A stretch of DNA of 64,000 nucleotides from Deroplatys truncata (Eukaryota; Arthropoda; Insecta; Mantodea; Mantidae), in NCBI GenBank assembly GCA_030765065.1, contig CM060975.1:201290007-201354006 (forward strand), in the 5' to 3' direction. The position numbers were made by a program, and so were the translations under genes. The notes beneath the pieces are model-generated. The model was given only the letters and a program-made list of their open reading frames with translations. It was not told the origin of the DNA and did not search any database. Of the stretch, positions 1-64,000 are shown in pieces. Numbering within the stretch: the stretch's first letter is position 1; the number at the start of each line of letters is the position of its first letter.

Positions 1-595
1 TACGTAACTTCCTTGTTTACTAATTATTTACATGCTCTAAGGATTTGCTGACTTTCTGAACAATGCAGATTTAATACGTTACTAGTTGGCCACAATATGA
101 GTGCACTTGGAGGAGGGCACCACTGTTTTTGTTCACAATGTCTAACGTCATCAAAGCTAGGGATCAGAGAGATGTGAAGGACAAGGCAATAGAGGAATGC
201 ACAGTTGCATAATGAAAACAGAACTACATTTACAGGCCTCAACCTCATTAGTAAATGCAGTTCAGAACTGTGGATGTCTTCCTTACCTGACTATCCTTCT
301 GCTTCCCCATCCTTTTTTTCAGTAACTGTTTAGCTCCTCTTCACACTAAATGTACTCATATCATGGCTAGCTAGTACATTCTGACAGTATGAAAAATAAC
401 AACTCTTTTGGGAACAAATAACACTGTTTTTCACAAAACTATAACACACTTATAGGTCAACTAATGTCTACCACATAGATAACCTTGTTAAACCCATGTT
501 TCAACTACAGCTTACAGAATGCACTTATTTCTGTGGAAACTTTAAATTCTGTTCTTGTAAAGCAAAAACAACATGAAGCTTAGCAGAACTTAGTG
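1..595. other. Downstream flank of ankyrin gene 1
   Basis: No coding region or repeat is recognised. If the ankyrin gene at 596-1189 (minus) is expressed, this is its 3' UTR and downstream flank. The only poly(A)-like signal seen on the minus strand is an ATTAAA near 69-74, more than 500 bases after the stop, so the transcript end is uncertain. Confidence 0.4.
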
Positions 596-1189
596 CTATC
601 TGTTTAAAGATTTCAGCCACTGTACAACACCATTACGTCCTGTAAGCAATGCACAGTCAAGTGGTGTGTTACCATGTGCATTTGCTGCAGAAGTGTCAAA
701 ACCTCTGTTAATTAGCAATTTCACTACTGGAAGATATCCACCATAGCATGCTAAGTGAAGTGGCGTATCATCCATCCTCTCTCTAGAGTCTATTTTGGCC
801 CCATGATCCAACAGCAATTGGCACAGATATTTATCACCTAATTCTGCAGCACAGTGTAGAGGAGTGTATTCTGCCAAGCCTCCAATGTTTACATCCATAC
901 CAAAGTCTAAAAAGAGCTGCACTACACTCAAATGTCCTTCTCTTGCAGCAAGATGAAGCGCAGTATTACTTTGGGTGTCACGTGCTTGCACATCTGTGCC
1001 ATATTCCAACAGCATCTCTACGATTTTCTTATGTCCTATTCTTGCGGCAATGTGCAGTGCTCTTTGGCCTCGGAAGTTATATGTCTCCACATCAGCACTA
1101 AATAATAACAAAAGCTGTGCAGCTGACTGATCTCCCCTTTCTACTGCAGCTAAAAATGCCTGATTCTTTCCACTACTTCCCATAAGTTC
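596..1189 (-). CDS. Ankyrin-repeat protein, terminal exon (gene 1)
   Basis: The exon encodes about six ankyrin repeats of 33 residues, read as a short N-cap (QAFLAAVERGD), four full repeats carrying the TALHLAA / TPLHCAA / TPLHLAC signature, and a C-cap ending in VVQWLKSLNR then TAG. Ankyrin repeats are protein-binding scaffolds, and nothing here identifies the partner. An ATG lies at 1183-1181, but an acceptor (pyrimidine tract then cag) just upstream puts the exon start at 1189 in phase 0, adding Glu-Leu before the Met. The exon is therefore probably the last of a spliced gene, and the candidate exon at 4235-4400 ends in the matching phase. No signal peptide or membrane segment is visible. 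The reading frame is intact, with about 195 codons from the ATG. It is a different protein from the ankyrin protein at 51.7 kb. Confidence 0.85.
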   Translation of the reverse strand, partial: ELMGSSGKNQAFLAAVERGDQSAAQLLLLFSADVETYNFRGQRALHIAARIGHKKIVEMLLEYGTDVQARDTQSNTALHLAAREGHLSVVQLFLDFGMDVNIGGLAEYTPLHCAAELGDKYLCQLLLDHGAKIDSRERMDDTPLHLACYGGYLPVVKLLINRGFDTSAANAHGNTPLDCALLTGRNGVVQWLKSLNR

Positions 1190-1619
1190 CTGCCAAAAAG
1201 GAAAGATAAAAACTGAAAATTCAACAGAAAATAATATTTCATATCATCTAGAAAATAAACATATACTATCCTAAGCTTTTTTATTTATCTATTTGGGAAA
1301 AATGTAGTTGTAAACAGATCCATCAATTTATAATTCCCTGCACACAAAAGAGGTCTGAAATGACATGGTCACTGAAAATTTTTAGCCAAACTGGTATGTG
1401 AAGAGTGGTACGATGTATATATATATAAAAGTGTTCAAAATCTCTGTAAATCAATTGGATGATAACAAACTCTCCATTGAATATTTCCAGCAGATGGAGC
1501 AACATCCCACACTTCTCATGCCAGCATGACCGGAATTCAGTCCTTTTTTGGTGACATCAATTCAAAAGAACTTAGGTCATTCTGTTCACCTGATGTGATG
1601 CTGTCAGAATGTGTTTGTA

Positions 1620-2876
1620 CGAAGGCAGTCCCAGAAATACCCGACCTGACGTATATATAGTGGTTGTTTCAAACAAATGACTATGGTAGAAAGTACCACT
1701 CTTATAAAGCTTAAGTTTGAAGTTTGATGATGCTATGTTGTTTAGTAATTGTTTGGTAGCCATTAGTAGAGAACTCTCTCAGCAAATTTGTAAACATGGA
1801 TAAAACTGGCCATCGTTATGTAATACAATACTTTCATTTGAAAGGTCTTAGTCCAACTAATATTAAAGCTGAGCTAGATTCTACTCTGGGGGAGTCTGCT
1901 CCTTCGTTTACAACAGTAAATATTGGGTGGCAGAGTTTAAGCAAGGCCGTATAAGCTGCCAAGATGAACATTGCAGTGGTCGACCAAATAAGATGACCAT
2001 GCAGAAATTGTGAAGAAAATCCACAAAATGGTATTGGATGACCGTTGACTGAAAGTGCGCGAGCTAGCACACATCTTAAGCATTTCAAAAAGTGCTATAC
2101 ATTGTACACTAACTGAAAATACAGACATGAGAAAGCTGTGTGCCACGTTTTCTCACAATGGAACAAAAGCAGCATCGTGAGGATGTTTCAGTCGAGTGTT
2201 TGGCGATGTTTTGCTGCAATAAAGCAGAGTTTTTGCATCAATTCATAACCATTAATGAAACATGGGTCCATGACTTTACACCCGAGATGAAGGAATGGTC
2301 AAAACAGTGCATTTAAAGGGGAGAATCAGCTCCAAAGAAGGCGAAGACAGTTCCATTTGCAGGCAAGGTCTGTCAGTTTTTTGGGATGCACGTGGGATAA
2401 TTTTCATCAATTATCTTCATAAAGGAAAATCAATCAATGGCGAGTATTATGCAAACTGATTGCAGCATTTGAATGATGAAATCAAGCAAAAATGGCCGCA
2501 TTTAGCAAAAAAGAAAGTTCTGTTTCATCAAGACAATGCACTAATTCACACATCCATTATTGCAAAAATAAAGGAGTTAAAGTTCAAATTGCTTTCTCAT
2601 GCACCCTATTTGCCAGACTTAGCCTCCGCTGATTATTTTCTGTTTCCAAAGTTGAAGAAATGGCTTGGTGGTAAAAGATTGAAGAGGTGGAGTTTGCAGT
2701 TGATGGATATTTTGCAGAACTCGATGGTTCTCACTATAAACAGGGTATTGAAGCTATTGAACATCGCTGGGAAAAGTGTATCGAGCTGAAAGGGGACTAT
2801 GTAGAGAAATAAAGATTTTGTCCCCAACATTTTTTTGTTTTCTTTGATAGATCGAGTACTTCTGGGACAGCCCTCA
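1620..2876 (+). mobile_element. Mariner-type DNA transposon 1, decayed
   Basis: The element has the standard mariner length (1257 bases) and is flanked by TA at 1618-1619 and 2877-2878. Its terminal inverted repeats of about 28 bases read roughly GAGGGCTGTCCCAGAAGTA from each end. The transposase region runs from an ATG near 1797 to about 2812. The N-terminal helix-turn-helix part (HLKGLSPTNIKAEL) is visible. Of the DD34D catalytic core, HQDNA and the later SADYFLF motif survive, but the first Asp appears as Asn in TINETWVH. At least one single-base loss near 1920 and several stops break the frame, so it cannot encode a full transposase. It sits in the putative intron of ankyrin gene 1. Confidence 0.9.
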
Positions 2877-3307
2877 TATATATAAATTTCTAATTGCTGG
2901 CACATATTAAAGAAAGATTTTTTAACAAACTCTAATAAATGCCTATGCAGCATTCCTCTTTCTCTTCTATACATACTTACTTTCCTACAAAGCCAGTTCC
3001 CAACAAATCTTGTATATGAAAATATGAATGTCAACACTTTGTAAAGCTAGGCATTAGTAAATGCTGTCAATGAACTTGCAAAATTGCATATCTATCTTTT
3101 ACTTATTTTATGGAATAAACATAAAATCTATTTACTTCCACCTTTTGTATGTTATGACAATCAAAACCATGGAATTCATAATAAACAATTCATAAAGTAT
3201 ATAATAAAGTATTTAGTCCAAATGTACTGTTTTTCTTCTACTGTAAAATTAGTAAATATATGTCATTTTCCAAGTTTACTGATATGAACATAATGTACTT
3301 TCTTCAC

Positions 3308-3804
3308 CTGCAATCGCTTCTCTGTACAAACTAGGAACCCCAGTGGTAGCAATAAAGTTCACATTCTCTTTCTTTCTCACATGTAGGAAAAATATCACAG
3401 TTGATAATTTATTCGGAAAATTCATTACACTTTGTTGCAAGGCTGGCATTTGTTTTTTTCTTTTCTTTTAAGTTTCATTTATACCCCACCTTTAACTACA
3501 ATGGTCTAATTAGCCTTTCCTTTGAAACATATTATTGTCTATAGGCAATATGTTGAGCATATTTGCTTGTCACTGGATTTCTGGTAAACTTTGGGTTTTA
3601 TTCATTAGATCACACACACAAATTCACATTCTCAATCATACTTCCAGACCCTGGGGAGGATAGGGAATGATCCTGGCTAGAGAAACATTCCCACCCCCAG
3701 GCAGAATCGAACCTGGAACCCCTTGCACAGCAGGCAGGTGCTCTACTGACTGAGCAACAAAGCCAGCCATTGGCATGTTCTCTAATGTGTTGGTGAAGAA
3801 TATT
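3308..3804 (-). pseudogene. Broken duplicate of the 4235-4400 exon, split by a SINE
   Basis: The outer parts (3308-3449 and 3771-3804) match the exon at 4235-4400, and the flanking intron sequence is also similar: both contain the same AATTCATAATAAACAAT block, and both donors follow TTGCAG or TTGCAG-like ends. This makes a tandem duplication of about 0.9 kb. This copy carries a one-base length difference in the middle of the coding part and a 321-base SINE insertion, so it cannot be read through. The equivalent of the LLPPGLLAHIEKQLQ end is still recognisable in a shifted frame. I infer that this is a dead exon copy. Confidence 0.65.
3450..3770 (-). mobile_element. tRNA-derived SINE
   Basis: On the minus strand the element starts with a tRNA-like head at about 3770-3695. 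It has an A-box-like TTGCTCAGTCAG and a clear B-box GGTTCGATTCT, followed by an unrelated body and an A-rich tail near 3450. A 6-base direct repeat, TGGCAT (3444-3449 and 3771-3776), flanks it as a target-site duplication. It interrupts a duplicated exon copy. Confidence 0.8.
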
Positions 3805-4234
3805 CTGCATCAACTAAGAGATTTTCCATTAAAGAAAAATTAGATCTATATATTAAACTACCATAACAGCAATCAAATAAGTGTTTAATGAAATGAGATG
3901 TATTGTCAATCATGGGATTATAAGCGTTCATGGTGCCATGAAATATAAGAAAAAATAATAAATATGTACAATTAATTACAGTCTCACATTGCCTCGCTTA
4001 ACGCTTGCAAAATTGCTAATTTTAAGAATTAACAAAGTCCATTTACCATTTGCATATAATGACAATCAAAACTATGGAATTCATAATAAACAATACATAA
4101 TGTCTGTAACACAATATTTAGTCTAAATATGTTAAAAAGCTGAATGCAAATGTATTGTTTTTCTTCTATTGTAGAATTAGTGAACATATGTCATTTTCCA
4201 AGTTCATGATATGAATATAATGCACTTTCTTTAC

Positions 4235-4400
4235 CTGCAATTGCTTCTCAATATGAGCTAGGAGCCCCGGTGGTAGCAATGCCATCATGTTCTCTTTCTT
4301 TCTCACATGTACGAAAATTACCCACAGGCATTTATTTTGAAGATTCATTACGCCTTGTTGCAAGTCTGGCATGTTCTCTAATGCTTTAGTGAAGAATATT
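4235..4400 (-). CDS. Candidate upstream exon of ankyrin gene 1
   Basis: On the minus strand a possible acceptor (gatgcag) precedes an open stretch that reads IFFTKALENMPDLQQ at its start and LLPPGLLAHIEKQLQ at its end, followed by a strong donor (CAG/GTAAAG) in phase 0. The terminal ankyrin exon at 1189 also begins in phase 0, so the two are compatible. Conservation of the block in two tandem copies (this one and 3308-3804) supports some function. The peptide matches no domain I can name. The acceptor position is the weak point: a second acceptor nine bases further upstream would put a stop in this frame. Whether it is translated or is 5' UTR cannot be settled here. Confidence 0.45.
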
Positions 4401-4639
4401 CTGCATCAACTGAAAGAAATTCCATTAAAGAAAAATAAGATCTACATGTGAAACAATCACAACAGCATTCAAAATAATTATAATAATATTTTTAGATTAG
4501 ATTAAATTTGTTATCAACCATAGGAATATAAAAGTTCATGGTGCTATAAAATATAAGAAAAAGTAATAAATATATACAACTAATCACTGTATACAGTAAA
4601 ATTACACACCAATATAAATAATACTATTAAAATGTATTT

Positions 4640-4830
4640 ACTAATTCAATTGAATAAAAACTGTGTTGCAATAATAAACATTTCACTTCGTGTTTAAATA
4701 TAGCTTCTGAGATGGTAAGTTTAAAATTATCAGGTAACTTGTATAATTTAATCCCAGAATGTCTAATGCTTCTACTGCATAAAGAAGTATCATGAGAATT
4801 ATGCTTCAAGGTGCCAGTTTTCAAATTTGT
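4640..4830 (-). mobile_element. Tail fragment of a retrotransposon polyprotein
   Basis: The minus strand encodes a short stretch with SGIKLYKLPDNFKL followed by LLLQHSFYSIELV. This resembles the spacing of the C-terminal tail seen in many insect reverse-transcriptase elements (GIKLYN-LP ... FYSI). A cognate fragment lies at 17690-17960. No reverse-transcriptase motif is adjacent, so only a 3' stub is present. The clade is undetermined. Confidence 0.45.
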
Positions 4831-5039
4831 TATTCAGTGGGTCCAGTTACTACTTTCACTGCAGGATTTTGCTTCTTGCTTTATTTGCTCCTGAATGTAT
4901 GCCATCTCCTGCCAAAGCACAATGATGTCCTGTTGATAGGGAAGCAGTTCTCCATAGCAGCTTACAGAATGTGAAGGAGATAATGGGGCCTCCTCAAAAA
5001 GATTTTCCAGTGTTCATTGAATATCCTGAACATCCTTCC

Positions 5040-5460
5040 CTGTTACCTGGGGGGGGGGCCACTTGGAAGTGGGTTCGAGGCCTGTACCTCCCATGAGGTA
5101 TATGTCCTGAATTTCGGTCGCTGCCGACAAGCATTGTCTATTCTCCGGCAAGGAAGCAGAGGGCACACCTCTAACAGGTGCATCTGCACATGTTCTCTGA
5201 CCTCAATATTTACAATATCACAAGTAGATGCAGAACCTGAGGGCCAAGGCCCATGCGGGGCCATCGACCCTGTAGCCAATCTTGTGACGTGGGTTCTGCA
5301 GCAGGCTTCCATTTACGTTTAATGGATAAGTTAGGGGTATCCCCCGAGGCCAATGTGAAGGGGCGCTGGTTCCGGAGTTGCGCATTCTTCTAGACAGCAC
5401 CAGAAACTCCTCACCCCCTGCTGAGTAACTTCCCTGTAATTTGACCATGTCGGCGTATGA
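5040..5460. other. GC-rich island of unknown origin
   Basis: This block is clearly more GC-rich than its surroundings and contains a G-run at 5051-5059 and a tRNA-B-box-like GGGTTCGAGGCC. It reads open in several frames in both directions, which is expected from its composition. It resembles the untranslated part of a retroposon more than a gene, but I recognise no family. The rest of 5460-6740 shows nothing I can identify. Confidence 0.3.
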
Positions 5461-6745
5461 GATTTGCTGGCAAGTATCTGGGGAACCTCATACAAAGAAA
5501 TCGGCAATTCTTCAATGTTAGCATTAATCTGAAAACAGATACCGGGGATTTGCGCGCCTCCGTTGTGGAATGTACCTGCTTACAATTAACGCAGTATAAT
5601 TGGGCCAAGAGGCATTCCAGCTGGACGTCTAAATGGTCCTGCCCGCATTTCACATTACGACAAAATTTTGTCTATATGATATTAGCCAAAATTGGTGCAG
5701 ACTACGACCCGTTCTGCATATGGTTTTACTATAAAACGTTGATTATATATTCACGGAAGGTATATACGTTGGAATATGAGTAGCATCATTTTCCTTTTGT
5801 TACATCGACAACGGAAAAATTTATCGAGGGTTTTACCGTGGTTAAATCTGACCGGCCGTGAACGTCAAAGCCAAAAGAAACACTCCATGGACGCATCCTG
5901 ATGAAGTCTGGGTCTGTCTGGTATTTTCTAGTCTTTAACGTCTTAGACTTGTGGGCGACAGGTGTCTTAAATATCCTGACCGAAGACGTAACGAAAACCC
6001 GGTATTCACAGTGTTACATATAGGTACTATAGTTGAAGCATAGTTCCAAGAACGATGCAGAAATAAGAGGAGCAATGGGTTTGGTACTATTAGTAGGAAA
6101 ATTTTCAGAAATGTTAGGATACATTACTTGCAGATATATAAAAATCCGGTAATCTAACGAGGTCAGTACCTATGTTTGAGGTGCCAAAGAGGTGGGGGAG
6201 TAGCGTGTGTATCCCAAATGCAAGAACTTACGTGTCCAAATATTGTCTGGGGATAGGTATATACATATTTCTCCCTCTCTGTTTCAGAAGGCGAATGTCG
6301 ACTAAGCTGTGACTAAGCTCAATGAAACTTTAATCCCTGTGAAAAGAAAGGGGGGAAAAATCCATAATTCAGCATACCTATTTTTCTACTCGACTGTAAG
6401 GCCAGCTTTTCCCACGTGTTCACTTAAGGTTATTATTTCTATCTTTTCTTATAAACAGCATGGTAAATTTAATTACATATCTACTCATGTTTAGAGAAAC
6501 TTGGGACTACTTTTGCTTTCCCCCATTGCACGCTTAGAGACTCCTGTTTTATTAAGTACAAGAATCGTATCTACGAGTTTTATTTGCGCAAAGGACCTCA
6601 GATCTTACTCCTTACACCTCCGTTATAATGAATTTTCTATGTTCTGGAGAACTTGTATCTTCACCTCCATTGCAACATATCGAGGAGTTTAAACCACCGC
6701 AGAAGAATGGCTTGCATTTACGGCAAAGCTCGAAGATGCACTAGC

Positions 6746-6746
<1 letters not shown>

Positions 6747-6814
<68 letters not shown>
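6747..6814 (+). repeat. (TTA)n microsatellite
   Basis: A near-pure trinucleotide run of more than 20 units. In one frame it gives a long tyrosine run, which is an artefact of the repeat and not a protein. Confidence 0.95.
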
Positions 6815-6817
<3 letters not shown>

Positions 6818-6835
6818 TGTTTTAGTATTAGTATA

Positions 6836-6910
6836 GCTGCTAGTCGTCTGCTATGGACGGCGTGGGCGTGGCGCCAGTTGCCGTTGCATCTCCTCGGGAG
6901 CGAGAAGCCG
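6836..6910 (+). repeat. Dispersed core repeat, diverged copy
   Basis: It contains GTCGTCTGCTA, then a GCGTGGGCGTGG stretch and TTGCCGTTGC, in the same order as the much closer pair at 7876-7955 (plus) and 16382-16465 (minus). The region 6910-7876 holds no other feature I can support. Confidence 0.45.
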
Positions 6911-7875
6911 GAGAGAAAACTCATTGCTGTTCAAAATCTGGCAACTGGGGTAAATTTACGAGTGTGCGGTTTCTTTAACCAAACCGATTTTTAGTTAAAC
7001 CTTTTAAGGCTAACATTTGCATCATAAAAGAGCAAGTAGACTTGGTTGGGCTGGCAATTATTCTTGTTTAATATTACTACTAATAGGTATTATTTTCTTT
7101 CGTTTATCTCCGCATTTTAATTGGCTGCTTAATAACGTGAAAATCTGGATGGACTGACAATTACTGTTAAAGTTATATTATTTACTATAATTACTTTTCC
7201 TGCCATATGTATTAACTGTTAGCAACACACCAGCTATTACTTGATAGCGGCATGTTGCCTATTCATTACATTCCTTAATTAAACCAAAAATATAATTTAC
7301 CCAATGTAAGACTGAGCAGTACAGTTGCGGAATAAATGAGAGCCTCTTCATATTGTGATGAAATAACCTTTGGCTAAGTTAAGTGCCACATAACCTCGCA
7401 CAATTCCCCAGTAAGTAAATAAATGCATTTCATAGCGGGATTACGATATTTCTAATGAAATAAACTTAAGCTAATACATGAATTATGCACAGGCACGATA
7501 AGTAATGGATGTGTTCCGCATTCATATCTGCATTTTCTATGATCCGTTTCAGATCCACTTCCGGTCCTTTCCGCAAACACTACCTCCTTCATATGTCACT
7601 TCCATTCCTCTATGGAACTCCGACGGACTCACCTTCCTGCCAACCAACACATCCCTCTAGCGTTTTTCAACATTGCAAAGTTGGCATAGTTTAGCGACGT
7701 GACGTAAAACAGGGAGAGGCTGACAGCAACATTACGATAGTTTTTGTGTAAGAAATAGCATGTGTGAGTTACAGTTACAAAATTAAGTATTTTTCTTAAA
7801 CAATTTCGATCTAACAAATACGTTTTCTTCTTTTTAAGAAAATCATATTTATATTCATTCAAACTCATATGTAGA

Positions 7876-7955
7876 TTTGGTGGTAATGATGTGTTATAGC
7901 GGCTGTCGTCTGCTAGCGAGCGGCCTGGGTGTGGCTTAGGTGGTTGTTGCCAACG
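7876..7955 (+). repeat. Dispersed core repeat, plus copy
   Basis: About 80 bases (from ATTTGGTGGTAATGATGTG to the GTTGCCAAC end) recur inverted at 16382-16465 with only a few differences. A (TTA)n run follows at 8076. Function is unknown. The two copies enclose 8.4 kb that is almost wholly repeats. Confidence 0.7.
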
Positions 7956-8074
7956 GTGAGAATCGAAAACACGCTGTAGGCATAACATGTAGCCAACCCA
8001 TGCACGCAATGTACAGCGAGCCAATGTAGTTGTATACTTATACGGCCCGCGTGTTGTTATTTATCGTTGTTGAT

Positions 8075-8075
<1 letters not shown>

Positions 8076-8130
<55 letters not shown>

Positions 8131-8148
8131 TATTATTATTATTATTAT
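8076..8148 (+). repeat. (TTA)n microsatellite
   Basis: A run of TTA units interrupted once near 8130. Confidence 0.95.
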
Positions 8149-8186
8149 AATCATCGGCATCCAAATAAAGCATTTGTGAAAACGTC

Positions 8187-8850
8187 GTGTGTGTCATAAC
8201 TCAAAACGAAAAGTCGGATAAATACCTAAACTCCCTTTACATGGAATATTTTTGGGAATTTTTGATGTTTTAAACATGGCTGAAACGGTTTTGATTAAAA
8301 TACCATACATTAAAAATATTTACAATGCAAATAAAATGTATATCTCGGATTTTCGGGAAAGAGCCTATGAAGTGCTTCATTCGGAAGGAATTTGTTATAA
8401 CCTTGTATAACTGGTAATCGTTAAGTGATAGAGGAAGACGTGCTACACCAAAAATGTAAATCTCTTTAAAGCTACAATATATTTAACATAAGCTTTATTG
8501 TGGCATGAGCCCTTTCTGAGATATCCCTTATTAAATGTGCGAATTGCTCATTTTTTGAAAGTTTCAATTGTTCAATTTTTTTGGCCATTATCTTAAATTT
8601 CTTTCAACATTCAGTTGTTTCTCGTGATGTCATAGAAACAGAATGGAATTTTAAAGCAGCGTATAGCGTCCAGTTTTTAAACATCTGACTATTGCTGTTC
8701 TCTTTGTATCGATAACGAAATGTGTAATGTAGATATTTCTGCAACGTCTTTTTTTTATATTAAAATGTAGTAGACAGAAAAAAAGTTGATTAAGAATTAT
8801 TGATGTATCTACTAAAAAACGATAGAGGGTAGAGAAAGTCATGTGAATGA
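8187..8850 (-). mobile_element. Family A repeat, minus copy
   Basis: Read on the minus strand, this follows the internal order shared by other family A copies: the left end with ACTTTCTCTAC, the MITE-like AT-rich body, the TTTTAATCAAAA block, and the part ending at a TTATGACACACAC stretch. The right-end ~100-base module is missing. No coding capacity is seen. Confidence 0.7.
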
Positions 8851-9179
8851 ATCAATTGTAATTTTATTATTGTTTTTTATAAAAGGAGTTGAAAGCAAAT
8901 TAACTTTCTGTGCTACCAAGCTACAAAGAATGTCATTATTAAAGCGTTTTGAGCTACTAAATATATGCTTTTCAGCAATTCCTTTTTTTCAGTCTGTACA
9001 AAGCAAGAAATATTAAATGAATGAATTTTCGGGTAAAGCAGCTGTAATATAAAATGATTTTTCAGACTTAGAACACCCCTAAGGCTGTTATAAGATTATG
9101 CAAACTTTCAAACATTTATTATACACTTTTAAGTGCAAAGGTGCAATGACATATCCTGGAATATTATCACAAATGCTAA

Positions 9180-9345
9180 CACAAGAAAATATTGGTTTGC
9201 CTCAAACTGTACATCTTTCCTGCATTTTAGAGCATTTCATAGTTTCCTAGATACTTAGCGCAATACAAAATTCAATCAGAATGAACGGGAGTTCACAGGC
9301 TATTTCCAGAAAATTCAAAATGCATGCTTTATTTGAACTCAGCAG
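9180..9345 (+). mobile_element. Family A fragment leading into a minisatellite
   Basis: The block holds the family A middle segment (AGAATGAACGGGAGTTCAC, then CCAGAAAATTCAAAA) in plus orientation. It stops where a CA-rich 60-base minisatellite starts. In complete copies a CA microsatellite occurs further along in this direction, so the array may have grown from it. Confidence 0.5.
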
Positions 9346-9360
9346 CACCACATTAACACT

Positions 9361-9780
9361 CCGTAGCTCACACACTCGCCTTCAAACACTACAAATCACT
9401 AGCAAAAACACACCCACACTCCAAAGCGAACACACTCGCCTTCAAACACTACAAATCACTAGCACAAACACACTCACACTCCAAAGCCAACACACTCGCA
9501 ATCAAACACTACAATACACCACCACAAACACACTCAACACCAAAGCTCACACCCACACAGTCACACACTACAACTCACTAGCAAAAACACCTGATTTTTC
9601 AAAGCTCACACACTCGCAGTCACAGACTACAACTCACTAGCAGAAACACACCCACACTCCAAAGCTGACACACCCCCAGTCACAAACTGCTACTCACCAG
9701 CAAAACACACTCAAACTCCAAAGGCCACACACTCGCAATCAAACACTACAACTCACCAGCAAAACACACTCACAGTTCAC
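9361..9780 (+). repeat. 60-base minisatellite, about 7 units
   Basis: Units begin at 9361, 9421, 9481 and so on, with a period of 59-60 bases. The key words are CACACTCGC, AAACACTACAA and ACTAGCAAAAACACAC. Because 60 is a multiple of three, one plus frame gives a 20-residue peptide repeat (HTRLQTLQITS). No start context, splice site or codon bias suggests it is translated. The array is followed by a C-run at 9781. Confidence 0.85.
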
Positions 9781-9782
9781 CC

Positions 9783-10640
9783 CCCCCCCCAGGGGCTCAC
9801 TACGTGAGTATGGCTTTGACGTACCCAGAGTGTCCGAGCCAGTCCTCACCCTCATCTGGACTAGCCACGTTAACTTCATTTATTTTACTGTTTCTTTTCT
9901 ACAATTATTTCTTATACTGGGTTCAGGTTCTATGGTTTTATTAACACCTGTCTCACCAACAGGGATCTTTTCTATTTCCGTGGTTGCTGTCCCACTGTTT
10001 CAACGCAGCTTCCAACCCCCCAGGGGCTCACTTTATGTGAGTACGGGTTTGGCACACCCGGGGTCCCGAGTCACTCATCACCATCGTCATCCCTCCACCC
10101 TTATCCGGTCGAGGTGGGTTCGTCCTCTTGACCGGGAGACACAAGATGCGCTCTCATGCGTTCTTTTCATTTCGTTCCATACCCCCCTCGCCACGCTTCT
10201 TTTTTCTCTAATCTATTTACAAACATTTCGCACCACGACCATTCACATATCTCTTTTTCTTCCTCGCCGGCCTACCTTGCGTGTGAAACGCCCACACACT
10301 TTTGGTTTATTTTCCAATTTTATTTTAATCCTCCGTGGACACAGTCTGACGGATACCCGCGCACTGGGTGCGCAGCTGGGTGAGTGGATAATGGCGTCAT
10401 CCCCACTACCCGGGGTCGTCATGTAGGGTGTGTGTTCGTATCTGCTGTTCAACTGCAGTCCCGCGGGGGGGGGGGGGGCACTACATGAGCTGCTGACTTC
10501 CCACGGCCATTGTGTCCCTCTGTCTATGTTCTGGGATGTGTGACCCTGGGGTGAGACCGGTATGGATAGGCCACTCACCCAAGCCGGGGTAACGCCCGGG
10601 AAGACAGAGCCTGAAGTCGGAGACGATTGCAGTGCTGGAG
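9783..10640. other. GC-rich block with a duplicated 70-base motif
   Basis: A motif starting CCAGGGGCTCACT and containing the CTCACTACGTGAG palindrome occurs at 9790-9850 and again at 10020-10090. A G-run lies at 10466-10478. The composition is unlike the AT-rich surroundings and may mark the 5' untranslated part of a retroposon whose 3' end is at 10865-11197. I recognise no protein in either strand. Confidence 0.35.
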
Positions 10641-10864
10641 GATTTATTTCGCTATGGAGCCCTCTTTCTCCATTATTAATAACACGCCGAAAAGTTTTGG
10701 TAACAGAAGTAGCACCACCGTCATCTGGTTGTTACTTAGTCATTACGCAAACAGAGAAAGGACAAACGTTTGAGAAGGTGAACCCTTTTATAATACAGAA
10801 GGGCATTGACTCTATTGCTGGTCCGGTTCATTCCTTCGCCTCACCTCGGTTCATTGTTGGTTCA

Positions 10865-11197
10865 GAGTAAGTCCGATCAAAAAAGTAAGACTTTGTTGCG
10901 CGCAACGCTTCTCCACGGTTATCCCATCCGTGTTGAGAAGCACCGCACCTTGAATTCCTGTCGAGGCGTCGTTACAACCCGGCGGAGGGCGATGGATTTT
11001 TTCGGACGTAAAAATCTTTAGCACGGCTTCCTTTTGAAGGGAAGTAAAGCCGGTGGTCCCGTGTCGTAGATTTACGGCAAGTAAAAGAACCTCAAGCCTG
11101 ATAAAGAGGCCTCTGAGCAAAATTTCCGGCCTTTCACGCCCAATATAGAATAGGACGCTAAGGACCATAGTAGTTAAAGAGCGTCCATAAATAAAAC
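10865..11197 (+). mobile_element. 3' end of a non-LTR element or SINE, longer copy
   Basis: From about 10997 it matches the block at 37845-38045 closely (GGCTTCC, AAGTAAAGCC, GTCGTAGATTTAC, CGCCCAATATAGAAT). The other copy is shorter at its left end and ends in an AAAT-type tail, the pattern of 5'-truncated retroposition. A short hairpin (arms GCTTCTC and GAGAAGC) lies at 10909-10942. No coding region remains. Confidence 0.6.
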
Positions 11198-11424
11198 TCA
11201 CTTCAATTTAATTTCGGCATACGCGATAATGAAGGTACATATATCCAATGAAGGTGCGCATGCCGCTGCCAAGAGTGCCATTTTATCCCAATCTTATTTT
11301 AGCCTCTGTGTTCCTGCGGATGATTTTAATCATTACTTAAAGAAGTCTATTTCTCCGGTTGTTTTGGTGCCTGGTCCTCTGTCCAGCACACTCCAATGCT
11401 CACATACACACAAAATCATACACT

Positions 11425-11634
11425 CATGCTCCACAACTCATTAAAACAAACACACACTCAGGCACTACAACTCATTAAAACACACAGCCTCTGGCACTAC
11501 AACTCATTAAAACACACACTCAGGCACTACAACTCATTAAAACACACACACTCAGGCATTACAACTCATTAAAACACACACACTCAGGCATTACAACTCA
11601 TTAAAACACACACACTCAGGCGTTACAACTCATT

Positions 11635-11674
<40 letters not shown>
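11425..11674 (+). repeat. 32-base minisatellite plus (CA)n
   Basis: About seven units of 30-32 bases carry ACAACTCATTAAAACACACA and CTCAGGC, followed by a pure CA run from about 11636 to 11674. Its vocabulary overlaps that of the array at 9361-9780. Confidence 0.9.
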
Positions 11675-11678
<4 letters not shown>

Positions 11679-12935
11679 TATACACAAATGCTACATGTGG
11701 CGTTTTTAGTTTTCCGTATGGTGGATGTAACCAAGTTCATTATAATGAAATATGTAATTAATAGTGGTCAAAAATATTTTAGTAGGAAATTTAACGTGAA
11801 TACCATATAGCATTCATGCAAAATTAGGCTTCTGTTCACATTACATTTTCCACGATATGAGTATTTTTTTTCCAGTAAGAATATTGATTTTTAATCAGTA
11901 GAGGACTTCGTCTAACTGTGAAGGTTCCTATTGATTTCTAATCCTTAAACATAAAATTGTGATTTTGAACTACACACTGTAAATTCACTGTGTCAGCGTT
12001 TTAAGCTATATTATCTAAGGATTGTTTAATCCTTTCTTGCACTTTCCTCCTCGAATCCCCGTTTTTTTCTTTGTTTTTTAGTGTAAAGTAAATCAATGAC
12101 TAAAAGTATAGTTTTGCAAATATAGAATTTTATGGAGTATTCTTCAAATTCCTTTCTGCCTGATTGTTCTTAGTAATGGAAGGAATGGAAAAGATAATTA
12201 TGGCATAGATGAGTACGATATTCTTCTTCTTAAAGCTTTCTTGGAAATTGTCTCTACGGGATAAACGAAAACTGGGGAAAGCCTTTCCGAATAGCTCTTG
12301 CTACTGGAATAAAACGCAGGCCGACAGAAATACTTTACCACAAAGCATTCGTCAATTATATTCCTTAAATCCCGGTATATGCTACTCACTTTATTTCATC
12401 TAGAATGCGGAATTTTTCTTGGAATTAAACGTAAATAAGTGTATTCGAATTGCTTGAGTACTGTTTGCAGTGCGGTCTGGAGTTTCTTGTTAGCCAAAGG
12501 TTGTACCTTCTGCTGAACAGATGTTCCCCCATCCACTTTTAACATGTGGTGCTGTTGTATTGTATTCCTGGTTGAGAGTCATTTACTGCCCATCATAAAC
12601 ATGAATTGCTTTCGGAATGTTCAAACACTACCCCTTGCAAAGTCCCAGGCAGGTAGGGAGGGTCTGAGCTTTGCGGTTCTTAAAAGTCACGTACAAGTGT
12701 TATGAAAAATGGAAACGTTCATACAAGATGTTACACTTAACATTTTTGTTCCTTAAGTACTGCAACCCTGCAAAGATTCGGCTCTTAAGGTTGTGCTTAA
12801 TTAAAAACCTGATGTTGGATTCACATAACTTTCTCTACCCATTATTCTTATAACAGTTTCTTCTTCTATCTCCTTGTTAATATAGATAAACCTGCATGAC
12901 ACATTTCGTTGTATGTGGTTATAAAACAATATAGA
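11675..12935. other. No recognisable feature
   Basis: AT-rich sequence with only short open frames on either strand. I see no gene or transposon signature. Confidence 0.4.
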
Positions 12936-12937
12936 AA

Positions 12938-13205
12938 GTACTGACTCTGCAGTGTGCGGGGAGTGTGTTTGCCTCACATTCAAGAGGTCCGAGTTCTAGT
13001 TTCGGTTAGGGTGAGTTGTTCGGATAAACGTTTTTCGTAGTTTTCCCTTATATTGAGAAGTCGAATGTCGGATAACTAAGCTCTATGGACCCCGGGCTCA
13101 TTTGCATCATTTCACCATTTCATTCATTCGTCATCCGATACGACTACCAAGTTAGGGACGTTAAACTTAAAGAACGACATTGGGTGATATAAATAAAAAC
13201 AAACA
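12938..13205 (+). mobile_element. tRNA-derived SINE
   Basis: The head reads GTTTGCCTCACATTCAAGAG then GTCCGAGTTC (B-box region), matching the minus-strand SINE at 57245-57480. The body shares TTTTCCCTTAT and AAGCTCTATGGAC. The tail includes GGGACGTTAAAC, a module seen in other invertebrate SINEs, and ends in an A-rich stretch near 13190. Confidence 0.75.
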
Positions 13206-13860
13206 AAAGCTTGTGAGCTGTAGCTCCAAGCAAGTTGAGAAACGAGCATCAGTCGTGGTTTGGTATAAATAAAAGTTTCGCCTCTTCGATGAGCTATTGC
13301 TATCACCTACCAAGCTTTTGCTCAGTGACCTTCACCACGACACATCATCTAAGTAAACAAACACGCCCATTCTTCTGTCAGCAGGTGATTTAAATCTTTA
13401 CTGAACCTAAATATTCATATACTCATTCCTGTTAATCATACTCTCATTTATGAAACCTAATAGAGACGCAAATTTTATATAACACAATTATAATTAAAGA
13501 TTTCGCAAATGAAACAGACATTGAGATTCACCCAACTTTTAATAGCTAACGCTCATCCCCTTTCTAAATCCAATCCCTCATTTCCTTATTTGATAGTATT
13601 ACAAACGTGTCACCAACTGATATATTAAAAGTAGGTTATTTGTACTTCTGTTTTTGCACCTTTACATTGATATCCTCTGCATATATATAAAATATCACGA
13701 CGTAATTCCAAGAATTTATAATATGTTACCATGAATTAAAGTTAAACTGGATGAAAGAGTTTCATTTGAAAGTTAAATTTAAGTTTGGTTTTAATTGAAA
13801 TTCTTTAGTTATAATCCGGTTTTGATTTGTGCGAACATTCTGCTCTATGTAAGTTTATTT

Positions 13861-13970
13861 GTATATCGCTTTGATTATATTACCGCCTGTATATAGCTTT
13901 GATTATATTACCGCCTGTATATAGCTTTGATTATATTACCGCCTGTATATAGCTTTGATTATATTACCAG
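13861..13970 (+). repeat. 28-base tandem repeat, 4 units
   Basis: Units start at 13861, 13889, 13917 and 13945 and carry GTATATAGCTTTGATTATAT. They are nearly identical, so the expansion is recent. The 13205-13860 stretch shows nothing else. Confidence 0.95.
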
Positions 13971-14202
13971 TCTTCCGGTAATAAGAGCGGCTCACTATGA
14001 CCTCACTCACATTCTGTTTAGTGTTATAGTACCCAGATGAAAACACCTCAGGATCTTTTCAGCATTGTTAGAAGGTCCACCTCGTGTTTCATTTGCCTCT
14101 GGAAGAAAATGTTGCGCAACCTTTTACATTTTCTCTTTTAAATAACTGTTTATATCAGCACACATCCGAGTCCTTGCGTCTTGAAACAATTTTTAATTTC
14201 AC

Positions 14203-15527
14203 TATCACTTACGTATAGCAAGTAGAGGAAGTATTGCATTCTACGCAAAAATTCAATACCGAGATTTCATCAGAGATACACGTTTTGAGAGTGCCTGAAT
14301 TAAAAGAAACATATTTAGGAAATGTGTGTGTGTGAACAGCATAAACAACAAAAACATTTCTTCAAACTTAGTATCCTCCAAAATGTGTTAAGATTTTCAA
14401 GAAAATTCGTCTACCCCAAAACTATCCCTTTTCTCAAAAATGGTTCCAACAATTTTGATTAAAAACCGCTATTGTTGAAGATATTTTCACGGGCAAATAT
14501 AATTAGGTATATCTCGAATTTTCTGGGAATAGCCAGTGAAGTGCTCTTCATTCTGAATGACTTTTATGTAACACTAAGCTGTAAGAGATTATACTACAAG
14601 AGTCCTACTACAGCAAACTCTGAACAGCAAACTCAGAAAGGAAAAGTCGTTAAATAGCAAGTTTGCTATTTTAAGCTCAGCACCTTCCAAACATGCGTCA
14701 GGAAGATTTTCAAGAAATGTACCCCCCCCCAAATACCCTTTACATGGATATTTTTGCCAAAAGCTTTTTATTTTCTCAAAAATGACTCTTAACGATTTTG
14801 ATTAAACACGACATGTTTAAAATGTTTTCATGTCAAATGCATATATTGCATTTCCTGGGTATATCCTCTGAAGCCCTCTTCATTCTGAGTAACTTTTGCA
14901 CAATTGGTAAACTATAAGATAGGCAAATCTGTCTACAAAAAGAAAATTGTTCTCGTTAAAGCACACAATTTATGTCAAAGCATTTCTGTTTTACTTTCTT
15001 TTTTTAAGTATACCATTCTGAGATATTCCTTCTTATTGGTTTAAACTTTCAAATACCTACTTATAATTCTCTCAAATGGGAAGTCGGTATTCGATATTTT
15101 CTCGTGGTCACGCAAAGAGTCATCGAATTTCAAAGCCCTCATATAGCCACGCGCTCTTTAAAAAGCTGACTCACTTTACCTACTGTATCGTATAACAAAA
15201 TTGTAAATGTAAATTGAACGTTTATCTGGATTAACAAGAAGAAGCTGGAATAATAAGCTCTTGTAAGTATACTTTGTGGAAGAATGATTAGAGAAAGCCA
15301 TGTAAAAGTATATCATCAGGATTTTTTTTTCCGCGATCACCTGAACAGAACGGAATTTCAAATCCATCAAATAGCGACCCACATTTAAAATATTTGACTA
15401 TCCCTTTAGTTTACTGCATTCTTCTTATTCCTACAATGAAAGTTTATCTCGATTAACAAGAAGTAGATACCAAGAATCAGCTTTTGTAAGTATTGTTTGA
15501 AAAAGAGTGATAGAGAAAGTCGTGTGA
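14203..15527 (-). mobile_element. Family A repeat, compound minus copy
   Basis: On the minus strand the right-end module, GT microsatellite, body and left end appear, but the middle part (mentioning AAGATTTTCAAGAAA) occurs twice, at about 14390 and 14700. At least two copies are therefore joined or partly duplicated. The left end (AGAGAAAGTCGTGTGA) is at 15510-15527. Confidence 0.65.
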
Positions 15528-15611
15528 TTTTTATTTTCCTCTCTGGAACCAAGATCATGAACTCCACCATTGTATTAAAATGCAGTTGAGCAAGCTGAGT
15601 GAACAGTGTTC

Positions 15612-16190
15612 AAGAACAGTGAACAACAATGCTGCCACCGCTTCTGTCTAATAACGTATGCTGCTGGTAATTCACCTAACTTACACGTCTTCTCCAGTTT
15701 CCTATTGCCACGTCATTGCAGTACATTAATACAACAATGTGTGTTTTGTGACTCAAGAACAGTGAACAACAATGCTGCCACCGCTTCTGTCTAATAACGT
15801 ATGCTGCTAGTATTTCACCTAACTTACACGTCTTCTCCAGTTTCCTATTGCCACGTCATTGCAGTACATTAATACAACAATGTGTGTTTTGTGACTCAAG
15901 AACAGTGAACAACAATGCTGCCACCGCTTCTGTCTAATAACGTATGCTGCTAGTATTTCACCTAACTTACACGTCTTCTCCAGTCTCCTATTGCCACGTC
16001 ATTGCAGTACATTAATACAACAATGTGTGTTTTGTGACTCATGGATATTGACAACAATGATGCCACTGTTTTTGTGTTATACGGTATGCTGCTGATATTT
16101 CACCTAATTTACAACAATGTGTGTACGTGGCTCAAGGACAATGAGAACAATGCTGCCACTGCTTCTGTGTAATAACGTATATGTGCGATA
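15612..16190 (+). repeat. 143-base tandem repeat, 3 full and 2 partial units
   Basis: Units start at 15612, 15755 and 15898, exactly 143 bases apart. The second and third differ by about one base. A shortened fourth unit follows from about 16041, and the start of a fifth at about 16136. Each carries ACAATGCTGCCACCGCTTCT and TTGCCACGTCATTGCAGTAC. The array directly precedes the inverted core repeat at 16382-16465. Confidence 0.95.
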
Positions 16191-16381
16191 ATGTGTTTGG
16201 CCTGAAATAACACCATTTTCTTTTGGTATGAATCAACATGCACGTTTCGTTAACTTTGTACAATAGGTGTGCTTCAATGCAATATACAAAAACATCGCCA
16301 AATTGTGTGTTTGAAATAACCGCGCCGCATTGCGATTTTCGTGTTACATAGTTGTTATCTTCCGCGCGTACATTTATTACG

Positions 16382-16465
16382 GTTGGCAACGCTCGAACTC
16401 CTTAAGCCACGCCCAGGCCGCTCGCTAGCAGACGACAGCCGCTATAACACATCATTACCAATTTG
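16382..16465 (-). repeat. Dispersed core repeat, minus copy
   Basis: Inverse of 7876-7955. It includes CCGCTCGCTAGCAGACGACA and CTATAACACATCATTACCA. Confidence 0.7.
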
Positions 16466-16565
16466 GTATTTACCTACCTTTCGTTTTTTAGTTCTGCACT
16501 TTTAATAACGCATTTTTGTTCCTTGTGAGGGTGTGTATGTGTGACAGAGAGAGAGAGAAAGAATA

Positions 16566-18157
16566 GGGCCCATTCACAATGAAATGTAAGCGCAAGGCTT
16601 TGCATTCGTGTTATTTAATGGAAGTATTCACATAGAAACACGCAACGCAAGAGTTTGCAAACTCCAAACTTTATGCTTGCGTTGCGTGCATACAGGAAGA
16701 ATTCTGCATTTCTTCTCTTTGCATTGCCTGCTGTTCAACTGCAGACGATCGCAATGCGAGAAAAGCCGTCTATGCATGTGCTTTTCTCGCACTCTTCCAT
16801 GTGGCCGTGCCACACAAATTGTGGGTCACCATCCCTCATTTCTCTCAAGAGGTTATGGTAGCCTCCTTACTGAATTCTCTTTCATTTAGTGGATGAACCT
16901 GGCATCTGTGCCTAAATTTCTTGGCTCAGGCGCAAAGAGATAATGAACCTTGCATTAATATGACTTGTGCAGTTGTAACATCACATGTATAACTTGCTGC
17001 AGTTTCCAGACATTATTCCGTACGCGGGAAAGAGGTATGAAATTTTAAGAAACTTACGGAATCGGGGGTTTTTAATACGCAGAGTTGATAGTGTAGTATC
17101 CTGGGTTCTTAAATTGTGTAGGAGTTGTTGCTTTATCGAAAACATTGGACCCTTCTTAGCGACCGCTTAGCTTTTGCCGAAATCTTGTCAGAAGATATTG
17201 CGAACAAGATGAAAAACAAGCAAACAAACAAAAAAAAAAAAAAAAAAAAAAAAGGGCTAACGGAATGTCGCGAAGCAAGGAAAATGTAGCTAAAGTGCAT
17301 TATTCGAGTTTAGACGCTCAGATCCTACGGCTACGTCCTGTCGTCCCTTTGTAGCTGCGGCCCTTGCAGCCTAGGGGCCGTGATGTTACAATTTTGGCGG
17401 CAGAATGCTAACGACAGCAACGCTAACATGATGCAAATGCATATATTACATATTGATAACGGAAGTGCCCACTACCCACATACGGAATAATAGCGCTGCT
17501 TTCATAATAACCTCACAACTATCAATGTTTTGAGCAAATAGTTCGTTTTATTCTACCGTTAAAGTGGTTTGGTACAATGTACATTCACTATTGGACACGT
17601 CATGCTATAAACATAAACAATAGGTTTTTGCAATATATAGAATATGTTTTTACATTATATACAATAGGTCTTTACATGCTAAATACTATTGTTCATGACA
17701 TACATTTGTGTTCAAGATAATCATTGATAGAATAAAAGGAGTGGTTAATTAGAAGTCCCTTGAGACTGGATTTCAGCTGGTTTGTTTTTTTAGTTGCCTT
17801 GATATTTACTTTGTAAATTATTGTAAAGTTTAATGCCAGAGTATAAAATGCTTTTTTGAGCGAGCAGTCGTGAAGTCACTAACACTATGGGTGGCTGTTG
17901 GACTATGTATTTTTTGGTTGTTGTGACCTACTAATTTATAAAATATTGAATGAACTTTCTTATTTGGTATTGTTGGTTATATTATTCAATTTGAAACTTA
18001 CTGTGCACACGGAACATTTCCGCAATTAGTTTAAGGATCTAGAAGACCGTGCAAACTTCTTGCGTTACGCCTACGGCTGCATTGTGAATGTGTTCCCTCA
18101 CGCCTGCGCCTTATGCTGCATTGCGTTAGCGCTTACATTTCATTGTGAATGAAGCCT
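16566..18157. mobile_element. Non-autonomous DNA transposon with ~100-base inverted ends
   Basis: Both ends carry CATTCACAATGAAATGTAAG reading inward, and weaker inverted similarity continues for about 100 bases (CGCAACGCAAG and TTTGC words). The 5-base sequence GAATA flanks both sides (16561-16565 and 18158-18162) as a possible target-site duplication. The interior has a 24-base A-run (17230-17253) and a retrotransposon tail fragment on the minus strand. No transposase is seen. The superfamily is uncertain. Confidence 0.6.
17690..17960 (-). mobile_element. Retrotransposon tail fragment inside the 16566-18157 element
   Basis: The minus strand reads QKSILYSGIKLYNNL and, after frame changes, a lysine-rich stretch and a FYSI-like end. 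This is the same C-terminal tail pattern as at 4640-4830. It is a fragment only. Confidence 0.45.
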
Positions 18158-18164
18158 GAATACA

Positions 18165-18695
18165 TAGAGTGCGAGTATGAGGGAGTGTGATAGTGTATAA
18201 GAGTTGCAGAGAGTGTGTAAATGTAGGTGTGAGAGTTGTGGAGTGTATGTGTGAGAGAGAGGGAGAGAGAAATAGTGTGAGTGTGATAGCGTGTGTGAGG
18301 GTGTGAGTGTGTCTTCGAGTATGGGGGAGTGCGTGTGAATGAATATGTGAGAGGGCGTGTGAGTGGAGTATGAGAGAATGTGAACATGATAGTTGTAGAG
18401 TGCGTGAATATGTACGAGAGTATTTGTGTGATATTGTGAGTGTGAGACGTGAGTGATATTGTGTATGAGTATGATAGTATTTGAGGGTTAGTGTGTGTGT
18501 GAGAGAGAGAGAGTTGTAGAGCATGAGTGTGTATGTGTTAGAGAGAGAGAGAGTTGTAGAGCATGAGGTGTATGTGTTAGAGAGAGAGAGAGAGAGAGAG
18601 TGGGAGTATGGGGGAGTAAATGTAAGAGGGTGTACGAGTGCGCGTGTGAAAGGCTGAATGTGGGTGTAAGAGAGTGTGTAACTACGAGGGTGCCA
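18165..18695 (-). repeat. GT/GA-rich minisatellite
   Basis: A long, imperfect array of GTGTGAG, GAGAGAG and TTGTAGAG words. It lies immediately beside the minus copy of family A at 18700, at the place where complete copies have a short GT microsatellite. The open frame on the minus strand (serine, histidine, threonine and leucine rich) is an artefact. Confidence 0.85.
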
Positions 18696-18699
18696 GTGT

Positions 18700-19180
18700 T
18701 TATGTGTGTGAACTTCTGGAAACAGCATAGCTAAAAAATGAAAAGTCGGAAAAATACCAAACTTGCTATTCAAGTCCGGTCTCTTCCAAAGATGCTACAC
18801 CAAGAATTTCATGAAATACTCTCCATCCCAAACTGCCCTTTCTTGGATAAATTTGTATTATTTTTTGTTTTCTAAAACCCGGCTGTGATAATTTTGATTA
18901 TTATATGTTTAGGTATTTACATGACAAAGAAAAAATATATATGGAAATTTCTGCGAATAGCCTGTGAAGGCCCCTAAGATCCTGAATAAATGTTGTATAC
19001 TTATGAGTAAATAAGAAACTAAAACGTTCTAAATGCTCTAAAATGCAGGGAAAGTTTTCTTACAATTTGAGGCAAGCAATTATTTTCGTTGTGTTAGCAG
19101 TACTTCTACGTTGTCTGATTACCCCTTTCCACTAAGAGTGAATCATAGATGTTTGAAAGTTCGCATAGATTTCAAAACTG
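18700..19180 (-). mobile_element. Family A repeat, partial minus copy
   Basis: It begins at the GT microsatellite boundary (AAACAGCATAGCTAAAAAATG) and continues through AAAAGTCGG and the TTTTGATTA block. It is more diverged than the neighbouring copy at 19226. Confidence 0.6.
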
Positions 19181-19225
19181 CTTTCAAATAGTTACATATG
19201 CAAAAAGTTCAGAAAGAGTCCCTTT

Positions 19226-20120
19226 TTACTTTCTCTACTACGTATAGTAAGTAGGGGAATTATTGTATTCCACCCAAAAATTCCATACCGAGATTTCACC
19301 GGAAATACATGTTTTGAGACCCCTGAATCCAAAAAAAACATTTTTGGAAACATGTCCGTGTGTGTGTGTATGTGTCTGTAAACAACATAACTCAGAAACG
19401 AACAGTCGGATAAACACCAAACTTGGTATTTAGGTTCAGTATCTTCCAGAGATGCGACACGAAGATTTTCAAGAAAATCCCCCACCCCAGATTACCCTTT
19501 TACATGGAAAATTTTTCAAAAATTTTAATATTCTCAAAAATGGCTCTAACGATTTTGATTAAAATATCATGTGTTTAAAATATTTTCATTACAAATAAAA
19601 TGTATATCTTGAATTTTCTTGGAATGTCTCCAAAAGTATTCTTCATTGTGAACGACTTTTGCATAACTGGTAAACCATAAGAGATAGACAAAATCTTACT
19701 ACACAAAAAAACGTAGATCGTGTTAAAATACTCAATTTATGTCATATACATTTTTTTTTGAGTGAACCATTTTCGAGATATTGCTTGTTATTCCCTTAAA
19801 TTGTTCAATACTTATTTTCTAAAATGGGAATTCGTTATTCATTTTTTTGTCTTGGATATGCAAAGAGTATTAATCTGTGGCAAAGGGAATGGTGCTGCAC
19901 CTAACAACCAGTTATTAAGAGATATGTATGTGCTTATAGGCTACTGTATTTCCAAATTGCCCTTGTAAATATATATTCCCCTTACATTTACAAGAAAATT
20001 GGCAATAAGATAGAGTCCGCAAATGTTTATCTCGTTTAACATGAAGTAGATGGAGAATAAGCGTTTGTAAAAATAGTTTGTACAAGAGTAGAGAAAGTCA
20101 TGTGAGTGTAACACATCAGA
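19226..20120 (-). mobile_element. Family A repeat, near-complete minus copy
   Basis: On the minus strand it starts TCTGATGTGTTACACTCACA at 20120 and ends at 19226 with ACGTAGTAGAGAAAGTAA. It includes the right-end ~100-base module (CATGTATTTCCGGTGAAAT) and an internal CA microsatellite. It is about 895 bases long and has no coding capacity. Confidence 0.8.
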
Positions 20121-20575
20121 TGTTTTTCTTTTATATAGGCGATATAATTTTATAATGGGCCTTAAGTTCAGTTCTAAAATCTCGCCCTGTGCAAAATTAA
20201 GTTTCCTGTACGTACTACATATTTAATTTTTTCACTAAGATTTTAAAATTATCATAAGCATCGAGGTATCCGTAATTTACTGCGTTATTTTGATACTCCA
20301 ATAAACAAACATTTGTTTTCTCGCCATTAATTTATTCACGCTTTTCCCGAAAATTCCTTCACTGAAACCTTCTTGATTTGATCAAAGTACAAAAAAAAAC
20401 CAATTTTTCCGCAAAGGAGTAACTCAAAATAGTTAATAAATAATAATAATTTAGAAATTCTTCTATATAGTTCAACTCCATCAACTCGCTGCACACCTTG
20501 TGGTTGGGTTGGCAAGATCTCCTGCAGCTGCAGGTTTTAGAGTCCCACGTTTGGCAGCAGCTGCTGCAGTCATGC

Positions 20576-20675
20576 ACTAGCGCTTGCAGAAAGCCAACCG
20601 AAGTTGCCCGACGAAGTTCGAGCGAATGCCGAAAATGAACGAAAGGGAACGATCTTCCAGTTCAAGGGGGAAGGT
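20576..20675 (-). promoter_or_regulatory. Inverted copy of the 21565-21664 segment
   Basis: These 100 bases are the reverse complement of 21565-21664 with only about two differences. Since that segment lies just upstream of a coding-like exon, this copy may be a duplicated promoter or 5' UTR facing the other way. On its own left side no convincing exon is seen, only short cysteine-rich open frames. Confidence 0.5.
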
Positions 20676-21119
20676 GTCGTGACCTCTGCCATGCTGATTG
20701 CTGAGGCTTGAAACTAAACTATGATGGAAGTCAGCTGATAAAATAGCAATGCCGAAAATATAAAAATAAACCAGAATTTTCGTATCAACGAGCAATTGTG
20801 TAAATGTAGGAGTTTATAGTGATACCTTATTTAATATTGAGTACCAAATAACGCGCATTCGATGTTTAAAACTGGAACATGACCTGAAAACCTAGTAAGG
20901 TTATGAATCGAAAGTTTAGTTGGTTTTAATGAAGAATTGAAATATATATAATATATATACAGTGTTTTATGTTCCTTGTGCCTGTGTCTATTAGCCATTT
21001 TATTACAGTTCAAGCAATATCTTTCACCCTGTATAAGAAAACATTTAGAAGATGGTGGAGTTTGCATATACATAAAACATTATAACATATAAAACTGGGA
21101 TGCAACAGATCCATCTATC

Positions 21120-21415
21120 CCATTGACATTTTTTGTGTAGCCCATTTTCCTCTGTTGCTTAAATTTACCAGTTACACAAGAGTATACAAAATTCCTTCCG
21201 AATGAAGAGGACTTCACAAGCTGTTCCCAGAAAATTAAAAATAAACATTTTATTTTTCATGTAAATATCTTGAATACAATGGCATTTTAATCAAAATCGT
21301 TGAGTCATTTTTCAGAAGAAAAAAAATCGAGAATTCTTCCGTGTAAAGGGTTATTTTGGGTGGGGAATTTTCTTGAAAATCTTTGTGTCACATCTTTGGA
21401 AGGTACTGAACTTAA
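21120..21415 (+). mobile_element. Family A fragment, plus
   Basis: It carries the middle block (ACCAGTTACACAAG, CCCAGAAAATTAAAA, TTAATCAAAATCGTT) and stops shortly after TGGAAGGTACTGAAC. It lies between the two arms of the 100-base inverted repeat. Confidence 0.65.
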
Positions 21416-21529
21416 ACCGATTTGTACTATGTATGTACAAATTCCTGCTTTGAAACGCGTGGCCTTATGTATTCACTTTCAATTGCCAGTCGAAATGCGC
21501 GCGCCAACGTCCACGTTACGTATTTGACC

Positions 21530-21777
21530 ACAGCCAATGGGAGCAAAATGTGCCGGAATGGACTACCTTCCCCCTTGAACTGGAAGATCGTTCCCTTTCG
21601 TTTATTTTCGGCATTCGCTCGAACTTCGTCGGGCAACTTCGGTTGGCTTTCTGCAAACGCTAGTAGTCATGCTCATTGATAGCAGAAGAGAAGACTAGTC
21701 GTAGCTGCTATGGTACATCATTAGAATTCCCTCTGCCTTGAAAACACAAACAGTGCAACACTAACCACGAACTTCAG
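21530..21777 (+). promoter_or_regulatory. Putative promoter and 5' UTR of the coiled-coil gene
   Basis: A CCAAT box lies at 21533-21537 (CAGCCAATGGG). The GC-richer segment that follows (21565-21664) is the inverted-repeat arm, and the ATG of the exon is about 110 bases further on. No TATA box is obvious. The assignment rests on position and composition. Confidence 0.4.
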
Positions 21778-22154
21778 ATGAATGAAGAATATCAACTATT
21801 GGGTGAAAACCGTCGCGGCCATCCGAATATTAGTGCTTCTATAGAGAAACAAAGCAGTAGTGTACCTGAAATCATCAAGGGTCTTACAGAAGCAAAGAAT
21901 ATGGAATTTCAGGAAACTATTAGTGAACTTACACTAAAATGTACTAATGAAGCAAAAAAATTAGGGAACTTGCACAAAAATTGACTGAGGAAGAGAAACG
22001 CTATGAAGAGCTGGAGAGGAAGTACCTTAGGGAGAAATCTGATCTTCAAAATATGAATAAAGAATTGGAAGAAAGGTATAAGGATTTGCAGAAGAAATAC
22101 GAGATGTTGCTCAGCAATTTGGATATGACAGTTGCAGCTCAAATTGTTCAAGAG
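21778..22154 (+). CDS. Coiled-coil protein, first coding exon (one-base frame break)
   Basis: The frame opens at an ATG at 21778 (MNEEYQLLGENRRG) and turns into a charged heptad-rich segment (LTEEEKRYEELERKYLREKS, then KELEERYKDLQKKYE). It ends at a plausible donor (CAAGAG/GTATTT) after about 125 codons. The two halves lie in different frames: the change is in an A-run near 21955 and equals one missing A, so a sequencing or allelic slip is as likely as a dead gene. Coiled coils mediate dimerisation; I cannot name the family. No downstream exon was identified, because the foldback element starts only about 100 bases further on. Alternatively it is a retained fragment of a duplicated gene. Confidence 0.5.
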
Positions 22155-22258
22155 GTATTTATTTTGCAGTTTGCCAACTGCCAACCTAATTGAGAATCGA
22201 AATCCGCGAGTTAGCGATGTTATCCTTATTCTATATTTTCGCGTCCCGTGGATATAAA

Positions 22259-23877
22259 GTGCGACGACTATTTACAATGGCGGCCGTGCACAGTGCTTAT
22301 TAAAAGTGCCAATATCACAATTGTGTTTTCGCTGGAAACCAGCCGCTACCAACGTAATATGTATCAACTCACTAGACGTTAAACAAGCAGGAGACACAGG
22401 TGATGTTGAAATGTGTGTATGATGTATTTGATGTTTTGTACACTCGTAAAATAAGTAATGCATCTTTTCTATAAGGATAAATAAAAAGTGAAATATGCAT
22501 AAATATGGGTATAACGCACAGAAATATGCGCTGTTTGTGCACGAAAATAAAAATGAAACGCAATAACCCGTAAAACAAAACGCGTAGATGCAGCCAAACT
22601 TATATAATGTTTAAAGCAAAGCATACGTAAACTCTGGCAAGAAAAATCGAAAATTTTCTATTTTTTTTCCATTCATTTTTATTTATTCTACCGCGAACGC
22701 CTTAGGTAGAAATATTGCATTTCACACAAAGATTTCACCGAAAATACATGTTTTGAGGCCCCTAAATAAAAAACGCACTTTTACTTATTCTACCGCGTAC
22801 CTGAAAAAGTAGAAGAGTATCTACACTGTTTTTGAGGCGCCCTGAATGAAAACAAAAATAGCTTTTACTTATTCTACCACGTACCTAGTGGATAGAGGAG
22901 ATATTGCATTCCACACAAAAATGCGATAAGATTTCAACGGAAATACATGTTTTGAGGCCGTGAATAAAAAGCACTTTTACTTATTCTACCACGCGCCTAA
23001 AAAGGTAGAGGAGGAATTTTATAGCACACAAAAATTCGATACCAAGATTTCACCGGAAATACATGTTTTGAGGCAACCTGAACCAAAAAAGAAGCATTTT
23101 CATTTTTCTACTATGTACCTGTAGGTAGAGAAGGTATTCGTCAGTTTTGCTTTCTAAGAATGCATTTATTGGATTCATAGGGCCTCGAAACGCGCATTTC
23201 CGGCGAAATTTCGGTATCGAATTTTTTTGTGTGGAATGAAATACTTCCTCTGTCTACTAGGTACGTGGTAGAATATAAAAGTAATTCTTCTTTTCATTTA
23301 AGGGGCCTCAAAACATGTATTTCCACTGAAATCTCGGTTTAGAGTTTTTGTACGGCATGCAATACCTCATCTACCTACTAAGTACGTGGTAGAATAACGA
23401 ATGAGAAAAAGAATAAATAAAAATGAATTTTAAAATGTAGACAATTCTAAACTTCATATATTGCAGATTTTCCCATGTATATTTGTGTAGTTTACATGTG
23501 CTTTGCTTTAAACATTATGTTTGGCTTCATGTACGTGTTTTGTCTTACGGCGTCATTGCTTTTCATTTTTTGTGTTTTCGCATACAATCCGCACATTTTT
23601 GTGCGTTATACCCATGTTTATGTAAATTTCACTTTTTTTATTTCCGCTTACAGAAAACATGCATTAGTTATTTTACGCGTGTCTTAATTGCATGTGACAT
23701 CCATTGATTATCCAGGTTCTCTTATTCGAAATGCGCATTTCAATATTGTGTGAGCGATCGTCTAGCGATATTAAATATTACGTTGGTAACGGGTGGCATG
23801 CAGCGAACACGCAGTTGTTATGTTGGCATGTCAATAATGCTCTGCGCATGGTCGCCATGGTAAATAGTCGTCCCACA
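22259..23877. mobile_element. Foldback-type element with satellite-like arms
   Basis: The left arm (about 22259-23110) and right arm (about 23160-23877) are inverted copies. The ends read GACGACTATTTAC inward on both sides. Next come matched ACCAACGTAATAT words and the CTAGACG words, then matched stretches around TTTAAAGCAAAGCA (left) and TGCTTTGCTTTAAA (right), and innermost the ~115-base tandem units. About four units lie in the left arm (22677-23105, with TTCACCGGAAATACATG) and two in the right, in opposite orientation. No transposase is present. Foldback elements (FB and Galileo in Drosophila) have this architecture, but the superfamily here is unknown and no clean target duplication was found. 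Confidence 0.7.
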
Positions 23878-23884
23878 TAATTAC

Positions 23885-24545
23885 TATATATAAAGGCAAA
23901 CCTTACGTAAATTCAGAAATCTAAGTTTATATTATAAACATAGAGAAACATTAGCGTCCTTTGATGTAACCACTGGTTAATATTAAGGACATTTTGCATT
24001 ACTTTGGTCTTCAATGAAAGCATCGGTAAGTTGCATTATGTTGGTCTTCAAAGCCAACATTTGCAATCCCAACATAGCTGAAAACACGATTGAGATCCCG
24101 CAGCCTCAAGACGTATCCAAAGGATTGAGAGCCCTCAGCCTGAAAGCGCAGCCGAGGGATGTTTTTTTAGAAGGAGAGGAGTGTAGGGCGTAGCCGAGGG
24201 ATCTGCGCGTCTAAAACTCAAATGATTGACGTTGGCAACAATTCCTTCCAAAAGTCGCCAAAAACGTCTATATTAAAAGGGCCGCTTAACCATTACTTTT
24301 ATTAACGTTTTCAGTGAAGACCAAAGTAATGCAGCAAAAGCCGATACTAATATAAGCTTATATTAAAGAAAAACCTAACCTAAGGCTAACCTTCCGTAAA
24401 ATCAGAAACATAAGCTTATATAATAACATGGAATATTATTAGTGTGCTTTGGTGTAACCACTTGTTAGGAATTAAAATAAGCTTATATAAAAAAAAAATC
24501 TAACCTAAGACTAACCTTCTGGAAATTCAGAAATCTAAGCTTATT
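23885..24545. repeat. TTAGG-flavoured dispersed repeat (family T), plus cluster
   Basis: Three related blocks carry CCTAAC/CCTAAGG words, AAATTCAGAAATCTAAG and TAAGCTTATATAA. Inverted words ATTACTTTGGTCTTCA (about 24000) and TGAAGACCAAAGTAAT (about 24315) bracket a 300-base centre. Related copies lie at 33375-33640 and 61885-62000 in the opposite orientation. Confidence 0.6.
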
Positions 24546-26383
24546 TAAATAATGAATGAATTTACATTGTTAAGAAATGTACGCTTGCTCCGCTCTCATT
24601 CGCGGTGTTAGTCATTCATATACTGGCAGTATTTTGTTTGCACATTTGGAAACTGCATGCAGCTAGAGGGTGACAGCAGTGACAGTAGTAAGACACCACT
24701 TTTCCGAAGCAAATAGGTAAGGTTACCCAAATTTTTATTAGAAATAAAACATATTATATTGGTTAAAAGCAATTTATTTTATGACTCACTATTACTAAAT
24801 AACATACCTAATCAAACAAAATTTAAGTACTGCAGCTTATAAGGAAGTTAAGCCTTTTCTGCATTGGATTGTGCAGTTACACCATAATCAGTGACTTAAT
24901 TTTGTTCATTATGCAAGACAACTGGGACAGTGAAATTCTTAGTCTCCAATTCCTTTTGCTTAATTAGGAAAGCTGCCGCATCAACACAATTATTGTCTTG
25001 TGAAGGCAATAGCAAACTATACCATAACAGTTCTTAAAGCACTGCAAAATTTTAATGCACATGGAATGACATTATTGCCCTTTACTTCTTAAAATAGCAA
25101 ATGTATTCTCAATACAGTCTGGTGTCAGTCTTCTAGTGAAGAGGAAAGTGAAGTCCAATCTTTCATTTAAATCTGACCAGAGTAACTTAAGAGATGGGAT
25201 ATTACCTATCCAACCTTTGGACTGTTTTTCAGGTTAGAAACTTTATTTAACACAATTATTATTTCAAATTATCTTGAATTTCATTTAGCTTCTCTAAATG
25301 TTTGCAGTTAGGCCTATTACAAAATGGTTTTCTGTACTGTTTAGGACTGCTACATTTTGAAGAATTGAAAATGTCAAATAGTGTATCACACATTTCAATT
25401 AAATCAGCTGTGACAGAAGCAGAAGATGGCAAAGAATTGAATGCAACATGTAATTGTATACCAGCTGCCACAGAATGACTCATAGCCCTTACTGTTAAGC
25501 ACACTCTTGTTGGTGTAAATGGAGGAAATGTGATGCATTGTTTTGTTAATTTGGGAGCAAGCCTAGGTATCATTCTTTAATATTTATTAGAAAATTGTTC
25601 AATATGGGTCCAACTACACATTTTCTCTCCCCAGTTAGTCATATTTCTTTAGATTATTTCTCAAGGAGGTTATCGAATGAGGTTCATAAAAAATTATATT
25701 TTCTCACCATTAACTTAAATGTATGGTTTCTCTAAACTCGCCCCTAGAAGTTTTCTCATTTTCACATTAATTGCACCCTGATCACAAACCACAGCTTTGG
25801 ACACACTACCAGTATCCTGAATTTGCACTAAAATTTTAATTCCTCTTGAATACTATCCCATGACATAGCATCCTTGCTAGTAGTAAGCAATAATTTGTTT
25901 AAAATTTAGGAACAAACCTTTAATCATTACCACTATAGCTTGATAGCATAGTGGTCATTCACATACACTTGAATCAGAGATTTCTTGACCAGTGTCTTGA
26001 AACCCTTCAAACATGTCACCCTGTACACTATAAGTCAAAAGTGACTCGAGAGACATTTCATCAGTCACAACTGAAACGACTTTTTTTTTTTTTTTTATGG
26101 TTTCATTTTATCACACTTAAGCTGTAGCAAATCAAGTATATTGTCGACACCAACCTTTACTTCTGCATTTTGTAACCTGTTCCTCAATGATCGAACTGTG
26201 AGTAACCAAAAATATGATCACAAATATCTACATGCCTTAGATGAGCAAAACTGAAGTGCTAAAACAAAATTTCTATCATGTTCCATATACCTTTGCCCCC
26301 AAACCTTTCAGTGTTTAAGAATTGCCTATAGATTAATAAATTTCCATGCTACACCATTACTAGCACAGTTTTATATTTTTGAA

Positions 26384-27888
26384 CGAGGGCAGTCCAGAAA
26401 GTCCCAGACATTTTGGCCTATCGTGGCGATGAGTAGGGCTAGAGCCGCCATCTTGGTGTCAGAACTTTCGTACATTCAGTATGCATCCAGCTGTGGTAGC
26501 GTGATGACTGTGCCTTCCTTACTGTGCTCTCAGTGAGTTGTTAAAATGTACACTGCAATAGAAAATTCTGCCACTTGTGAAGTGCGATCTGTGATTAGGT
26601 TTTTGTTGGCTAAAAAGAACAAACCATTTTATAATAAACCAGAAGTATTGTTTATTGTGATGTTGTATAGTATTTAAAGTTTGAGTTGGCAAATATTGAT
26701 TCACATCACATACATGCGCTAGTTGTTACCGTAGGAGCGCATGTATGTGATGTGAATCAATATTTGCCAACTCAAACTTTAAATAAAAAAAAAGAACAAA
26801 CCAATTGAAATTTATCATCAACTTTGTGGTGTTTACGGGCAGGGAATAATGAGTGAAAGCCGAGTCAGGCAATGGTGCATTGATTTTAAAAATAGCCGTA
26901 CCAATGTTCATAACAAGGATCGCAGTGGTAGGCCTAGCCTTATGACTGATGAACTGTCAATGCAAGTCAATGACAAAATTCGTGAAAATCATCGTTTCAC
27001 AATTACAGAAGTTTCGGAGCATTTTCCCCAAATTTCATGAAGTTTGGTGCATAAAATTGTGGTGGAGAAGCTTGGTTACCACAAATTTTGTGCTAGGTGG
27101 GATCTGAAAATCCTAACGGAAGACCATAAAAAAAAACAGAGGCTGGCTGCAGCACTGACCTTCCTCCAAGATTTCAACGAATATGGTAACGCTTTACTCG
27201 ATCGTATTGTAACCGGGGACGAGACTTGGGTGAAGCATGTCAATTGTGAAACAAAACAGCAGTCAATGGAATGGGGACACACACATTCTCCCAAGAAACC
27301 AAGAAAGTGTTTGCAAACGCTGTCAGCAAGAAAGGTCATGGCTACTGTGTTTTGGGACTCTAAGGGAGTGCTTCTCGTTGAGTTTCTGGAATGTGGAACA
27401 ACAATAACCTCAGAGAGGTATTGTGAAACACTATGAAAGTTAAGGCGTGCCATACAAAATAAGCGTTGAGGAAAACTTAGTACCGAGGTGTTGTTTCTTC
27501 ACGACAATGCACACCCACACTTGGCCAATCGTACCCGAACACTCTTGGATGGGAGGTGTGTGACCATCCACCATACAGCCCGGATTTGGCGCCGAACGAC
27601 TACCGCCTCTTACCAGCAATGAAGAAATGGCTCGGTACACAACGCTTTGATACTGACACTGAACTGCATGCCAGCGTAAACCAGTGGTTGAAGCCGCAGG
27701 CGGCAGATTTCTACAGAGAGGATATTGAAAAACTTGTGCCACAGTATGATTAATGCCTCAATTTGAATGGCGATTATGTAGAAAAATAGCTTAAGAGTTT
27801 ACCTTTCAAATGTACATAATAAACGTTGATATTTGCATTTTGTTAATTGTTTATTTCAAAACGTCTGGGACTTTCTGGATTACTCTCG
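26384..27888 (+). mobile_element. Mariner-type DNA transposon 2, decayed, inside the P-like element
   Basis: The ends are inverted copies carrying TCCAGAAAGTCCCAGAC. A TA follows the right end (27889-27890) and the left target has decayed. The transposase begins MYTAIENSATCEVR near 26546 and continues past a 162-base insertion with EIYHQLCGVYGQGIMSESR. The DD34D residues are visible as IVTGDETW, FLHDNAHPH and SPDLAPNDY. A stop near 27040 and frame changes near 27440-27560 break it. It lies between the THAP part and the catalytic part of the P-like transposon, so it inserted after that element. Confidence 0.9.
26627..26788 (+). mobile_element. 162-base insertion with a perfect 49-base inverted repeat
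   Basis: The arms 26672-26720 and 26736-26784 are exact reverse complements, separated by a 15-base loop. A 15-base direct repeat (AAAAAGAACAAACCA at 26612-26626 and 26789-26803) flanks the insertion, and the 3' side runs into nine A residues. Direct repeats plus an A-run point to reverse-transcribed insertion, and the perfect arms indicate a recent origin. A related loop-plus-arm sequence lies at 29577-29640. Confidence 0.85.
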
Positions 27889-29399
27889 TAAATTCTCAGT
27901 AACTGGACATCATTTTCTGCAACACTCTATACTTCATTTTGAACTTTAAACATTCTTTACGTGTACATATATATTCATCTTTGAAACTGTCAGTGCCGCC
28001 CCAGATAACCTACGGCATTAGTCATTGTTTCAGATCCATCTCATCTTCCCTCTTTCTTTTTCTTTTCTTTGGGCTTCGTCTTGAGTTTAGTTTTCTTTGC
28101 AATAGGAAAAATTGAAGGCACAGAACCTGGCCAGATCCTAGAAGAGGAATTGAAGTGTTATTTAATACAACCTGACTATCCTAAACCAATTCTTTCTTTA
28201 TATTTGATAGTTAATTGAAACATACACAGAATATAAATTAACCAACTCAAAATAAAATAATTATTGGTAATACAATCTATGCACTGGTATAAGGCCATGC
28301 AGAAAGGTGATTTCGGGATTGGTCTCCATTTAGAAAGAAACCAGCAAGTTAGGAAGTGAAATATTGTAATGCAGTATGTAATAAAGTAAGCTATTTGCAC
28401 AATTTAAAATTGTAAAGTACAATTCTCTATTAAAAAACATTTTACCCTCATCAAATCATCATTTTAAAAATAAAGGGCACAGTCCTGAAAATGTTTAGCT
28501 ATACAGGGCCTACCCACATTACAGATGAAGTTGTATTGCTGAAATCCATACTAACCTTTAAAATATTCCACAATATGTGTCCTTATTCTTTTTTAGAATA
28601 TCTCTAAATTTTATAAAATATTTGTACTATAATAAATACTTACCCTTGGTTTAACAATTTTTTTTTCTTTCTGAAGTCTTTCTGTTCAAACCGATCTGAG
28701 CATACTACGTAACTTTTATCAAATACTCTGGTCCATTTTGTTTAAAAGCATCATCAAGGTCTGTTCTGTAACCCGTTGTTTAGCCTAAAGGAAACAGTAA
28801 AAACTCAGTTAAAATGTGGTCATTAATATAGACATATTGAAAAATATCAAAATATATGCATAATTAAAACAGAAAACCAAAATAACCTCACTTTAGAAGC
28901 CATACTTACATTTCTTTATTTCTTGGAAACCCATAGAAAGATTTTGGATTGCTTTGTTGTCTGTAATTATTACATCCATTTATGGCACAAATACTTCCTC
29001 TTCCACCCACTTTTATGTTGTTAACATATCAAATTGTTTTTATTTATATCGCCTTCATACTGAATAAATATAGCTGATAGGGGACGGAATGTAAATGTTC
29101 ACTTTGTGCCACTAGAGTGAGTAGGTATCACTGACCCAATTGTTTAGATAGAGTTTCTACTATTATCTTTATAAGCTATTTGCTAATACCAGCACATTCT
29201 TATACACCTGCACCAGTTGAGTGTGCTCTCCGAACTAATTCAGAATTTTGTGTGGTTAGAACACTGCTTGAACCATTCTGTCATGGCTTTCTTCATTCCA
29301 CAGCATCAATTACATATTCAAATTTATTCCTCCAGGTAACAAGGTTTTTTCTGCTGAATACAGAGAGTATATCACTTTCTCTGTACTCTCTGGCAAGTT

Positions 29400-29755
29400 T
29401 GTTCCAAGCGATTAGATTTGATTCTGAATTAAACTGAGTATGCACAGTAGACTATAAAATTTGCACATGTCCAGAGTTTTCAGTTCCTATTCTTGATCAA
29501 GAACCAGTTTCACTCGTGCCAAACAAGTTCCCAAATACGTTGGAATAGCAAGTTGGAATTTAAAATTTTTTGAGTTAGAAAATGTAAATTCCCATCACAT
29601 ATGTGCGCTAGATGTTATCGCAGGAGCGCTTTCGAGAGATGTTTCTCCCATTGGAAACTCAGAACTAGTTCTGAACTGATTATCTGTTGTGTTGGAATGC
29701 CACTTAGCTACTGCGCATACTCAGATAATTCAGAACTGATTCTGAATTGTGTGGA
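29400..29755. repeat. Imperfect inverted repeat containing the hairpin-core sequence
   Basis: Left words TTCTGAATTAAACTGAGTAT and CACAGTAG (29420-29450) recur inverted at about 29705-29745. The centre (29577-29640) matches one arm and the loop of the hairpin inserted at 26627-26788 (CACATATGTGCGCTAGATG, then TTATCGCAGGAGCGC). A 14-base palindrome CAGAACTAGTTCTG lies near 29663. This looks like a short non-autonomous transposon, diverged. Confidence 0.5.
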
Positions 29756-29902
29756 AAGAAAGCAATAGAAATTGCAGGCAAAGCATCCCCAACCGGCAGC
29801 CTTTGTACAGTACCAAACACTTGATCCCTACCTTCCCTAATGCAACCACCATAAACATCTTAGGAAAAAAGGATGTGCACATTGTTGCCATGGTTAAAAA
29901 AA

Positions 29903-31661
29903 AAATATGATGTGTTACACTCACATGACTTTCTATACTCTTGTACAACTATTTTTACAAACGATCTTTTGACATGCAAAGAGAATTACATTTTACACAT
30001 AGCGACCAGTTCTAAAAATATTTGACTATCTCTTAAGGCGTACTATGTTCCCCTTGTTTTGTATTTGCAATATAGAAATACAGTAGCCTTTAAGCATAGA
30101 CATATCTCTTAATAGCTGGTTGCTAGGTGCAGCACCATTCTCTTTGCGACAGATTAATACTCTTTGCATATCCAAGACAAAAAAAAAGGAATAACGAATT
30201 CCCATTTGAGAAAATAAGTATTGAAAAATTTAAGAGAATAACAAGCAATATCTCGAAAATGGTTCACTCAACAAAAAAAAAATCTGATGTGTTACACTCA
30301 CATGACTTTCTCTACTCTTGTACAATCTATTTTTACAAACGCCTATTCTCCATATGCTCCATGTTAATCGAGATATCGAGATGTCAATCTTATTGCTAAT
30401 TTTCTTGTAGATGCAAGGGAAATATGGTAGCTTTTAAGCGATAGTCAAATATTTTATCGCTGGTTGCTATGTGGCGCATTCCATTCTCTTTGCATGTCCA
30501 GGACATAAATAAATGAATAACGAATTTGAGAAAAAGTATAAGTATTGGAAAATGTAAGGAAATAACAAGCAATATCTCGAAAACGGTTCACTCAACAAAA
30601 AAAATGTATATGATATAAGTTGTGTATTTTAACGCGATCTACATTTTTTGTGTAGTAAAAGTTTGTCTATCTCTTATGGTTTACCAGTTATGCAAAAGTC
30701 GTTCATAATGAAGAATACTTTTGGAGACATTCCCAGAAATTTCGAGATATACATTTCATTTCTCATGACATTAACTTAAACATATGATATTTTCATCAAA
30801 ATCGTTAGAGCCATTTTTGAGAAAATTAAAATTTTCGAAAAATGTACCATGTAAAGGGTAGTCTGGGGTGGAGGGATTTTCTTGAAAATCTTCGTGTCGC
30901 ATCTCTGGAAGATACTGAACGCAAATACCAAGTTTGGTGTTTATCCGACTGTTAGTTTTTGAGTTATGCTGTTCACAGACACACACACACACACAGACAC
31001 ACACACGGACATGTTTCCAAAAATGCTTTTTTTGGGTTCAGGAGGTCTCAAAACATGTATTTCCGGTGAAATCTCGGTATCGAATTTTTGGGTGGAATGC
31101 AATACTTCCCCTACTTACTATACGTAGTAGAGAAAGTAAAAATGTATATGACATAAATTGTGTATTTTAATGTGATGTACATTTTTTGTGTAGTAAAATT
31201 TTGTCTATCTCTTATGGTTTACCAGTTATGTAAAAGCCGTTCACAATGAAGAATAGTTTTGGAGACATTCCCAGAAAATTCAAGATATACATTTTATTTG
31301 TCATGAAAATATCTTAAACCTATGTTATTTTAATCAAAATCATTAGAGCCATTTTTGAGAAAATTAAAATTTTCGAAAAATGTTCCATGTAAAGGGTAAT
31401 CCGGGGTGGGGGGATTTTCTTGAAAACCTTTGTGCCACATCTCTGGAAGATACTGAACCTAAATATCAAGTTTGGTGTTTATCCGACTGTTTGTTTTTGA
31501 GTTATGCTGTTCACAGACACACACACACAGACATGTTTCCAAAAATGCTTTTTTTGGATTCAGGGGGTCTCAAAACATATATTTCCAGTGAAATCTCGGT
31601 ATCGAATTTTTGGGTGGAATACAATACTTCCCCTACTTACTATATGTAGTAGAGAAAGTAA
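29903..31661 (+). mobile_element. Family A cluster, at least three joined copies
   Basis: A partial copy starts at about 29905 and contains its own internal inverted segment (GCAAAGAGAAT words at 29985 and 30150). A nearly complete copy runs from 30283 to 31138. A third, lacking its left half, runs from 31141 to 31661. The last two are arranged head to tail. Both carry the CA microsatellite and end with GTAGTAGAGAAAGTAA. They are more alike than distant copies. Confidence 0.75.
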
Positions 31662-32456
31662 TAGTATTTAAAAGCAAAACTTTGCAGCTGATTTCCACAT
31701 GTTCAAAACACAATCATGCAGTTTAATTGTCTTGCTCACTTTGTACACAAATGCAGTAAATAACTATGCATGCATAATAATTACATATGTTACAAACACT
31801 TTTAGAATATAACTGAGGAAGAGCTAAGCTAATATATTACTCTACAAGAATGACAATGGATGTTAACATATTAACTGAGGAAAATTAGAAACACATCCTG
31901 AATAAACTATACATGTTGGACTATCATTAAATAATTAAAATGCATTAATATGAATTTATTTTAAAAGGAACAATTACTCTAAAATAAAAGCATCATCTAT
32001 CATATTATTTACCCTAATAGTTAATTATTATAAATAAGGGTTGTATGTTTGCAGTTCTGCTTTAATAATTGTGCACAGAGATATGGTGAAAGTATTCTTT
32101 ATTTTGCTTTCCTAACCATAGAAAAACCAAGTTCTAGAGCATGTGAACAAAGCAGTAAATATGTCAAAAGTTAAAAAAGAATAAAAAGAAAAAACAGGTG
32201 AAAAAGTAAGGCGAACCCAAGTTTTTGTGTCACTCTTGGGAGATAGCTTTTTTTTTCTTTCCCCTCCATAGCTTTGAAAAGATAATAAGTTTGCTTCACA
32301 ACAATGTTTTTATTAATGTAAGAAGAAATTGTGTATTGTTTAAGATGTATAAGATTTATTAGCATAGCAGCTTCTGTTTACTTAAATGAATAACTTTATT
32401 ATAAAATGCAAGACAAGTAAAAATACGGAAGATGAAAGAAAAAAAAGAAAATTAAA
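31662..32456. other. No recognisable feature
   Basis: AT-rich, with short open frames only. No transposon or gene signature was seen. Confidence 0.4.
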
Positions 32457-33170
32457 AAAATCTTATGTATTACATTCTCATGACTCTCTTCTCACTTTTC
32501 AACAAACTACTTTTACAAAAACTTATTCTTCTATCTGCTGCTTGTTAAACGAGATAAACTCATTGCAGATTTTGTTGTAATTAAAAGCATACGTAGGCTA
32601 AAGCAATAGTCAGATTTTTAAAAAGCATGCTCTTTGCATGACCACAAAAAAATAAAAATAGCGACTTACCACTTGGAAAAAGTATAAAAGCATTTCAAAA
32701 TTTAAACCAATAACAAAGAATTTTTTAGAAATGATTAATACAATTTGACATAAATTGTGTCCTTTAATGAGATTGTATTTTATGCACAATCTCAATGTCT
32801 ATCTCACGGTTTATCAATTATATGAAAAGTTATTCAGAATGAAGAGTTCACAGGTTACTCCCAGAAAATTCAAGATACACATTTAATTTTTCATGCAAAT
32901 ATCTTAAAAATGTACTTTAATAAAGATCGTTATAGCTGTTTTTGAGAAATTCAAAACAATAATGAACATTTTTCCACATAATGAGTCATTTGGGGTGGGG
33001 GAGATTGTCTTGAAAATCTTCATGTCACATGCTTAGAAGAAGCTAAACTTAAATTACCAAGTTTGGTGATTAAGTAAGTTTTGTTTTTTGAGTTGTTTCT
33101 GTTCACAGACAGGTGAACACACACACATACACTGATCTCTTTTTAAAAATGCCTTTTTTTTGGAAGAAAA
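32457..33170 (+). mobile_element. Family A repeat, old plus copy
   Basis: The left end is a degraded form of the family start (TTACATTCTCATGACTCTC). The body with CCCAGAAAATTCAAGATACA and the CA microsatellite (33118-33135) follow. It ends before the right-end module and is clearly more diverged than the copies at 30-31 and 36 kb. Confidence 0.65.
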
Positions 33171-33374
33171 GCAGCTGCACACAGTCATAGCTGCTAAAAC
33201 ATTTTGAAGTCAAAGAAACAACAGAAATGACATTGCAACAACACTTTACTTTGGTGGCAGGTAGCGACAGGACCCCAGTTGTATTTGGGGGATGGGAAGA
33301 CCATACTAATCACTTAGATGACTTTGTGGTAAGGCTTCAGAGTGTTCTGTTTGCTTTGTAATCAACTGGGATCC

Positions 33375-33640
33375 AATCAGCGCAATTTCTACATTTAAGC
33401 TTAGATTTCTGGTTCATGGGAGATTAGGCTAGGTTTAGTTTTTCTTTTATACAAACTTGGGTTAATTAGCAACCAGTGGTCACACCAAAGCACGCAAGTA
33501 AAGCGAGCATGCTTTCTTTGACAATATTTAAGATTCACTATTTATAGAAGCTTAGGTTTCTGATTCAGAAGAGGTTAGATTAGGTTTAGTTTTTTTTATA
33601 TAAGCTTATGTTTCTAATTCATGGAAGGTTAGGAACTGCA
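33375..33640 (-). repeat. TTAGG-flavoured dispersed repeat (family T), minus copy
   Basis: It contains AAGCTTAGGTTTCTGATTC and GGTTAGATTAGGTTTAG words, and ACCAGTGGTCACACCAAAGC, the inverse of the word near 24440. It is followed (33640-35120) by unremarkable AT-rich DNA holding only a TTTC run (34945-34965). Confidence 0.6.
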
Positions 33641-35199
33641 CTATTTTTCTTTTCCCCAAAATGCAAAGAAAAACTAGAAATCTAATGCTCACAGATGTTG
33701 TAGGACATTTTTAATTTGCACTCTGCTCACAGCGCAGTATTAAGCTTATTGCTGCCAATGTTAACATAAACATTGTTAACATAACTTTCACTGCATTTTC
33801 AAATGTTGGTGGCATTGATTTAGCAACTTTACCAATTGTTTTTAGTGAATTCCAGCTCAAAATGGCTGAGTTTCTACTATATAAGTGTGGTTGCTTGAAA
33901 GGGTGAGTGAGTGAGTGGGCCACGCCACTTTATTTGAGGAACATCTAGTAATTCACTCCTTCCTTAACATCCTGGATTACTCTACATACATTTTTTACTG
34001 GATTTAGTATTTTTTGTTGTAAACCAGCAATTGATGATAAGGAGTGGCTCCATTCCCTTAATAAATTTAACACCACTTTGACTTGAATCTGAGTTGTCTA
34101 CTACTGTAGATCAATATTTCCTCGATTTTGTGCAGTTTTTATTCCTTGCATTTCCCAAAATGCTAAAATTCTTGCATTTTACGACTTCCTTTGGAAAGAG
34201 GGCTAAACCTAACCAAATTCATTGTTTCACCATAGAAGATTAAAGATACACAACTTCAGTGGTTTTGCCAAATCCGCTTTACTTGTCACATGTGACGGAA
34301 GCACAAACTAACCAGGGACAACAAATAATTGTTTGTCTGCAATTTTTTTCCACTTATCCATTAGACTGTTTCAGCATCGTACCTTGTATGGTACCAACTG
34401 CTAATAAAATAGGGTAGGGCTGAAATGCAGAGCAATACTGAAATAAAAGAAATATGTTGGATAATTATTTACTTTAGCACCCACAGACTGGTTTGTTTCA
34501 AACCTGTTTAAATATGTAATCGTCAATGCAATACCTCTTATGTGACAATTTTTACAATAGCCATGCATTGGGAACTGCTGAAAAGCATATTTTTACTTTA
34601 TTGACTGGTAATTTCATTTATGTGAAGAACTAAAGCAGCACTGTGGAAACTGCAAATTTTAATTTCTTCTATGTGTACCAACAATCATTGTCATCTTATG
34701 TGTGTATGGATTTACATAGGAGGTTTTACAGATTAATGGCAAACAACAAAATGTCAGAAACATTGCCTTTGTGCATTTACGTGCATATAAGAGGTTTTAC
34801 ACTATCAAAAGCAAGATTTTATGTCTATAGCCATGCACACATAGTAGAAATTATATGCATTGGTTGTGAAAGTAATGAATGTCTTAAAAAATGAGCAAGG
34901 AAAGGGTAAAAATCACATCACATCTATTTTTTTTTAGTAATCTTTCTTTCTTTCTTTCTTTAAGCATTTTATGTCAAAATGACATACATTTTTAAGGAAT
35001 GTAATATGTTGTTAATCTTTATTAGAATGGTGAGGCAAAATTAAAATTTCCTGGCATTGAGTATGCACCATGATAGATCATCTTTGTACTCCCACTTTGA
35101 ACATGTAGTGATCCTTACTGACAATGAGAGTGGTGGTTCATTATCACTTGACATCACAGCCGGGTGGGGAGGCAAAGTGCTTCATATCACAACTGCAGG

Positions 35200-36830
35200 T
35201 AGAGAGAACTGAACTATCGAGTGACAGCAAAGAATGGTATTGCACAAGTAAACGAACCATTATTTTTTTCAGGCTTCTCTTTGCATTACCCTACTGCCAA
35301 GTCTATGGTAGAGGAAATAATTATTTCATTTAACCCATAAATTTGACATGGAGATTTCATTGGTAATACACTATTTGAAATGTTCTGTATAAAAAAAAAA
35401 TCTGATGTGTTACACTCACATGACTTTCTCTACTCTTGTACATACTATTTTTTACAAACACTTATTCTCTATATGCTTCATGTTAATCGAGATATCGAGA
35501 AGTTAATCTTATTGCTAATTTTCTTGTAGATGCAAGGGGAATTGCTAGGCTTTAAGCGATAGTCAAATTTTTTAAGAACTGGTTGCTATGTGGAGTATTC
35601 CATTCTCTTTGCATTACCAGGACTAAAAAAATCTGATGTGTTACACTCACATGACTTTCTTTACTCTTGTACAAACTATTTATACAAACCCTTATTCTCC
35701 ATCTACTTCATGTTAATCGAGATAAACATTTGCAGACTCTTATTGCTAATTTTCTTGTAGATGTAAGGGGAAAATATATTTACAAGGGCAATATAGAAAA
35801 ACAGTAGCCTTTAAGCACATACATATCTCTTAATAGCTGGTTGCTAGGTGCAGCACCATTCCCTTTGCCACAGATTATAACTCTTTGCATATCCAAGACA
35901 AAAAAATGAATGACGAATTCCCATTTGAGAAAATAAGTATTGAAAAATTTAAGGGAATAACAAGTAATATCTCGAAAATGGTTCCCGCAACAAAAAAAAT
36001 GTATATGACATAAATTGTGTATTTTAACGTGATCTACATTTTTTGTGTTGTAAAATTTTGTCTATCTCTTATGGTTTACCAGTTATGCAAAAGTCGTTCA
36101 CAATGAAGAATACTTTTGGAGACATTCCCAGGAAATTCAAGATATACATTTTATTTGTCGTGAAAATATCTTAAACCTATGATATTTTAATCAAAATCGT
36201 TAGAGCCATTTTTGAGAAAATTAAAATTTTCGAAAAATCTTCCATGTAAAGGGTAATCTGGGGTGGGGGGATTTTCCTGAAAAACTTTGTGTCGCATCCT
36301 TGGAAGATACTGAACCTAAATACCAAGTTTGGTGTTTATCCGACTTTGTTTCTGAGTTATGCTGTTCACTGACACACACAGACACACACACGGACATGTT
36401 TCCAAAAATGCTTTTTTTGGATTCAGGGGGTCTCAAAGCATGTATTTCCGGTGAAATCTTGGTATCGAATTTTTGGGTGGAATACAATACTTCCCCTACT
36501 TACTACACGTAGTAGAGAAAGCAATATGTTTAATAAAGGTGCAGTGAATAGTATTTCCTTTTTGTTTTTTACATACCTACCAATGAATGAGATGAGTAGG
36601 TATCATTAATGACTAATTAAATGAGCGATGGGTTCAGAGAGCTTTGAGCTACTCATTGTTTGTTTAGGGTAAGAGAAAAACCCGAAGAAAAAGAATCTGA
36701 TGTGTTAATTCACATTATGTTTCCTACCCTTCATTATTTATTAGTGGATATAAAAACTATTCTTACAAAAGCTTGTTTTTCTGTCTACTTCATTTTAACC
36801 GAGACAAAACTTTGCAGAAGTAGCAACATT
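35200..36830 (+). repeat. Left arm of a 3.8 kb inverted repeat
   Basis: Segments 35205-35390, 36536-36672 and 36690-36830 match, in inverted order, 38690-38885, 38556-38676 and 38400-38530. Shared words are GAATGGTATTGCACAAGTAA and GAGCTACTCA. The two outer segments are contiguous in the right arm, but here family A copies (35401-36523) separate them. Confidence 0.75.
35401..36523 (+). mobile_element. Family A, one partial and one near-complete copy
   Basis: A partial copy starts at 35401 and a second start (TCTGATGTGTTACACTCACA) lies at 35632. The second runs to 36523 with body, CA microsatellite (36372-36392) and right-end module. It sits in an A-run of the inverted-repeat arm, so it is younger than that structure. 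Confidence 0.8.
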
Positions 36831-37845
36831 GCACATTTTGTTATAAATAGTCAAATGTTTAAAAACTGGATATTATATGCTGGCCTTAAAATTCAATGCT
36901 GTTTCCATGCAATTGTGAGAAACAACTGAAAATCAACAGGACTTTGGTATTTATCTGACTTTCCGTTTTTGAGAGATGCTGTTCACACAAACACACACAC
37001 ACACACAAAAACACACACACCTTTTCCTAAAAATCTGATTTGTTGCATTCACATTCCCTGTACCCCCTGGCACTTATTAATGGGTATACAAATTATTGTT
37101 AAGAAGGTTTATTTCCCTATCTACTTCATTTTAATCGAAATAAACCTTTATGGAAATAGCTGCATTGCACATTTCATTATAGATACAAAGGAAATAGCAA
37201 TAGTCAAATGGCCTAAAAATTCTGTACTCTTTCCATGACATCGCGAGAATCAACTGAAAATATACAGAATTCTAAAAAAAATGGCTAAGTATTGAACAAT
37301 TCCAACCATTAATAACAGATATCTTGGAAATGGCTGATGCGATAAAAAAGTTATTTGAAATAAATTGTGATTTTAAAGATATTTACATTTTTTGTGTATT
37401 ACGTTTTGGTCTATCGTTTAACGTTCACCAGTTACACAAGTTTGCACAAACTTCATTCTGAATGAAGCGAACTTCGTAGGCTATTCTCAAAAAATTCAAG
37501 ATATACATTTTATTTGGCATTTAAATATCTTCAATATATAGTATTTTAATCAAAATCATTGGAGCCATTTTTTAGAAAATAAAAAATTTTGAAAAATTTT
37601 CCATGTAAAGGGTAGTTGGGGAGCGGGATTTTCCTGAAAATCTTTGTGTTGCATATTTGGAAGGTACTGAACCTAAATACAAAGTTTGTTATTTATCAGA
37701 TTTTTTTTTTTGAGTTATGCTGTTCAGACACACATACAGACCTTTTTCTAAGAATGATTCTTTTGGGTTCAAGGGGCCTCAGAACTTGTATTTCTGTTGA
37801 AATCTTGGTATGCAATTTTTGGGTGGATTGTAATACCTTCTACTG
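36696..37845 (+). mobile_element. Family A, two older plus copies
   Basis: One start is at 36696 and another at 37034. The second runs to about 37845, where a retroposon tail has inserted near its right end. Both are diverged, and the first carries an alternative CA stretch (36978-37020). Confidence 0.6.
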
Positions 37846-38048
37846 TGTAAAAATCCTTAGCATGGCTTCCTTTGGAAAGGAAGTAAAGCCGGTGGTCCTG
37901 TGTCGTAGATTTACAGCACGTAAAAGAACCCCAAGCCTGATAAACAGGCCTCTGATCAAAATTACAGGTCTTTCACGCCCAATATAGAATGGGACGCTAA
38001 GGACCACAGCAGTTAAAGAGAGTCTATAAATAAATAAATAAATAAAAA
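37845..38048 (+). mobile_element. 5'-truncated retroposon tail
   Basis: It matches 10997-11197 and ends in repeated AAAT units (38030-38047), typical of non-LTR-mediated insertion. It lies inside the right end of the family A copy. Confidence 0.65.
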
Positions 38049-38084
38049 AAATTGTGTACATGGTTGAGAATATATACATTTCTT

Positions 38085-38420
38085 TATTCAAGGGACCTCA
38101 AAACATGTATTTCTGGTAAAATCTCTGTATCCAATTTTAGAGTGGATTGCAATACCTTCTCTACCTGCTATGTATGTGTAGAGAAAGTAGAAATTCTTTT
38201 TTATTGCAAAATACCTCAAAACCTGTATTTCTGGTGAATTCTTGCTATCAAATTTTTGGCTAGAATGCAATACCTTCTCTACCTACTTTGTACGAAGTAG
38301 AGAAAGTAAAAATTTTTTTTTTTTATTTATTTAAATTGCCTCAAAACATAATTTGCGGTGAAATCTTGGTCTCGAGGTTTTGGGTAGATGTAGCTACTTC
38401 TGCAAAGGTTTGTCTTGATT
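38085..38420 (+). repeat. Tandem ~100-base units of the family A end module
   Basis: Three successive units share CTCAAAACATGTATTTCTGG-like starts and GTAGAGAAAGTA-like ends (about 38190 and 38310). The last is degraded. The same unit occurs singly at the end of family A and in tandem within the foldback element at 22.3-23.9 kb. Confidence 0.75.
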
Positions 38421-38885
38421 AAAATGAAGTAGATGGAAAAAAAAAAATCTTTCCTAAGAATAGTTTCTATACTCATGAATAAATGAGGAGAGGATAGGAA
38501 AAGTAATGTGAATGTAACATTTCAGTTTTGGGGGGGGGGGTTTCTCTCATCCTAAACAAGCATTGAGTAGCTCCAAACTCTGTGAACCCTTGGCTCATTT
38601 AATTACTCATTTATGAAACTCATCTTATTCATTGGTATGTAAAAAAACAGAAAGAACTAGCTGTTCACTGTACCTTGCTTAAGCACTATTTTTTTTTATA
38701 CCGAATACTTCAAATAGTATGTTTCCAATGAAATATCTATGTCAAATTTTGGTTTAAATGAAATGATTATTTCCTCTACTGTATGTGTGACTGTAGGGTA
38801 ATGCAAGGAGAAGTCGGGAAAAAATAATGGTTTGTTTACTTGTGCAATACCATTCTTCACTTTCAGTCATTTGGCTCAACTCTGG
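38400..38885 (-). repeat. Right arm of the 3.8 kb inverted repeat
   Basis: The three arm segments are contiguous here. A G-run at 38528-38537 lies at the junction with the family A start on the minus strand. The next 385 bases (38885-39270) hold nothing recognised. Confidence 0.75.
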
Positions 38886-39269
38886 CATGAAGAACACTAA
38901 CAATGAACCATTAATAGGAGGTCTATGTAATTCAACCTCTCTCCGAGTCATAGCAAAGCTGATTGGCTCTTCGCCAGCATTTATAATGAAGCCATTTGTC
39001 TCTGGCTGCCACATCAAGTATTATTATCAGTGTTCTGTGTCTTTTTTAATGTAGTGTAATTCATACAGTACTCCACTGGTATGTAGCATATCATTTCCTC
39101 CGTAAACATTTAATAGGTATTGTCAGAATGGGTATTCATTTAATACATTCGTGAAATATAATAAACACATCAGTTTATTTAAAGAAACTTAATAAAATAT
39201 AGTGAAATAGAGCACTATATTAGCTATATGAAATTTTCAGATGTCTTTAAGAGGTAAGAAATTAGTAAC

Positions 39270-41790
39270 ATGGCACTACAAAAGACAGTTTTTCCAGAGG
39301 TTAACAGTTTTTTGTAAGTAAATGATAGTTTCTCATATCATAATTCAGATGCAATGGAAAATTATGTTAATACTGAACCTGAAGATTTGTTTGTAATGTG
39401 TTGATCATGAACCAGCTATTGTAATATCTGATAATGAATTGACCAAATATATAAATGATTTTATAGAATCAACAGTGATAGATGATGACACTGAACTTGA
39501 GGAAAATGAGGGGGGGGCAGAGATGACACGGTAATGTAACCTTATACTTCTGTATCTGACAACCTGCTTCAAGATGTCCAAGAAAATGCAACAAATGTTG
39601 AAGAAAATAAATTTGATATATCTGTAAACACTGGAACAGATGTACATGACACCGAAATTGAAGAAAATCGATAATGAGGAGGGCAGAGGTGACATGGTAA
39701 TTTAACCTTACAGTTCTGGATCTGACAACCTGCTTCAAGGTGTACAAGAAAATACTAGAACAAATGTGTAAGAAAATCAATAAGGTTCACAAGAAAAGAA
39801 GCAAAGTAGATAACCAAATTAAGACATATTAAATGAGTATGCTATGTAGGATACAGAAGAGTGGATGGTAAAGTGGTGCACAGTAGTAAAAAGCAATCAA
39901 GGTCAATTAAAGAATGCTGTGACCATAACTCGATTAAAAAAGCATCAGAAAGATTGTTTCACTGTTATGAAATAACTGATGGTCAACACAAATTACTTCT
40001 TACAAATTTTTTTAGAAAAATTTCACACATGGCGCACAAAAAAAATTTTATATTGAAGGACTAATTACTAAAAGAAGTATAAAATGGAGGAAAATGACAT
40101 AAGGAACACGCCTACGACATTTTTCTTCCAAAAGAAGACATCAGCAAGGTTAGGGTGTGCAGGAAGTTTCTTTTGAATACTTGAAATATGGGGTACAGAC
40201 AATACATTCAAGCAATGGATGGGAGGTGATGTTGAAGAGCCTGATGCACTAAAGATATGGAGCTGCCAAAAAAGAAAGCAAGAAGAGGTGCAACTAAACA
40301 TGAGAGAGAATGGCTTCAACTACCGCCTAAAGTACCAAGCCATTACTGTTGAGCTTCAACCATCAAGATATACATGGAATCATGCTTTCAGTCTACATTG
40401 AAGTTTAGTGCCTACAAAGAATGTTGCACTCAGAAACAGTATCTATTTGTATCAAGAAGCACATTCATGTCTGGACTTAATGCTGGAAACACAGCTATTC
40501 ATAATCCTAGGAAACACTAGTGCAATATTTGTTATGGTTTTGGGTTGGGTACAATTCCAGAAGATGAATACAAGAAACATGCAAAAAGAAAATATGAAGC
40601 ACGAGCTGCAAAAGAATTGCAGTTCTGAAAAGTGGTAGTAAACATGGATCTGCATAGTGTTTTACTGTGGCCCCCCCCAAAAAAAAGCATCTGTAATGCG
40701 TTACAAACCAAAGCTTCAGGTCCATCATTTTACCATTTATGAACTCAATGCTGGTGAAGTCATCTAATGGGGGAAAAAATTAAAAAGCCTTAATAATAAT
40801 TACATATGTACGTATATTCCAATTATTCTCCTTTATCCCTCTTCTTTCTTCCAGCAAAAATATATTTTCAACAGAAGCTTCACTTAAATATTTCCTCATT
40901 CAAGCTATTTCTTCATCAACTCTTCTTTTTTTAGAAAAAAAATATAAAACATACATAAAAATATTTAAATTTCTTAAAGAAACTAAAACAGGAAGTTTTT
41001 GGAAATTACAGAATAATTTGAGCTATATCAGCTATTGGCTATTGTCAGCAGCAATGAATATACTTCTTGTATAATCCATTATATCACCAGTCTTCCTTCC
41101 ACTTACAAACATTGATTTTGATGGTTGCAACTATCAGAATAGAAATAAAGTTATTGAGAACATGCTGACGATGGGAACAAGCCGTCTCCCGAAATGCGTT
41201 CAAGTAAGAATATTATAGTGATGTAGTGTAACAACCCTCAACTCTCTTTATTTTAAATTATGACACATCACTGTTACTAGCTTCTAAATCTTCAAAATTA
41301 GTCAATTATTTCTAGTGCACTCAGTGATATTGCAAATGCCAAATCTATCACAACTGAAACACTTTTGGAAAAAGGACACATCATGATGGAGGTAGGTTCT
41401 GTCCATGCTACCCTTGAACAGTATTTCAAGCCTCCAATATTCTCACCACGAGACTATATTTCAAGAAGGAGAATCACCAAGAGAAAACAACCATCCATGT
41501 GACCGTATTAAATTTTTAATAGTGAGTGAAGAGCAGTTTGATTTCTCTACAGCCTGGAAAAAAAGTTGGGGATGCAACTACAGTGACATTTGCCAACTAA
41601 AATATACATCAAATGGCAAGGTGTTGTACCAGCTTGGATTCTCGGGAGAATGGAACTTACTCCCTCAGAGGAGAAAAAATGAACACAGCAATCTGGATCC
41701 TATTTTAATATCTGAATCAAAGTACATGAATTTGCAAGAACTGAAGAAAGTAATCAGCAAAGACCATGAAGTATTCATTATTGCATAGGA
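39270..41790 (+). mobile_element. Remnant of a multicopy insect transposase-like gene
   Basis: An acidic N-terminal part (39270-39700) includes an imperfect tandem duplication of about 180 bases. Then come VCRKFLLNT followed by NMGYRQYIQAM (40155-40215), EWLQLPPKVPSHYC (40310-40350) and KNVALRN-type cysteine-bearing sequence. The C-terminal part has EKGHIMMEVGSVHATLEQ (41365-41420) and ends with LQELKKVISKDHEVFI (41730-41785). These motifs match, from memory, a multicopy family of uncharacterised insect proteins with the pattern EKGHTxMExDSVH. The central catalytic-like segment is missing, replaced by unrelated AT-rich DNA at about 40770-41270. Many stops and frame changes are present. The superfamily was not assigned. 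Confidence 0.65.
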
Positions 41791-42031
41791 ATTGAAAGAA
41801 ATGAATTACCCATGCAAAGATGTATAGGAAAAAAATTAATTAACCTATGTAAACAAGCAATGAGAGAGAAAAAATGAATTTTTGTGAAAGTGAAAATAGT
41901 AAACGTCATTTGAGATTGGTATTTAATGTGAAAATGTGCACCTATTAGAGATCCAATATAAATTGTGTTTTAATAGAGTGTCAAATGTGGAAGAGCTCCT
42001 GCTTAATTGGTGATGTAGGAAAGTGTATTTA

Positions 42032-43338
42032 TGAGATGTGATCGTTAAATTCCAGGACTATGTCTGCCATGACTGAATGATCACATGATTTACATTCACA
42101 TACAGTACAGACGAGTAATAACTTTGAAGACAAGCTACACAAAGTTTCAAAGCAATAGCATTATTGAAACTTGTGTTACCAAGTTTGTACTAGCATGTGC
42201 ATGCTCACCTTGGCAAAATCACGATGGACTCAAAATTGGAACAGGAAGCAAACATCAAATTCTGTGTGAAACTTGGAAAATTGGCAACGGAAACCCATGG
42301 AATGTTGAAACAAGCTTACAGGAATGAAGCAATGAATCGGATGAGATGTTTTGAGTGGCATTCACATTTCACAAATGGCAGAACATCACTGGAGGACGAC
42401 GAGAGGCCAGGGCAGCCACACATGTGCAACACTCCCGAAAACATTGAAAAAATTTGAGCAATTGTGCATGAAGATCGATCCATCACCATCATACAAATTG
42501 CTGACATGGTCATGATGTCATTTGGGCAAGTTCAAAAGATCCTCACATCAGTTTTGAACTTGCACTGCATTGCTGCCAAATTTGTGCCCAGTGCCCAGGC
42601 TTGTCACAAGAACAAAAGAATCATCGTCTCCAAATCTGTCAAGATCTCTGTCAGCAGTCCCTGAATGACCCAGAACTCATATCAAGGATCATTACTGGTG
42701 ATGAGAGTTGGATCTGTGAGTACGATCCTGAGACCAGCAGCAGTCTTCGCAATGAAAGAGCCCTCAATCTCCAAAACCAAAGAAGGCGAGACAGGTCAAG
42801 AGTGCAACCAAGAGCATGATCATTGTTTTTTTCAACATTCACGGGATTGTGCAATGAATTTGTTCCTGCTGGTCAAACAGTGACTGCTGATTTTTACTGT
42901 GATGTTTTGAGATCTCTCAGAGAGGACATTTGTCGGAAACTGCCACAACTGTGGGCAGAGAAAACTTAAATGCTCCAAGATGACAGTACACCAGCTCACA
43001 GAGCTTTCGCAACATGCCAGTTTTGTGCTTGTAACAATATGGTTGTCCTGCCTCACCCTCTATATTCACCAAATTTGACCCTCTGTGACTTTTTGTTTTC
43101 CAAGATGAAATTGAAACTGAAGAGTTGTCGTTTTAACAGAGTGGAGATCCAACACAAATCACAGCAGGTGCTTAATATGCTTCAAGAACAAGTCTTCCAG
43201 GTGCATTTAAAATGGCAGAGGCGCTGGGATCAGTGTCATCAATGCCCAAGGGCTTGAAGCAGATGGCAGTCAAATTTAAATTGAGTAATTTTATCTCCAT
43301 TTATGGAACCAATCCCGGAATTTAATGATCACACCTTG
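42032..43338 (+). mobile_element. Mariner-type DNA transposon 3, decayed
   Basis: It is 1307 bases long and flanked by TA (42030-42031 and 43339-43340), with inverted ends carrying GTGTGATC and TTAAATTCC words. The transposase starts at 42224 (MDSKLEQEANIKFCVKLGKL) and retains IITGDESWICEYDPET, the second Asp in LQDDSTPAH and the third in LCDFLFSKMK. It is interrupted by a stop near 42458 and further frame changes, so it is inactive. It differs in sequence from mariners 1 and 2. Confidence 0.9.
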
Positions 43339-43339
43339 T

Positions 43340-45600
43340 AAGTGCAATAGTGGTAGTGAAAAACATGGTGATTATTATTTGAAAGCTGAAAAAGTTCCAA
43401 ATAAATAGTGGGCAATTGGTGTGAAGAGAAACCTTAAATTAGCGCATAAAAATGTTAGTTTCATTTTAATTACTGGTGTGCTTGTTAAATGAAAATAAAA
43501 GTATAATGCTTGTAAGGTAATTAGTAAAACTATCAATGTCCTTTATACTTGAATGTAATAAAAGTTAGCTGAAATTATCAATATTTTCAATGTTTATTTG
43601 CAGGAATCAAGGTAAGATCTCATGTGTGTTTGTACATTGAGAGTATATGAAGTTCAATTAGATAAATAGGCTTTTATGACAATGGCATTGCCTTTTTATA
43701 AGAGAAATTACTTAATTTATAATTCTATTATGGTCCCAGATTCAAATAATGACAAACTTGGGACATTCAGCATAAATTTTTAAAATAGTTTTTTCTCTAT
43801 CCTGAAAAATTTGGTTTTCGCTGTATGGGAGGTATTGCATTGGTGACAACGATGTATCACATAATACCATAGTTATATTTTGGGTTGTACTTTTGGGGAC
43901 AAAATTTAGTTTGTCCACAACAAATGTTTAAAAATACTATTATAACACACATGCAAGGCTATATTGTCATACACATGTACCAAAGACATTAGACAAGAGA
44001 CAATTGCTATGCAATGTATTTGAACTCGCCTGAGGTTCTTCACTGACCATTCAGATATCTTGTTTTAGGTTTGTTCCATACTCTACTTGCTTTTTTGAAG
44101 GTTTTTCTGCACCAATAATTACTATTAAAATGAATATCCTCTTGCTCACAATTCTAACAAGTAATCAATTCTTTCAGAATGTTATACTTTATAAGATGCT
44201 GTAAAAATCTTGCCTTGTTACTTGAAGTGGATTTTACATGATTCACAACTCATTTTCACTTTAATAATTAGTATGAAATCAACAATTGTATTACCATCGA
44301 TATTATTTTGTTTTTCAAATGCATGTATGCTTTAAGATTAATATTTTCTCACGCAATAAGCATATAAAATGATATACTTTTTTTATGACTTCTTGAAAAC
44401 CTATGCACTTGCACAAAAAAAAGTTTCAAGGATGCATTTGAACTGCAAAAATGAAAATAAAAACCCAATTTGAGTCATAGAATCATAAGCGATGAATGGT
44501 CGAGATAAGTAGAGGACTGATCAGCAAAGACCATCACCTCCCTCCAGTCAGTCCAGTTGATACCACAGTGGTTTTCCAAGTACAAAGGTCATCCTGGGGT
44601 TACAATTAACTTAATGTGATGGGATGTAATGTGTAGTTAAGAAATACTGCAAAACTAAAGTTCTAATTAAGATATACTTAACATAACAGGAATTACTCTC
44701 GATTGGTAGTTCTTTTTTTACTTCATGCCGATTGGTTCTAATTACCATGCGACATCAAACTTAACATAATGGAAAGAAAAAGTTTGACATTACCAAACTC
44801 TTAAGTTACATTGTATTAAGTTAAGTCGCATAAAGTCAACCCTAAATAGCTCCATTTAATACAGTGTGTTATACTTTCATGTTATGTTACATTATGTTAT
44901 GTTAAGTTACATTACATTACGTTCAGTATAAGCAACTAGAGGAGAGTGTAGTATAAGAGGATGGGTAAAAAGATGAGGGTATAAATGAAGTGCAAGGAGC
45001 AAGTTGGTCGATAAATATTTTTAAATTAATTTTTTTCTCCAAAACTATGCTTTAGCCCCAAAAAAGACACCCCTAAATGTCATTAGGTTATTATTTAGCA
45101 TATATTAGAATAGGTTTGAAACAAATTGGTCACCAAGCAATGAAGTATATAGTTACTATATGTTGCATATACCCTTCGTATATTTCATTCCATCCTTACA
45201 TCATTTTGAAGATTTTTTAATAGTTGTAGCATTAGCGATTGGCATGCAACATATTTTGAATACTAAACATAGACCCGATTCCATTGGGAAAGTGTGTGTT
45301 TATAATTGAATTTTGATATCCATCTGAGAGTTGGAAGGGTTTCAATCAACAAATTGCAGTATTACAGAAAAAGTAAATTGAAGGAAATACCACTGGAGGA
45401 AACTAAAAAAATTACCTTGTTTCTCCATACTCTCTCTTACCCTCTGTTAGGGTGTTTACTGATATTGGAAATATGTATGTATATATTTATTTCCATAATG
45501 CTATACAAAATTCTTACAAGTTTTAATACATTACTTTGAGTTGCTATTGTTTCTTTCTTTAGTCCATCATGCATTTTAACACCATGGTTATTTATGCATG
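43340..45600. other. AT-rich DNA with a TTATG-type simple repeat
   Basis: Most of this stretch shows nothing recognisable. At 44870-44930 there is a simple repeat of TTATGTTA / TTACATTA words with internal dyad symmetry. Short open frames are not supported by any motif. Confidence 0.45.
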
Positions 45601-46080
45601 GTGGGTCATAACAAATTCATATTGCTTTATTTTTCTAAACCACTTTTCTCTTACTCTCCCTATATATTCTATTCTTTTTATATCCCTCTCCTTTTGTATT
45701 TTCATTATCCTAACTTTTAATACTTCTTTGTTAAAATTCTCCCATACTTTAGGTAAAAACTGATCTCTCCACAACTTAGTTTCTTCACATTCAATTATAT
45801 AATGCAAATGATTATCTGCCTCTGCACAAAGAGGACACCTATTTAAATTCGCTCCCTTCCTATCTCCCCTTAGCCTATGTGCACTTAATCTAGACCAGGC
45901 CCACCCTTCTCTCACTAACCTATTACCTACATCCACATACTTCTCCCTTCCCCAGTCCACCTTTAATTGTCTGCATAGTTCCAAACTTTTCTTTCCTTCC
46001 AGATTTTGAAATAATTCTTGTTTTTCTATATCTTTGACTCTGTTCCTCACTTCCTTCCAAAAACCTTTAATTAACCCCTC
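45592..46080 (-). mobile_element. C-terminal fragment of a non-LTR retrotransposon ORF2
   Basis: A 152-residue minus-strand frame holds WSRLSAHRLRGDRK and then a CCHC-like motif, CPLCAEADNHLHYIIEC, followed by a charged C-terminal tail. This arrangement is typical of the tail after the reverse transcriptase in several non-LTR clades. The reverse transcriptase itself is missing. The frame is surprisingly intact for a truncated copy, suggesting moderate age. It is not contiguous with the reverse-transcriptase remnant at 49.2-50.7 kb. Confidence 0.7.
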
Positions 46081-46529
46081 TCTCTCTCTCCTTGGAGATA
46101 TAGTTGAATTTGTTTTGCATATTGAATATAGTGAAATTATATGGGAATGTGTGATTACATACTGGAAAAATTGGGTAAAATATCCTTTAACATCAGCTTA
46201 AATTTTCAGGTGGTTCTGGTAATATCTTGTTAATCAAGTAAGTACTTCTTTGAATAAGCTATTGTTTTGCATGATACCTATCTATTTCTCTATAACTTTT
46301 TACTTATGAAATCATCCTTGAGAGCATCTGATTTATTAAATAAGTGAAGACTAGAGTTTCTACGCATTCCTCTTTGGTTTCTTGCTGCCCTTTCTTTAAG
46401 CTTCCTTCACGTCTGTGTTTCTCAGTCCTGATTACTTCGTATCTTCTTCTAAGTAATTTTGAGGTCATGGACAAAACAGATCTCTAGTTTTAGCTGTGCA
46501 ATATTTTCATACAGTAAATTTGTTTTGGA

Positions 46530-46660
46530 ATTTGTGAGGCCTTGTGGTGTAATGATAGCATGCTCATGCAATGCTCATGATGACAGCTTTGCCATTTAAC
46601 TCCATCTCCAGGCTGATATGAATTTGTGGATAACGGCTGAAATTAGTGATTTGGTGGATT
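46530..46660 (+). mobile_element. tRNA-like SINE fragment
   Basis: GGCCTTGTGGTGTAATGATA with GCATGCTC resembles the A-box side of the SINEs at 12938 and 57245. The B-box side is degraded. Confidence 0.4.
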
Positions 46661-46689
46661 TTTTTTTTTTTCATTTAAAGTCGAAAAAG

Positions 46690-47330
46690 AGTCAATCTAA
46701 CATCGGACAACAGTGTCCTCCACCATCTCTTCCAGCAATTACTGCCTTATTTAAATGGGATTCTTTCCAAACTACCTGTTTCAATCACTGAAGCAACATC
46801 TTGCAATGCAGTAGGAGTGACATGATACTTACACTTCAGTAAACCAAAAGCCCAATCACACAAAAACTTTGTGTGATCTACAGGCAAAAATGAAATAGTA
46901 ATCTTATGGCACAGAGTGTCATTACCTTCCACATAAATAGCACGCAAGAATGTTATTCTAGTTTTGTGCAATGCAGTTGTCTGCCTGTAGAAAGAGCTCT
47001 TCCTCATCAAATCCAGTTTTCCAAGTAGTATTGTTGAAATGATGAATCACACATGACCCCCTAATATTACTGATTTTATAAGGTGGCAAAAAGTAAATTG
47101 AACCTGGCGACAGAGGATTGAAGGGTAATTGCATTTTTTAGCTATGTCAGCTACCAGAATAAAAAGGTGACCATTGTGCAGGAGGAATATTATCTCTTCT
47201 TTTCAGAACATCTTTGGTTCCTTTTACTGTCTCCTTATAAAGTAACCTTTGTGTCAATAGCTTTCCTAAGTGGTCTCTCATGTTCTTTGTATAACAATAT
47301 GGAATATCAATCCAAGTAAACAATGCAATT
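46690..47330 (-). mobile_element. Second transposase-like remnant
   Basis: Read on the minus strand: DPLQPGSIYFLPPYK (about 47100), LQADNCIAQN (about 46995) and DHTKFLCDWAFGLLKCKY (about 46860), then SNCWKR-like sequence to about 46690. The DNCxxQN ... GHTKFxxDWxFGL pattern belongs, from memory, to the same broad class of uncharacterised multicopy insect proteins as the 39-41 kb remnant, but to a different subgroup. Stops separate the motifs. Confidence 0.6.
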
Positions 47331-48240
47331 TACTAATTTATAAACCAAAAATAGTGTGTGTATAACACAGTTTGAGAAGGGGTTTAAATGGTGGTTACTG
47401 CACATATCGAGAACCACCTGCCCATTATACATCTAATTGCATTTTTTCTCCATTCATTTGAGATCAGAAGCTAGTCCATCAAGTAGTTCAAGGATCAATC
47501 CAACATGTGACACCACTTTGCTCTTCTGTAAAAATATTATTTGCAACTTAACCATGGTTTCCTCAACAGAGTCACATAAATTAAGGTCATTGTATGTGTG
47601 TTCCACATCTCTCAAACTATTGAACCAATTTAAACTAAACTTACAAATTTATTACTTACTATCTTATGAAAAACACTGTGGGGTTGCACATCCCTCAGGG
47701 ATGGAGGTAAGGGGTCAAAAATTAAAAGTGAAGAAGCAGTGTATTGGACCCCTTTCTTTCCAAGTTACAGTTATCTGGTCACCCTACCCATGGTCCATAT
47801 CCTTATGATGAAACAAAAACACACCCCAACACTTCTTTATGTTCATATTCTGCATAGAACTGGTGTGAATACTTCCTGTTATTTTCGTTACCTCTGTTTT
47901 ATTATTAGACTTCAGGTACAACCTGAATAGCTGACATGAAACTGAAAGGATATAAAATTCTGCTTACCTTACCACTAAAAATGGTCTTTGCCTTCGTGGC
48001 CAGCAGTGGAAGAAGACTGACTTAGTTTACATACACATTAAAGATCAAGCCAATACCATGAAGGTGCAGCACCATTGCAGAGTAAAATATAAACATAGAA
48101 AAGATTATTGAAAAGTGATCGTTTAAACACAAATGTAAAATGAGCATGTTATAATCCTTTCTTTGCTTTGTAAGATGGTATTATTAATTTATTTCCAGTT
48201 TTGATGGACCTGAATAACTTGTTACATTCTGTATCACATA
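47330..48240. other. No recognisable feature
   Basis: Mixed AT-rich sequence. Frames longer than 60 codons here have no recognisable motif, and no repeat matches were seen within the window. Confidence 0.35.
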
Positions 48241-48244
48241 CACA

Positions 48245-49094
48245 GTAGGTAGAGAAGGTATTGCATTTTACCCAAAAATTTGATACCGAGATTTCACCAG
48301 AAATGCATGTTTTGAGACCTCCTGAATCCAAAAAAAGTCCTTTTAGAAAAACAGGTAGAGAGAGAGAGGGGGGGGAGACAGCATGGCTCAAAAACAAAAA
48401 GTTGGTTAAATATCTAACTTGGTATTTAGGTTAAGTACCTTCCAAAGATGTGACATGAAGAATTTCAAGAAAACCCACTCAACCCAAACTACCCTTTACG
48501 CGAAACATTTTTCAACATTTTTTATTTTCTAAAAAATGGCTCTCAATGTTTTTGATTAAAATGCTATATATTAAAGATATTTACATAACAAATAAGATGT
48601 ACATCTTGAATTTTCTGGAATAGCCTCTTTTCATAGTGTTCTTTTCATTCAGAAGGAATTTTGTATTATCTAGTATAACTGGTAAACGTTAAGCGATAGA
48701 TGAAAACTTACTACACAAAAATGTAGATCTGCTTAAAGCACACAATTTATTTCAAATAACTTTTTTCTGTGGCATAAGCCATTTCCGAAATATCTGTTAT
48801 TAATTGTTAGAATTGTTCAATATAGCCATTCTTCTAAAGTTCTATGGATTTTCAATTGTTTCTCATGATGTCATGGAAAGAGTATGGAATTTTAAGGCCA
48901 GCATATAGCAACTGGTTCTAAAACATCGTTATTCTCTTTGTATTTATAACAAAACTTGCAGTGCAGCTATTTCAGGAAAGGTTTATCTCGATTAAAATTA
49001 AGTAGATAGGAAAATAAACCTTTCTAAGAATAATTTGTATACCCAGTAATAAGCAATAGAAGGTAGAGAAAGTCATGTGAATGTAGCATATCAG
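48245..49094 (-). mobile_element. Family A repeat, near-complete minus copy
   Basis: It ends at 48245 with GGTAGAGAAGG (right end inverted) and starts at 49094 with TCTGATATGCTACATTCAC. The internal GT microsatellite is replaced by a GA/G-rich tract (48355-48378). Confidence 0.75.
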
Positions 49095-49199
49095 ATTTTT
49101 TTTTTTATTAGCACCTTCATTTGAAAATCTATCAGTGAAGCTCATCATGTTATACATACTATTGCAAAATGTTTAAAATAGTTTGGAACTTCTCTAGCA

Positions 49200-50700
49200 G
49201 CTTCTTATGTCATCATCTTCAAGGATTAAACCTTTCGGCCTGTTCCGCCTCAGAATTATTCAAGCCATCTTTTTAAAGGACATCCAATGTTCCCATTTCC
49301 TGTTGGGTTATATTGCATTGCAGCATTTGTTATTCTATTATGACATACATTGGTCATGATCTCTCAAATTTAGTCTGTATTTTTCAGTTATAGTTGTAAT
49401 AGATTCTACATTTAGTCCTTGTCTAATATCAGTACTTATTTTATGATTCAGTAATGAATATCCTGTTACAAAGTGGGCGAACTTCATCTCTGATGATTCA
49501 ATTTGTCATAATTGGTCTGATGTTAAGGCCCAGCATTCGCTACCATACAACAGCAAAGGCAAGGCTATTACTTTGTAAAGTTTAATTAATGTTTCTTTCT
49601 GCACATTTTGTTTTAACGTACGTTGTATAGTCTGAATCTAGCCCATTTTAACTCTACATCATCTGACTTAGTAAATTTAAAATTGCACCCTAAATATTTA
49701 AACTCTCTAAATTGTTCAATTATTTGTCCATCTATAACAATTTTGGCACTTATAGGCTCCAATTCTGGAAATACCATCACTTTTATTTTATCTGTCAATA
49801 TTCACATTCCATAATTAGTAGCAATTTGACTCAACTTACGTACTGCAATTTGGACTTAGTCTTCAGGTTTTCCTATTATGAGCTGATCATCAGCATATAA
49901 TAGTGTCATGAAATAAAACTTATCATTACTTATTGTCTTATTCAGTATAGTCAACAATTTATGAATGATATCAATATAAACATTAAAAAGGGTAGGGGGG
50001 AGTGGACAGCCTTGACTTAACTCCTTGGTTAATATCTGCCAATTCTGTCCTATTTCTTGCAGTATGGACCCTTATTTTATTATTTTTGTATAATGACTGA
50101 ATTGTCATAATCAAATGTGCTGGAACTCCATTTCTTTTAATGACTCCCATAACATTTTGCATTTTAACTTGGCAAATGCTTTTTCATAATCAATAAAAAC
50201 ATAGTAAGTTGGTAATTTTTATTCTCTTTTTTCTCAGTTACTTGAACCAAAGTGAAAATACAATCGGAACATGATTTACCTTTACTAAAACCATATTGTA
50301 CCCCTAACATTCATGCTTCCACAATTGGTCTTAGTGTTTATGCATAATTTTGGCATATAATTTATAACAAGAGTTTAACATACTTATTACCTGGTAGTTT
50401 GCACATTGTGATTTATCTCCTTTCTTATAAATGGGGCATATCAAAACTTATTCCACTCTTCTGGCGCATGTCCACTCAGCCAGCAAACATTCATAAAATT
50501 TAAAATTCTATGCATCAGACACACATTTAATCAGCTCCATGTTTATATTATCAATGCCTGGTGATTTTTCTTTTAACTTCTTTGATACTTTATGCAGTTC
50601 TTCCATTATCAGATCTACAGAATAATTGAAATTGATGTTTATTTCTGATTCTTCTTCATTATCAGTCCATAATTGTTTAAGGTACCTTAACCACACCTTA
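49200..50700 (-). mobile_element. Non-LTR retrotransposon reverse-transcriptase remnant
   Basis: On the minus strand: KSPGIDNINMELIK (about 50570-50525), QGCPLPPTLFNVYIDIIHKL (about 50015), YADDQLIIGKP (about 49905-49870), FKYLGC (about 49690), ALPLLLYGSECW (about 49540), then DIRQ and LRDHD words down to about 49350. The order is that of the reverse-transcriptase fingers, palm (YADD) and thumb. The coding frame is broken in several places. Neither a 5' endonuclease nor a clear 3' tail was found, and the clade was not assigned. Confidence 0.8.
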
Positions 50701-50954
50701 TGGATATTATATTTAACTATAATGTGTCTTGTTCCTGTTTATCCAAGTGCTTTATTATTTTATATGCCTTATCTTGTCTTCCATGAATATCATGCTCTAT
50801 ATCACTCACATATTGATCCCAAATTTCCCATTTAATTTTCTTGTGTGTGCAGAAATAAGGACCTATCTGCACTGTTTATGAACCATCATGGCCGTAATAC
50901 AGAAATAAGCTGCACACTTATAAATAGAACTCATAGCATTAGGAAGAAAGGGTA

Positions 50955-51060
50955 CCTACCAGGGTAGCTCAGTTATTTCATTTGAGGGTCCATAGTTTGA
51001 TCATTACTAGCTATGGCAAAGCGATATTAAGTCACCTTATCTTCTGAAAAGCTCATATGA
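50955..51060 (+). mobile_element. tRNA-like SINE fragment
   Basis: GGGTAGCTCAGTTATTTCAT and GTCCATAGTTTGATC are in A-box and B-box spacing. A retroposed body follows poorly. The next 600 bases up to the ankyrin exon hold nothing else recognised. Confidence 0.4.
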
Positions 51061-51665
51061 AGTACCCCAAGGTAAAAGCTGTAGGTCATCTCATTCCATC
51101 AACATCAGAAGTAATCAACACTTCCTGCAATTGTAAAAGTGAGTTCAGTCATTGTTTGAAGGGACAAGGTTCTGCCAAACATCGTAGTAGAACATACAGG
51201 GAGCATGGGAAACAGCAAACATTAGGAAGAAGTACTGAAGGATGTATATACACAATTGCCAAAGTGTTAATACCATAATGTGCCAAGAACATAACACTGC
51301 CATATAGAATCTACATTCTACTAAGAGCTTACATGATTACTAAGTAACCATGTCCATGACTTTGCCCTCAGCAGCTTTGAAATTTTGCGAGTTGCAGGAA
51401 GTTTGAAATTACACAAATATAAATTCAAAGTTAAAACACTATATACAATATGGAAATCAAGATGGTGTAAATAAAAACAATAATCATGGGGACAAAATTC
51501 TGCACTTTATATGTAATTCTTTGTCCTACTGCAAGTCACCCACATTGAATTTGATGATCACTCGGTATGTTAAAAGCAATCAAAATCAGTAGCCTAATTT
51601 TTTTGGATAAATTTTATTACACATTGTATAATAAAATATGACTTGCTTCCTTATTAATGTTTCAG

Positions 51666-53447
51666 GAGAATGCGACAAATAAAGATGCCATGAAAGATGC
51701 AGTTGAACAACTATTTACCTACTCCAGGAATGGAAATGAAGCAGAAGTGAAGTCTCTCGTAGCATCAGGAGTAGATGTGAATGTTATAGATGACAAAGGG
51801 ATGAGTCCTCTACATTATGCAGCCCAATATGGACATATTACAATATGTGTTCATCTTATCAACAAGGGGACAAATGTTAATGCTGGTGAAAATGCTGCCA
51901 CACCTCTTCATCTAGCATGTTCCAAGGGACATCTTGCTATAATAGCTCTTCTGGTTACTCACGGTGCTCTAGTTGATGTATTAGATTCAGATATCTTTAC
52001 TCCACTACATTATGCAGCAAAACATGGGCATGTGAAAACATGTCAGCTTCTTTTCAAAATGGGAGCAAATGTTAACGTTATAGGTGACAATAACATCACT
52101 CCCCTTCACTTGGCATGTTCTGAGGACAAACTTGAAGTACTAAAACTGCTGATTTCGCATAATGCTTCAGTGGAATTATGTGACTCGAATAGGAACACAC
52201 CTTTACATTATGCAGCTCAGCATGGGCATGCAGAGGTCTGCAGCCAGCTTATTAACAAGGGAGCAAAAATTAATGTTGAAAATAAACTGGGTTTCACACC
52301 ACTTCACTGGGCTTGTTCTAAAGGTAATCTCTCTCTTGTAAAACTCTTTCTTTCTCATGGTGCTATGTTGGAGTCACGTGATTCAAAAAAGTGTACTCCT
52401 CTACTTCATGCAGCAAAACTTGGATTTTTAGGAATATGTGACCACCTTATCAACAAAGGAGCAAGTATGGTTGCTGTAGATGATAAGGGTATGACATCTC
52501 TGCACTGGGCGTGTTCTAATGGACATTTTCCAGTAGTAAAACTGCTCACTTCTCGTGGTGCCTCATTGGAGTTAGGCAATTCATCCAATAACACTGCTCT
52601 GAATCTTGCAGCAATTGGTGGACATTTTGCAATATGTGAACACCTTCTGAATATGGGGGCAGATGTTAATGTTAGAGGTAGCAATGATACCACACCCTTA
52701 TGGCAAGCTGCTTTTGCAGGATATCTTCCTGTAGTAGAACTGTTTACTTCTCATGGTGCTTCAATTGACTTATGTGGCAAAGACAAATTCACACCTTTAC
52801 ATTGTGCAGCCCACGAGGGACATGTAACAACATGTGAACATCTGATCAACAAGGGAGCAAATGTTAATGCTGTTGGAGGTTCCAGCAATGTCACACCCTT
52901 GCATATGGCGTGTATAAATGGACATCTTCAAGTAGTAGAGCTGCTCATTGCTCATGGTGCTTCAGTTGAGAAGCTCAACTCAAACAACAACACTCCTCTA
53001 CACAATGCTGCAGGAAATGGACATGTAGCAGTTTGCGAGTATCTCCTGGATAAGGGGGCAGATGTTGATGCTGGTGACACTGTCACTCCCCTTCATGTTG
53101 CATGCATAGGAGGAGATCTTGCTATAGTAGATCTCCTCACTTCTCGTGGTGCTTCAATTAATTCATGTGACTCAATAAATGACACGGCTCTACATTATGC
53201 AGCAAAACGTGGACATGTAGGAATATGTGACCATCTCATCAAGAAAGGAGCAAATGTTAATGCTGGGGGTAACAATAATTCCACACCACTGCACCTGGCA
53301 TGTTGTGAAGGGCATCTTCCTGTAGCAAAGCTGCTTGTTGCAAATGGTGCTTCAGTTGAGGTATACAACTCAAACAACAAAGCTGCTCTGGACTTGGCAA
53401 CAAGTGGTGGACATAAGTCTGTTTGTGCTTACTTAAAATCCATTTAA
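51666..53447 (+). CDS. Ankyrin-repeat protein with eight A/B double repeats, terminal exon (gene 2)
   Basis: A strong acceptor (TTAATGTTTCAG) precedes the exon at 51666 in phase 0. An in-frame ATG at 51657 lies inside the acceptor tract and is probably not used, so upstream exons are expected but were not found. The exon encodes about 593 residues: an N-cap repeat to residue ~48 (numbered from that ATG), sixteen full ankyrin repeats and a C-cap, ending TAA. Odd repeats follow TPLHYAAxxGHxxxC then INKGANVNA. Even repeats follow TPLHLACxxGHL then SHGASVELxxSN. This gives a 66-residue (198-base) super-repeat eight times over. The frame is intact throughout. Ankyrin stacks of this size bind proteins, and no enzymatic or membrane domain is attached in this exon. 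A cytosolic scaffold is inferred. Confidence 0.9.
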   Translation, partial: ENATNKDAMKDAVEQLFTYSRNGNEAEVKSLVASGVDVNVIDDKGMSPLHYAAQYGHITICVHLINKGTNVNAGENAATPLHLACSKGHLAIIALLVTHGALVDVLDSDIFTPLHYAAKHGHVKTCQLLFKMGANVNVIGDNNITPLHLACSEDKLEVLKLLISHNASVELCDSNRNTPLHYAAQHGHAEVCSQLINKGAKINVENKLGFTPLHWACSKGNLSLVKLFLSHGAMLESRDSKKCTPLLHAAKLGFLGICDHLINKGASMVAVDDKGMTSLHWACSNGHFPVVKLLTSRGASLELGNSSNNTALNLAAIGGHFAICEHLLNMGADVNVRGSNDTTPLWQAAFAGYLPVVELFTSHGASIDLCGKDKFTPLHCAAHEGHVTTCEHLINKGANVNAVGGSSNVTPLHMACINGHLQVVELLIAHGASVEKLNSNNNTPLHNAAGNGHVAVCEYLLDKGADVDAGDTVTPLHVACIGGDLAIVDLLTSRGASINSCDSINDTALHYAAKRGHVGICDHLIKKGANVNAGGNNNSTPLHLACCEGHLPVAKLLVANGASVEVYNSNNKAALDLATSGGHKSVCAYLKSI

Positions 53448-53537
53448 AAGGCGAAATCATGTTCACGGTTCGTAATACAGTAAAATTTCACAAACTTAAT
53501 AATTATGTGATGAACGTTGTGATTTAATGCTGCATTC

Positions 53538-53543
53538 AATAAA
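53538..53543 (+). terminator. Poly(A) signal of ankyrin gene 2
   Basis: AATAAA lies about 90 bases after the stop codon and is the first such signal in the correct strand. It is a reasonable end for the transcript. Confidence 0.55.
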
Positions 53544-54373
53544 TCCCAGTCCTTTGTTGAAATGTAAACATGGGGTTTAGAAGAAATTGAAGATGTAAAT
53601 GTATCTCTCAACCATTAGTTGACTACAGAGAGCAGTGAGTGCATGAATATTACAGTATTTTTCTGAATGCTTTTTTCCCAAATATTCACTTTGAAAACCA
53701 CAGGTCATCTTGCATTCATGATGGATATATATTTTCTAAGAAGTGTACTGAAGGAAATGAGGTAAGGCCTCATGGGCATGGTTTGAGGGGCATGAGATGC
53801 ACACAGAAAATGCTGAAGATTACCATCAAATTCAGTGCTTCAACCAGTTTCTGCATGTTTCATTTCATGTTGGTAAACTAAGCAATTTATGATCAAGCCT
53901 AGTGGGTTTTCCAGCAGTATTCCCATTGGCTCAAAAGTTTCCTTTACGGAGTCAAAATTGAAGTAGAATATTTGTTGGTAGTTGGAAGATGCTTCATGTT
54001 TATCTGCCCCACGAATGGGAGCCAATTTGTCGCGGTAACTCGTGTTATCTATTTCTGAGCACCTGTTATTGTATACTAGTTTGAAATTTGGGTTCTTTGT
54101 CCTCCGGCTAGCTATTATTACCACTCAGTCGAGCATATCTCTTGAACAGGGTGTGTAAATGGAAAGGATTTGTTACTGAAAGATAACACTTTAAAAGAAT
54201 TTGTTTTTACACTTTTATTACCATCACAATTAATTAATTTCACATATTGACTCTTGATACACGCCAGACTGAAACTGTTATATTTTCTAATGTTACTATA
54301 ATCACTTATTTGCTGCACATTATTAATTCGCGTATTTCACATTTATAACTAATTTTACAACGCAAGAGATTCT

Positions 54374-54530
54374 GTAGAATTGCGCGACGTATAACGCGTG
54401 AACGATTCTCTTAAACTGTGAGACGTTTAACTTCTGAATTATTCTGATGGACTGAGCGACGTATTACCCACGAGTGCTTCTGTTGGACTGAACGACGTGT
54501 AATGCGTAAATGATCCTGTTGAACTAGACA
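54374..54530. repeat. 36-base tandem repeat within the LTR
   Basis: Four units with GACGTATAAC / GACGTTTAAC / GACGTATTAC / GACGTGTAAT at matching positions, 36 bases apart, followed by a degraded fifth. Confidence 0.75.
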
Positions 54531-54714
54531 ATACTTGCCTCTGGCTTTAGCTTTTTATACTCCCTCACCCGATATACCTAAAGATTATAATTGAGCTACT
54601 ATTGGTTAATAAAACGCGCCAACATTAGCATCTATTTTTATATCCAATCAAAATTATGAACACACATGCTCTAGGGAAGATATTCCCTCCATTTCTAAGA
54701 AAGGCACGCTACTC

Positions 54715-54722
54715 TGACGTCA
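54715..54722. promoter_or_regulatory. Perfect CRE palindrome
   Basis: TGACGTCA, the full cAMP-response/bZIP site, lies within the candidate LTR upstream of its TATA-like box. Another lies at 63585. A single 8-mer can arise by chance. Confidence 0.3.
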
Positions 54723-54824
54723 TTTGTTTGTCTCTTCTAATTAATAATCAACTCACCCCCTCGCTCATTGTTGCCCGCTCTTATTGTCAGTTTCAGTGAG
54801 GCCATGTAAACTTATTTCCTAACA

Positions 54825-57240
54825 ATGCTTATAATTAATAAACATCTCAAATCATTGTCATACAATAATGCTTATTTACACTATAATCACTCTGGCATTT
54901 ACATTGTTGTGATATAAAATACTGCCACAAAATAGAAATTACAAAATTTCCTTTTCTAATCAGCTAATGGTCATGCAGGAAGAGATATCGCTGTGCACTC
55001 ACTTCACTTTCTGCTCTGCCCACTTCATACATTTACATGCAAATTCATAACAATATGTTATATATTATATCTGCATGATTCTTTTTGTTATTAGTTGCTT
55101 ACTGCATCTTAAAAAAATCACACCCATCCTTGTCTGTTTCTGAATCCAATGACTTGAAACAATTTCAAAAGAATATGGAAAGTGAACTATGTCACACGAG
55201 CAAAACATGTGATCAGGTTGAAGAATTCTAGTAGATGTTGCCATTGCCTCTGCGATCATTGGCAAGTTGAAAAACCACTTTGGCTGAGAGGTCCATTATT
55301 GTTTCATTGCTTATTTACCATCGTAATCTCAATTTATAGAAAAACCATGATAATGCTGCTTTTATATTTCATTTTAAAACATTAAGGTTTTGTATCTTTT
55401 TTGCTCCTCTTTTTATCATGATAAATTTTAAAGCTGGTTCAGGAAACGGTGATGGTGGCGGCAGCGGCAGCAGTGGTGGCATTAGTTTCTTATATATGGA
55501 GAAATACTGTGAATGAGTATGTCCAAGGTCTAAAATGAAGGTTGCCAACAGTTGGCTTCTCTTGCATTATGCATGTATGAAAATAATTCTGGTTTCTCTC
55601 TAGTAGTAGATATGGATTAATTAAAATTGTAGTATATTTTGAGTAAATAAGCTGAATGGATCAGAATATTGAATGAAAATAAGCACATCTAATTAACATA
55701 ATTATTGATGGGGAGATTCAGAAGTTTTTGTTTTTTTATGTAATTCCTTTTTTAATTATTTGCTTTTGGATAGGTAACCTATTCCCTATTCTAGCATGTT
55801 GCAGTGAATAAATACACTTAGTAAATGAATATATCTAATAATTAGATGATACATTTTGTAATTCCTGAGATAGATGCAGTGCGGTGGTTAATTTATGAAT
55901 CAGTAGTTTGTAGTAGGCATAACAATTGAAATGTTTAGTTTAAATCAGTAATTCAGTAAACAGGATTTGTTGCAGTGTTCAGGCAGTAAGCAATATTGTA
56001 CATACCAAATTATCTTTTATCTTAAAATTAACCAAGTTATTAATGTTCAAAATAAAAAAGTTGTTTACTATAAAGAGCAGCGTTCTGAAAATTAATTCAA
56101 TTAATGTAATTAAAGAATAGGAAAGCAGTTTTACACTGAACAACTAGAGCATCATAAACAATTGTAGAGAAGAAACTTTTAACAGTGGACACAAACATCT
56201 GTTGTATTACTTTGCTGTAAAAGAAGTTTACTGTCTTAAAAATGCTTTTGTTGATTTATATGTGATATTAACAATTTAACTTTTATGTGTTTGACTATAA
56301 CGTAGTATTTGTAAGTTCATATATGAACATGTGTAATTAAATCAGTGCAAGGTCAAAGTGTCTATGGTTTTCAATTCCTCGTGCAAGGGGGGGGGGAGGT
56401 TGGGATAGCAGCGCTCAATTTGGTTGTATTAACTATTGACACACGAGTCATTCTTTTAGCTAATTTCTTTTAATCACAATTCACCAGAAATGGTTTCAGT
56501 TAGGTAATGCTGAATGGAGGAGGATGAAATAAGTCAACTGTATACGCAGGTTAACCATGATCTTAAGAGAGGATATTCTGGAAATGGATACTACAACAAA
56601 AATGTTTGTGAAAAACTGCATTTTTTAATCTATATAAAGAAAAAATAAAAAGCAAATTTTGTTCAAAGGTATCTTTGAAACTATTTGTCCCACATGCACC
56701 TTTTCCTGAATGATTGATGGCCTTGTGTTTTAATATGGGCTAGCACTTTGTAAAAATATCTTATTACTTAAAAATAAAATTCAGTATTAATGTGGCATTT
56801 TACAGACAGGACTATCTGGATAACATATGCACAGCAGAGGATGATTTCTTTGGAATCTCCTGTTTTGGAACAGAAGCATATTAAAGGGAATGAACCTAGG
56901 AGCTTGGTTACCTTTATTAGTATCTTGAGGCTTCAGCAGCTTCCTTAGTCAAAGAGGCACAAAGGAGCTTTTGGCCTACATGCAAGGCTCCAGAAAGTGA
57001 CCACCCATTTTGTAATCAATAAAATCTGAATACCAATTTTAAGTACTAGTGAACTATGACTTTCTTGATCTTCCTAAATTATGTGAGTTTTTTAAAATAT
57101 TTTTTCTCCTTTTTTTCCCTTAAATAGAACCTTTTATAATGCATATGCTCAAGAGCTATAATCATACATTTAGAAAGACAATTCAAATATTTTATGTTTA
57201 CTTCTGGCACAGTAATTCTGAGCTCATATTTCTGGCATGG
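54825..57240. other. Mostly unannotated AT-rich DNA
   Basis: It holds a GGC/GGT-rich patch (55450-55480) and a G-run at 56389-56397. No frame longer than about 70 codons has a recognisable motif, and no transposon ends were seen. Confidence 0.4.
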
Positions 57241-57244
57241 CTTA

Positions 57245-57480
57245 GGTCATATCGGAGAGTGAATGAATGAATGAATGAATGAATGAATGAATGAATGAAT
57301 GAATGAATGAATGAATTAAATTGGAGGAGTCCATAGAGCTTAAAGTTACCTGACATTAGGATAAGGGAAAACCCCGGAAAAAAACCTTATTTCAGCAACT
57401 CATCTAACTGAGATTTGAACTCTGGACCTCTTGAATGTGAGGCAGACATGCTACCACCACACCACAGAGGTAGGCTGGCT
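57245..57480 (-). mobile_element. tRNA-derived SINE with (ATTC)n tail
   Basis: On the minus strand the head carries GTGGTGTGGTGGTAGCATG then GCCTCACATTCAAGAGGTCC, the body AAGCTCTATGGACTCC, and the tail an ATTC run of about 15 units (57261-57316). It is the same family as 12938-13205. Its tail differs, which is common in SINEs using the same partner LINE. Confidence 0.85.
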
Positions 57481-58430
57481 ATCTTTCTTTATTGTATGAA
57501 AGAAGCATGTCTACTTCGGCTAGATTATGTTAAGCTTTCTTTTTTTCTTTTCTTTCTTCATTTAAGGGTATAATTGTCACAGCAGCAGATTTGCTAATAA
57601 GTATGTTAGTGAGCAAGACTGAGACTAAATTAAGCAACTGTGCATTAATCTCTACATATATGTGTGTTCAGGTCAGTGTACTGTGAAATAAGTTCACCTA
57701 AGAGACAAATATCAGATCGCTCCAAGGATGTTGCTAGAGGGGTATGTTTGTAAGCACTCCATGTGCACCCCCAAAGGGCATTTAACACTATGATAATTTA
57801 TTCAAAAATGTATTTAAAAATCACTATGCTTAAGTCAGTTTGAAGAACAAAACATAGTATATATCCTATTAGAAGTTGAATTTATTTAACATTTATTTAT
57901 GCTATACAAACATTTTACATAATTCATAGTTAAACGTAAATCAAGTTATCTTGTTATTCCATCTCTGATAATATCGATACAATTGTTTAATATGCTTAAC
58001 ATCAATGTGTGATGGTGCAATGAGCTTGACAATGAACTTTACCAGATATCGGACTCATATAATCTGAATTTTGAAGATATAAATGGATTTATACAGTGAT
58101 CTTTGAGGAAGGAGTTGTATTTTAGGAGAAAAGTTGTATTGTATTTCGACTGTTGGAGAGCCGAACTTTAAGTAATTGCAACTGCACGTATGGTAAAAAG
58201 TTTCCAGTAGCCTTTACCCCAAGTTTAAAAATATTAACTTTGTAATTTGACTGTTTCTTTAAATATTATATATTTATGTTCGCCTCGGCTGCGTCAGTAT
58301 TATTATTAGAGACATGGAATTTCTTTGCAGAGAGGGTGCGGCTAAGAATGTAGACTTACACAGATTATAATTTTTACTTCACTCCTTTTATTAATTCTTG
58401 ACGTGATCTAAATAACACTTCACTGATATA

Positions 58431-58805
58431 GGGAGCTGTGAGATTATTTATTAATTACTTGCACTTTTTAACACGTAAACTATTTTTGTCTCACACTGAA
58501 TACGTATTAAACTTCTCGAGGACGCATCTCGTGTCCGGTTAGGAACACTATCTGCTAGCAACTAACTCTGAATTTGTACAATTTTCTCTATTTCAGTTTC
58601 TGATTGACTAATCCTACTCCGATAGAGACCTTTTATTTAACTTAAAATTTTTTGTGGTTGTTGAGTGGCTATTTATAAACTGTTTTAAAAATATTACATT
58701 ATTGTTTCCAAGAATGACTAGTAGCATTATTAAACTTTCTAATTCATTATTGCCTCAAGGTTACCTCATTGTTAGCAACTTTTAATATATTATTCTCACA
58801 GCTCC
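58431..58805. mobile_element. Candidate MITE with GGAGCTGTGAGA ends
   Basis: The ends are inverted copies: GGAGCTGTGAGA reads inward from 58432 and from 58805, with weaker inverted similarity continuing for about 30 bases. TA lies directly outside both (58429-58430 and 58806-58807). At 375 bases with no coding capacity, this fits a small non-autonomous DNA transposon. Confidence 0.5.
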
Positions 58806-58809
58806 TACA

Positions 58810-60275
58810 TTATTAAATTACGTAATACATTCACATAACATTATTGAACATGTACATAATAATATAAACATTAATACAATGACTGTTGCATACATTTTAT
58901 ATATTATACACATATTGCTTTAAGGCGGGCTGTTATTATATTTTATATTATATAATTTGACTGAAATCATTTAAGTGTTAAAAATACTGCCTCATCTTGA
59001 AAATTTGCACTAAGGGTAGCATACCAATCAAGACTCCTCAGTCCCTACAATATTATTAAATTCCAAAATTACTTTGTTAATTGCTAAAGTATTTGCAAAA
59101 CATTTGTTGATTTCACAGTAATGGCTGTTTTAAGTTGATAGCTTTGACCATACTACTAAACAACGCATGATGCCATTTTTGTGAAGACCACATTATATCA
59201 GCTGATAGGATGGTGAACAGAAATGCCAATTTTTTATGTGGTGAAGTTGAGATTTTTGTTGCATTTTAAATAAATTCACAACATAAATAGTACAATATTG
59301 TGTAGCATATGGTTGTAAGTAAGCTTCAAGGAAAGACACTTAAGTATCATTTCACAAGTAAACTTCAGAAAAAGGCAGTAAAATGTAATTACTTAGCATG
59401 TTCTTGAGACGTGAAACAGAAGCTAAATAGAAGCAATTCAGTGACTTGGGCTAATCTCTTGAATTAAAATCATTACTCTTTACTATTCATTTTGTGTGTA
59501 TTCACATCCAGTTTTCCAAGGGATGAAATGATGCTCAAACTTAAATAAGGAGCTACATCTGTATTGCCTACTTATATTTGAGCCAGAAGAACTATTAGTA
59601 TATGCATTTAAAGTTTAAAAGAACACATTTCCTGTACCACAACTATGTGACATGGAAACTAGATTAGAATGATTTTTTAAAAATAAATTTGCACTAAAAT
59701 AAAATAATTTTTAAAAACAAACAGCACATGAAAGTTGTAATATGATATTCATATAGTAAGGTTATATAGGCACACAGCGCCAGCTCCAAGAGTTTTGCTG
59801 CCCTGTGCAATAATAAAACTGCAGGTGTGCCCCTCCTTAATTTATATGTATGTTGTGATTCTTACTTACCAATGAAAATATTTGTATGTTAAAACGCATG
59901 TGTCCAAGAAAGAAAAATAAATAAAATAACCAGGAGAAGCATTCAGGAAACAACCAAAGAAATACTATAACCCTAAGAATTCAAAATTGCATAACCTACC
60001 TTAATAGTTGCTATCAGTGTGAAGAACTCCAAAACTTTTGTCATTCTTTTCAAGGCTCATCGATTTTCAGTTGTTTCTTGCGATTGCATAAAAGTCATTT
60101 GTTAACATACGCAGAAGAAAATAATAGATACATATTGACATCTCCATAGGAGCAGTTGTTATCATAGGGGTGAAACTTGTATTGGCTAAGTGGAAACAGA
60201 GGGCACTAACTCCCCACATGAACACGGTGTGTCACTAGTTGTACTTTTGCGGGAAAGGTGAATTTTCTGATTGGC
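58810..60275. other. Mostly unannotated; small family A scrap
   Basis: AT-rich DNA without supported genes. At about 60040-60115 a short stretch (GATTTTCAGTTGTTTC) resembles the family A body. At 60150-60170 GCAGTTGTTATCATAGG weakly resembles the hairpin core found at 26.7 and 29.6 kb. Confidence 0.35.
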
Positions 60276-60534
60276 TGTTTCAAGTTTCGAAGTTTGTAAC
60301 GAACTAAATGGCAGGTAAAAAAGAAAGGGACCATCTTGGATTTTTATAGCTGGAAGTTTTCGTCCAAAGTTTTTTCACCAGGAACAAAGCAGAGACGGTA
60401 ATCATACATTTACGCTATTTCTGATTGAATGTATTGGTATTTTCTATTAACTTAAGTGATATTTGTAGAATGAGGTAGAAAACTGATAAGTTATTGTGTG
60501 TTGCAACATTTTTATATAACGAATTAATTTTCAG

Positions 60535-60644
60535 ATACATTGAGCCGTCCAGACAGAGGGGATACGCCTACGATTTACATTCCTTCCAGTGTTGTGGTTC
60601 GAGTCCCGAATTCTATGTCCCGAATGGTGACATAGAATTTGAAG
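60535..60644 (+). CDS. Putative internal exon of an unrecognised gene
   Basis: A good acceptor (TTAATTTTCAG) and donor (GAAG/GTATGT) bound 110 bases that are open in one frame: YIEPSRQRGYAYDLHSFQCC, then SPEFYVPNGDIEFE. Spliced in phase to the next candidate exon, the frame continues for about twelve residues to a stop. A possible first exon, with a CCATCTTGG motif and a donor at about 60397, lies upstream. No domain is recognised. It could equally be a non-coding RNA gene. Confidence 0.35.
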
Positions 60645-60747
60645 GTATGTTATTAAGTTTCCAGCATGAGAGTGCTGGATGAAAGGTTAAATTTTTAAGA
60701 GCTTCTTAGTGTTGCTGAATTTTATATTGTCCTGATTTACTTTTCAG

Positions 60748-60837
60748 ATATTGTGAGTCATCCAGACAGTGGAATATACGATTAATTTTCGTGTTTGCAC
60801 TTCATAATTGATGGGTGGAGATCACAGCCAAAAGTAG
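60748..60837 (+). CDS. Putative last coding exon, start duplicated from the previous exon
   Basis: The acceptor (TTACTTTTCAG) and the donor (GTAG/GTAAGG) are both strong. The first 35 bases resemble the first 40 of exon 60535 (GTCCAGACAG against ATCCAGACAG, then ATACGATT), suggesting exon duplication. Reading from the upstream exon gives DIVSHPDSGIYD then stop. Confidence 0.3.
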
Positions 60838-61614
60838 GTAAGGTAAAATCAACCTTTAATGCAAATTAATTAGCATGTTACTGTGCTAATATTCAAACAC
60901 ATAGATGCAGATCATGCGAGTGATACTCTTGTATAATTAAAAAATGTAGGATTATTGGTGGACTGACACACTAACTGCAAGGATAGCATGCCAATGATAT
61001 TATAATTCTTTTAAGACAGTGCCCAAATGAAATTTTCTAATACAGAAGGAAGAAAGATATTTGATATTCACATATATTTCAGTAATTCGCCCTCTTTTGG
61101 CAGTTTTATCTAACTGCCACTATGTCCTTTTTTGAACTGGGCATGGTGTATGAAAATAGAAATTCTGGTAGCTTTTTTGACAATTAATGTCCTTGTAATC
61201 TGTTAGTACAGATACTCAAAAGGATTTGTTTTCAAGAATAACTGAAGTGTTTGTTTTGAGTGAAATTAGCAGCTTCAGTATGTGTTCTGAGGCTTTGAAA
61301 TTCCAAAGTGGTTTCAATCTTTCGTGTCTGTTTTCTACCATTTAAACTTTGTAGCAATTTTGATGATACAAAATCCTAAAGATACATTGTGCAGTAGTAA
61401 TTAAGTTGCAGGATATTATAAGAAATGTATAGGCATTTAAATGATTGTGTTGTTTTTGTGCAAAAATCAAAGGTTTTGAAGTAATAGGCATTTAATATTT
61501 TTTAAATGTATTGAAGCCTTTTAAGTTAACACATGTGATACATGAAGCTAATCACGATATATGATGAATCATTTGTAGAATACTTATGAAAATAGCTTAC
61601 TGTGAGTAGAGAAA

Positions 61615-61690
61615 GTCTTAGATGGCAGAGCAGTGGTATGGCAAGTTAAAGATTGCTGGTTTGAATCCCAAGCATGGCATTGAATTTTTT
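61615..61690 (+). mobile_element. tRNA-like SINE head
   Basis: GATGGCAGAGCAGTGGTATG (A-box side) and GGTTTGAATCCC (B-box) are correctly spaced. The body and tail were not delimited. The stretch 60840-61610 has nothing else. Confidence 0.45.
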
Positions 61691-61714
61691 GTGTGATTTT
61701 ATATACTCATCCAC

Positions 61715-62125
61715 TATTCTGTATATGCAAACAACCCATGGCTCTTTTCAGTGAAGGTTCCATGAATCTTTTCAATGAATTGGATCTTTTGAATGATCCC
61801 TTGATCTGTTATTTATAGTGAACATTTTAACACACTAAGTATTTTAAACGCTTTTCATATACAGCGCATTGCATCGAGGTACTATGGGAGGTTAGGTTTT
61901 TTTTTTATATAAGCTTAGGTTTCTGAATCTATGGAAGATTAGCATTAGGTTAGTTTATTTATATATAGAAGCTTAGTTTTCTGAATTCACAGAAGGTTAG
62001 TAATTTTTTTTAATGAAAAGTGTTTAAAATTTCACTATAAATAACAGTTCGAAGGATCCTTCAAAAGATCTGATTCATTGAACCTTCAATGAAAAGATCC
62101 ATGGATCCTTTGCATATACTGAATT
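61715..62125. repeat. Inverted repeat with ~130-base arms
   Basis: The left arm (61715-61860) and right arm (62015-62125) share, inverted, GGATCTTTTGAA, CTGTTATTTATAGTGAA and TATATGCAAA words. The centre is a family T (TTAGG-flavoured) copy. It is probably a small foldback element or MITE. Confidence 0.65.
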
Positions 62126-62896
62126 TTATTTTGTTCAAGTAACACAAAGTGGTGGTGGTTTTACAATAAAAGTGTTATTTCCTTCTCATTTAGCACTTTA
62201 TCAACCATACTTTTTTGCCACTTTTTAACGGTTTCCCAGTTTTGTGTTAAAACAGCTTATTCATACTATGCACTTCTTCCTTTGTCATGGCAACTCAAAC
62301 ACTAACTGATAAAGTCGAAGATTTGACCTGAGCTGAGCATATGAGTGCTAACGTATTATGAATGACCGTTTGCTTATCATATTTCCTGTGTTATGCAAAG
62401 AGTTTATTTGGTACTCAGATAGCAATGCTGCAAATTCATTGCTGCATTTCTCATATAGGCAAGAGAATCGCAGTCATCCATACAGTTGGTAATTAACAAA
62501 AAGATACTCTTTGATTGTTAATGCAATAGCAGGTAGAATTAAGAAAATCATATTTTGTAATCTCTTAACAGTTGTTATATATCCATTACCTGTAACAATG
62601 AGTTCTTACGATAACCACAATAAAATGTGTAGTTCTATACCTTTCCTGCTGCAATATTTCATGATACAATACGTTTAAGGAACTATTTACATTGGCGTAA
62701 GCGTAGTGCTTAGTTTCATGACAAGAGGAAGCATATGCTTTCTTTACATCAGAAAGAACTCTGGTTTACAGTGGATAGTGTGTAATATAATCACAAGGTG
62801 TTTGTAACCACAAATTTTTCCTTAATGTAAACAATTTCTCTTTTCAGAAACCTACTTTTAAGGGTAGTTTAAACATGTGTGTTCTATTTAATTCTA

Positions 62897-63070
62897 GGAT
62901 ATACACAATGGAAAGTTGGAGTTAAGTTGTGGCTATTTGTGTCCAGCGATGGTGCTTCAAGTCAGAGCACAGAGAGTGACAATGACATTAATAGTGTTAA
63001 ATGGTGTGGTGAAACTTGCTATGACATTTATTGCACTGCTAATAGCGATTTAGTGAATGACAAACAATAG
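62897..63070 (+). CDS. Putative terminal exon of unknown gene
   Basis: An acceptor-like TTTAATTCTAG precedes GYTQWKVGVKLWLFVSSDGA and a serine/aspartate-rich stretch, ending TAG. An AATAAA follows at 63165. There is no recognisable domain. It could belong to the 60.5 kb gene, but no junction has been shown. Confidence 0.3.
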   Translation, partial: GYTQWKVGVKLWLFVSSDGASSQSTESDNDINSVKWCGETCYDIYCTANSDLVNDKQ

Positions 63071-63584
63071 CTACACTATTGCATATAATGTGTGCAGAAG
63101 TTTCTTTGTAGGAAATGGAATTAAGTTATTCATGTCAAATTGTATTGTGCTATCTAAGAGTAGAATAAAACTATTCTTCCAATTTTCCTGTCAAATTCCA
63201 CATCCTACTGTTGGTTGGTTGCAAGTTCAAACAAACCATGGGGGCAGTTTAAGTGCAAAAGATTTTATTATGAAGCATGCAGAAGAAATTATTGCAAGGT
63301 GTTTGATATCATTTACTCTCAAAAATTTAAATGTGACCATTATGTATTATGACATAGAAACATTCAGCAACCACTATTAACCCCAATAATATTATATAAA
63401 AGGCAATGTATGTGCCGACTATTGGATAATTTAAATAAGTTACACAGGAATAAACAGTTGTGTTTTTCATACTAGCCTAGCTGTGAGGTGTTCAGCTGAT
63501 CATAATTGTGTTCTAATATTGTATTGCTACAGATGACAGGGACAAGTTATTTTATGTGAGCTTTACAGCTGTAGTAGCTACGAG

Positions 63585-63592
63585 TGACGTCA
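63585..63592. promoter_or_regulatory. Perfect CRE palindrome
   Basis: TGACGTCA followed by TCATCCGAGAGC in a locally GC-richer patch (63570-63665), which might be a promoter of a gene to the right of the window. The rest of 63070-64000 shows nothing else recognised. Confidence 0.3.
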
Positions 63593-64000
63593 TCATCCGA
63601 GAGCACGATTTTTCATAGTTTAGTTCCATCCCCGATCACTACTCATGCTGCGATCGCCTTCGTGTTTCCACCAATTTAACATTAGGGTAGCACTTCTTAT
63701 ACTTTGGTGTTCTGTGGTTGTTATGTAGAAGAAAAAAATGCTCACAATATAATTTAATTTACTGGCTACTTATTAACACACACATTTTTGGATATCCTCA
63801 TAGAAAAGAAGAGTGTATTTTTCCGGACATATGTGATTAATGTACTTTAAAAAGGAATACTAAATAAGGTGATGCCATGTTTTATTGGGTAATAATTTAA
63901 CTTTTGCCTATGTGTACCAAGCAAACGCTACAGATACTAAGAACTCGACACACTACCATTTGAAATAAAACTGCCGCAACTCCCTCCTTCTGCCTAGATT

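Follow-up and report, generated by a model that had tools for sequence, protein, structure and literature searches.

The perfect hairpin in the window, the whole analysed stretch of 64,000 nucleotides of Deroplatys truncata DNA, is very probably a minimal insertion of a Penelope-like element (PLE), consisting of two cDNAs of one stretch of RNA that were started at two internal sites, A and B, and joined head to head. The hairpin has the sequence of a PLE family, a target duplication, and one tailed and one tail-less end; across the family the outer starts are fixed and the inner junction is variable.

The hairpin and its target site

The arms of the hairpin (26671-26720 and 26736-26785) are exact reverse complements of 50 bp each, separated by a loop of 15 nt. 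The first-pass annotation, made from the letters of the window alone, had described a perfect hairpin of 26672-26720 and 26736-26784 with a 15-nt loop, and the pairing is exact for one base more on each side (26671/26785). The only other exact inverted repeat in the window with at least 14 bp and arms at most 200 nt apart is 14 bp long. The RNA fold of the hairpin has an energy of -87.9 kcal/mol (z = -16), and 0 of 200 shuffles gave an equally good fold. An Rfam search of the window gave no match.

The hairpin interrupts a dead mariner with TIRs of 33 nt (26383-26415 and 27857-27889, 88% identity) and a Transposase_1 match (E = 4e-17) in 27044-27433. The sequence AAAAAGAACAAACCA (15 nt) is found on both sides of the insertion, and both copies translate to KKNKP in the mariner frame (...LLAKKNKP and KKNKPIEIYHQ...). 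AAAAAGAACAAACCA is therefore a target duplication, as the 15-base direct repeats had been interpreted from the start. The A-run reported together with them is real and comprises 26785-26788, followed by the five As that open the second copy of the duplication. Comparison with the genome relatives reveals that 26627-26670 is also part of the insertion and equals the PLE tail. The features are as follows.

26383..27889, + strand: host mariner, dead, interrupted by the insertion (TIRs and Transposase_1 match)
26612..26626, no strand: target-site duplication copy 1, AAAAAGAACAAACCA (KKNKP in the mariner frame)
26627..26670, - strand (RNA sense): PLE tail, its outer edge 26627 being the putative start site A of reverse transcription (tail at exactly one end in 54/54 two-armed insertions)
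26671..26740, - strand: pseudo-LTR piece of the tailed cDNA (left arm, loop and GAGCGC), reference 45-114 (genome copies)
26721..26735, no strand: 15-nt loop between the arms
26736..26785, + strand: tail-less cDNA (right arm), reference 45-94, its outer edge being the putative start site B of reverse transcription (tail-less starts at 42-48 in 46/48)
26786..26788, no strand: extra As at the tail-less end (gap of 3)
26789..26803, no strand: target-site duplication copy 2
29569..29651, - strand: remnant of an older pseudo-LTR from this PLE family, without a visible inverted partner (85% to L012 over 85 nt)

The older fragment at 29569-29651 resembles the left arm and the loop and then runs on. 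Its right flank has no significant similarity to the right arm of the hairpin (p=0.18) and no hairpin fold was found for the fragment (z=-1.7). Since it has the arm and the loop without a right arm, the right arm of the hairpin looked new. The fragment is enclosed by a foldback (MITE-like) element at 29410-29760 with inverted repeats of about 29 nt (29422-29450 and 29708-29735).

Elsewhere in the window there are two uninterrupted ankyrin-repeat frames, 51657-53447 (+ strand, 596 aa, Ank E=4.1e-126) and 596-1183 (- strand, 195 aa, Ank E=1.8e-40), and tandem arrays of 60-bp units (9349-9774), 32-bp units (11420-11647) and 143-bp units (15610-16113).

Family identity

The source assembly (4.29 Gb, 818 contigs) was searched with the 162-nt insertion, and the 40 scored of 912 candidates gave at least 90 matches. 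These were whole-query hairpins with 79-92% identity and copies of query 1-114 only, that is the tail, the left arm and the loop, with 96-99% identity. The fetched copies have a common plan: a target-site duplication (TSD), the tail and pseudo-LTR (pLTR) beginning TTTTATAATAAACC..., a variable middle, an inverted pLTR ending CTTTAAA(TA), and the TSD again. The middle ranges from no loop at all (L076) to about 2.5 kb (L022).

The longer members L012 and L022 carry inverted pLTRs. L022 has an RVT_1 match (E=1.1e-9; 3424-3834, - strand) and after it one to GIY-YIG (E=1.5e-5; 2416-3420, - strand), both above the Pfam curated cut-offs and located in two neighbouring reading-frame pieces, where GLAMGNPLSP and YVDD are visible. 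L012 has a weaker RVT_1 match below the cut-off (E=3e-4), and GIY-YIG matches were also found in L030 and L032. The combination of RT and GIY-YIG, inverted pLTRs, tail and TSDs identifies the family as a PLE. Judged by sequence identity the hairpin in the window is a member of this family, the window copy itself being non-coding. The earlier proposal of an RNA-mediated insertion with target duplication is supported.

L012 and L030 gave seven matches each up to E=10, with no hammerhead family among them, and the family may differ in this from canonical EN-bearing PLEs. A core of the form CTGAAGA - stem - GAAA, a putative hammerhead motif, was seen by eye only.

The longer members have the order arm, GCGC, loop, GCGC and then continue into TTTCGAGAGATTTG..., not into a right arm. 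The right arm in the window therefore most likely arose at insertion.

Three copies have additional features. A PLE insertion of 2.8 kb (L022:2255-5088) reads through the upstream pLTR including its tail, as a tandem-repeat transcript would give. The tail of the PLE hairpin at L073:150-360 is interrupted by what seems, by eye, to be the hairpin's left flank in reverse complement; a subsequent template switch across the palindrome that brought in adjacent DNA would give such a structure. The PLE hairpin at L023:4940-5150 is located within sequence that by eye resembles a tRNA gene or a tRNA-derived SINE (GTAGCTCAGACAGTAGAGCAAC).

In public sequence collections, degenerate loop patterns gave 0 matches in viral_contigs. 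Shorter loop patterns matched one Mycoplasma MAG, in what by eye resembles a phosphofructokinase gene, and gave two matches in viral contigs; by eye the surroundings were unlike the insertion and the matches were set aside as chance.

Tail at one end of two-armed insertions

The sample comprised 72 loci (L004-L008 and L010-L076), where L004 is the window copy and L009 was left out as the same place as L012. An end was called tailed if its reference start was at most 12, and at each locus the script selected the two ends whose shared flank was longest. Two arms were found in 54 of the 72 loci, and all 54 had one tailed and one tail-less end. The script assigned 48 of these; L044 was assigned by eye, and L072-L076 were added with TSDs read by eye (one mismatch in L073). 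The remaining 18 loci were 14 with one end only in the fetched stretch, three single-armed insertions with TSD (L034 tail-less, L037 and L043 tailed) and the ambiguous L057.

Because the first genome query contained the tail, loci obtained with tail-blind queries were counted separately. These queries gave 58 loci, of which 40 were two-armed and all 40 one-tailed. The 40 comprise 22 from one list (including the window copy, whose sequence was the query), 13 from the first 20 new loci of a second list, and L072-L076, chosen for being close pairs or hairpins. With L072-L076 set aside, 35 of 35 are one-tailed, which under a random choice of start by each strand has p about 6e-11.

Genome-wide, 84 of 180 exact pLTR ends had an exact tail. 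In a subset of these ends, the first 100, neighbours less than 5 kb apart were head-to-head in 27 cases, direct in two and tail-to-tail in none. Exactly one exact tail was present in 21 of the head-to-head pairs, none in five and two in one. The five pairs without an exact tail (L063, L064, L017, L045 and L072) are one-tailed by alignment. The pair with two tails includes the internal pLTR of L022, the outer ends of which have a TSD and are one-tailed; L022 was counted by its longest-TSD pair, and the alternative pair with the internal pLTR would be two-tailed with a match of only 4 nt.

Some of the 54 assignments are weak. The exact TSD is only 5 in L018 and L065, and L058 is uncheckable, with a tail arm of 20 nt at the edge of the stretch. 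The tail-less arm is short in L044 (about 13 nt) and L048 (about 19 nt), the tail starts at reference 8 in L053 and 5 in L074, and the tail-less start is 37 in L016 and L062.

Start sites and target

The tailed ends of the 48 scripted insertions begin at reference 1 in 42 cases and at 2, 3 or 8 in six. The tail-less ends begin at 42-48 in 46 cases; the other two begin at 37, with edges blurred by A/T runs. An exact TSD of at least 8 was found in 45 of the 48 (range 8-16) with a mode of 12 (22/48), and the window copy has 15; numerous loci that share the arm and have direct repeats, which the first-pass annotation had proposed to look for, thus exist. In these 45 insertions the tail-less end overlaps the target in 25, is flush in three and has extra, mostly A, bases in 17, one of which is the window copy.

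Beyond site A, L022 and L071 agree at 179 of 190 nt. Genomic copies thus extend past site A, which argues that it is not the poly(A) end of a transcript. Nor is the A-run a poly(A) tail, since the extra bases at the tail-less end occur in only 17/45 and copies continue beyond the other start site. The left part of the insertion was at first taken for an mRNA end (AATAAA, poly(A)) and the event for L1 twin priming, and this was overturned by the genome copies.

Outside the TSD and in the primer direction, both cut sites favour a purine, followed by T in 51-56% and a second T in 62% (n=45), a raw target composition in which the TSD edges may be off by a few bases. For the Anolis PLE an ATT motif is reported to be cut most often on each strand (PMC11167929). 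The RNA fold around the start sites showed nothing unusual (z=0.28).

Proposed mechanism and joining of the arms

An endonuclease would have cut both target strands, here 15 bp apart, and each exposed 3' end would have primed reverse transcription within the element RNA. The tail's outer edge (site A) would have been the start of one cDNA; the second would have begun at site B, which lies about 45 nt upstream on the RNA. Both cDNAs would have been short, covering reference 1-114 and 45-94 with an overlap of 50 nt, and joining of their 3' ends head to head at the GCGC tetramer would give a perfect hairpin; a hairpin form of the RNA itself would be unnecessary. The As at 26786-26788 may be due to slippage or untemplated addition. 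Purified PLE protein of Anolis cuts and extends both strands in vitro and initiates at two adjacent internal RNA sites bounding the tail (PMC11167929).

The alternative that survives best, although it is improbable, is self-priming, in which one cDNA with its end at GGAGCGC folded back at GCGC and served as its own template for the second arm. Palindromic head-to-head junctions have been read in a similar way in Penelope families of Adineta vaga (PMC3846280). The junction in the window does lie on GCGC...GCGC. The 30-mer with the private C of the window copy occurs exactly twice in the genome, once per arm (by exact match, so that further-changed copies are missed), and a private variant shared by the arms agrees with a single template RNA, and also with one arm having been copied from its partner. 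Copy-back of a tailed cDNA would, however, enter the tail, and the second arm instead ends near site B beside the TSD. The 94/114 join (+-1), which a query with the window's own hairpin favours finding, has the long arm on the tailed side in L004, L005 and L006 and the short arm there in L007, L011, L024, L072 and L073. A tail-less fold-back cannot make a tail, and with the tailed arm both long and short a single cDNA copying itself back is strained. Self-priming, the reading given to the Adineta vaga palindromes, does not fit five of these eight joins.

The divergence of the arms is 2.4% on average within insertions and 6.4% between them (41 insertions with at least 30 shared positions); the two arms thus mostly share a template. 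In L005, L018 and L045 the arms of other insertions are closer than the own partner in 19, 20 and 25 of 40 comparisons, which hints at two templates or later mutation. At least 4 nt are shared at 13 of 26 inner joins (39 loci given) compared with 19.5% of 400 simulated blunt joins, and the full distribution does not differ from the simulation (p=0.18), so microhomology at the inner joins is suggestive only.

It is rather more probable than its opposite that double initiation is obligate, such that in each two-armed insertion one strand primes at A and the other at B, and the two strands never share a site. A one-tailed inverted pLTR structure would then be the scar of two coupled target-primed reactions and not a transcript property. 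The coupled reactions would perhaps be performed one per subunit of a dimer, and the micro-hairpins would be products whose two cDNAs stopped early.

Other explanations of the hairpin

Retrocopying of a polyadenylated hairpin RNA by L1-like machinery would explain the A-run, the 15-bp TSD and the CT/AAAAAG at the left edge of the duplication. A retrocopy of a hairpin-RNA gene had been suggested in the first-pass annotation, and it is largely refuted by the family structure, where the longer members run from the arm through the loop and onward without entering a right arm. The same two outer ends also enclose middles ranging from no loop (L076) to about 2.5 kb (L022), and the tail-less ends vary between overlap, flush ends and extra bases as given above, making such an origin very unlikely.

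An internally deleted DNA transposon or MITE with long TIRs is equally unlikely. Inverted ends, a TSD and short forms without the middle are all present, but the ends are unequal with a tail on one only, TSD length is not fixed, single-armed insertions with TSD exist and the long member encodes RT and GIY-YIG. The case of a MITE with TA or 8-base duplications, named earlier as one that would count against an RNA-mediated origin, does not apply. Template switching in DNA replication at an old single-armed copy is the least credible explanation. Hairpins are reported to be created in this way (PMC8794818), but at dozens of unrelated loci the second arm stops next to the TSD, near site B.

Comparison with known systems

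The family is most readily compared with Poseidon of Anolis (PAc; PMC11167929), which likewise has RT followed by GIY-YIG, pLTRs and a tail, of 30-40 bp compared with about 44 nt here. Also shared are two internal starts of reverse transcription bounding the tail, AT-rich targets, and cutting and extension of both strands. In vitro no difference in start site between the strands is reported for PAc, whereas here each two-armed insertion has one A and one B.

The Penelope families of Adineta vaga (PMC3846280) share the inverted pLTRs and the palindromes at head-to-head junctions, and have a 31-bp tail on one pLTR and TSDs of 8-10 bp. Their tail is called optional, in contrast to the family studied here with a tail at exactly one end in all 54 two-armed insertions.

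L1 twin or dual priming (PMC2837659, PMC12016303) also yields two opposite cDNAs, one per target strand, and overlap at the inversion can occur, with a median of 12 bp in an L1 set compared with 50 nt here. In L1 the poly(A) is where one cDNA starts, and the second begins internally at a position that varies, whereas both starts are fixed and internal here. The twin-priming product proposed in the first-pass annotation was thus close to the mechanism in its two opposed cDNAs and departs from it in the start sites, neither of which is a poly(A).

Meaning of the pattern

The insertion itself is of a known kind, a minimal PLE insertion that is unusual for its small size and clean structure. Inverted pLTR pairs of which one carries a tail have been described before (PMC3846280); a statement that the tail sits at exactly one end of every two-armed insertion was not found in the literature searched. 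Short hairpins are common products: among 34 tail-blind two-armed insertions (without L072-L076 and L044), 21 have arms no more than 20 nt apart where they join.

PLE palindromes are possible sources of double-stranded RNA, and siRNAs of D. virilis are thought to derive from inverted repeats in Penelope transcripts (PMC3136932). The PLE steps that follow two-strand cutting and the two starts in vitro are, according to the authors, still to be validated (PMC11167929). The genome is a record of finished PLE insertions, and the one-tail pattern in it indicates joint use of the two start sites, one on each strand. The pattern bears on how PLEs insert, and in-vitro work can test it directly.
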